Assembly (NCBI GenBank): GCA_013388755.1
Contig: JACAEQ010000048.1
Span: 1 to 39,001, forward strand
Length of the DNA stretch: 39,001 nucleotides
Direction: 5' to 3'
Source of the DNA: Chloroflexota bacterium
GTDB taxonomy: Bacteria; Chloroflexota; Chloroflexia; Chloroflexales; Roseiflexaceae
The translations under genes and the position numbers were made by a program. Under the pieces are notes generated by a model. It worked only from the letters and a program-made list of their open reading frames with translations. It ran no database searches and was not told the DNA's origin. Below, one piece after another: positions 1-39,001 of the stretch (positions are counted from its first letter, which is position 1; each line of letters begins with the position of its first letter).

Positions 1-1012
1 CAACCGGCTGTGTCGGGACAGGTGACTGAGTGACGGGAACAACCGTGCTTGGCGGAACCGTCGGCTGATTCGGGTCGCGTGTCGGCTCTGGCGGGGTGAT
101 CGCCCCACCCTGCACCTGCACAATCACCCGGTCCGACGCGGCCGTGAAGCTGCGGCTATCCTGAGCGGTCGCCTGATTGCCGATCGACGAATCCGCCGGG
201 GCACCGGAGCGAACGCGCACATTGATATTGATCAACGCCGGCTGGCTGGCCTGGGCCGTCACCGAACAGACGACTGTGCTGCCACTCTGCTGGCATGAGC
301 CACTCGATGAGCTGGAACCAGTCACCTCCAGCTGGCCGTTGATCGGGTCGCGCACCTCAACTGACACCGGCGCCGAGGCATTGGTCTCAACCGCAATCGT
401 ATAGGTAAACTCCTGCCCCGGCGCTGCCGCATTTACCGAAGCCGATTTGGAGATCGTCAGGGGCGGCAGGCCAAGAATGGGCGTTGGACTCGGCCCGGCC
501 GTCGCAGTTGGCGAGCCTGTCGCCGTTGGCACGCTGGTAAACGTCGCCGTCGCGCCCGGCACCGGCGTAGCCGTCGGTGTCGCCGTCGCGCCCGGCACCG
601 GCGTAGCCGTGGCCGGTGCACCGGTCGCTGTCGGGCTTTCCAGCGCCGTGGTCGCCGTCGGCAGTGGCGTCTCGGTTGCGCGCGCCTGGATCTCAGCCTG
701 GTCGGTGGGCGCGCTGGTTGACTCGGCCGGCGCCTGGTCGGTGGGCGCGCTGGTTGACTCGGCCGGCGCCTGGTCGGCGGGTACGCTGGTTGATCCAGCA
801 TCATTTACCGGCTGTTCCGTCGGCGCCTCCTGCCCACGTGGTGCCGCCGGCACAAGCGCCGGATTCACCCAGCGGTACGCTTCCGCATACAACGGGAAGG
901 CGATCAGCAGGACACTTACGGCAATCAGCACCAGTTCGTAGGGCGTCCAGCGCGCCGGCGCGCGCCCGCGCCCAGCACGCGGTGGACGATTCTGGCCAGA
1001 GAGACGCTGCAT
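1..1012 (-). CDS. Secreted/membrane-anchored DUF11-domain protein (3' end beyond window)
   Basis: Open frame from ATG at 1012 to the left edge with no stop, so at least 337 residues. It is preceded by a clear AAAGGAGG ribosome site 8-9 nt upstream. Residues 1-24 are basic, and residues about 25-42 form one hydrophobic segment (signal anchor or signal peptide). A long Ala/Thr/Pro-rich linker (about 50-170) follows, including two sets of 12-residue repeats. A Ser/Thr/Val-rich beta domain follows, with the TISKSASVNAAAPGQEFTYT signature of DUF11 (isopeptide/SdrD-like) repeats, and then a second Pro/Thr-rich stretch. The gene starts 31 nt after the sortase stop, so the two are probably one operon and this protein is a plausible sortase substrate. 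Its C-terminus, where a sorting signal would lie, is outside the window. A surface stalk or adhesin role is inference. Confidence 0.8.
   Translation of the reverse strand, partial: MQRLSGQNRPPRAGRGRAPARWTPYELVLIAVSVLLIAFPLYAEAYRWVNPALVPAAPRGQEAPTEQPVNDAGSTSVPADQAPAESTSAPTDQAPAESTSAPTDQAEIQARATETPLPTATTALESPTATGAPATATPVPGATATPTATPVPGATATFTSVPTATGSPTATAGPSPTPILGLPPLTISKSASVNAAAPGQEFTYTIAVETNASAPVSVEVRDPINGQLEVTGSSSSSGSCQQSGSTVVCSVTAQASQPALININVRVRSGAPADSSIGNQATAQDSRSFTAASDRVIVQVQGGAITPPEPTRDPNQPTVPPSTVVPVTQSPVPTQPV
543..614. repeat. 36-bp tandem repeat in DUF11 linker (set 1)
   Basis: Two nearly identical 36-bp units begin at 543 and 579. They encode a 12-residue Thr/Ala/Pro unit (TATPVPGATATP) in the minus-strand gene. 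The period is a multiple of three, so copy-number change would keep the frame. Confidence 0.8.
697..800. repeat. 36-bp tandem repeat in DUF11 linker (set 2)
   Basis: Units begin at 697, 733 and 769. The first two are identical over 36 bp and the third is partial and diverged. They encode DQAPAESTSAPT units in the linker. Period and reading frame match set 1, but the sequence differs. Confidence 0.85.
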
Positions 1013-1043
1013 GGCGACGTTCCTCCTTTGCTCCGGCGCTGCG

Positions 1044-1955
1044 TTACTCGCCCGCCAGTGGTCGCGCTCCAATCAAGTCGCCCGCCACCACCAGGCGCTG
1101 TGTATCCCAGTTGGTGCAGGTAATCAGGGTAATTGTCGGCGCGTCGGTTGGATCGAGCACACCAGTATCGGTTGGCCAGACGCTCCTGGTTTCGCGAATA
1201 CGGTACTGGTAACGCCACCCGTCGCTATCGACAAACACATCATCTCCCGGGGTCAGGCGCCCAAGGTCGCGAAAGACGGCTCCGCGCAAACCGGCGTGAC
1301 CTGCCAGCGCCATGTTCCCAGGATCGCCCGGCAACCCGGTACCGTGCAGATAACCCGCTGCATAGTCGGCAACCTGCCAGGTGCCGTCCACAACAAAGAC
1401 TTCGACCACCAGCGTGTCAACCCCGATGGCCGGAATGAGCAAACGGTCCGGCCGGCGCGATCCATTCTGATAGGCTGGCGCATCAGCAACCACGACCGCC
1501 GACCGTGGCGCAAGGAACCCTTCGGCAGATGGCTGCTGCATATCGGGAGTCGTAAAGGGAAGGGGCGCGCCAGCGGGCGTCACCTCAAAACCCGCGGTGT
1601 ACGGCGGCACACGCACGACAGCCGTTGCCTGCACGGCAGCCTGCACTACAGGCGCACGACGCACTGCCTGCTGCGTATGCACCCAGTCGCGCACCGGCCC
1701 ATCAACCAGCCAGTAGACGAAGACCAGCAGCGCCGCAACTGCCAGCAGACGCTCGGCGTGATGCAACCAGCTATCCAGCCGTGTACGCAGGAGAAAACCG
1801 CCAAGCGCGTGGTTGCGGTGTTCATCAGTGGAGCGCAGCCTGACTGGCGAATGCCACGCTTCGGCCGGTGCCGGAGGCGTCGCAATCAGCATTTCGAGGA
1901 GCGTCTCATCTTCCGGCTGCGGTGCAGGGTGCTGACGGGATGACCGTGCAGGCAT
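1044..1955 (-). CDS. Class D-like sortase
   Basis: 303-residue membrane-anchored cysteine transpeptidase. It has a long cytoplasmic N-terminus (about 1-66), one hydrophobic segment (about 68-86), a Pro/Ala-rich linker, and a sortase barrel from about residue 165. The catalytic triad is visible: His220 in LAGHAG, Cys280 in TLITC, and Arg287 in DTQRLVV. The TLxTC form and overall layout fit class D/E sortases, which act on the outer face of the cytoplasmic membrane. The next gene encodes a DUF11 protein 31 nt downstream, which suggests a dedicated sortase-substrate pair. The ATG at 1955 has no strong ribosome site. It lies about 38 nt after a predicted transcription start, so a later start cannot be excluded. 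Confidence 0.85.
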   Translation of the reverse strand: MPARSSRQHPAPQPEDETLLEMLIATPPAPAEAWHSPVRLRSTDEHRNHALGGFLLRTRLDSWLHHAERLLAVAALLVFVYWLVDGPVRDWVHTQQAVRRAPVVQAAVQATAVVRVPPYTAGFEVTPAGAPLPFTTPDMQQPSAEGFLAPRSAVVVADAPAYQNGSRRPDRLLIPAIGVDTLVVEVFVVDGTWQVADYAAGYLHGTGLPGDPGNMALAGHAGLRGAVFRDLGRLTPGDDVFVDSDGWRYQYRIRETRSVWPTDTGVLDPTDAPTITLITCTNWDTQRLVVAGDLIGARPLAGE

Positions 1956-1999
1956 TGGTGCGTCGTATCATGATGCTACCGGACGAACAAACTGAAACG

Positions 2000-2028
2000 A
2001 TTATACATGATGCATGGCACAGATGCAA
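2000..2028 (-). promoter_or_regulatory. Sigma-A promoter of the sortase operon
   Basis: On the minus strand, TTGCAT (2028-2023), a 17-nt spacer and a perfect TATAAT (2005-2000). The predicted start is near 1993, about 38 nt before the sortase ATG. This separates the sortase operon from the upstream pyr genes. Confidence 0.75.
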
Positions 2029-2109
2029 TAGGAAAGTGCGAATTATCCCTATGCTATGAGCATGGTTCGTATGCGAGTGTAAAGTGATCCGTTAAGCGCG
2101 CGGTAGCTA

Positions 2110-3201
2110 TCACCCGCCGGCCGTGCAGACATCAATACCAACAGCGTCTTCAAGCGAGGTCAGACCGTCACGGCGGAGCAGGCGCGCCAGGCCACGTTTC
2201 GTATCACGCGCAATGGCAGGGCCAGCGTACACCATGCCGGTATAGAGTTGCACCAGGCGGGCTCCGGCGCGGATGTGGGCGTATGCATCATCCGGCCCGG
2301 CGACACCACCCACACCGATCACCGGCGGTTTGCCGTGCGTCATGGCAAAAATCGCAGCAATCACGGCACGCGACCGCTCTGCCAGCGGGCGACCGCTCAA
2401 CCCGCCGACCTCGCCGGCCAGCGGGCTGCGCAGGCCGGGTCGCGCCAGCGTTGTGTTGGTGGCAATGAAGGCTGCCACTCCCGCCTCGCAACCGGCACGC
2501 ACGACAGTTTCAAGTTGTGCAGGGGTTTCATCGGGCGAGACCTTCAGCGCAATCGGGCGGGGATGGGGTAACGCTCGATTGCAGGCGGACAGTTCGCGCA
2601 GGAGCTCTTCGAGCGCCGCGCGTTCGTGAAGCAGGCGCAACCCCGGCGTATTCGGCGATGAGATATTCACTGCAATATAGTCGGCCAGCGGCGCCAGTGC
2701 CACGAATGCCGCGACGTAATCTTCGACGGCGCGCTCCAGCGGCGTATTGCGGTTCTTGCCAATATTCACGCCAACCACCGGGCCGGCAGCGACGCGGCGC
2801 GCCCGCAGCGCGCGCGCGACAGCAACCATACCCGGGCCATTGAAACCCAGACGATTGATCAGCGCGGCATCCTGCGGCAGGCGAAACAACCGCGGCCGCG
2901 GGTTACCCGGTTGCGGGCGCGGCGTGACCGTGCCAACCTCGACGTGGCCAAACCCCAGGAGCGCCAGCGCATCAACCAGTTCGGCGCGCTTGTCGAATCC
3001 TGCCGCCACACCGACCGGACTGGCGAATCGTAACCCGGCCCACTGCACGGCCAGGATCGGATCATCCCAGGCATACAGCGCGTGAACCAGGCGCGGCAGC
3101 AGCGGCGCGCGGCCTGTGGCGCGAAACAACGCCGTTACCAGTTCGTGGGCACGCTCGGCTTCGAGGCGGAACAACAGTGGGCGGAGCAGCGCGTAGATCA
3201 T
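2110..3201 (-). CDS. pyrD: Dihydroorotate dehydrogenase, class 2 (quinone-type)
   Basis: 363 residues. The enzyme oxidises dihydroorotate to orotate, the fourth step of UMP synthesis. The N-terminal helical segment (LLRPLLFRLEAERAHEL, residues 5-21) is typical of membrane-associated class 2 enzymes. FMN-barrel motifs follow: GVAAGFDK (64-71), NRLGFNG (116-122) and NISSPNTPGLR (179-189). Ser182 sits at the catalytic-base position, where class 1 enzymes have Cys. VGVGGV and LYTGMVYAGP near the C-terminus bind the FMN phosphate. The ATG at 3201 lies only 2 nt after the pyrK stop, so the two are co-transcribed and probably translationally coupled. The family fit is class 2 throughout, which makes the adjacent PyrK homologue unexpected. 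Confidence 0.96.
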   Translation of the reverse strand: MIYALLRPLLFRLEAERAHELVTALFRATGRAPLLPRLVHALYAWDDPILAVQWAGLRFASPVGVAAGFDKRAELVDALALLGFGHVEVGTVTPRPQPGNPRPRLFRLPQDAALINRLGFNGPGMVAVARALRARRVAAGPVVGVNIGKNRNTPLERAVEDYVAAFVALAPLADYIAVNISSPNTPGLRLLHERAALEELLRELSACNRALPHPRPIALKVSPDETPAQLETVVRAGCEAGVAAFIATNTTLARPGLRSPLAGEVGGLSGRPLAERSRAVIAAIFAMTHGKPPVIGVGGVAGPDDAYAHIRAGARLVQLYTGMVYAGPAIARDTKRGLARLLRRDGLTSLEDAVGIDVCTAGG

Positions 3202-3203
3202 GT

Positions 3204-3992
3204 CTATCGTTCAATATCACGCAGGTCGAACCAGGGGCCCTCAACACATGGCAGGCAAGCGGCACCGCGCAGTTCCACGGCGCACACACCGCATGCACCA
3301 ACGCCACAGCCAGGCGGAATGTCAATCAGCGCAAGGGCGAACCCGCGCGACCAGCGAAAACGCACCGTGCGCACCACCTGGCTCAACACCGTCAGGGCAT
3401 CGGGCGGTAACGCGGCAACCAGCGCATCAGCCCACGCCAGTGGTGAGACGCCCGCCGCCGGTTGCAGCATCGCGGTGACGGATGCCGCCAGATCGGCGCC
3501 GGTACCGGTCAGGTATTCAGTGGCACCAGGCAAGAGGAACGACGGCGGCAGGCCATCCGGGTCGCTGGCGACGGCCAGTAGCGTGACAGCAGCGTGGGAG
3601 GCGGCGACACGAGCTGCAAATATCAACGCCGCCAGCCCGGCACCCGCGCCGACCAGCAGCAGGTTGTGCAACCGGCTATCGAGAGACAGCGGGCGCCCGA
3701 ACACACCAAACGCATCGAGCGTCTCACCCACACTGCGCCGCGCTAGCCAGGCCAGCCCCGGCTCATGTGCTTCGTACAGCAGCGCCACCTGGCCCAGTTC
3801 GGGCATTGTGGCAGCAATGAACAATGGCCGGCGCAGCAGGCGATAGCCGTCACCGGGATCGTCGCAACGCAGCAGCAGATAATTGCCGGGTCGCACATCG
3901 CGCGCGAGGTCGCCGGCCTGAAGCGCCAGCCAGCGCAGGCGAGCCGTTACCGGGCGATGGTCAGCAATGGTAACCAGGTGCTGGCGCGCCAT
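3204..3992 (-). CDS. pyrK: PyrK-like dihydroorotate dehydrogenase electron-transfer subunit
   Basis: 262 residues, ferredoxin-reductase fold. An FAD-binding barrel has RRPLFI near residues 54-59 where the family usually has RRPxSI. An NAD-binding domain has VGAGAG (114-119). A C-terminal [2Fe-2S] cluster has Cys229, 234, 237 and 249 (C-x4-C-x2-C-x11-C), ending in CVEGPWF as in PyrK. Such subunits pass electrons from class 1B PyrD to NAD+, yet the neighbouring PyrD is class 2. The start is the ATG at 3992, which has GAGG 7 nt upstream. An in-frame GTG at 4010 overlaps the pyrC stop and would add six residues. PyrK is a family assignment; a different acceptor or partner is possible. Confidence 0.85.
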   Translation of the reverse strand: MARQHLVTIADHRPVTARLRWLALQAGDLARDVRPGNYLLLRCDDPGDGYRLLRRPLFIAATMPELGQVALLYEAHEPGLAWLARRSVGETLDAFGVFGRPLSLDSRLHNLLLVGAGAGLAALIFAARVAASHAAVTLLAVASDPDGLPPSFLLPGATEYLTGTGADLAASVTAMLQPAAGVSPLAWADALVAALPPDALTVLSQVVRTVRFRWSRGFALALIDIPPGCGVGACGVCAVELRGAACLPCVEGPWFDLRDIER

Positions 3993-4006
3993 CCGTGAAC
4001 CTCGCC

Positions 4007-5503
4007 TCACTCCTCATTGTCGGCGCCAAGAAACCCGTCGAGCCGTGACGCCTGCTGCAGCGCGCCCGTACCGACACCAAAATTACCGCGCCGAAAGATG
4101 ATCTGGCCGCGACACATGGTCAGCATCACCTGTCCCTTCAACTGTTGCCCGGCGAGCGGTGTGTTACGCCCCTTTGACAGGAACTTCGCCGGGTCAACGA
4201 TCCAGGGCGAGTCGGGATCAAAGACCACGATATCGGCCGGTGAGCCGGGGCGCAACGTTGCCGGCGCGCGTCCCAGCACGCCAGCCGGCCCTTCGGTCAG
4301 CCGGGCAACCAGGTCAACCAGGTCGAGCTTGCCGCGATGCACCAGAGTCAGCGCCAGGCCGAGAGCGGTTTCAAACCCGCTGATACCAGGAGCCGCGAGA
4401 CGGTACTCACATTCCTTCTCAACCAGGGTCTGTGGCGCATGATCGGTGGCGATCGCATCAATGGTGCCATCACGCAACCCTTCGATCAACGCCTCGACAT
4501 CTTCCTCGGTACGCAGCGGTGGGCTGACGCGCGTGGAACTATGGTACGGCGGCAACAATGCCGGCTTGAGCCAGGCCGGCAGACCCAGACCGGTCTCACC
4601 GGCATCATACCGGTCGCGCGATCCACGCCGGGCCGGCCTGACATCTGCGGGCTGGTGCATCTCAAGCCAGCCCAGCACCCAGCGATCGGTGAGGGTCAGA
4701 TGATGGGGCGTCACTTCGGCAGTCACGTGAACGCCGCGCGCCCTGGCGGCGCGGATCAACGCCACGCCGCCGGCGGTGCTCACATGGCAGATATGCAGGT
4801 GCGCACCGGTTATTTCGGCAAGCGCGATATCGCGCGCGATCATCACCTCTTCCGCCGCCGCAGGCGACCCCGGCAGGCCGAGACGCGTACTGACGGCCCC
4901 CTCATGCATGGCCCAGCCGCGCGTGAGGCGCACATCCTCGCAATGAGCCATCAGCGGCACATCGAGCATGGCCGAGTACGCCAGCGCATTACGCATCACC
5001 GCCGCGTCGGCCACGGCGTTCCCCTCGTCGGAAAACGCGACACAGCCCGCTTCCACCAGTTCCGCCATCTCGGTGAGCGTCTTCCCTTCACGCCCGATGG
5101 TGATCGCACCCACCGGCTCAACGCGCACCACGCCGCGCCGGCGCGCAATCTCGCGAATCTGGCGCGCCACGGCAGCGCAATCGACCGGTGGCGTCGTATC
5201 AGGCATGGCGCAGAGCGTCGTGAACCCACCGGCCGCCGCAGCTTTTGTCGCGGTCTCGATCGTTTCTTTCTGCTCCCCACCTGGTTCGCGCAAATGCGCA
5301 TGCAGATCGAGAAATCCGGGGGCAATCACCGCGCCGCGCGCGTTGATCACCTCGGTCCGATCATCGAGCGGCTCGAAGGCCAGTGCCAGATCCGCCAGAT
5401 CAACGACCTGCACGACCTTGCCATCTTCCACCAGCACATTACCGATCGTCGCCACGCGCCGCGCAGGATCGATGATCGAGCCATTCTTGATGAAATAGCG
5501 CAT
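4007..5503 (-). CDS. pyrC: Dihydroorotase, type I-like
   Basis: 498 residues, longer than the usual 420-450. It closes carbamoyl-aspartate to dihydroorotate. Zinc-site residues are visible: His68 and His70 in DLHAHLREPGG, Asp in FSDEG, His in MAHCED and HICHVS, and Asp in ATDHAP. The C-terminal FLSKGRNTPLAGQQLKG is typical of the family. Three things differ from usual: MPDT replaces MPNT (Asp102), DHAPQ replaces DHAPH, and about 38 extra residues lie between HHLTLTDRWVLG and VSPPLR. The start at 5503 gives MRYFIKNGSIIDP, the conserved beginning; an upstream in-frame start would run back into pyrB. It lies 4 nt after pyrB. Confidence 0.92.
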   Translation of the reverse strand: MRYFIKNGSIIDPARRVATIGNVLVEDGKVVQVVDLADLALAFEPLDDRTEVINARGAVIAPGFLDLHAHLREPGGEQKETIETATKAAAAGGFTTLCAMPDTTPPVDCAAVARQIREIARRRGVVRVEPVGAITIGREGKTLTEMAELVEAGCVAFSDEGNAVADAAVMRNALAYSAMLDVPLMAHCEDVRLTRGWAMHEGAVSTRLGLPGSPAAAEEVMIARDIALAEITGAHLHICHVSTAGGVALIRAARARGVHVTAEVTPHHLTLTDRWVLGWLEMHQPADVRPARRGSRDRYDAGETGLGLPAWLKPALLPPYHSSTRVSPPLRTEEDVEALIEGLRDGTIDAIATDHAPQTLVEKECEYRLAAPGISGFETALGLALTLVHRGKLDLVDLVARLTEGPAGVLGRAPATLRPGSPADIVVFDPDSPWIVDPAKFLSKGRNTPLAGQQLKGQVMLTMCRGQIIFRRGNFGVGTGALQQASRLDGFLGADNEE

Positions 5504-5507
5504 GGAT

Positions 5508-6470
5508 CTACTCCCCGGCAAGACGATAGAGCAGCGCCATTCGCACTGCCACACCGTTGGCGACCTGCTCTTCAATCACCGACTGCGCCGACGTCGCTAC
5601 ATCGGGCATGATCTCGACGCCCTCATTCATGGGTCCGGGATGCATGACCAGGCACTGCGGCCCGGCAAGCGCCACACGTTCGGCGGTGAGCGCGAAGAAG
5701 CGGCTATACTCACGCAATGACGGGAGCAGGCCGCCTTCCATACGCTCTTTCTGCAACCGTAACGCCATGACCACATCCGCGCCTGTGAGACTCTCATCAA
5801 GGTTACTGGAGATCGTCAATTCCGGCCAGGTGGCCTTCCAGAACGACTCCGGGCCGATCAATGTCTGTGGCGCACACAACACAACCTGCGCGCCCATGCG
5901 GGTAAACCCCCACAGATTCGAGCGCGCCACACGGCTATGCAGAATATCGCCGACAATAACGACCTTCAACCCCTCGATGCGCCCGAGCCGCTGGTAGACC
6001 GTAAACAGGTCGAGCAGCGCCTGGGTCGGATGCGCGTGCCGCCCATCACCGGCATTGATCACCGAGCCGTGGAAGTGCTGCGCCACCAGGTACGGCGCAC
6101 CCGACTCACTGTGCCGCATCACCAGCATATCGGCGCCAAGCGCCTGCAACGTTCGCACCGTATCAATCAGCGACTCACCTTTTTCGACGCTGCTGCCGCG
6201 CGCGGTAAAGTTCACCACATTGGCAGAGAGCGCCTTGCCGGCAAGTTCGAACGAAATCCGGGTGCGCGTGCTATCCTCAAAAAACAAATTGACGATCGTC
6301 TTACCGCGCAAGGTCGGCACCTGCTTGATCGCCCGGCCGAGCACCTCCTTCATGCTCACGGACGTCTCCAGGATCTCACCGATTTCCTCCGCCGAGAAAT
6401 CATCAAGGTCAAGCACGTGGCGACGGCGATCGTACGCCTGCGCTGGAACCACGCCCGCCCCTGTACTCAT
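5508..6470 (-). CDS. pyrB: Aspartate carbamoyltransferase catalytic subunit
   Basis: 320 residues. It condenses carbamoyl phosphate with aspartate. The carbamoyl-phosphate loop is intact at FFEDSTRTRISFE (63-75, with Ser67-Thr68-Arg69-Thr70). MRHSESGAP, INAGDGRHAHPTQALLDL and VMHPGPMNEGVEI are the other diagnostic motifs. The start is the ATG at 6470 preceded by AGGGAG 6 nt upstream. The longer open frame upstream overlaps pyrR and lacks family similarity. It sits 19 nt after pyrR and 4 nt before pyrC. No pyrI regulatory subunit is nearby, so control is probably at the RNA level through PyrR. Confidence 0.97.
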   Translation of the reverse strand: MSTGAGVVPAQAYDRRRHVLDLDDFSAEEIGEILETSVSMKEVLGRAIKQVPTLRGKTIVNLFFEDSTRTRISFELAGKALSANVVNFTARGSSVEKGESLIDTVRTLQALGADMLVMRHSESGAPYLVAQHFHGSVINAGDGRHAHPTQALLDLFTVYQRLGRIEGLKVVIVGDILHSRVARSNLWGFTRMGAQVVLCAPQTLIGPESFWKATWPELTISSNLDESLTGADVVMALRLQKERMEGGLLPSLREYSRFFALTAERVALAGPQCLVMHPGPMNEGVEIMPDVATSAQSVIEEQVANGVAVRMALLYRLAGE

Positions 6471-6489
6471 GGTTGGCTCCCTGGCTGCA

Positions 6490-7472
<983 letters not shown>

Positions 7473-7493
7473 GATGCGCCTCCTTGCTATCGG

Positions 7494-7697
7494 TTACAGA
7501 TTCCCACCGTCCACCTTCCCACCGTCCACGTCACCACGTTCCTCCACACGGCGCAACTCATCATGCAGTCGCCAGATGAGTTGCAGGCGCGCAGCATGCC
7601 AGGCCCGGCTCTTCGGCCCGGTTTCGCGCATCAGTATAAGCTGTCGAACACGCGCACGGAGACATTCGGAGCGCGACGGTTCCTGCTCACCGGTCAC
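7494..7697 (-). CDS. Small basic hypothetical protein
   Basis: 67 residues from a GTG at 7697 with TAGGAG 7 nt upstream, starting 9 nt after the Nudix stop and ending 21 nt before the SRPBCC gene. It is rich in Arg, Leu and Glu (SECLRARVRQLILMRETG, then WHAARLQLIWRLHDELRRVE), predicting two amphipathic helices. The last residues (VDGGKVDGGNL) come from a short DNA repeat and may be unstructured. I recognise no family. The operon position and ribosome site favour a real gene; the small size leaves doubt. Confidence 0.5.
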   Translation of the reverse strand: MTGEQEPSRSECLRARVRQLILMRETGPKSRAWHAARLQLIWRLHDELRRVEERGDVDGGKVDGGNL

Positions 7698-7706
7698 TGA
7701 ACTCTC

Positions 7707-8234
7707 CTACGAGCGATCCCCGTCACGCACGAGCATCGCCCAATCCGCCAGGGCCCGCACATGGGTATGGTGCGACAGCGGAGGCAGCGCGTCAAGCGCG
7801 AAGAAACCCACGGCTTCGGCATCATCACCGGCCAGCGGCGTGGCACCCTCGTCACGCGCCAGGTACACCAGCAAGATGCCGGCACCACGCGGATCATCGG
7901 TATAGTGGTAGGCGCCAAGCAGGCGACCAACGGTCACATCGAGTCCCGTCTCCTCGCGCGCCTCACGGCGTGCAGCGTCATCCGGCGGCTCATCGGCTTC
8001 CGCATAGCCGCACGGCAGACACCAGAGGCCACGTCCCGGCTCATTACGGCGTCGCACCAGCAACACGCGCCCATCGCGCACAACCAGTGCCGCGCTGGCC
8101 ACTTTTGGGTCAACATATACCACGAAACCACAGCCGGGGCATGCCGGCCTGATACGACCACCGACGGTACGTGTGGTGAGCGTGGCACCGCAACGCGAGC
8201 AAAAGCGAGCAGATTGGAGCTGTGGATCGGTCAT
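7707..8234 (-). CDS. Nudix hydrolase with N-terminal zinc ribbon
   Basis: 175 residues. The N-terminus has a zinc-ribbon with two CxxC pairs (CSRC near 12-15 and CPGC near 33-36). This is followed by the linker VYVDPKVASAALV, as in NADH pyrophosphatase-like and related ribbon-Nudix proteins. The Nudix box is complete: the spacing G-x5-E-x7-RE-x-x-EE-x-GL is met in GYAEADEPPDDAARREAREE and the following TGL. It should cleave a nucleoside diphosphate linked to another group, with Mg2+; the substrate is unknown. It is the first gene of the minus-strand unit leading into pyr. The start at 8234 is chosen because the longer upstream frame has no conserved content. Confidence 0.88.
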   Translation of the reverse strand: MTDPQLQSARFCSRCGATLTTRTVGGRIRPACPGCGFVVYVDPKVASAALVVRDGRVLLVRRRNEPGRGLWCLPCGYAEADEPPDDAARREAREETGLDVTVGRLLGAYHYTDDPRGAGILLVYLARDEGATPLAGDDAEAVGFFALDALPPLSHHTHVRALADWAMLVRDGDRS

Positions 8235-8426
8235 CGAACACCGGTACTCTGACTCTGGCGGCGCGTACCCTGAGCATACCGACGGATGCCGGACGGCCCG
8301 GCATCTACGACGCACCACCGTACACCAGGCTGAAGTGCCTCTCCAAACAATGGCTGGATGGCATTGCGTGCGAAGCGACGCACGCTCCGTATCACATCTG
8401 AGTTTCGTCACACCCCGGTGCCACCA

Positions 8427-8454
8427 TTGACTCCCGGATGGCAGCCGTTATAAT
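8427..8454 (+). promoter_or_regulatory. Sigma-A promoter of folK
   Basis: TTGACT (8427-8432), a 16-nt spacer, and a perfect TATAAT (8449-8454). The predicted start near 8461 leaves an unusually long leader of about 160 nt before folK. Confidence 0.75.
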
Positions 8455-8521
8455 CTACAGCGGCGAGCAGCAGCCTTGATGCGCGGATGTGCCGTCGTTC
8501 CTGCGCGCCACGCGCCCCATC

Positions 8522-8609
8522 GAGGCGCAAGGTTGTGCATGTTGCTACAACCAGCGCCTCACGAAATCTGAAGGCAACCGCGAAGCGGCCACGGCACGAA
8601 CGCTTCGCG
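8522..8609 (+). promoter_or_regulatory. Structured folK leader (two hairpins)
   Basis: Hairpin 1: GAGGCGC (8522-8528) and GGTTGT (8531-8536) pair with ACAACC (8547-8552) and GCGCCTC (8554-8560), 13 base pairs interrupted by a small internal loop. Hairpin 2: CGCGAAGCG (8579-8587) pairs with CGCTTCGCG (8601-8609), with a 13-nt loop. Hairpin 2 ends 10 nt before the folK ATG and could mask the ribosome site. No T-run follows either, so they are not intrinsic terminators. A regulatory role is inference. Confidence 0.5.
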
Positions 8610-8619
8610 ACAGACAGCA

Positions 8620-9123
8620 ATGCACAGCACCACCGTCTATATCGGTCTCGGCAGCAACCTTGGCGACCGCGTAGCCAACTTGCGCGAAGCTGTCGCGCGC
8701 CTCAGCCGAACCATCGCGATCGAGCGCATCTCGCGGCTCTATGTCCAGGCGCCCCTCGGGTACGTTGCCAATGACGCGTTTATCAACGCCGTCGTTCAGG
8801 GGAAGACGGACCTCAAGCCGCTCGATCTGCTGGCCGCACTCCAGGAAATCGAGCATGCGATGGGGCGCAGGCGTGGCGTCCAGTACGGCCCGCGCCCGAT
8901 CGACCTCGACATCCTGCTCTACGGCACGGCCCAGATCACATCGCTCGAACTGACCATTCCGCATCCGCTCTTGCCCAAACGAGCGTTTGTGCTGAAACCG
9001 CTGGCCGAACTGGCGCCGAATCTGATGCACCCGGTACTGTACTACACCATCTCGCAGTTGCTGCAGGATGTGGACGACGCCAACCAGGTGAAACTTTACG
9101 AGCCGCCACTGCCGGAGCAGTAG
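8620..9123 (+). CDS. folK: 2-amino-4-hydroxy-6-hydroxymethyldihydropteridine pyrophosphokinase
   Basis: 167 residues, a normal HPPK length. It transfers pyrophosphate from ATP to hydroxymethyl-dihydropterin in folate synthesis. Family motifs are YIGLGSNLGDR (7-17), SRLYVQAPLGY, DAFINAVVQG, LQEIEHAMGRRR and the signature GPRPIDLDILLYG. A C-terminal tail (about 150-167) shows no known motif. No good Shine-Dalgarno precedes the ATG at 8620; the region is taken up by a hairpin. It stands alone: no folP, folB or folE is adjacent. Confidence 0.96.
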   Translation: MHSTTVYIGLGSNLGDRVANLREAVARLSRTIAIERISRLYVQAPLGYVANDAFINAVVQGKTDLKPLDLLAALQEIEHAMGRRRGVQYGPRPIDLDILLYGTAQITSLELTIPHPLLPKRAFVLKPLAELAPNLMHPVLYYTISQLLQDVDDANQVKLYEPPLPEQ

Positions 9124-9174
9124 TGCCACTCCATGGTAATGGTACGGGACGGTTTGATCGTGTCATTCGCCTGC

Positions 9175-9203
9175 CGTAGCGACCGCATGCGCCTTTCGCT
9201 ACG
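9175..9203. terminator. Possible bidirectional hairpin between folK and add
   Basis: CGTAGCGA (9175-9182) and TCGCTACG (9196-9203) form an 8-bp stem with a 13-nt loop between two converging genes. There is no T-run, so the terminator call is weak. Confidence 0.3.
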
Positions 9204-9258
9204 CCGCTGTGCAGTCCTCAGGGTGCTGCCATCCTGGACGATCGACTGCTGGCGGGTA

Positions 9259-10314
9259 TTACACGCCAAGATCGGCACGCAATGCCGCGATCTCCTGATC
9301 GAGCCGGTATGCCAGCGCATCGCGCTCCACTACCGGAAGAAACGCCGCACGCGCGCCGGTGCGCGACAGTTGCGCCAGGTCGCCCGCATCGAAACCAAAG
9401 GTGCGCGCCGCCAGCCGGTACTCATCGCACATCGTCGTTGCAAAGAACACCGGATCGTCCGTGTTGATCGTCAGCGGCACTCCCATGTCGAACAGCCGGC
9501 GCAGCGGGTGGGCATTCAGGCCAGGCACCGCACCGGTACGCACATTACTGGTCGGGCAGATATCGAGCACCACCCCCTGCTCGCGCAGGTACGCCGGCAA
9601 CGCCGGGTCATCAATACAGCGGATACCGTGCCCAACGCGACGCGCGCCGAGCACCTCGACCGCACCCCACACGCTGGCCGGCCCGACGACCTCACCGGCG
9701 TGGGCCATCACAAACAATCCGGCGCGCCGCGCCGCAGCGAAGACCTCGGCGAACGGCTCCGGCGGGTGGTTCACCTCATCGCCGCCGATAGACCAGGCGA
9801 CCACGCCGTGGCGCATGTTCCGCACGGCGCTCTCAAGCAATTCCCACGCCAGGTCAACGCCGAACTGCCGCCCATAGTCGAACGCCAGGCCGACGCGCAC
9901 ACCATACTCGCGGGCCGCCTGGGCAAAGCCTGCAGCCGCCCCCTGCACAACCTCGTCAAGATCGAGCGCACGCCGGTGATACTGGACCGGCGAGATCATC
10001 ACCTCGGCGTAGCGCACATTCTGCATCGCCAGGTGCGTCCCCAGTTCGTAGGCCACCTGCTCAAAATCGCGCCCCGTGGTCAGCGAACGCGCCAGGACCA
10101 TGAAGACCGTAAGAAACTCGTGGAAGTTGCGGTAATTGAAGAGCTGGGCCACGCCAGCCTCATCGCGCGCCGGCAGATCGACGCCGTTACGCTCCGCCAG
10201 CGCCAGCAAGGTACCGGGTCGGATCGCACCCTCGAGATGCAGGTGCAACTCGACCTTGGGCATGCGGACAATGAATTCATCGAGCGCAGAGAGCAACTCA
10301 TGCTGTGTGCTCAC
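9259..10314 (-). CDS. add: Adenosine deaminase family protein
   Basis: About 351 residues. Zinc-dependent hydrolase converting adenosine to inosine in purine salvage. Using numbering from the upstream GTG (10320), all metal and catalytic residues are present: His26 and His28 in ELHLHLEG, His207 and Glu210 in MAHAGE, His231 in RRVGHG, and Asp288-Asp289 in INTDDP. Two in-frame GTG codons compete, at 10320 and 10314. The second has GAGG 5 nt upstream and is preferred. The gene converges on folK and follows prfA with a 115-nt spacer containing the degenerate direct repeat GAGGTGATAGGCG. Some family members deaminate adenine or futalosine products instead; the motifs here favour adenosine. Confidence 0.9.
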   Translation of the reverse strand: MSTQHELLSALDEFIVRMPKVELHLHLEGAIRPGTLLALAERNGVDLPARDEAGVAQLFNYRNFHEFLTVFMVLARSLTTGRDFEQVAYELGTHLAMQNVRYAEVMISPVQYHRRALDLDEVVQGAAAGFAQAAREYGVRVGLAFDYGRQFGVDLAWELLESAVRNMRHGVVAWSIGGDEVNHPPEPFAEVFAAARRAGLFVMAHAGEVVGPASVWGAVEVLGARRVGHGIRCIDDPALPAYLREQGVVLDICPTSNVRTGAVPGLNAHPLRRLFDMGVPLTINTDDPVFFATTMCDEYRLAARTFGFDAGDLAQLSRTGARAAFLPVVERDALAYRLDQEIAALRADLGV

Positions 10315-10429
10315 GGCCACCTCGATTTTGCAACAGGTCCGAGGTGATAGGCGTCAGGCAAGAGGTGATAGGCGCCAGGCCATGCACCACTTACCTCACT
10401 ATTCCTGCCTCGCACCTCTCGCCTCGCAC

Positions 10430-11524
10430 CTACCGCGAAGTAGCCGCCTCGAGCCGTTCGGCATTATCGGCCACGGTCAGCGCATCAATCAGTCGGTCAA
10501 GATCGCCATCAAGAATCCCTGGCAGGTTCGAAAAATTCTGCCCGATCCGGTGATCGGTCACCCGATCCTGCGGGTAGTTGTAGGTTCGAATCTTCTCGGC
10601 GCGTTCGGCGCTGCCAACCTGCGCGAGGCGGGTCTCACCAAGCTCCTTGCGGCGTTTCTCTTCCTGGATGGCGTACAGACGCGCGCGCAACACCGCCAGC
10701 GCCGAGGCCTTGTTCTTCAGTTGCGAACGGCTATCCTGGCAGGTAACGACGATCTCCTCAGGCGTACCCGGCCGGTAGACGATCCGCACCGCAGAGTCGG
10801 TCGTATTGACGCCCTGACCGCCATGGCCGCCGGAGCGATACACATCAACCCGGTAATCCGACGGGCTCAACTCCACGTCGGTCTCTTCGACCTCAGGCAG
10901 GACGGCCACCGTCGCCGTCGAGGTATGAATGCGCCCGCGCGCTTCCGTCGCCGGGATGCGCTGCACGCGGTGCACGCCGCCTTCGTACTTCAGGCGGCTA
11001 TACGCACCCTCACCCTTCACTTCAAAGATAATTTCCTTATAACCGCCAGGGCCGTTTTCCGTTGCGCTGATCAGGTCGATCCCCCAGCCACGCTGCTCGG
11101 CGTAGCGCGCATACATGCGGTACAGGTCGGCGGCGAACAGCGCCGCCTCGTCGCCACCCTCGCCCTGGCGCAACTCCATAATGACACTTTTCGAGTCATT
11201 CGGGTCACGCGGCAACAACAGCACCTTGATCTGCGCCTCCAGGTGCGTGCGCCGCTCGATAAGCTCGCCAAGCTCCTCCTGCGCCAGCTGGCGCAACTCC
11301 GCGTCGGCGCCATCAGCGAGCAGCGCCTGGGTATCATCAATCTGGCGCACCACATCACGGTAGGCGCGGTACGCCTCAACCAGCGGTTCGAGCTCACGCT
11401 GCTCACGGACATACTGCTGCAACCGGGAGTGATCGGTCACCACCTCCGGATGCGCCATCAGGTCGAACAGCTCATCGTAGCGCGCTGCAACGCCGGCAAG
11501 TTTTTCAATCAACGAGACAGACAT
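10430..11524 (-). CDS. prfA: Peptide chain release factor 1
   Basis: 364 residues, normal for RF1. It recognises UAA and UAG and triggers peptide release on the ribosome. The codon-recognition tripeptide PAT is in HRVQRIPATEARGRIHTS. The GGQ motif lies in GGHGGQGVNTTDSAVRI, where the Gln is the methylated catalytic residue. The C-terminal DHRIGQNFSNLPGILDGDLDRLI is diagnostic. The ATG at 11524 lies very close to a predicted transcription start, leaving only a few nucleotides of leader and no strong Shine-Dalgarno. No prmC methyltransferase gene is adjacent. Confidence 0.97.
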   Translation of the reverse strand: MSVSLIEKLAGVAARYDELFDLMAHPEVVTDHSRLQQYVREQRELEPLVEAYRAYRDVVRQIDDTQALLADGADAELRQLAQEELGELIERRTHLEAQIKVLLLPRDPNDSKSVIMELRQGEGGDEAALFAADLYRMYARYAEQRGWGIDLISATENGPGGYKEIIFEVKGEGAYSRLKYEGGVHRVQRIPATEARGRIHTSTATVAVLPEVEETDVELSPSDYRVDVYRSGGHGGQGVNTTDSAVRIVYRPGTPEEIVVTCQDSRSQLKNKASALAVLRARLYAIQEEKRRKELGETRLAQVGSAERAEKIRTYNYPQDRVTDHRIGQNFSNLPGILDGDLDRLIDALTVADNAERLEAATSR

Positions 11525-11536
11525 ACTGCTTCACAG

Positions 11537-11545
11537 ATTATAACA
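11537..11545 (-). promoter_or_regulatory. Extended -10 promoter of prfA
   Basis: TGTTATAAT on the minus strand, a TGn-extended perfect -10 box. No good -35 hexamer lies at 16-18 nt. The predicted start near 11530 is only about 6 nt from the prfA ATG. Confidence 0.55.
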
Positions 11546-11565
11546 TACGCTCCAGGCAACACAGA

Positions 11566-11588
11566 GCGCCGGGTAATCTGCCCGGCGC
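11566..11588 (-). terminator. Hairpin between rpsU and prfA
   Basis: GCGCCGGG (11566-11573) and CCCGGCGC (11581-11588) form a perfect 8-bp GC-rich stem with a 7-nt loop, just after the rpsU stop. It lacks a T-run, so it may be a weak terminator or an mRNA 3' stabiliser. Confidence 0.45.
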
Positions 11589-11611
11589 CCTGCGTCAAAC
11601 TCACGCGGCCT

Positions 11612-11809
11612 CTACCCCTGCCCCTGCTGCATCGCCTTCTTGCGGCGATTACGCTCGGCGCGGCGGCGCTTTTCTTTGCGCTGCTCACTCTTGGAGACGA
11701 AGTGCATCTTTTCGCGAAAGGTCTTCGTGATCCGCTCTGCCACGACCACCTTATTGAAGCGGCGAAGGAGTTGCTCTACCGTCTCGCCGTCGCGTCGTTC
11801 CACTCGCAT
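11612..11809 (-). CDS. rpsU: 30S ribosomal protein S21
   Basis: 65 residues, extremely basic. It binds the small subunit near the 16S 3' end and helps initiation. The fold core VERRDGETVEQLLRRFNKVV, then RITKTFREKMHFVSKSEQRK and a Lys/Arg-rich tail, are characteristic. The ATG at 11809 is chosen because MRVERRDGE is the usual start; the much longer open frame upstream shows no similarity and crosses the promoter. The leader is about 113 nt and no strong Shine-Dalgarno is seen. It is followed by a hairpin and prfA. Confidence 0.93.
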   Translation of the reverse strand: MRVERRDGETVEQLLRRFNKVVVAERITKTFREKMHFVSKSEQRKEKRRRAERNRRKKAMQQGQG

Positions 11810-11928
11810 AACTCTGGCGTATCCATCGTCACACCGGCCCGCAAACCGGCCGGCGCGGAAGGATGACCTGCTCACCCCCTCCCGCAGTAACTTCAAGCAC
11901 ACGTGCCGCAGCACGCGCAGTACCGCAT

Positions 11929-11957
11929 AGTATACACGCGTGCGCCGGATCGTGCAA
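11929..11957 (-). promoter_or_regulatory. Sigma-A promoter of rpsU
   Basis: TTGCAC (11957-11952), a 17-nt spacer, and TATACT (11934-11929) on the minus strand. The predicted start is near 11922. Confidence 0.7.
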
Positions 11958-11962
11958 CTTCC

Positions 11963-11991
11963 TTGCGCGCATGCGCGCCTCGTGGTAGCAT
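11963..11991 (+). promoter_or_regulatory. Possible divergent promoter toward 12149
   Basis: TTGCGC (11963-11968), a 17-nt spacer and TAGCAT (11986-11991) with a TG one base upstream (extended -10). It lies back-to-back with the rpsU promoter and about 150 nt before the next plus-strand gene. Confidence 0.4.
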
Positions 11992-12148
11992 ACGATTCCT
12001 GGAAGCTACCGCTGGCGAACCCACGTACGCGAGACTCCGACCCGCATGCGGGCGGGGCATCCGCGCGCCCGGCGTGGGAACAACGGAGTTTGCCAGCAGT
12101 ACCCTGTAAGGATGGCTCGCGAGCCACCCCGACTGGAGAGAATAACCT

Positions 12149-12736
12149 ATGACCAGCACCGAGCGCCCGGCGCGCCCACGTTTCACCGGCGTCGACACAT
12201 ACAAGGACCCGCTTGGCCGGTTCACCTTCCGCTTCCCCTCCGACTGGCACCAGTTCGAGCTTGACAACGGTATGGAAGGGGTGTTGTTCTCGCCGGAAAG
12301 CGAGAACCCGCAGACGTTCTTCTCGGCCTGGGTGCGTCAGCTCGACGCCGAGGCCATCGCGGAAGACGTTCCGATCCTGCAGAAGGGAATCGCCGCCGGT
12401 CTGGAGCACCTCACCGACTGTGTGATCGAGTCGAGCTCCGACGATGCCTATGGCAACCTGCTGAAGTTTGAGCGGGTCTATACCTTCCGCGACGGCGATG
12501 CAACGCGGAAGCGCAAGGTCTGGATCATGTACGTTGCGCAATGGCAGATTGTGCTCACCTATCAGGGGCGCAGCCCGGAAGCATGGGAGTACTGGCTGCC
12601 CATGGGCAATTATGCCTTCGCGCTCTTCAACATCCCGCCCGAGCTCTGGTTCGCCACCGACCGCGACCTGAACCAGAAGCCGGGGTTGCCGAAGAAAGAA
12701 AAGACGAAGCGCGGGCGCGTGGCGGAGGAACGTTGA
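12149..12736 (+). CDS. Hypothetical protein, possibly PsbP/Mog1-like fold
   Basis: 195 residues, soluble, no signal peptide. The pattern YKDPLGRFTFRFPSDWHQFE (residues 18-37) followed by alternating strands (GVLFSPESENPQTFFSAWV, VWIMYVAQWQIVLTYQG) is what PsbP/Mog1/DUF1795-type proteins look like. I offer this only as a fold guess. A helix near 70-85 (EDVPILQKGIAAGLEHL) sits where those folds place one. The C-terminal 25 residues are Lys/Arg-rich and probably disordered. GGAGAG lies about 8 nt before the ATG. The next gene starts about 38 nt downstream and may be co-transcribed. Confidence 0.75.
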   Translation: MTSTERPARPRFTGVDTYKDPLGRFTFRFPSDWHQFELDNGMEGVLFSPESENPQTFFSAWVRQLDAEAIAEDVPILQKGIAAGLEHLTDCVIESSSDDAYGNLLKFERVYTFRDGDATRKRKVWIMYVAQWQIVLTYQGRSPEAWEYWLPMGNYAFALFNIPPELWFATDRDLNQKPGLPKKEKTKRGRVAEER

Positions 12737-12774
12737 ACGTTGGAACGTTGGAACGTTATAGAGCGGGTGCGAAT

Positions 12775-13212
12775 GTGAAAAAAGTGTCCAACTCGCGACA
12801 CTCCGCACAACGTGTTCTGCCGCTTCTCGTTATCGGCGCATGCGTTCTGAGTTGTATGGCGCTGGCGCTCACAGTTACGTTCCTTCGTCCGCGCAGTTTC
12901 ACCACGTTCTCCGACGCAATTGGCTACGTGCTGCAACAACGCGGCATCCCCTATGAACGAGTGTTTCTTGATCGCACCTGGCCCGATACCGTTAACGACA
13001 TCTCGTACGGCGCAGACTTGCTGATTACGCTGCCCGGCGGAAAAGATGCCACCGGAAGGCTTGACTGTCGCGGCTGGAAGACCGACTGCTTCTTCACCGT
13101 GCGCGCATTCGCAATCTACCGCGAGCCATTGCCGGAGCTTTCGCAGCAGCGGCGCCTGCCATGGGTGGAATGGCTGGAGCGAACCGTGGCAACGTTCAGC
13201 GTTGCACGTTGA
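12775..13212 (+). CDS. Membrane-anchored hypothetical protein
   Basis: About 145 residues from the GTG at 12775. A basic N-terminus (KKVSNSRHSAQR) is followed by one hydrophobic segment (about 15-37) and then an extracytoplasmic domain with two Cys (in LDCRGWKTDCFFTV) that could form a disulfide. I recognise no family. The start is uncertain: TTG codons at 12733 and 12748 are in frame. The segment between them is a AACGTT-type repeat rather than coding-like sequence, so GTG is preferred despite a poor ribosome site. The stop is followed by another AACGTT repeat cluster. Confidence 0.6.
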   Translation: MKKVSNSRHSAQRVLPLLVIGACVLSCMALALTVTFLRPRSFTTFSDAIGYVLQQRGIPYERVFLDRTWPDTVNDISYGADLLITLPGGKDATGRLDCRGWKTDCFFTVRAFAIYREPLPELSQQRRLPWVEWLERTVATFSVAR

Positions 13213-13255
13213 ACGTTCAATGTTGCACGTTCTGCGAAGGTTTACCGGTTAAGGT

Positions 13256-13284
13256 TTGACAACGTTTCAAAACGGCTATAGAAT
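13256..13284 (+). promoter_or_regulatory. Sigma-A promoter of the peptide ABC operon
   Basis: A perfect TTGACA (13256-13261), 17-nt spacer, and TAGAAT (13279-13284). The predicted start is near 13291, giving a leader of about 155 nt. Confidence 0.8.
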
Positions 13285-13290
13285 ATTTCT

Positions 13291-13445
13291 GCATAAACCG
13301 TGCCACAACCTGGAAAGGGGGTGACGATGGCGTAAATCCCCGCATGATGCCCGTGACGCCTTTGGCGAGCGGCAGCGTGCAGCCCGCCAGGGTTCACGTC
13401 CTTACTCGGTGTGTGAGTAACAGATGCCTACAAGGAGGTATTCAG
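13291..13445 (+). promoter_or_regulatory. Leader of the ABC operon with minimal ORF and hairpin
   Basis: The leader contains a ribosome-site-like GGGGGTG (13316-13322) followed by ATG GCG TAA (13327-13335), a two-codon reading frame. Nearer the gene, TTACTC (13402-13407) and GAGTAA (13415-13420) form a 6-bp stem, then AAGGAGG precedes the GTG start of the binding protein. No known riboswitch motif was recognised. A regulatory role is possible but unproven. Confidence 0.4.
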
Positions 13446-15641
13446 GTGGATAACGCACGGAAGCTGAACCGGCGCGCATTTTTGCGCCTGTCAGCAATCA
13501 CCGCGGCTGGCGCCGCGATCGCAGCCTGTGGCGGCGGCCAGCCCGCAGCCGCACCGACCACCGCCCCCGCTGCTCCAGCAGCGACGACCGCTCCCGCAGC
13601 AACTGCCGTTCCGGTTGCCGCCACGGCCGTTCCCGCCGCCACCGCCGTTCCAGCCGTGACCAGCACCTTCAAGGAAGCCCCGATGCTGGCGAAGCTGGTC
13701 GAAGAGGGTAAACTCCCACCCGTTGACGAACGCCTGCCGAAGAACCCGTACACCCCACCGCATGCCTGGCTCAGCACTGGCAAGTATGGCGGCGTGCTGA
13801 AGAAGAGCTACGCCAACAACTGGGGCATCACCGGTTTCATCCACGAGATGCAGTATGGCTCGTCGCCACTGCGCTGGCTCAAGGATGGCCTGGCGATCGG
13901 CCCCGGCTTCGTCGAGAGCTGGGAATCGAACGCCGATGCCAGCAAGTGGACCTTCAAGATCCGCGAGGGGATCAAGTGGAGCGACGGCCAGCCGTTCACG
14001 ACGAAGGACATTATGTATGTCTGGGAGTACACCATCGGCGGTAACGGCAAAGAGAAGGAGTTCCCCGAGGGTCTCAAGCCGATCAACAGCCCGCCCGACG
14101 AGGCGCGCTCCGGCACCGGCACACTGATGACCCTCAATGCACCGGATGATTACACCTTCGAGATGGTGTTCGACGCTCCCGCGCCGCTGACGGCCGACCG
14201 ACTGGCGATGTGGACCAACCACTTCATCGGCCCGATCTGGGTTATGCCGCGCCACTATATGGAGCAGTTCAACCCGGTGCTCAACCCCGACAAGTACAAG
14301 GACTGGGAAGAGCATCAGCGTAAGCACAATCACAACAACCCCGACTGCCCGCGCCTGACCGGCTGGAAGCTGACGACCTTCGAGGAAGGCGTGCGCGCAG
14401 TGTGGGATCGTAACCCGTATTACTGGGTGGTGGATGCCGAGGGCAACCAGTTGCCGTATATCGACCAGATTATCGTCACTGCCCTTAAGGATAAGGAAAT
14501 TGAGAAACTGGCCTATACCGAAGGCCGCGCCGATCACGCCCACTTCCATGCCCAGGGTCTGGCCGATATCCAGAGCCTGAAGGATGCCGAGTCCAAGAGC
14601 CAGCTCGAAGTCCGCTTCTGGGACTCCGGCTCGGGCACGGGCTCGATGTATTTCTTCAGCCAGGACTACAATGATCCCAAACTGCGCGCGGCGTTCCGCG
14701 ATAAGAAGTTCCGCCAGGCGCTGTCGCACGCCTACAACCGCGCCGACGTGCAGAAGGCGGTCTACTTCGGCCTTGGTGAACTGACCAGTGGCACCATGAG
14801 CCCGAAAGCGATCGAGTACAACATTAACGATCAGGGTAAGGCCGCGTACGCCGAGTGGCGTGATAGCTATATCAAGTACGACCCGGCGCTGGCCGAGCAG
14901 ATGCTGGACGAAGCCGGCTACAAGAAAGGCGCGGATGGCAAGCGCACCCTGCCCGACGGCAGCCCGTTGCAGATCCAGATCACATACCCCGCCGACCAGG
15001 CGCCCGGCGGCGAGCACCTGTCAAAGAATGAGCGCCTGGCGCGTGACTGGCAGGCGATCGGTCTCGATGCGGTGCTGACGCCAATCCCTGCGGAAGGTTA
15101 CAGCGATCAGTGGCGTGCCGGCAAGCTTCCGATGATCACCGCCTGGGAAGTTGGCGACGGCCCGAACCACCTGGTCTACCCATCGTGGGTCGTGGCCGAC
15201 GAGTATGAGCGCTGGGCGCCGCTGCACGGTCGCGCGTACACACTGCGCGGGACGGCGTCGGAGAAGGAACAGCTCGACGTCAACCCGTGGGATCGCACGC
15301 CGCCGCGGATCAATGATGGTGAGCCCGACTCGGTGCCGGCAATCGCCGAACTGCACAAGCTCTACGATCAGTCGAAGCTTGAGCCGGATGCAATGAAGCG
15401 CCACGCACTGGTATGGGACATGATCAAGATCCATGTCAACGAAGGGCCATTCTTCTCCGGTACGGTGGCGAACTATCCACGCATCATCCTTGTGAAGAAG
15501 GGCCTGATGAACGTCCCGACCCGCGAAGACCTGCTCAAGGAAGGTCTGGGCGGCTTCGTCAACCCATGGATCATCCCGTCGCCGGCGGTCTACGACCCGG
15601 AGACCTGGTACTGGGATAACCCGGACGCGCACCAGGCGTAG
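13446..15641 (+). CDS. ABC transporter substrate-binding lipoprotein, family 5 (peptide-type)
   Basis: 731 residues. It captures an oligopeptide-like ligand outside the membrane and delivers it to the permeases downstream. The signal combines a twin-arginine motif (NRRAFLRLS, residues 8-16) with a lipobox ending at Cys28 (AIAAC), so a Tat-exported lipoprotein is likely. An Ala/Thr/Pro-rich tether (about 33-78) comes next. The SBP family 5 body has WTFKIREGIKWSDGQPFTTKD and FRQALSHAYNRADVQKAVY, both diagnostic. The GTG at 13446 has AGGAGG 7 nt upstream. It is longer than typical OppA/DppA proteins (about 540). The true ligand cannot be told from sequence. Confidence 0.93.
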   Translation: MDNARKLNRRAFLRLSAITAAGAAIAACGGGQPAAAPTTAPAAPAATTAPAATAVPVAATAVPAATAVPAVTSTFKEAPMLAKLVEEGKLPPVDERLPKNPYTPPHAWLSTGKYGGVLKKSYANNWGITGFIHEMQYGSSPLRWLKDGLAIGPGFVESWESNADASKWTFKIREGIKWSDGQPFTTKDIMYVWEYTIGGNGKEKEFPEGLKPINSPPDEARSGTGTLMTLNAPDDYTFEMVFDAPAPLTADRLAMWTNHFIGPIWVMPRHYMEQFNPVLNPDKYKDWEEHQRKHNHNNPDCPRLTGWKLTTFEEGVRAVWDRNPYYWVVDAEGNQLPYIDQIIVTALKDKEIEKLAYTEGRADHAHFHAQGLADIQSLKDAESKSQLEVRFWDSGSGTGSMYFFSQDYNDPKLRAAFRDKKFRQALSHAYNRADVQKAVYFGLGELTSGTMSPKAIEYNINDQGKAAYAEWRDSYIKYDPALAEQMLDEAGYKKGADGKRTLPDGSPLQIQITYPADQAPGGEHLSKNERLARDWQAIGLDAVLTPIPAEGYSDQWRAGKLPMITAWEVGDGPNHLVYPSWVVADEYERWAPLHGRAYTLRGTASEKEQLDVNPWDRTPPRINDGEPDSVPAIAELHKLYDQSKLEPDAMKRHALVWDMIKIHVNEGPFFSGTVANYPRIILVKKGLMNVPTREDLLKEGLGGFVNPWIIPSPAVYDPETWYWDNPDAHQA

Positions 15642-15653
15642 TTCGCTTTTGAA

Positions 15654-15718
15654 CCTCACCCCTGGCGCTGACGCGCCTCCCCCTCTCCGTAACGGAGAGG
15701 GGGATTGAGGGGGTGAGG
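15654..15718. repeat. Intergenic hairpin repeat between binding protein and permease
   Basis: Outer arms CCTCACCCC (15654-15662) and GGGGTGAGG (15710-15718) surround a perfect inner hairpin CCCCCTCTCCG (15679-15689) / CGGAGAGGGGG (15693-15703). The purine/pyrimidine asymmetric form resembles dispersed intergenic repeats found in many GC-rich genomes. It may stabilise the upstream mRNA. Confidence 0.8.
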
Positions 15719-15781
15719 CGCAACTGCTCCTTCAGCACTCCACACACGGAACTCGGGAATAGCTAGAGCAGCGAGGCAACG

Positions 15782-16765
15782 ATGCTGAACTTTATCGCCC
15801 GGCGCGTCGTCAACATGATCTTCCTGTTGATTATTGTCTCGTTCGTTGGCTTCTGGATCATCCAGTTGCCGCCGGGATCGATCCTTGACACGCAGATCCA
15901 GCGTTTGCGTGCGCAGGGCGGCAACCTGCCTGAGTCGCTCATCCAGGCGCTGCGCACGCGTTATGGCGTCGATGATCCGTTCTATGTGCAATACTGGAAA
16001 TGGATCTCACGCTCACTTCAGGGCGACTTCGGTACGTCATTCGAGACGGATCAGACGGTTGCCGAGCGTATATATAACCGGCTTGGCATTTCGGTCAGCC
16101 TCTCGCTTACCGCGCTGCTGTTCACCTGGCTGGTCTCCATTCCCATCGGGGTTTACTCCGCAACCCACCGTTATTCCTGGCCGGACTATATCATTACCTT
16201 TGTCCAGTTCCTTGGGCTTTCCATACCCGGCTTTTTGCTGGCGCTGATTCTGCTGATTACCGCGTCGCGCCTCTGGGATCAGCCGATCGGTGGTCTCTTC
16301 TCGCCACAGTATGCCGACGCGCCCTGGAGCGTCGCCAAGCTCATGGACTTTCTCGGGCATGTCTGGATCGCGATTGTCGTGCTGGCGGTCGGCGCAACGG
16401 CCGGCCTGACCCGTGTGATGCGCGCCAACCTGCTGGATGTGCTGAATATGCAGTATATTCAGACGGCGCGCGCCAAGGGCCTCCAGGAAGCGACGGTGAT
16501 CTGGAAGCACGCGGTGCGCAATGCCATTCACCCGCTGGTGATGTCGCTCGGCACACTGTTGCCTGCACTGATCGTCGGTGAGACGCTGATCGCGATTATT
16601 CTCAGCCTGCCGACGATTGGCCCGCTCTACCTGGATGCGCTGCGCTCGCAGGATATGTACCTCGCCGGCACGATTCTGGTGATGCTCTCGGCACTGCTGC
16701 TGATCGGCAATCTGATCGCCGACCTGCTGCTCGCCTGGGTCGATCCGCGCGTTCGCCTCGAATAG
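15782..16765 (+). CDS. ABC transporter permease, DppB/OppB type
   Basis: 327 residues, about six membrane segments, with an N-terminal one at about 10-28. The family begins with this segment and a long periplasmic loop containing LRTRYGVDDPFYVQYWKW and QGDFGTSF. The EAA coupling loop is ARAKGLQEATVIWKHAVRNA followed by HPLVMSLG. It forms the channel with the next permease. GAGG lies about 9 nt before the ATG. The C-terminal ADLLLAWVDPRVRLE is the usual ending. It is separated from the binding-protein gene by a hairpin repeat, which may lower its expression relative to that gene. Confidence 0.95.
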   Translation: MLNFIARRVVNMIFLLIIVSFVGFWIIQLPPGSILDTQIQRLRAQGGNLPESLIQALRTRYGVDDPFYVQYWKWISRSLQGDFGTSFETDQTVAERIYNRLGISVSLSLTALLFTWLVSIPIGVYSATHRYSWPDYIITFVQFLGLSIPGFLLALILLITASRLWDQPIGGLFSPQYADAPWSVAKLMDFLGHVWIAIVVLAVGATAGLTRVMRANLLDVLNMQYIQTARAKGLQEATVIWKHAVRNAIHPLVMSLGTLLPALIVGETLIAIILSLPTIGPLYLDALRSQDMYLAGTILVMLSALLLIGNLIADLLLAWVDPRVRLE

Positions 16766-16805
16766 ACCGTGGGAACGTTGAACGTTGTTAGTAAGGATTA
16801 GCGCT

Positions 16806-17933
16806 ATGGCAACAGCAGCAGGTGAACTGCCCAGGGCAGCCAGAGGCAAGAAGCAGGAAGACGTCGGGCAGATTCCCCAGTGGAAACTCATGGTGCGGCG
16901 CTTCCGCCAGAGTAAGCTTTCGGTTGCGGCACTCTTTGTTCTGGGTGTGATGTACCTGTTCATGATCCTCGGCGATTTCATTGCGCCGTATCAGCACGAT
17001 GTGCTCGACTCGAACAATCCCTTCGCGCCGCCAACCCAGATTGTCTGGGGGCCGGATGGGCCCGGGATTTATGGCCTGAAGCAGGAACTGGACCAGGAGA
17101 AGTTCCAGTGGGTCTATACGATCGATACCAGCACGATCTATCCCATTCGGTTTTTTGTCCAGGGATATGAGTATCGCTTCCTCGGGTTCGTCCCTTCAAA
17201 GCTGCACCTGTTTGGCGTTGAAGCGCCGCCGGATGTCAACGCGCGCATCTTCCTCTGGGGCGCCGATAAAGAAGGGCGCGACCTCTTCTCGCGCGTGCTG
17301 AAGGGTTCGCAGGTGTCGCTGACCCTCGGCTTCTTCGGCGTCTTCCTGTTCGTGATTATCGGCTCGATTGTCGGCACCGCATCGGGGTATTTCGGTGGCG
17401 TGCTCGACAACCTGATCCAGCGCATTATTGAGCTTATCCGCTCTTTTCCGGACTTGCCGCTCTATATGGCGCTGGCCGCGGCGCTGCCGCTCAATGTATC
17501 GATCACGGTGCGCTACTTCCTGATTACGGTCGTGATTGCCGTCATCGGCTGGACCGGGTTGGCGCGCGAGGTGCGCGGCAAGGTGCTCGCCTTCCGTGGC
17601 GCCGACTATACGGCAGCGGCGATTGCAGCCGGCGCAGGCCACTGGCACGTGATCACGCACCACCTGATCCCGAATGCCATGAGCCATATTGTCGTCGTGG
17701 CCATGCTGGCGATCCCTGGCTCGATCGGCCTGGAAACGGCGCTGAGCTTCCTCGGCCTCGGCATTTTGCCGCCGGCGGTGAGCTGGGGGATCCTGTTGCG
17801 CGACGCGCAGACGGTGCAGGCGGTCGTCACCTATCCCTGGCTGCTGATCCCGGTCATTCTGTTGATCATTACCGTGCTGAGTTTCAACTTGCTCGGCGAC
17901 GGTGTGCGCGATGCGGTGGATCCGTATGCATAG
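16806..17933 (+). CDS. ABC transporter permease, DppC/OppC type
   Basis: 375 residues, longer than the usual 280-310. A cytoplasmic N-terminus (about 1-45) leads to a first membrane segment (about 40-60). An extended extracytoplasmic loop (about 65-145) carries the extra length. The conserved LWGADKEGRDLFSRVLKGSQVSLTLG follows, with five more membrane segments. The EAA loop is AAIAAGAGHWHVITHHLIPNAMSHI and the ending LLGDGVRDAVDPYA is diagnostic. The ATG at 16806 is chosen over an in-frame TTG at 16785, which lies in AACGTT repeat sequence. It lies 40 nt after the first permease. Confidence 0.94.
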   Translation: MATAAGELPRAARGKKQEDVGQIPQWKLMVRRFRQSKLSVAALFVLGVMYLFMILGDFIAPYQHDVLDSNNPFAPPTQIVWGPDGPGIYGLKQELDQEKFQWVYTIDTSTIYPIRFFVQGYEYRFLGFVPSKLHLFGVEAPPDVNARIFLWGADKEGRDLFSRVLKGSQVSLTLGFFGVFLFVIIGSIVGTASGYFGGVLDNLIQRIIELIRSFPDLPLYMALAAALPLNVSITVRYFLITVVIAVIGWTGLAREVRGKVLAFRGADYTAAAIAAGAGHWHVITHHLIPNAMSHIVVVAMLAIPGSIGLETALSFLGLGILPPAVSWGILLRDAQTVQAVVTYPWLLIPVILLIITVLSFNLLGDGVRDAVDPYA

Positions 17934-18075
17934 TGAGGCGAGCGGCGAGGGGCGACAGGTGGCAGGTAAGGCGTAAGAAGCGGGAAAAGCCGGGGCATCA
18001 GCCGCGAATGGATGCGATGGATACACTCTCCTTCGTGTCTGGCGCTGCCTGCCTCACTGGAAGAGGAGCCATTCC

Positions 18076-19119
18076 ATGACGAATGCTGTAACCGGCGCTG
18101 AGACCTCCAACGTACAGATCGTGAGCGAAGACGATGTTGTGCGCGTCCAGGATCTGAAGCTCAATTTCTATACGGCGCTCGGCGTCGTGCGCGCGCTGAA
18201 TGGCGTGTCGTTCAATATTCCGCGCGGCAAGGTGCTCGGGGTCGTCGGTGAGTCGGGTTGCGGCAAAAGCCAGACCGGCCTCTCGATTATGCAACTGACG
18301 ACCGGGCGCATTGAGGGTGGCAGCATCCTGTTTCGCGAGTTCAATACCGGTGAGGCGATTGATATCACCAGACTCGAGAAAAATGGCCCGGAGATGCGTC
18401 ACATTCGCGGTAATAATATCTCGATGATCTTCCAGGAACCGATGACCTCGCTGAACCCCTGTTATACGGTCGGCAATCAGATTGAGGAAGCGATCCTGCT
18501 CCATCAAACGCAGGATAAGGCCGAGGCGCGCAAGCGAGCGGTAGATATTCTGCAGAAAGTCGGCATGCCGAACCCGGAGCGCATTGCCGATAGCTATCCG
18601 CACCAGCTCTCCGGCGGCATGCGCCAGCGCGCGATGATTGCGATGGCTCTCTCCTGCACGCCGACACTGCTGATCGCCGATGAGCCGACCACCGCGCTCG
18701 ATGTGACGACTGAAGCGCAGATCCTCGACTTGATGCGCGATCTTCAGAATGAGATCGGCACGTCGATTATGTTCATCACCCATAATATGGGTGTGGTGGC
18801 GCAGATGTGTGATGAGGTCGCCGTAATGTATCTCGGCCGGATCATCGAACGGGCCACGATCGACGATATCTTTTACGATCCGAAGCATCCCTATACAATC
18901 TCATTGCTCCGCTCCATCCCGCGCCTCGGCGTCGCCCGCGGCGAGAAACTTGAGTCGATCAAGGGCACCGTGCCCGATCCGTACTCGACCGTCACTGGCT
19001 GCCCGTTCCACCCGCGCTGCCCGGCCGCAATTCCCGGCCTGTGCGACGCGGTCATGCCCGACGAGACGTTTGTGGCCGGGTCGCGCACGCACACGGTGCG
19101 TTGCCATCTGTACACGTAG
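18076..19119 (+). CDS. Peptide ABC transporter ATPase, DppD/OppD type
   Basis: 347 residues. It hydrolyses ATP on the cytoplasmic face to drive the transporter. Walker A is GESGCGKSQ (58-66), Q-loop at [10 protein letters not shown], signature LSGGMRQR (178-185), Walker B LLIADEP (198-204), and the switch His is in FITHNMG. The oligopeptide C-terminal domain has [15 protein letters not shown], a cysteine cluster that in some relatives binds iron-sulfur. GAGGAG lies 8 nt before the ATG. The 142-nt spacer before it is composed of degenerate AGGCG-type repeats. Confidence 0.96.
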
Positions 19120-19128
19120 AGGAGCGCT

Positions 19129-20241
19129 ATGGAGACCGCAAGGAAAAATGGTAAATCAGACGATATCTTGCTCGAGGTGAAAGGGCTCAAGAAGCACTTT
19201 CCCATCCAGAGCGGCTTCCTGCGGCGCGTCACCGGCTATGTGAAGGCGGTCGACGGCATTGATTTCTATATCAAAAAGGGCGAGACCCTCGGCCTGGTCG
19301 GCGAATCGGGATGTGGCAAGAGCACAACTGGCCGCACGATCCTGCGCTTGCTCGACCCGACTGCCGGCGAGATCGTCTTTGATGACCCGAATATCGGTAA
19401 GGTGGACCTGGCGAAACTCAAGCGGTCGCAACTGAAGCAGGTGCGGCCCAATATGCAGATTATCTTTCAGGACCCCTTCTCGTCGCTGAACCCGCGCCTC
19501 ACCGTCGGCCAGATCGTCGGCGAGCCACTCGCAATCCAGGGTGTTGCGTCGGGTCAGGCGCTGAAGGATCGGGTCGCGGAACTCTTGCAGGAGGTCGGCA
19601 TCCGCCCGGAGAACATGACGCGTTACCCGCACGCATTCTCCGGCGGCCAGCGCCAGCGTATCGGCATCGCGCGCGCCCTGGCGCTCAACCCAAAGTTGAT
19701 CGTCTGCGATGAGCCGGTCTCGGCGCTCGATGTGTCGATCCAGGCCCAGGTGCTCAACTTGCTTGAAGATCTCCAGTCAAAGTATGATCTGACGTACCTC
19801 TTCGTGGCCCACGACCTGAGTGTGGTGGAGCATATCTCGGATCGCGTGGCGGTGATGTATGTCGGTTACATTGTCGAGATGGCCGATACCGACAGCCTGT
19901 ACTATCACCCGAAGCATCCGTATACCGAGGCGTTGCTGGCGGCCATCCCGAAACCGGATCCGCGCCGGCGCACCCGGCCGGTGAAGCTCCCGGGCGATGT
20001 GCCAAGTCCCGCAAATCCTCCTTCGGGATGCTACTTCCATCCACGTTGCCGTTATGCAAAAGACATCTGCAAGGCCGAACGCCCGCCGCTGCGCGATATC
20101 GGCAATGAACACTGGGTGGCATGCCATTTCGCTGAGGAGTTGCAGCTCCAGGGCGTCACGCGCCTGAGTGAGATTCCGGTGATCGAACTGCCCAGGCGCC
20201 AGGCGCCAGCACCGGCCCCGACGGCGGCAACGCCGGCGTAG
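19129..20241 (+). CDS. Peptide ABC transporter ATPase, DppF/OppF type
   Basis: 370 residues, partner of the preceding ATPase. Walker A is GESGCGKST (58-66), Q-loop [15 protein letters not shown], signature [15 protein letters not shown], Walker [15 protein letters not shown], and switch His in [11 protein letters not shown]. The C-terminal oligopeptide domain has [14 protein letters not shown]. The tail after about 345 is Pro/Ala-rich. It starts 9 nt after the OppD stop with AGGAG upstream, and is the last gene of the operon, 46 nt before a strong terminator. Confidence 0.96.
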
Positions 20242-20287
20242 GTCACCTCGTCTGCGGGTGTGAGCCTGCGGCAGGATGGTATTCCAG

Positions 20288-20327
20288 ATCCAGGCAGCGT
20301 TGAGATACGCTGCCTGGATGTTTTTTT
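20288..20327 (+). terminator. Rho-independent terminator of the ABC operon
   Basis: ATCCAGGCAGCGT (20288-20300) pairs perfectly with ACGCTGCCTGGAT (20307-20319), a 13-bp stem with a 6-nt loop, followed by G and seven T residues. Confidence 0.95.
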
Positions 20328-20338
20328 ATGACAGAACT

Positions 20339-20429
20339 TACGCGGTGGCATACCAGCAGGATGGCCTGGAGGGCGGCACGCCCTCCAGAGTCCATCATCC
20401 GTCGGCGGGAAGGCGGTCGCAACCTGGAA
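20339..20429. repeat. 91-bp dispersed repeat, copy A
   Basis: It matches 34741-34831 in the same orientation, without gaps. I count 9 differences over 91 positions. It contains a perfect hairpin CTGGAGGGCG-GCA-CGCCCTCCAG. Reading frames through it look like GGTPSRVH and are not genes. Confidence 0.85.
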
Positions 20430-20434
20430 CGACG

Positions 20435-20587
20435 ATGCGACCCGATCGACTGGCTCTCGTGCTGCTGGTAGCAACCATTCTGGTAGCAACCATCATTGTG
20501 CTGATCTTTGGTGAACTTGTAACCCGCGTGGTGTTTGCGGCCCTGCTGGCGCCGGGGATGTGCGGTGCGCGTGATATGGCGGCTTAG
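20435..20587 (+). CDS. Doubtful 50-residue membrane peptide
   Basis: ATG at 20435 opens a 50-residue frame with a continuous hydrophobic run (LALVLLVATILVATIIVLIF) and then a short tail. The composition is unlike the repeat around it. There is no clear ribosome site, no promoter and no recognised family, and its last codons lie in the direct repeat GGCTTAGAGCC. It could be a true single-span protein or chance. Confidence 0.25.
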   Translation: MRPDRLALVLLVATILVATIIVLIFGELVTRVVFAALLAPGMCGARDMAA

Positions 20588-20736
20588 AGCCAATACCTTT
20601 CACAGACGCCCGTCACTCCCTCCCCGGCCCTCCCCCGCCAGGGGAGGGAGTCCGACTCCTCCCCCCGGCGGGGGGAGGTCGGGTGGGGGCTATGCGGTGC
20701 ATAACGCCTTATTTGAAAGGTATCGGGCTTAGAGCC
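20581..20736. repeat. Hairpin element flanked by 11-bp direct repeats
   Basis: GGCTTAGAGCC occurs at 20581-20591 and 20726-20736. Just inside are inverted ends ATACCTTTCA (20593-20602) and TGAAAGGTAT (20714-20723). The interior holds two GC-rich hairpins: 20615-20625 with 20641-20651, and 20658-20666 with 20670-20678. It looks like a small non-autonomous element or repeat cluster; there is no coding capacity. The right direct repeat overlaps the left end of the next element. Confidence 0.55.
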
Positions 20737-20889
20737 TGTCCGAACACCAGATGGTCCATGTCATTGCGAGCGCGAGCGAAGCAAGCTCCTCGCGCGCCGC
20801 TCGATTGCTTCAGCCACGCTGCGCTCGCTGCACGCGGTCGCTGGCGCTCCGCGCAATGGCAGCATGCCCATGGGTGTTCGGAGAGGCAC
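20732..20889. mobile_element. Candidate 158-bp MITE
   Basis: Ends GAGCCTGTCCGAACACC (20732-20748) and the inverse of GTGCCTCTCCGAACACC (20873-20889) agree at 15 of 17 positions. Similarity continues inward to CATTGCG in both arms, so the whole unit can fold back. TTA flanks both sides (20729-20731 and 20890-20892), like a 3-bp target duplication. Ends and TNA-type duplication recall the IS5 superfamily; that link is inference. No transposase is present. Confidence 0.6.
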
Positions 20890-21033
20890 TTACCCTGTCG
20901 GAACATCGCCAGCAGTATAAAAACGAGTACTGGCAGCAAGTCAGGGCGATTATTTTATCCTGGCGCGGCCTGGCGTGCCGTTGATGGTTGCGGCGCTTGC
21001 TTCGCAGACGTGGATGTTAACGAGTGGGTGGTA

Positions 21034-21108
21034 TGGTGGGCCGGGTGGGGATCGAACCCACGACCGTCGGTTTAAAAGACCGCTGCTCTACCGCTGAGCT
21101 ACCAGCCC
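21034..21108 (-). tRNA. tRNA-Lys (anticodon TTT), CCA encoded
   Basis: 75 nt. Acceptor GGGCTGG pairs with CCGGCCC (one T-G wobble). The D stem is GCTC/GAGC, the anticodon loop CTTTTAA gives TTT for lysine, the T arm is GTGGG-TTCGATC-CCCAC, the discriminator is A, and CCA is encoded. The outermost anticodon-stem pair (27-43) is G-A rather than Watson-Crick. It lies alone between the repeat mosaic and the quinone oxidoreductase gene. Confidence 0.96.
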
Positions 21109-21116
21109 CACCAGAT

Positions 21117-21125
21117 ATTATACCA
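21117..21125 (-). promoter_or_regulatory. Extended -10 promoter of tRNA-Lys
   Basis: TGGTATAAT on the minus strand. The predicted start near 21110 falls within a few bases of the mature tRNA 5' end. No good -35 box was seen. Confidence 0.6.
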
Positions 21126-21138
21126 CAGCCATGGACAG

Positions 21139-22107
21139 CTATGGGAGGAGCAGGAGCTTCCCGCTTGTCGCCCGGCTCGCCAGCGCGCGGTGCGCCTCCG
21201 CGGCGTCAGCCAGCGGGTAGGTTGAGTCAATCCGCACGCTCAGTTCACCCGACGCCATCCAGGCGAAGAGATCACCGGCGCGCCAGAGCAACTCGTCGCG
21301 CGTCAGCAGGTAGTGCCCCAGTGACGGGCGCGTCAGGAACAATGACCCCTTTGCGTTCAATATCTGCGGATCGAACGGCGGCACAGCTCCGCTTGATTGA
21401 CCGAACAGCACCATGTAGCCGCGCGGGCGCAGGCATGCAAGGCTGCCATCGAAGGTCGTCCGGCCGACCGAGTCGTAGACCACATGGACGCCTGCGCCGC
21501 CGGTCAAACGGCGCACGGCATCTGGGAAGTCTTCCTGCGTATACAGGATGATGTCGTGGGCGCCGGCGGCACGGGCCAGCACTGCCTTCTCTTCGGTCGA
21601 GACGGTGCCGATGACGTGCGCGCCGCAACGCCTGGCAATCTGGACCAGCAACAACCCGACGCCGCCGGCGGCGGCATGGATCAGCGCCACGTCACCCTGG
21701 CGTAATGGATAGGTGCTGTACGCCAGGTAGTGCGCCGTCATCCCCTGCAGCATGACAGCCGCTGCCTGCTGCGATGCCACGCCTGCCGGAACCGGGACGA
21801 GTTTCGCCGCCGGTACAATCGCATACTCCGCATACGCGCCCTGCTGCATGGCGTAGGCGACCCGGTCGCCCGAGGTCACGTCAGCAACATCAGGGCCGAC
21901 TGCATCCACGATACCGGCGGCTTCCATTCCCGGGGTCAATGGCAGAATACCCTGGTACTGCCCGCTGCGGTGATAGATATCAATAAAGTTGACGCCCGCA
22001 GCCTCGATTTTCACGCGCACCTCACCCGGTCCAGGATGCGGCAGCGGCACATCCTCATGGCGCAGCACCTCCGGCCCGCCATACTCATGAACACGTATTG
22101 CGCGCAT
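21139..22107 (-). CDS. Zinc-independent quinone oxidoreductase (MDR family)
   Basis: 322 residues. NADPH:quinone reductase-type enzyme, cytoplasmic. The GroES-like half has [22 protein letters not shown] and [14 protein letters not shown], the QOR substrate-side signature. No structural zinc cysteines are present. The nucleotide fold has [15 protein letters not shown] (about 144-158). [18 protein letters not shown] and the C-terminal [24 protein letters not shown] are typical. The ATG overlaps the stop of the large GH13-type gene by one base (TAATG), so they are co-transcribed and probably coupled. A functional link to that gene is not obvious. Confidence 0.93.
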
Positions 22108-25100
22108 TACTCTACTCCTGTGGTTTCTGGCGCCTGTTCGCCTTTCACTTCCAGCAGCAGCCGTTCTACGCGGTACCCGCTACGCTCAGCCGCTGCGCCC
22201 AGTCGCTCTGCGATCCGATGGCATGCCGCACGAACAACTTCCTGATCCGGCGATCCTTCGGCCCTCAGGGTGATAGCGACAGCCAGTTCCAACCACCGGA
22301 GCAGCCGTTCGAAGCGCTCGCGGTTGAACCAGAGCACACCCTGGAAGCGATTGACCCGTGTAAATGATTGTGCATCACGGTCGGTCATCAATGACGTGGC
22401 CAGCGCATAGCCGTCGTCGCCGGCGAGCACCTCGTGCCAGCGCTGCTGCGCCGTCAGCACCCTGACGAGCTGAACTGCGTCGGTTGCGGTGTCTTCGCTG
22501 TAGCCATACTCGACCAGCGCGCCATGCAGCGCCCTGCCGAGCAGGAACTCATCAATCCAGCTACGACTCTGCCCGGCGACGTCATGATCGCTGGCCAGCG
22601 CTCCGAGGCGGTGGATCAGTGCCCAGCCGATAGCTGCGCCCCAGCGTGCCGGGTCATCCGCCAGCGGTGCGCCTACGGCATGCGCCCGCCGTGCATCGGC
22701 GCGCGCCAGCACATCAATGGTCGCCTCGAGCCGTCGCCGTACATCTGCAACAACCGCGGCGCTATCGCCGGTTATACCGCTGAAGGCTGCGAATTCGTCC
22801 AGGAAGTGCGCCAGACGTTGTTCGACCAGCTCCAGCGCATCCTGCATGGCACCGGCATCGCCGGGCGCAGGCTCGATGCGCGCCGTGTCCGCCAGATCAT
22901 CGGCAAGGCTTGCACCACGCTCGTCAAGGCGGTCGAGCGCTGCAAGTTCATCCACGGTCGGAATCTCGGCACCATCCGCCCCTTCCAGCATGCTATCGGC
23001 AAAATCGGCACGGGGTTCGGCGCGTTCACCCATCAGCGCAAGTTCTGCAGGCGCCGGCGGCTGGCATTCGTCGGTCCATTCTGCCAGCACGCGCAGCATC
23101 TCAGCGCTGACCAGCGCCCGGAACGGCGCCAGCACCGGCTGCAAAAACGTTTCGCGCAATGCAATGTCAATACTCGGTACACCGCGCCCATTCAGGTAGG
23201 CGGCCATGTGCCCATACCGCCCGTCCGCCGTCTCGTTCACCTCACGAAAATCGAGAAACACATGGCACTCATAGGCCCCCAGCTCGACATACAGCCCGCG
23301 CTCGGCCAGGTCGCGGCTATGGCGAATATACTCCAGCCCGCTGCGATGATCGCGGAAGATGGTGTAGTTGTTGTCGCCAGCGCGCAGCCCGAGACCCTCG
23401 GCCAGGGTCCGTTGCACCAGGGCGCGCTCATCGCCCCGGCCGGTGCGCGCCGAGAAGGCCGCCGACAGCCGAACCCAGCCACGCGCATCGGCGTAACGGT
23501 TATGGTAGACCACCAGCGAGCACTCATTGCCATGACGGTTCGAGTAGGCAAACACATCCTCATTGACATGGCCGTCCGGCAGATAGAAATCGTACAGCAG
23601 GAAACTATCCGTTCCGGCGAACAGATAGCGCCGGTGCATCAGCGGGAAGATTTCGCGTTCGTGGCGTGCAATCAGCCATGTGTCAGGCTGCTCTTCCCAG
23701 TAGGCCCGGTAATACTCCATACCATACTTCTCGGTGAACCCTTCCACCTGACCATGGCCGAACATCGGCAGGCCCGGCATCGTCACCATCAATGTGCAGA
23801 TACCGAAGTATTTGTCGCCTTTGCCAAACTGGTCCACGGCGGTACGCTCATCGGGATTATTCATGAAATTGACAAACCGGCGCAACACCTCCGGGTCGAA
23901 TTCCAGCACATTCTTGACGATCTGGCGATACTTGGCATTCTCTTCATCGCGCAAACAGACCATGAAGGCGCTATTGTAGACGCGGTGCATACCGAGTGTT
24001 CGGACGAAATATCCTTCCATCAGCCAGAATGCCTCGGCAAGGAGCAGCGTATCCGGCGCCTCGGCGGCGCAGCGGTCAACAACCTCGCGCCAGAACTCCT
24101 CCGGCATGGCAGCATCGAATTGCAGGCGAGTCATACCGTGTTCGGCGCGCGACGGGATATCGCCACCGGTACCGGGTTCGGGGAACCAGAGCCGATGATA
24201 ATGGCGCCTGGCCAGTGTCATTGCGGCATCGAAGCGGATGACAGGGAACTGCCGCGCAACGTGGAGGATCGTCTGGATGACGGCTTCGCGGACCTCGGGG
24301 TTGAGATAGTTCAGTTGTGCGGTATCGTTCCACGGCATACTGGTGCCGTCGTTGCCGTGATAGATATACCGCTCCTGCCCGGTCCAGCGATCAAGGCGCT
24401 TGAACACAACGGCGGCGTCGCTGCGCGTATAGTAATGATCTTCTATGAAGATCCCGACGCGCTCATCGTGCGAGAGGTCAGGGCCATTGAACGTATAGGT
24501 GGGAAATGGCGAATACGGCAACTGGATGAACCAGTCAGGGTGTTCAATCACCCAGCGACCATCAATACCGACATGATTCGGCACCATATCGGCGGAGAGC
24601 CGGATGCCGCGCTGCCAGGTGCGCGCCCGCAGGTCATCGAGCGCCGGCTGGCCGCCGAGCGCCGCAGCGATCTGATAGTCGTAGAGCGAATATGCCGATG
24701 CCACTGCGTCGGGGTTGCCCATCAACTGCTTGATGCGACGCGACGCCGCGCTTCGTTCCCACAGACCGATCAGCCACAGCCCGGTGAAGCCGCGCTGGGC
24801 CAGCACATCGAGTTCCTCGTCAGGCACCTGATCGAGCGTCTGGATCGGGCGCCCATACTGCTTGCCAAGCTGATCGAGCCAGACAAAGGCGTTCTTTGCC
24901 AGCAAGACCAGCCGCGGCATCCATTCGCGATCGGGAGTGTAGCGCTCGGGCTCGGCCTCCAGGTAGCGATAATCGGCCACCGGCACATTGGCCGCCACCA
25001 GATCGCCGCCGCCAACGCCAAAACGCGCCCGATCCTCTTCCTTCATCACATCCATGCTGCTTAACAGCCGGTAGAGATACCCACGATCGATGAGACCTGC

Positions 25101-25826
25101 CCAGTGCTCGAGAATGTAGTTGAGTTGCGCTTCGAGCGAATGTGGCGCCGCCAGCGCCGGCGCGCGCAGCAGGTCGATCAGGTTGCGGCTATCAATGCCG
25201 GGTAGCAGGCCAGCCGGCGACGGCTGGGTAGCGAAGAACTCGTACAACGACCCGATCAGGAGCACATACGCCGTATCATGTTCCAGCCGCGAGTCGTCGA
25301 ACAGCTCAAGAAATGGGTTGAACGCCGGGTTCATGTTCGCCAGCCAGAGCATCAACAACTCTTCGAGTGCCACTTCGCGGTGTGATGTGCCTTCGGTCGC
25401 GCCTGCCAGCCACGCATCAAGCGAGACCTCGCGGCGATATGCTGCGAGCGGCGGGAAATCATCACAAAACGTGCGCAACGCCGTCTCGACACGCTCCGGC
25501 CCCAGGCGATCATTGAGCCATGCCAGCGCCTCGCGAAGCATGTTCGGGTTGGCGCGCTGGCGGTACACGCGGAACACATAGTGCGCAATTTCGTCAATCA
25601 GCCCCATGGCGCTGAGCTGCCCTGCATGCACCGCCTGTTCGGGGAAGCGCGCCAGATCGCGCCTCTGGTTCATCTTCTGCGCAAACACACGCGCGGCATG
25701 GAAGTTGGCGAAGATGACATTGCCACTAAACTGGAAGAGCGACTCGTCGAACTGGTAGCGATCGCGTGCGCTGCGGGCGACGTGAAACTCCATCACCGGC
25801 GCACCGGTACGATACATTGTGACCAC
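22107..25826 (-). CDS. Large alpha-amylase (GH13) family protein
   Basis: 1239 residues. An N-terminal helical region (about 1-320) precedes the GH13 barrel (about 320-800). A long Ala/Glu/Asp-rich helical C-terminus (about 930-1239) follows. Conserved GH13 regions are: I DMVPNH (413-418), II IRFDAAM with nucleophile Asp533, [11 protein letters not shown] with acid/base Glu598, and IV FMNNPDE (654-660) with Asp659. In region IV the usual NHD is NPD, so the transition-state His is Pro658. Activity is therefore uncertain; glucan or trehalose-type substrates are guesses. No signal peptide is seen, so it is probably cytoplasmic. GTG at 25826 has GGAG 6 nt upstream; an ATG at 25817 is the alternative. 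It is transcribed with the quinone oxidoreductase. Confidence 0.88.
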
Positions 25827-25866
25827 GCTGTGCTCCAGTCAGATTGCAGGAAGTGCTGATAGGCGC

Positions 25867-25875
25867 AGTATACCA
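25867..25875 (-). promoter_or_regulatory. Extended -10 promoter of the GH13 gene
   Basis: TGGTATACT on the minus strand; predicted start near 25860, about 34 nt before the GTG start. The -35 region (TCGTAA at 17 nt) is poor. Confidence 0.5.
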
Positions 25876-25991
25876 CGCGGACGATCAGATTACGATTTCC
25901 TGTCAGGGGGGCATATGTATGCGTGTGGCGTCGGCAACGTGCGTTGTATTGAATAAAGCATCGCATCAGCAACGGAGATGGGGGGACAGGA

Positions 25992-26729
25992 ATGGATCCG
26001 CTTGTCATCACGACGATCTCAGTATCGCTGCTGGTCGCCGCCGCATGTGTTGTTGCGCTGGCCGTGCCACGACTGCGCAGTCGTGCGGCACTGCCGGACA
26101 CCCTCGGCACGCTGGCGCGCGCTCGACCCGGCCAGCCGGAATTCTTGCCGCGCCTGCCCTACGCCCGCGCGGCATACATCCTGCCGGATGAGGATCGCGC
26201 CCTCTTTGCAAGCCTCAATGCCGCCGCTCCCGACGACCTGGCAGTCGTGCCGCATGTACGTCTCACCGATGTCCTGTGCGTTGAGCCGCGGACCACGCAA
26301 CCGGATCACTACCGCGACCGGATACGCGACATTGTGCTTGATTTTGTGCTGTGCGACAGGCAAACGGCGACGCCGCGCCTGGCGGCGCTCTTTGAGCAAC
26401 CGGGTGCCGCCAGGGGCGCGGCATTTGTGGATGCCGCGCTGGTAGGCGCCGGCATACCGGTGCTACGCATCGCGCGCGGCGCAGGAACACCGGCCGAGGC
26501 GCTGCATACCGAGATCGTTGCGGCACTTGGGCGTCCGAGCAGATCGGCCACGAACCAGGCCGCCTGGCCAGTCGCCGCGCCGGTGACGTCGCCCGGCCGG
26601 GCAGCGCGTCTTCCCGAACTCGTCGTCGTGCCGCGCACGCCGGCGCGGTATGCCTGTGGGCGATGCCATCGCGAGATCCGCGCCCGGGCGCGTTGCTGCC
26701 CGCATTGCGGTGCGGTCCTTGCCGGATGA
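25992..26729 (+). CDS. DUF2726 protein with membrane anchor and C-terminal zinc ribbon
   Basis: 245 residues. One N-terminal membrane segment (about 5-26), then a DUF2726 domain: YILPDEDRALFASLNAAAP, VVPHVRLTDVL, IVLDFVLCDRQTATPRLAALF, FVDAALVGAGIPVLRI. DUF2726 resembles restriction-endonuclease-like folds, and D in LDFVLCD sits where a catalytic Asp would be; nuclease activity is inference. The C-terminus is a zinc ribbon with two CxxC pairs (CGRC and CPHC). AGGA lies immediately before the ATG, an unusually short distance, with GGGGGA a little further upstream. It diverges from the GH13 gene and converges on the NurA gene. Confidence 0.8.
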   Translation: MDPLVITTISVSLLVAAACVVALAVPRLRSRAALPDTLGTLARARPGQPEFLPRLPYARAAYILPDEDRALFASLNAAAPDDLAVVPHVRLTDVLCVEPRTTQPDHYRDRIRDIVLDFVLCDRQTATPRLAALFEQPGAARGAAFVDAALVGAGIPVLRIARGAGTPAEALHTEIVAALGRPSRSATNQAAWPVAAPVTSPGRAARLPELVVVPRTPARYACGRCHREIRARARCCPHCGAVLAG

Positions 26730-26803
26730 GAGAGGGGTAGGGGTTCGTGTCACCGGCTGCGCTGATCTCATCGCTGGCATACCTGCCCCCTGACCCTATT
26801 GCA

Positions 26804-28015
26804 TCAATGCGCCGGGCGCTCCTTCGCCTCCGCCTTACGCGATGATACGGCAGGCAGGTCAGCGCGTAGCAGGCTCGCTTCGACAATACGCTGGAAGGCG
26901 CGGCGGTCGGCGGCGCGCACCACCGCCTGTTCGTGGGCGCGCGCCAGTGCCACCGGATACCCCTGCCCCTTGACACACTGGTCGTAGACCAGGGCATGCA
27001 CGCGATCGACATGCGCCGGGTTCTCAGCCACCCAGCGCGGCATCTCAACCCGCGCGATCTCACGCCCGACACGCAGATAGAAAAAGTGGATCAGGTGCGG
27101 CCCGTAGGCCTCGACATTGATCCGCGACATCGAGACGAACAGTGGGCCACGTTGCCCTTCGCCGAGCATATCGGCCAGGATGTCGGCGTCGGCCAGCCCC
27201 TGGCACACAGCGCACGACGGTGTTCGCCCTGCCGCCACATCGCTGCACTCACTGCATTTCGCGCCGCGCCCTTCCGCCAGGCGCACATCGGGGCAGAACA
27301 TCAACCGGATCGTTCCTGCCACTTCGGGAGCGCGTGGACGGCTGATGTAAGCCGCAACCGGAATATCACGCAGGCGCATCTCCTCGAGATACGCCAGGTA
27401 GGGGCGCAGAAAATGCTCCTGCACAAACTTCTCTGCCCCCGCAAGCGTCCAGCGGACCAGCGTGCCATCCTGCAGAGCCAGTGCCGGCGCATCCGAGGCG
27501 GTAAGAAACTCGTCGGCCAGCGCCACCAGTTCCACTCCTTCAGCAACATCGCGCCGGGCACTGAGATAATTGCCTTCGATGGGAACGCGCCGCACGCCGT
27601 CGGAGAGGTACAGATCCTCATCACGGAAATAGAGCGTCGGGCGCGCCGAGAGTTTCGCAGCCGAACGCGCACCATAGCGCAGGTACACGCGGCCGATATT
27701 GAGGACGTACCAGGCGGCAGCGCCATGCCGGTCAACCTCGATCTGCGACCCGTCGGAAGCAATCAAGGCATACTCCGGCTGGTGCAGCGGCGCATCGCGC
27801 AAGGTATTGAGCGGTTCAACAGGTCGTGCCAGCAGCCAGGCGCAGGTTTCGCGACTCAGATCAGCGGCCTGCGCCCAGACGGCATGGGCCGTCGATTCGC
27901 GGAGATACCGTTCCAACGCCTGGCTGCGACGTGACGCCTGGTCGGGAACATCGTGCGCCAGGGCGCTGCTCATCGCACGCACCTGGCGGCTCAATGCGGA
28001 AAGATCGAGCGGCAT
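26804..28015 (-). CDS. NurA-domain nuclease with internal cysteine cluster
   Basis: 403 residues. NurA proteins are RNase H-like, Mn2+-dependent 5'-3' nucleases that usually work with the HerA translocase in DNA end processing. The strand ALIASDGSQIEVDRH (84-97) holds the catalytic Asp88. LALQDGTLVRW supplies the second acidic residue. The C-terminal VHALVYDQCVKGQGYPVALARAHEQAVV is the conserved NurA block. An insertion at about 240-275 has two CxxC pairs (CSEC, CAVC) and an upstream Cys, a likely metal site. No herA lies within the window. It has its own strong promoter and a 31-nt leader. Confidence 0.88.
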   Translation of the reverse strand: MPLDLSALSRQVRAMSSALAHDVPDQASRRSQALERYLRESTAHAVWAQAADLSRETCAWLLARPVEPLNTLRDAPLHQPEYALIASDGSQIEVDRHGAAAWYVLNIGRVYLRYGARSAAKLSARPTLYFRDEDLYLSDGVRRVPIEGNYLSARRDVAEGVELVALADEFLTASDAPALALQDGTLVRWTLAGAEKFVQEHFLRPYLAYLEEMRLRDIPVAAYISRPRAPEVAGTIRLMFCPDVRLAEGRGAKCSECSDVAAGRTPSCAVCQGLADADILADMLGEGQRGPLFVSMSRINVEAYGPHLIHFFYLRVGREIARVEMPRWVAENPAHVDRVHALVYDQCVKGQGYPVALARAHEQAVVRAADRRAFQRIVEASLLRADLPAVSSRKAEAKERPAH

Positions 28016-28052
28016 GCACCATCACCCTTGCTCACGTGTTCGGCATGCCGCC

Positions 28053-28081
28053 AGCATAGGACGGATGTGCGGGTTTGTCAA
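28053..28081 (-). promoter_or_regulatory. Sigma-A promoter of the NurA gene
   Basis: A perfect TTGACA (28081-28076), 17-nt spacer, TATGCT (28058-28053) on the minus strand; predicted start near 28046. Confidence 0.8.
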
Positions 28082-28129
28082 GCCACGAGATGAGAGGCGA
28101 TAGGCGCGACGCGCGGCACAGGAGGCGTC

Positions 28130-28182
28130 CCGGGAATGGAGCACCAGAAACCGGCCAGGCTTGCACCATGCTCAATTCCCGG
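28130..28182 (-). terminator. Inverted repeat after lon
   Basis: CCGGGAAT-G-GAGCA pairs with TGCTC-A-ATTCCCGG, 13 pairs with one mismatch and a 25-nt loop, starting just beyond the lon stop. No T-run follows, so it may end transcription weakly or protect the mRNA end. Confidence 0.4.
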
Positions 28183-28190
28183 TGCCACAC

Positions 28191-30758
28191 TCACATCCCC
28201 GGCGTCACGACTTCGCTGCGCGTGTTTGTATCGGCCGGTTGCTCACCAGAGGGCGATGCGCCGAACAGATTGCTGATCGTTGCCGCCGGGTGTGGCAGTA
28301 ACGCCGCAGCCAGCACATCATCAAGCGTATCCACCGGCACGAAGGTCAACTCCTCACGCACCTCGGCAGGCAGATCATCGAGATCGGCGACGTTGCGGCG
28401 CGGCAGAATGACCGTGCGAATGCCGGCACGGTGCGCACCCAGCGCCTTCTCCTTGATCCCGCCGATCGGCAGCACCCGGCCACGCAGCGTGATCTCGCCG
28501 GTCATCGCCACATCATCGCGCACCAGGCGCCCCGTCGCCGCCGAAGCCAGCGCCGTTGCCATGGTGATCCCCGCCGAGGGGCCATCCTTCGGAACCGCCC
28601 CACCCGGCACGTGAATATGCACGGCGTGCGTATCGAAGAACTTCGGATCGATTCCGAGCGTATGGGCTCGCGAGCGCACATAGGTCAACGCAGCTTCGGC
28701 GCTCTCGCGCATGACATCGCCAAGCTGGCCGGTGAGGCGCAATTCACGGCTCCCCTCGATGACCGATGCCTCCACAAATACGATGTCGCCGCCAACCGGC
28801 GTCCAGACGAGCCCGGTCGCAACCCCCGGCTGGTCAATCCGCTCCTTCGCCTCATTGAAGAAGCGCGGACGGCCCAGGGCGCTGCGCACCGTTTCAACTG
28901 TCACCACCGCCGGAGACCTGGGGAAGGTGAGCAGGGGAGAGGCTGGATGGCTGTTCAGCATCGAGCCTGACCCTGGATCATCCATACTCTCTGTGTCCCC
29001 CGCTCTCCTCGTCTCCCCTGCTCCCGTTCCTCCATTCTCCACCAGCTGCCGTGTCACCTTCCGCAATACCCCACCGATCTGCCGTTCCAGGTTACGCACA
29101 CCCGCCTCGCGCGTATACTCGGTGATGATCACGCGCAGCGCCTCTTCCTCCACCACGACCTCGTCGGAACGCAGGCCATTCGCCCGAAGCTGCTTGGGAA
29201 CCAGGTGCCGCTGCGCAATGTGAACCTTCTCATCCTCGGTATACCCGCTCAGCTCGATGACTTCCATGCGGTCGCGTAACGCCGGCGGCACAGTATCCAT
29301 CGTGTTGGCGGTAGCGATGAACAGTACCTTGCTCAGATCGAACGGCACATTCAGATAATGGTCGGTAAAGGTATCGTTCTGTTCCGGGTCAAGCACCTCC
29401 AGCAGCGCCGATGCCGGATCGCCGCGATAGTCGTGGCCCAGTTTGTCAATCTCATCGAGCAGAATGACCGGATCGGACGTGCCGGCGCGGCGCAACTCCT
29501 GAATCAGGCGGCCCGGCTGCGAACCGATATAGGTACGGCGGAACCCGCGCAGTTCCGCTTCATCGCGCACGCCGCCCAGACTCATGCGCACGAACTGGCG
29601 CCCCAGCGCGCGCGCAATACTCTGACCCAGGCTGGTCTTCCCCACACCGGGCGGGCCCACGAACGCCAGGATCGGCTCGCGCGCGCGGCCGCCTTCGCCG
29701 GACAATGCTTCGCGACGTCGCTTGACCGCAAGATACTCAAGGATGCGCTCCTTGATCTTCTCGAGGCCATAGTGATCTTCGTCAAGCACCTGGCGCGAAC
29801 GTCTTATGTCAATTAGCGTCCCGGTCGGATTGTTCCAGGGCAGTTCCGCCATCCACTCCAGATAGGTACGCACCATCTGATACTCGGGCGACGCACTGTT
29901 CATGCGGCTGAGCCGGCTCAACTCCCGGTCGGCTTCTTTGCGCGCCGCCGGCGACAACTGTGCCGCCGCCAGCTTCTCGCGCAACTCGGCCAGTTCATCA
30001 GCCTCAACGTCGTCCTCACCCAGCTCTTTCTGAATGGCACGCATTTGCTGGCGCAGATAGAACTCGCGCTGTTGTTTCGCCGTTGCGTCCTGGACTTCCT
30101 GGCGCAGGCGCGCCTGGACATCCATTAAGGCGAACTGTTTGCGATAAAATGCCAGCACCTTACGCAACCGCTCGGCAACATCGAAGGTTTCGAGCAACTC
30201 CTGGCGTTCCTCGAAGGTGTAGTCTGGCGAGTAACCGGTATTATCCGCCAGGTGGCCCGGGTCGTTGATACTGCGAACGAAGTTGCGGATCTCCTGCGGA
30301 ATGCCGGGGCGCAACTCTAGCACCGCATCAATCGCTGCGTGCACCTCGGTCATCAACTGTTCAAGTTCGTCGGTGCGCTCGACATAATCGTGATGTTCCA
30401 GGTAGCTGAAGCGCGGGCAGGGTGCATCCTGCACCTGTTCGATCAACTCGGCCCGCACGAGACCGCGCACCACCATGCCGCTCACGCCGCTCGGCAGACG
30501 GCCAAGCTGCTCGATACGCGCGACGACGCCGATACGATGTAACCTCAACGCCAGCGGCGCATCAGCCGCTGCATCGCGCCGCAGCGCGACCAGCAAGATG
30601 AGCTGATTCTCTTTCATGGCCGCCTGTGCCGCCGCCTCGGTTTCATCATCGAGCGGGAGCGTCACTACGGTATACGGAAACACCACTGCGCCGTCAAGCG
30701 CGATCAATGGCAGGGTCTGCGCCTGGCCGGTACCAGTGGCACTGGGCTGTTCATTCAT
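28191..30758 (-). CDS. lon: ATP-dependent protease Lon (LonA)
   Basis: 855 residues. Cytoplasmic AAA+ serine protease for damaged and regulatory proteins. N-terminal substrate domain (about 14-210), coiled coil (about 215-285), AAA+ module with Walker A GPPGVGKTS (368-376), Walker B VILLDEID (431-438) and sensor IATANT, then the S16 protease with Ser728 in KDGPSAG and Lys771 in GIKEKALG. About 40 residues (575-616), rich in Gly, Ser, Pro and Thr, are inserted between the AAA+ lid and the protease domain. GAGG lies about 9 nt before the ATG. Its strong promoter overlaps an inverted repeat, suggesting repressor control. Confidence 0.97.
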   Translation of the reverse strand: MNEQPSATGTGQAQTLPLIALDGAVVFPYTVVTLPLDDETEAAAQAAMKENQLILLVALRRDAAADAPLALRLHRIGVVARIEQLGRLPSGVSGMVVRGLVRAELIEQVQDAPCPRFSYLEHHDYVERTDELEQLMTEVHAAIDAVLELRPGIPQEIRNFVRSINDPGHLADNTGYSPDYTFEERQELLETFDVAERLRKVLAFYRKQFALMDVQARLRQEVQDATAKQQREFYLRQQMRAIQKELGEDDVEADELAELREKLAAAQLSPAARKEADRELSRLSRMNSASPEYQMVRTYLEWMAELPWNNPTGTLIDIRRSRQVLDEDHYGLEKIKERILEYLAVKRRREALSGEGGRAREPILAFVGPPGVGKTSLGQSIARALGRQFVRMSLGGVRDEAELRGFRRTYIGSQPGRLIQELRRAGTSDPVILLDEIDKLGHDYRGDPASALLEVLDPEQNDTFTDHYLNVPFDLSKVLFIATANTMDTVPPALRDRMEVIELSGYTEDEKVHIAQRHLVPKQLRANGLRSDEVVVEEEALRVIITEYTREAGVRNLERQIGGVLRKVTRQLVENGGTGAGETRRAGDTESMDDPGSGSMLNSHPASPLLTFPRSPAVVTVETVRSALGRPRFFNEAKERIDQPGVATGLVWTPVGGDIVFVEASVIEGSRELRLTGQLGDVMRESAEAALTYVRSRAHTLGIDPKFFDTHAVHIHVPGGAVPKDGPSAGITMATALASAATGRLVRDDVAMTGEITLRGRVLPIGGIKEKALGAHRAGIRTVILPRRNVADLDDLPAEVREELTFVPVDTLDDVLAAALLPHPAATISNLFGASPSGEQPADTNTRSEVVTPGM

Positions 30759-30883
30759 AGCATCTACCTCGATTGGTTATCATACGGGTCACGCGGTCGT
30801 CCAGCCAACAACTCGTGTGACGGCGCTTCTTGCCTTCGGTAGGGTGGTGCGTATCAACCATCCGTTCTTCGGCTAGGCACTAA

Positions 30884-30901
30884 GCGGAACGATCATTCCG
30901 C
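30884..30901 (-). promoter_or_regulatory. Palindrome at the lon transcription start
   Basis: GCGGAA (30884-30889), 6 nt, TTCCGC (30896-30901), within a few bases of the predicted lon start. It does not match CIRCE or the HspR HAIR sequence. It could be an operator or a small 5' hairpin. Confidence 0.4.
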
Positions 30902-30909
30902 GCAGGTGT

Positions 30910-30938
30910 ATTATGACGCGGTGCGGATCGGGAGTCAA
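30910..30938 (-). promoter_or_regulatory. Sigma-A promoter of lon
   Basis: TTGACT (30938-30933), 17-nt spacer, CATAAT (30915-30910) on the minus strand; predicted start near 30903, leader about 145 nt. Confidence 0.75.
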
Positions 30939-31393
30939 GGGTTCTGGCGATGGAGACGGCCATTTCTAACGAAACGCTAGTGCGCCAGAGATGAAATCGG
31001 TTCACTGTAGGTATGACGAATCGTCCGGCATACATGTGCCAGGCGCGCGAGCTTCCGGGCAGCTCTGCCTGACGGGCGTCCGGGCCTGATGGCGCGCGCT
31101 GCGTTCCGATACGCCGGGTGGTGCCGCATCGTACACTTCCTGGAAGGATTGTTCCGCAGACGTTCCATCACACCTTTCCAACTTTTGGATGATGCGCTCA
31201 ATCGTGCATGAGTGGTATACTGGTTGCAATGCAGGGTTCCGGTGTGTTTTCTCATTCAGTGCGCTCTTCCCTGTCGCGTGTGGTCCTCCCACGATCCTCT
31301 TCAGCCATACCATGCGAGCGACCCACACTGGTCGGTTACCGGCTTTACGTGGTGGCGCGAATTCCGCTTCTTGTTCGCCTGTAGAGGTCATCT
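30939..31393. other. Gene-free divergent region between lon and the response regulator
   Basis: 455 nt. It holds the response-regulator promoter (31213-31221) and a leader of about 165 nt. Open frames on both strands lack ribosome sites and recognisable content. I see no tRNA, terminator or strong structured RNA. Confidence 0.55.
31213..31221 (+). promoter_or_regulatory. Extended -10 promoter of the response regulator
   Basis: TGGTATACT, identical to the extended -10 before the GH13 gene; predicted start near 31228. No good -35 hexamer was seen. Confidence 0.5.
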
Positions 31394-32110
31394 ATGGCAC
31401 ACTATGTGCTTGTTGTCGAGGGTGAGGCCGAGATTGCGCGACATCTCAGGAGCGCACTGGCGCTTGAAGGGTACGATGTCATCGTTGTCGCTGATGGTCA
31501 CTCCGCCCTCTCGTTGATTGACGGCGCTATGCCTGACCTGATGATCATCGATGCTGCAGCGTCGGTGGTGAATGGCATCGAAGTCACACGGCGCATCCGT
31601 GCCGCCGGCATGGACATCCCGATCATCATGCTGGCCTCGCGCGCGGCTGATACTCAGCCAGTCGCAGCATTTGACGCCGGAATTGATGATTTTCTGCCAG
31701 ATCCCGACGCAACCGACGAACTCCTGGTGCGTATACGTGTTCAGTTACGCCACCGCGAGCATCGCTATCAGGGTGACGTATTGCGCTTCGGCCCATTGAA
31801 ACTGGATCAGGCCAGTCGCGAAGTCTTCGTTGGCGACCGTTCGGTAGTGCTTACCGCAACTGAGTTCGACACGCTCATACTCTTCATGAATCACCCACAT
31901 CGAGTTCTCAAACGAGCCTTTATTTATGAACAGGTCTGGGGCTACGATTTCGGCCCGCTCAGCAATCTGATCGAAGTCTATGTCAGTTCGCTGCGCCATA
32001 AACTTGCTGCTGCCGGCGCACCGGAACTGATCCACACCGTGCGTGGCATCGGCTACATTCTTGACGATCACCGCCACTGCCAGGAAACGCACGCTTCAGC
32101 AAATCCTTAG
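31394..32110 (+). CDS. Orphan OmpR/PhoB-type response regulator with degenerate receiver
   Basis: 238 residues. Receiver domain (about 1-120), then a winged-helix DNA-binding domain (about 130-228: VLTATEFDTLILFMNH, IYEQVWGYDFGPLSNLIEVYVSSLRHKL, IHTVRGIGYIL). The phosphoacceptor Asp53 is present. The usual acidic pair is Glu9-Gly10, the switch Thr is Ala81, and the invariant Lys is Asp103 (FLPDPD where FLxKPF is usual). It may thus signal without normal phosphorylation. No histidine kinase is adjacent. GAGGT lies 6 nt before the ATG. The DNA target is unknown; a secreted-protein gene follows 123 nt downstream. Confidence 0.93.
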   Translation: MAHYVLVVEGEAEIARHLRSALALEGYDVIVVADGHSALSLIDGAMPDLMIIDAAASVVNGIEVTRRIRAAGMDIPIIMLASRAADTQPVAAFDAGIDDFLPDPDATDELLVRIRVQLRHREHRYQGDVLRFGPLKLDQASREVFVGDRSVVLTATEFDTLILFMNHPHRVLKRAFIYEQVWGYDFGPLSNLIEVYVSSLRHKLAAAGAPELIHTVRGIGYILDDHRHCQETHASANP

Positions 32111-32211
32111 CATCGCCTGAGGATCGCTTCAGTCATTGTGTCGCAGAGCATGGGAACATAGAGACGGCCACCCACATCATGAACGGGTTGTGGATGCGCC
32201 TGAAACGGGAG

Positions 32212-32225
32212 CTCCTGAAAGGAGG
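32212..32225 (+). promoter_or_regulatory. Hairpin covering the ribosome site of the next gene
   Basis: CTCCT (32212-32216), GAA loop, AGGAG (32220-32224): a perfect 5-bp stem that includes the Shine-Dalgarno AGGAGG, 8-9 nt before the ATG at 32234. It could limit translation. Confidence 0.45.
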
Positions 32226-32233
32226 CATTCACT

Positions 32234-32794
32234 ATGTTCCGACTACCGCGAGTGACACGGCTGGCGGCAACTCTGTTCGCGCTTTTGCTTCTGCTGAACC
32301 TGGGGCTTGCGAGCGCATTCGCCGCTCCGCCGACCATGACGAACGACATGGACAACACGGCTCTCGAGAAAGCGTTGAAGAATCGTACCGAGGACATGCG
32401 CGAGGTGGAGAAACGCCTGGCACAGGCGCTTGTCTATGATGCTCAGGTTGATGCCGTCATCGCCGGACTGAAAGGCAAGGGGTATGACACCCAATGCCTG
32501 GATACGTGCGAGGCGAACATGGAGCATCAGCTACGACACATTGAGGTGCAACTGGCGAAGGCCAATGGGCTGATTGCGACCCATCCAGGCTTCGATGCCA
32601 GGGGCAGGGTCATTGACCAGGCAGCGGCTCGTGCAACGATCGCCTCGCTCAACGGCCTGCGCAATGAGATCTGGGCCTACGGCGGCGACATCTATGCCAA
32701 CATGCACAACACGTTCAAGGACTATGGCCGCCTGGTGCCTGACGCGCCATTTGTCGAACCCACGCGCCCGACACAGCGTAGCCTGATCTCCTAA
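32234..32794 (+). CDS. Small secreted protein of unknown function
   Basis: 186 residues. A clear Sec signal peptide has basic start MFRLPRVTR, hydrophobic core LAATLFALLLLLNLGLA and cleavage near AFA-AP (about residue 31). The mature part is mostly helical and charged (NTALEKALKNRTEDMREVEKRL), with two Cys in CLDTCEANM that could pair, and a later helix ending in YANMHNTFKDYGRLV. No family is recognised. AGGAGG is the ribosome site, held in a small hairpin. A terminator follows the stop. It lies downstream of the response regulator, which might control it; that is conjecture. Confidence 0.8.
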   Translation: MFRLPRVTRLAATLFALLLLLNLGLASAFAAPPTMTNDMDNTALEKALKNRTEDMREVEKRLAQALVYDAQVDAVIAGLKGKGYDTQCLDTCEANMEHQLRHIEVQLAKANGLIATHPGFDARGRVIDQAAARATIASLNGLRNEIWAYGGDIYANMHNTFKDYGRLVPDAPFVEPTRPTQRSLIS

Positions 32795-32811
32795 GCCAAT
32801 CCGACAGACAC

Positions 32812-32856
32812 ACGACGAGGGTTGCACCACGCTGCGACCCTCGTTGTTGCGTTTTT
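32812..32856 (+). terminator. Rho-independent terminator
   Basis: ACGACGAGGGT (32812-32822) pairs with ACCCTCGTTGT (32837-32847), 11 pairs with one wobble, and five T residues follow at 32852-32856. It ends the secreted-protein transcript. The rest of the spacer to 33081 shows nothing. Confidence 0.8.
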
Positions 32857-33080
32857 CAATGTGACCACACACCCGCAACACGACCGCGCTGATGGTGGCG
32901 GCTATCACCCTGGAAGCATCTGGCCCGCACGACAATCACTGCGGTGTCGGGGATGGGCAGGTCGCTATCTTCCCGTGCGTGTCGCTGCAATGCGAGAGCG
33001 CAGCGCAGAGTCTCTGAACCATGCGCGCGCCGGGAGCACGGGCAACCCGCAGCCGCGCAAGATGCACGCGATCCCGGCGA

Positions 33081-33950
33081 TCAACCGTTCTGCATTTCGC
33101 TGTAGTACCGCGAGGTGTACCGCATCCCGCCCCGGCTAAGAATGAGCGCGCCAAGACCAGGAGCCGCCAGCAGATACAGCACGGGCAACACCGCCGCGAG
33201 TGAGAACGAGCCTGCCACGGCTGCCGGTAGCGCCAGCAGCGCCGCAGCCGCCAGAGTCGCAAGGTCGACCTCACTACGGGCAACGGTCCGGCCCGCCAGG
33301 CGCGGCCCGAGCGCGCGCGCCACCACCACGATCCCAAGTACAAAAGGCGCCTGCAGGAGCAACAGCACAACCAGCGCAACTGGAAGGCCTGCAATCGTCG
33401 CCGCGAGCAGCGTGAGCAACGCGCCTGCACCTATCACAAGCGACCCGGCCATCAGCATACCAACCGCGGCCGCGCGCACCGGCGCATCGAGCAAGGCCAC
33501 ACCTGCCAGTGCGCTCCGGCGTGGCCAGAGCCCTGCAACCAGCATGGTTGCGATGACTTGCCCCAGCCAGAGCAGCACGCCGAGCAGTGTACGCGTCAGC
33601 GGCGCATCGAGCCGCAGCATGGTCGCGGCAACTAGCTCTGTGCGCGCATCACTCTGGCCGGCCACGCCTGCCAGCCGGGCAAGCGGCGTTTCAGCGCCGC
33701 GCACCAGGGTCAGCGCGCCGGCTACCGCTGGAACGGCGACCAGAAGCAGTAACAGCGTCATCACACTGCGAACGAGAACGCGCCGCACGGCGGCGCGTCG
33801 TGCCGCCAGCCGCGGCGTCGTGCGCGGGAGCCGGTGTGCCGTTCGCGCCACAAGATCCGCCGTCGGGCGACGAGGTGCCAGCGCCCCGGCCCGTGCCAGC
33901 ACGTTGTGGAGCGCGCGATCCAGCATCTCATCGGATGGAGAATCGGTCAT
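33081..33950 (-). CDS. Multi-pass membrane protein, probable anti-sigma factor
   Basis: 289 residues. A cytoplasmic N-terminus (about 1-60: EMLDRALHNVLARAG, then an Arg-rich stretch) precedes the first membrane segment (about 62-82). A loop of about 35 residues and four or five further hydrophobic segments follow. It starts 15 nt after the ECF sigma stop, the usual arrangement for a cognate membrane anti-sigma factor. There is no HxxxCxxC zinc motif, so it is not a classic ZAS-type anti-sigma domain. Function is inferred mainly from position and topology. Confidence 0.75.
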   Translation of the reverse strand: MTDSPSDEMLDRALHNVLARAGALAPRRPTADLVARTAHRLPRTTPRLAARRAAVRRVLVRSVMTLLLLLVAVPAVAGALTLVRGAETPLARLAGVAGQSDARTELVAATMLRLDAPLTRTLLGVLLWLGQVIATMLVAGLWPRRSALAGVALLDAPVRAAAVGMLMAGSLVIGAGALLTLLAATIAGLPVALVVLLLLQAPFVLGIVVVARALGPRLAGRTVARSEVDLATLAAAALLALPAAVAGSFSLAAVLPVLYLLAAPGLGALILSRGGMRYTSRYYSEMQNG

Positions 33951-33965
33951 GGTCTGCTCTGATTT

Positions 33966-34541
33966 CTACGCGGATACCAACTCATCGGCGACCATACCTT
34001 CCGACCGTAGAGCTTCGGCAAGCATACGCCGTGCACGGTGCAATCGTGTCTTGATCGTACTCTCAGGCAAGCCGGTCGCCTGGCCGATTTCTTCATACGA
34101 TAGATCGTTCCAGTAGCGCAGGACCGCAATCTCGCGATACGCCGGCGGCAATTGAAGCAGCGCCCGCTGGACGATGTCCCGTTCTTCGCGCTCCAGCGCG
34201 CTCCGTTCCGGCCCGCGCGCCGGGCTCGGTACCGACGCCACCGCATCATCGAGCGTCAACCAGGCAAAGCGCCGCCGCCGCAACCGGTCAATACAGAAAT
34301 TCGAACCGATTGTCAGCAGCCAGGTTGAAAACTTGCGCGCCGGATCGAAACGTTCGAGGTTGGTATAGGCGCGCAGGAAAATCTCCTGGCTGGCATCTTC
34401 GGCTTCCTGCGCATCCCCCAGCATCCGGTAGGCCAGATTGAAGACGGCCACCGCATACCGCTCCATCAGCTGAGCAAAGGCTCCGTGATCCCCGTCGATG
34501 GAGCGGCTGATGAGTGCAAGTTCGTCACCCTGCTCGGCCAT
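33966..34541 (-). CDS. ECF-type RNA polymerase sigma factor
   Basis: 191 residues. Region 2 (about 20-90) includes RMLGDAQEAEDASQEIFLRAY and FDPARKFSTWLLTIGSNFCIDRLRRRR, which melt and read the -10 element. Region 4 (about 125-175) has LPPAYREIAVLRYWNDLSYEEIGQATGLPESTIKTRLHRARRML, the helix-turn-helix for the -35. There is no region 1 or 3, as expected for ECF sigmas. AAAGG lies just before the ATG. It is followed by the probable anti-sigma gene. I could not identify an autoregulated ECF promoter with confidence. Confidence 0.95.
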   Translation of the reverse strand: MAEQGDELALISRSIDGDHGAFAQLMERYAVAVFNLAYRMLGDAQEAEDASQEIFLRAYTNLERFDPARKFSTWLLTIGSNFCIDRLRRRRFAWLTLDDAVASVPSPARGPERSALEREERDIVQRALLQLPPAYREIAVLRYWNDLSYEEIGQATGLPESTIKTRLHRARRMLAEALRSEGMVADELVSA

Positions 34542-34928
34542 GCGCCTTTACCATTCCCTAAGGAAGTACGCAACTCCTGTGGCGGAGGTTTCGGCAACCG
34601 CCGGTTCACTTGCGCGACACACGCCTATCGTATACCATGAATCTGCGCCGCGGAATCAACCAGACGTTGCGCGCCTCCCATAGCGGCGCACCATCGAGTG
34701 TGTTGCACACGCGGATCATGCGGCGCTCAAGACCACGACGTACGTGGTGGCATACCAGCAGGGTGGCCTGGCGCGCGGCACGCCCTCCAGGGTCCATCAG
34801 CCGGCGGCGGGAAGGCGGTCGCAACGCGGAAACGAACGCCGTCCCGCCGGCGGACGGGCCCTGGCGTTCGCCCGGCTGGCCGATTGCGCGCATGACCGCG
34901 TGACTCCAGTCAATAAGGGAGTATGAAC
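34542..34928. other. Gene-free divergent region with dispersed repeat
   Basis: 387 nt. It holds the second copy of the 91-bp repeat (34741-34831) and, nearer the sigma gene, a minus-strand TGGTATACG (34637-34629) that resembles the extended -10 boxes elsewhere in the window. Open frames across the repeat are not coding-like. Confidence 0.5.
34741..34831. repeat. 91-bp dispersed repeat, copy B
   Basis: It matches 20339-20429 with 9 differences in 91 positions, same orientation. The hairpin arm is partly degraded here (two mismatches in the ten-pair stem). It lies 97 nt before a small plus-strand gene. Confidence 0.85.
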
Positions 34929-35180
34929 GTGACAGTCATCTATGACCGCGAGGAAATTCGCGCTGCGCTGGCGCTTACGGACCCGGCCGTGAGTTCATTT
35001 CTCGATCTACAGACCGGCCGGGTGGTCCGGATTACCGAGGGTGATCAAGGCGCGCCGAACCAGGAGCTCAGCGCGCTCGTGATGGAGAGTTACGGCGACC
35101 GGTTCCGCTATATCCCCGGCGGCAACACATCTGCCGATGATGCAGCCGTGAGTGCCTGGCTGGAGAATGAAGGTCTATGA
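34929..35180 (+). CDS. UPF0158-like small protein
   Basis: 83 residues from the GTG at 34929, acidic and soluble. VSSFLDLQTGRVVRI resembles the start of UPF0158 proteins (xxYLDLETGEVV), followed by YGDRFRYIPGG. Only one UPF0158-like unit fits, so it is short for that family. The upstream ATG at 34923 adds two residues, but GGGAG would then be only 1 nt away; from GTG the spacing is 7 nt, so GTG is preferred. Its function is unknown. Confidence 0.7.
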   Translation: MTVIYDREEIRAALALTDPAVSSFLDLQTGRVVRITEGDQGAPNQELSALVMESYGDRFRYIPGGNTSADDAAVSAWLENEGL

Positions 35181-35275
35181 GAATGGAGCATTGTGCATTG
35201 AGAAATCGGGTGAAACCGGCAAGATACACATTGCTCCACGCCGGTACTCGGTTCTTCATTCACAATGCTCCATTC
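35181..35275. repeat. Long inverted repeat between converging genes
   Basis: GAATGGAGCATTGTG (35181-35195) and CACAATGCTCCATTC (35261-35275) are perfect 15-bp inverted arms, and weaker pairing continues inward. It begins directly after the UPF0158-like stop and ends before the pgk stop, so it could act as a bidirectional terminator. Confidence 0.75.
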
Positions 35276-35281
35276 CTGTGC

Positions 35282-36472
35282 TCACCTGTCGTTGAGTGCG
35301 GCGACCCCGGGTAGCTCTTTCCCTTCGAGCAACTCCAGCGATGCGCCGCCACCGGTCGAGATGTGGCGTATTTTCTCTGCCAGGCCCATCTGCTCAACGG
35401 CAGCCACTGAATCACCACCGCCGATCACGGTCATGCCGCTACAGGCAGCCATGGCCTGGGCGATGGCACGCGTTCCTTCGGCAAACGGCGCCATCTCGAA
35501 CACACCCATCGGCCCGTTCCAGATCACCGTCTGCGCACCTGCAATGACCTCAGCATAGGCGCTGACCGTCTCGGGGCCGATATCGAGCGCGCGCCATCCT
35601 GCCGGAATGGCGTTGACCGGCACGACCTGGCGGTTGGCGTCGGGGCTGAAGGCGTCGGCAATCACAACATCGGTGGGCAGCAGCAATTTGACCCCCCGGC
35701 CTGCCGCCAGTTCCAGCATGGCTTTCGCTGTTGCAACCGAGTCGCGCTCAACGAGCGAATCGCCCATATCGTACCCTTGCGCCAGCAAGAAGGTATTGGC
35801 CATGCCGCCGCCGATCAGCAGCGCATCAACCTTGCCGAGCAGATTCTCGATCACGCCAATCTTGTCGCTGATCTTTGCGCCGCCGATAATTGTCACGAAG
35901 GGGCGCGCCGGGTTTTCGAGCGCTCCCTGCAGGGCGGCAAGCTCAGCTTCCATCAGAAAACCGGCCACGGCGGGGAGGAAGCGCGCCACCCCCTCGGTCG
36001 ATGCGTGGGCGCGGTGCGCCGAGCCGAATGCATCATTGACGTACACATCGCCAAGCCGCGCCAGTTCACGCGCCATACTTTCGTCGTTGGCCTCCTCGCG
36101 CGCATCGAAACGAGTGTTCTCGATCACCAGAACCTCACCCGGGCGCAGATCGCGCGATGCAGCCTCCACCGATGGGCCGGTTGTCGCCTGCGTCCCCTTC
36201 ACGGCCTTCGCTTCGGGCAACAACTCGGCCAGGCGCGCGACCGTCGGCGCGAGGCGCATACTTTCAACAACCTTGTTCTTCGGACGGCCCAGGTGCGACA
36301 TCAGAACCACCGCGGCGCCGTGCTCCAGCAAGTAACGAATCGTGGGAAGCGCGGCACGGATGCGCGTGTCATCGGTGATCTGCCCATTCTCGAGCGGTAC
36401 GTTAAAGTCGACGCGAACCAGCGCGCGTTTGCCGATCCAGTCAATGTCGCGAATCGTCTTCTTGGCCACCAT
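35282..36472 (-). CDS. pgk: Phosphoglycerate kinase
   Basis: 396 residues, normal length. It makes ATP from 1,3-bisphosphoglycerate in glycolysis and runs in reverse in gluconeogenesis. Motifs are RVDFNVPL (19-26), [28 protein letters not shown], the hinge GGAKISDK, and nucleotide-binding [18 protein letters not shown] lies 4 nt before the ATG at 36472; the longer open frame upstream crosses the promoter. No gap or tpi gene is next to it. It shares a divergent promoter region with the SDR gene. Confidence 0.97.
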
Positions 36473-36514
36473 GCTCCTCCTTCCCGCTGACAGGACGATC
36501 CAGGGTGCGGCGCT

Positions 36515-36523
36515 ATTGTAGCA
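36515..36523 (-). promoter_or_regulatory. Extended -10 promoter of pgk
   Basis: TGCTACAAT on the minus strand; predicted start near 36508, about 36 nt before the ATG. The -35 region is poor. Confidence 0.55.
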
Positions 36524-36547
36524 CAGGCTGCGCTGCATGCGCGCCGC

Positions 36548-36576
36548 TTGCCGCAATGCGCCATGCCGGGTATAAT
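36548..36576 (+). promoter_or_regulatory. Sigma-A promoter of the SDR gene
   Basis: TTGCCG (36548-36553), 17-nt spacer and a perfect TATAAT (36571-36576); predicted start near 36583, about 35 nt before the ATG. Confidence 0.75.
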
Positions 36577-36617
36577 CGCGCAAGAGGAACTGTGCGCCGA
36601 TGCGGGGGGGAGAGGTC

Positions 36618-37337
36618 ATGAGTCTTCAAGGACGAGTAGCGGTCATTACCGGTGCGTCGAGCGGCGTAGGTCAGGAGACGGCCCGGCTGCTGGCGCGCGA
36701 ACGGGCAACGATTGTCGCGGCGGCGCGACGGCGCGAGCGGCTCGAAGCGCTGGTTGCCGAAATTGCCGGAGCCGGCGGCCAGGCGATCGCGATTCCAACC
36801 GATGTGACCGTTCCGGATCAGGTGAATCGGCTCGTGGAGAGCGCGATCAATCTGTTCGGCCGGGTTGACATTCTCATTAATTCAGCCGGCGTCACCCACA
36901 AGATCGCGCCGCTTGAGCAGTTCAGCGATGAGGACTTCCGGCTGGTCATAGAGACCAATCTGCATGGCACGTTTTACGCCGCCCGCGCGGTCGTGCCGCA
37001 CATGAAACGGCAGCGCTCCGGTACGATCATCAATATTGCCTCGCGTGTCGGCAAGGTAGGGGTTGCCAATATTGCGCCATTCTGCGCCGCCAAGTTCGCG
37101 CTTGATGGCCTGAGCCAGGCACTCGGCGCCGAGTTGCGCCCGTACAATGTCTTTGTGACGACAATCTTTCCCGGCCTGATCAACACGGAGCTCTACCCGC
37201 TCAACCCCGGCGAGGAGTTCCGTCGCCAGTTGATGACCGCCACCGACGTGGCGGCGGCCATTCTGTGGGTCTGCACCCTGCCGCCAACAATACGCGTTGA
37301 CGAGTTACCACTTATGCCGCGCCAGGTTGATATGTAG
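36618..37337 (+). CDS. Short-chain dehydrogenase/reductase with Tyr-to-Phe active site
   Basis: 239 residues, classical SDR. Cofactor motif TGASSGVG (11-18), Asp62 in TDV, NSAG (88-91), Asn114 in ETNLHGTF, Ser142 in NIASRVG, and Lys159 in CAAKF. The catalytic Tyr of YxxxK is Phe155 (FCAAK), at exactly the expected 13-residue spacing from Ser142, so normal proton transfer should be lost. After [10 protein letters not shown] a short C-terminus has [13 protein letters not shown], as in SDRs related to YdfG and sepiapterin reductase. GAGG lies 5 nt before the ATG at 36618. Binding, regulatory or altered catalysis are all possible. Confidence 0.9.
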
Positions 37338-37372
37338 CCCGGGAGATGCCTGGCGCCAGGCGCCTGGAATCC

Positions 37373-38668
37373 ATGCCGCACACTGTTTACATCCTCAGCG
37401 ATCTGCATCTGGGCGCGGGGCGCGAACCTGCTGGCGGCGAGTGGGACGACCTGGAGCGATTCCGTGACGACGAGGTATTCTGTGCCCTGATCGATGAGAT
37501 TGCTGCTGAACGCTCCCCTGTCGAACTGGTCATTGCCGGCGATTTCATCGATTTTCCGCGCGTGTTTCCATCACTTGCGGCGACGTTTCCTACCGATCGC
37601 CTCGGCGCCACCGAGGCCGACTCAGTCGAACGCGCAGCGCTGGTGCTCGGCCAGACGCCGAAACTGGCCAGCGGCCATCCGGCGGTGTTCGTAGCGTTAC
37701 GCCGCCTGATGAGTAACGGCCACTCGATCACGCTGGTGGTGGGTGAGCGCGACGTGGATCTGCTCTGGCCCGATGTCTGGGCGCTGGTGTTCGATGCGAT
37801 CTATCCACCCGGGGCGCCGGGCGAACTGCGCCGTCGCGCCTTCTGTCATACGATCGGCAGTGGCGCGTTCGGCCGGGTGTATGTCGAACACGGCCATGAA
37901 CACGATGCAACATGCGCCTCCGGCGACCAGATGAAACGACCGTTCGCGCAGGATATGAGCGGTGCATGGCGCATTCGTCGCTCCTGGGGTGCACTGTTCG
38001 CCGACCTGGTGCTGACCCGGGGTGCGCCACTCTGGCTCGACACGTTGCATCCCGCGACACGCGCGATGGCTTTCGGCCTGGATCGGTCACTGCCGCTTCC
38101 AGCCTGGGCACTGGCTCAGACGGTGCGTTTCCTGTTCTGTCACGGCGCTCCCCGTGAACGGGCGGCGCCAGAACCGGCACCACTCTGGCCGGCTGGCCGG
38201 CGCACGGCAGCCGCACTGGTCGAGGCACTGCGTGATAGTGCACTGCGCCACCACCTCGAAAACCGCATGGCCGATACGGTCTTTGCCGCAGCGCTGGAAC
38301 GCGAACTCGCCACCTTCAGCGAGGCCGACTGGTCGCTCATGGCGGTGGGCATTGAGCGCCAGCCACTCCTGGCGACTGCCGAAGCGGGGCATGGCGCCGG
38401 CTCCCTCGAAGCGGCACAACAGGCGGCAGCGCGCGCCATCCTTGATGCTGAACCGGCGATTGGCACCGTTGTCATGGGGCATACCCACGTGCCACACGAT
38501 GGGAGCAGCGCACGCATCGAACGTGCCAGCGGCCGCGCCGGTTACTTTTTCAACTGCGGCGCATGGGCGCGCGGGATGGATCACGATCTTCCCAGGCCGC
38601 GCACCTATCTCCGTTGCACACCAGACGTGTGGGGGGCGTATCACGTGGAACTGCACTGCGTGACATAG
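37373..38668 (+). CDS. Calcineurin-like metallophosphoesterase with altered motif III
   Basis: 431 residues. Motif I is SDLHLG (Asp10, His12), motif II GDFIDFPR (Asp57), then VVGERDVDL (123-131) where GNHD is expected. Later motifs are EHGHEHD and MGHTHVPHDG. So two metal ligands are intact, but the Asn that bridges metals and its neighbouring His are Glu125-Arg126. The middle region (about 200-300) is helical and Ala/Arg-rich. No signal peptide. Substrate unknown. The ATG at 37373 gives the conserved PHTVYILSDLHLG start; an ATG at 37346 is in frame but sits in a repeated palindromic segment. Confidence 0.87.
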   Translation: MPHTVYILSDLHLGAGREPAGGEWDDLERFRDDEVFCALIDEIAAERSPVELVIAGDFIDFPRVFPSLAATFPTDRLGATEADSVERAALVLGQTPKLASGHPAVFVALRRLMSNGHSITLVVGERDVDLLWPDVWALVFDAIYPPGAPGELRRRAFCHTIGSGAFGRVYVEHGHEHDATCASGDQMKRPFAQDMSGAWRIRRSWGALFADLVLTRGAPLWLDTLHPATRAMAFGLDRSLPLPAWALAQTVRFLFCHGAPRERAAPEPAPLWPAGRRTAAALVEALRDSALRHHLENRMADTVFAAALERELATFSEADWSLMAVGIERQPLLATAEAGHGAGSLEAAQQAAARAILDAEPAIGTVVMGHTHVPHDGSSARIERASGRAGYFFNCGAWARGMDHDLPRPRTYLRCTPDVWGAYHVELHCVT

Positions 38669-38703
38669 GCGCGCGCGCCTCCAGCCACAGGCGCCGGGAG
38701 GGC

Positions 38704-39001
38704 TCACGCAGTCGCATACGCGCTACGAATGGCGCTTGACGACAGGTCGACGCGGAACAGGCGCTCCGGCAACTCGCGGAACATCGTCGCCAGACCAGGC
38801 GGCAATTCAAGATCCGCCAGTGTGCGGAACACGCCATCCTTCAGGCGCCCGGCGACCAGGAACGAGCAGCCATGCGCGGCGATATCGGTCAGCGCGGCGT
38901 CGCGTTTGGTTTCGCTGCCATAGTAGCGCGGGTCAATCAGCCGCACCGCCGTGTCGAAGCCCAGAACGAAGGTGCAACCAGGGAAGAGCGCCGCTTTCTG
39001 G
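38704..39001 (-). CDS. C-terminal part of a nucleotidylyltransferase-like protein
   Basis: The last 98 residues of a minus-strand gene whose 5' part is beyond the right edge. FVLGFDTAVRLIDPRYYG, CSFLVAGRL, LPERLFRVDLSSSAIRSA match the C-terminal half of NadD-like or cytidylyltransferase-type (HIGH superfamily) proteins, where the SSTxIR motif binds nucleotide; here it is SSSAIR. The HxGH motif would be upstream and cannot be seen. The substrate cannot be assigned. It converges on the metallophosphoesterase gene with 35 nt between. Confidence 0.7.
   Translation of the reverse strand, partial: QKAALFPGCTFVLGFDTAVRLIDPRYYGSETKRDAALTDIAAHGCSFLVAGRLKDGVFRTLADLELPPGLATMFRELPERLFRVDLSSSAIRSAYATA

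Follow-up and report, generated by a model that had tools for sequence, protein, structure and literature searches.

The 158-bp element at positions 20732–20889 of the window (the whole stretch of 39,001 nucleotides that we analyzed) is, with a probability we put at about 93%, a gene-less MITE that was mobilized in trans by the IS5-family (DUF4096 + DDE) transposase of a full-length IS with the same ends. For this element, which we call MITE1, we observed many copies, common ends, 3-bp duplications, complete IS elements elsewhere that carry the same ends and duplication, and two related empty sites. An earlier note had guessed at a MITE from the raw sequence, and the evidence of copies, ends and duplications settles that guess.

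The size and coordinates given in the earlier note for MITE1, which is read here on the + strand, proved exact. Its left terminal inverted repeat (20732–20748, + strand; GAGCCTGTCCGAACACC) and its right one (20873–20889, − strand; in reverse complement GTGCCTCTCCGAACACC) are 17 bp each and identical at 15 of 17 positions, bearing out the inverted ends proposed from the sequence. The trimer TTA is present on both flanks, at 20729–20731 and 20890–20892, where it had been noticed. The interior (20749–20872) is non-coding, can fold back on itself and holds a CATTGCGAG...GAAGCAA core with matches elsewhere. No remnant of a lost transposase gene was noticed in it on general inspection. Pairing of the inner arms was confirmed by folding the strand as DNA, which gave −51 kcal/mol (z = −4.16) with none of 200 shuffles equally stable. 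Likewise the suspected lack of coding capacity holds, as six-frame translation of the majority sequence yielded no frame able to hold a transposase; one frame is open by chance over its 52 codons, and a mechanical 130-aa frame (20683–21075) spans the element. MITE1 thus shows the features by which MITEs are recognized: it is short with no transposase gene, has terminal inverted repeats and a target duplication, and occurs in dispersed copies. A promoter and terminator scan of 20500–21150 found neither, a search of a plasmid collection with MITE1 gave no match, and around MITE1 Rfam returned a tRNA above its cut-off while the other nine among the matches listed fell below theirs.

A genome search for the ends, the check suggested in the earlier note, revealed many copies. 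In G000, the 5.08-Mb genome (145 contigs) to which the window belongs, the end pattern GWRCCTNTCCGAAMACC occurs at 193 exact sites, compared with none for a reversed-pattern control. MITE1 with its flanking trimers gave at least 44 BLAST matches in this genome (40 of 379 first-look candidates were scored); besides the window copy, 39 of the 44 are near full length at 90–94% identity and four are partial or less similar. Copies were delimited by taking the stretches around end sites, allowing up to 4 mismatches per end, and pairing inward-facing ends, which produced 128 pairs, 123 of them with both flanks. Removal of overlaps, of pairs summing to more than 4 mismatches and of pairs longer than 285 bp left 104 non-redundant copies, a set that starts from exact end sites, so that copies with both ends off-pattern lie outside it. 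Of these, 53 are 158 bp long, 10 are 133 bp and 41 have other lengths, including 28 of 148–199 bp; 102 of the 104 are similar to the window copy by BLAST. Among copies more than 80% identical to the window copy, the 51 gap-free 158-bp copies average 93.6% identity to their majority sequence, and the window copy has 93.0%. The earlier note had named the absence of other copies or of related IS ends as the outcome that would count against a MITE; about 100 copies are present, and IS elements with such ends exist in other genomes.

Within the order, the strict end pattern was found in two of 82 genomes, G000 and, at one site, G015. In G050 and G058, both of the same order, it has no site, and matches to the CATTGCGAG...GAAGCAA core in these two genomes are confined to about query positions 31–63. 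In both genomes we also observed repeated, partly clustered matches to the CATTGCGAGCGCGAGCGAAGCAA core that lack MITE1 ends, among other places at L024 and L028.

The flanking TTA, which had been read as a target duplication, recurs genome-wide. Identical 3-bp flanks border 59 of 102 flanked copies (TTA in 34, TAA in 22, TTC in 2 and TCA in 1), while control trimers taken at outward shifts of 3, 6, 9 and 12 bases are identical in 1, 1, 0 and 1 of 101; an exact duplication is absent in the other 43. The base preceding the duplication is C in 41 of the 59 cases and the base following it is G in 32. These counts bear on whether MITE1 could instead be a chromosomal palindrome or a REP-like repeat that did not transpose and was multiplied by gene conversion or by slippage during replication, an origin to which we give only the faintest chance. 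The strong fold-back, the core matches without ends in G050 and G058 and the allele mosaics formed by the copies would all suit it, but TTA or TAA duplications at 56 of 102 copies weigh heavily against it, as do the fixed 158-bp and 133-bp units, the sharing of MITE1 ends with coding IS5 elements and two related empty sites.

Those empty sites emerged when the joined flanks of 53 exactly duplicated copies were queried against the loci fetched in this analysis. Some match across the junction was obtained for 11 of the 53; several of these matches recover the locus of the copy itself or MITE1 copies in tandem and are uninformative. Two copies, C8:14889 and C143:98742, sit inside copies of a second short element, MITE2 (described below), and uninterrupted MITE2 relatives align through the junction. 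For C8:14889 the relative is L050, which has CAA where the duplication is TAA; for C143:98742 the relatives are L113 and L071, with TTA in place in L113. Both informative sites are paralogous MITE2 sites and do not represent the orthologous locus of a sister strain. The empty site that had been sought in a close relative was therefore found in part, as related paralogous sites for two other copies, but none was obtained for the window copy in a close strain.

IS elements with matching ends, which the earlier note had advised looking for, exist in other genomes (L272, L275 and L278) but were not found in G000 in searches for PF13340, PF13586 and protein P0001. L272, from Methanosarcina sp. DH2, is a complete IS of 872 bp with one 273-aa frame, MITE1-type ends and TAA on both sides. 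L275, from an Oculatellaceae cyanobacterium, is likewise complete (898 bp, TAA on both sides) and has MITE1-type ends and two overlapping frames. Both transposases score above the cut-offs for NF033580 (IS5 family transposase), PF13340 and PF01609, L272 reaching 263.9 bits against NF033580 (cut-off 110). Additionally, cut or degraded relatives of the L272 transposase begin or finish at a scanned end site in L174, L214, L215, L229 and L230, as determined by tblastn. Within the order, the L272 protein has matches in 45 of 82 genomes and none in G000. The closest of 20 fetched loci is L278 (G047), a complete 909-bp element flanked by TAA on both sides whose open frame is 55% identical to the L272 protein and whose two ends together have 1 mismatch to the MITE1-type end. 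Three further loci have 2–3 end mismatches and stops in the matched frame: L281 (G074; 905 bp, TAA/TAA), L282 (G035; 911 bp, TTA/TTA) and L280 (G072; 911 bp, at a contig start). The remaining 16 show at least 6 end mismatches or no pair. The proposal of a non-autonomous member of the IS5 superfamily is thus supported by elements elsewhere of the NF033580/DUF4096 + DDE_Tnp_1 type that have the same ends and a TAA duplication.

Several IS5-type transposases of the L272 group come in two overlapping parts, as though a frameshift were required (L275:4596–5424; also in G026, G047 and G072). The CCTATCCGAAAA string found at the ends of such elements did not occur in the collection of open-licence papers that was searched.

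In G000 itself, no DUF4096 (PF13340) or DDE_Tnp_1_2 (PF13586) transposase was found, and the P0001 query, which represents the L272-type transposase, had no match. The transposase matches in this genome are four to PF01609 and one to PF13359, and their presence would favor a MITE driven by one of these other, still resident groups. To that possibility we assign a very small probability, as none of these loci has a MITE1 end pair better than 4 + 4 mismatches and the typed complete IS elements with MITE1 ends (L272 and L275) belong to NF033580. Accordingly, the loci concerned (L043–L046, where L044 is also the PF13359 match) were rejected as the partner IS; their end sites are single, apart from one pair that has 4 + 4 mismatches and whose members are separated by 1.8 kb. 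Separately, L044 (G000:C74, about 740–1680) carries a DDE_Tnp_4-type transposase in two frames without MITE1 ends, and no inverted repeats were found there.

We infer an IS5-family transposase of the DUF4096 + DDE type as the one that moved MITE1, and the events may be pictured as follows. A full-length IS with ends G-A/T-G-CCTATCCGAA... would have supplied the transposase, which would recognize the MITE1 ends in trans and mobilize the element. MITE1 would then have been cut and joined, presumably in that order, to a C-TWA-G target at a stagger of 3 bp, gap repair producing the TTA or TAA duplication. Repetition of these steps could have built up about a hundred copies. No mobilizing IS was found in the current assembly; it has probably been lost, or else it escaped assembly. 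Later, a MITE2 copy landed on the left junction of the window copy.

Elements with the same ends are not limited to G000. A scan of named genomes for TNAGAGCCTATCCGAAAA, a pattern that itself requires TNA on one side, found at least 116 stretches, plus one viral contig (L277). At least 78 short pairs (<400 bp) are present in 73 of the 117 fetched loci. Among the matches listed, the flanking trimer is identical in 42 of the 78 short pairs (TTA in 24, TAA in 17 and TCA in 1), compared with 1 of 78 for an outer control. The hosts, again among the matches listed, include Methanosarcina, Methanoperedens, Planctomycetota, Brocadiia, Anaerolineales, Roseiflexus, Nitrospira, a cyanobacterium and others. 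For the 62 of 78 that, among the matches listed, are long enough to have their interiors compared, 11 groups hold 41 elements, mostly from one host or related hosts, and 21 are singletons; likeness to the G000 copies is limited to 15–29 bases in 5 elements. Thus, GAGCCTATCCGAAAA-type ends with TTA or TAA duplications occur on short elements of bacteria and archaea (L161–L277) whose interiors are mostly host-specific. The 12 longer pairs among the matches listed include two complete IS elements, L272 and L275; four others (L177, L185, L205 and L264) were translated, and no transposase was recognized by reading. In viral contigs we found one isolated end (L048) and one MITE (L277) that groups with Methanosarcina MITEs. 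Given that both bacteria and archaea carry MITE1-type ends, a single group of transposases may serve MITEs of differing interior across many phyla.

The MITE2 copy in the window (20591–20725; ends CAATACCTTTCA and TGAAAGGTATCG) is inserted across the left end of MITE1. Its 10-bp target duplication, GGCTTAGAGC, lies at 20581–20590 on the left and at 20726–20735 on the right, where it takes in the TTA as well as four bases at the start of MITE1. Since this duplication covers the MITE1 junction, the MITE2 copy inserted after MITE1. Members of the MITE2 family are about 136 bp long with 10-bp duplications centered on CTAG, and the end CAATACCTTTCA has 108 exact sites in G000 (control, 0). Among 29 pairs, one of which overlaps another and which were drawn partly from loci fetched for MITE1, the duplication is exact in 17 and has at most 1 mismatch in 22. 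Of 100 exact MITE2 ends listed from the 108, nine adjoin an exact MITE1 end at 6–7 bp, where about 0.04 would be expected by chance. Insertion beside MITE1 ends is likely explained by the resemblance of the C-TWA-G junction of MITE1 to the MITE2 target. The MITE pair is flanked on one side by two genes for ATPases of oligopeptide-type ABC transporters and by a 103-aa frame that matches no Pfam family, all of them on the + strand; its other side holds genes for tRNA-Lys and for a zinc-type alcohol dehydrogenase, which run on the − strand. Both insertions lie downstream of both flanking gene sets, so they are probably neutral there.

The differences among MITE1 copies follow an unusual pattern. 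The 51 gap-free 158-bp copies show 517 differences from their majority sequence: 194 G/T, 139 A/C, 118 transitions, 52 C/G and 14 A/T, so that A/C and G/T exchanges account for 333 of the 517. Transitions predominate among rare variants, those carried by no more than two copies (67 of 108), and 26 of the 37 sites with a minor allele in at least 3 copies are A/C or G/T. Linkage is nearly absent among the 26 sites whose minor allele occurs in at least 6 copies (mean r2 of 0.040, compared with 0.020 expected by chance, and six pairs exceeding 0.3); all four allele combinations are present in 305 of 325 site pairs, and r2 drops with distance. Among 24 A/C or G/T sites, six pairs lie no more than 2 bases apart, and in these two strong bases occur together once, compared with a permuted mean of 24.7 and a minimum of 14 in 5000 permutations under a null that does not include shared descent. 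Sites 60 and 71, at which the weak allele is the rare variant, were left out of this test; with both included the count is 38, compared with 59.7 permuted. The strong-allele count does not rise with private mutations (rho −0.21, p 0.15).

Since the weak/strong split was chosen from the A/C and G/T sites, the A:T to C:G direction in the 158-bp set is partly by construction, and the direction rests on the 133-bp copies and on the target duplications. In the ten 133-bp copies the weak allele prevails, with 0–4 strong alleles at 22 aligned sites, and transitions are the largest class of their differences (17 of 34). Among 79 copies of 148–199 bp, 45 have exact duplications, 18 have more than 1 difference or no TWA, 3 pair TTA with TAA, and 13 have readable single mismatches. 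Ten of these 13 are T-to-G or A-to-C (one counted twice, as it is common to two tandem copies) and three are transitions. Fifteen copies of 130–135 bp have 11 exact duplications, and both readable mismatches are transitions. Because the two duplicates are equal at birth, mismatches between them arose after insertion, if TWA was the target.

Several causes of this pattern are conceivable. Tentatively, and with rather low probability, the 148–199-bp copies may have diversified by an element-specific A:T to C:G process, for example transposition- or hairpin-linked error-prone synthesis that places oxidized dGTP opposite A. Alternatively, alleles that date from a past mutator phase may have been reshuffled through gene conversion, which leaves the target-duplication mismatches unaccounted for. 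Sequencing error is unlikely because the 133-bp copies mostly carry the weak allele. A genome-wide mutator is likewise unlikely because MITE2 copies in the same genome have transitions at 99 of 166 differences; by eye, and uncounted, the MITE2 copy hosting C8:14889 also looks transition-decayed. In each of five MITE groups from other genomes that share MITE1 ends, transitions are the largest class (74 of 111, 68 of 105, 26 of 34, 28 of 39 and 10 of 24 differences); in the last they fall short of a majority. Selection for the hairpin found no clear support: real copies average −80.3, six allele-shuffled sets range from −79.2 to −80.4, and the real copies are more stable than five of the six, by at most about 1.2 kcal/mol. 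Should an active process underlie the pattern, as opposed to gene conversion reshuffling ancient alleles, MITE1 would qualify as a mobile element that has a mutational signature of its own.

Members of the IS1031 group of the IS5 family make a TNA target duplication. MITE1 has a 3-bp TNA duplication in common with them and may belong to this group. Similar to the ∼0.9-kb NF033580 (transpos_IS5_3) IS elements such as L272, MITE1 has ends of the type G-A/T-A/G-CCTATCCGAAAA and a 3-bp duplication (TAA in those elements); unlike them, it encodes no transposase, where the IS encodes one of ∼270 aa. Prokaryotic MITEs in general (reviewed in PMC10969869) are short and non-coding, with terminal inverted repeats, a target duplication and many copies, and MITE1 has all of these features. 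A difference from MITEs in general is that elements with MITE1-type ends are spread over many groups of bacteria and archaea (at least 73 of 117 fetched loci), while their interiors are mostly host-specific. MITE1 is a real, high-copy IS5-type MITE of a known kind, and its A/C and G/T substitution pattern is the odd feature.
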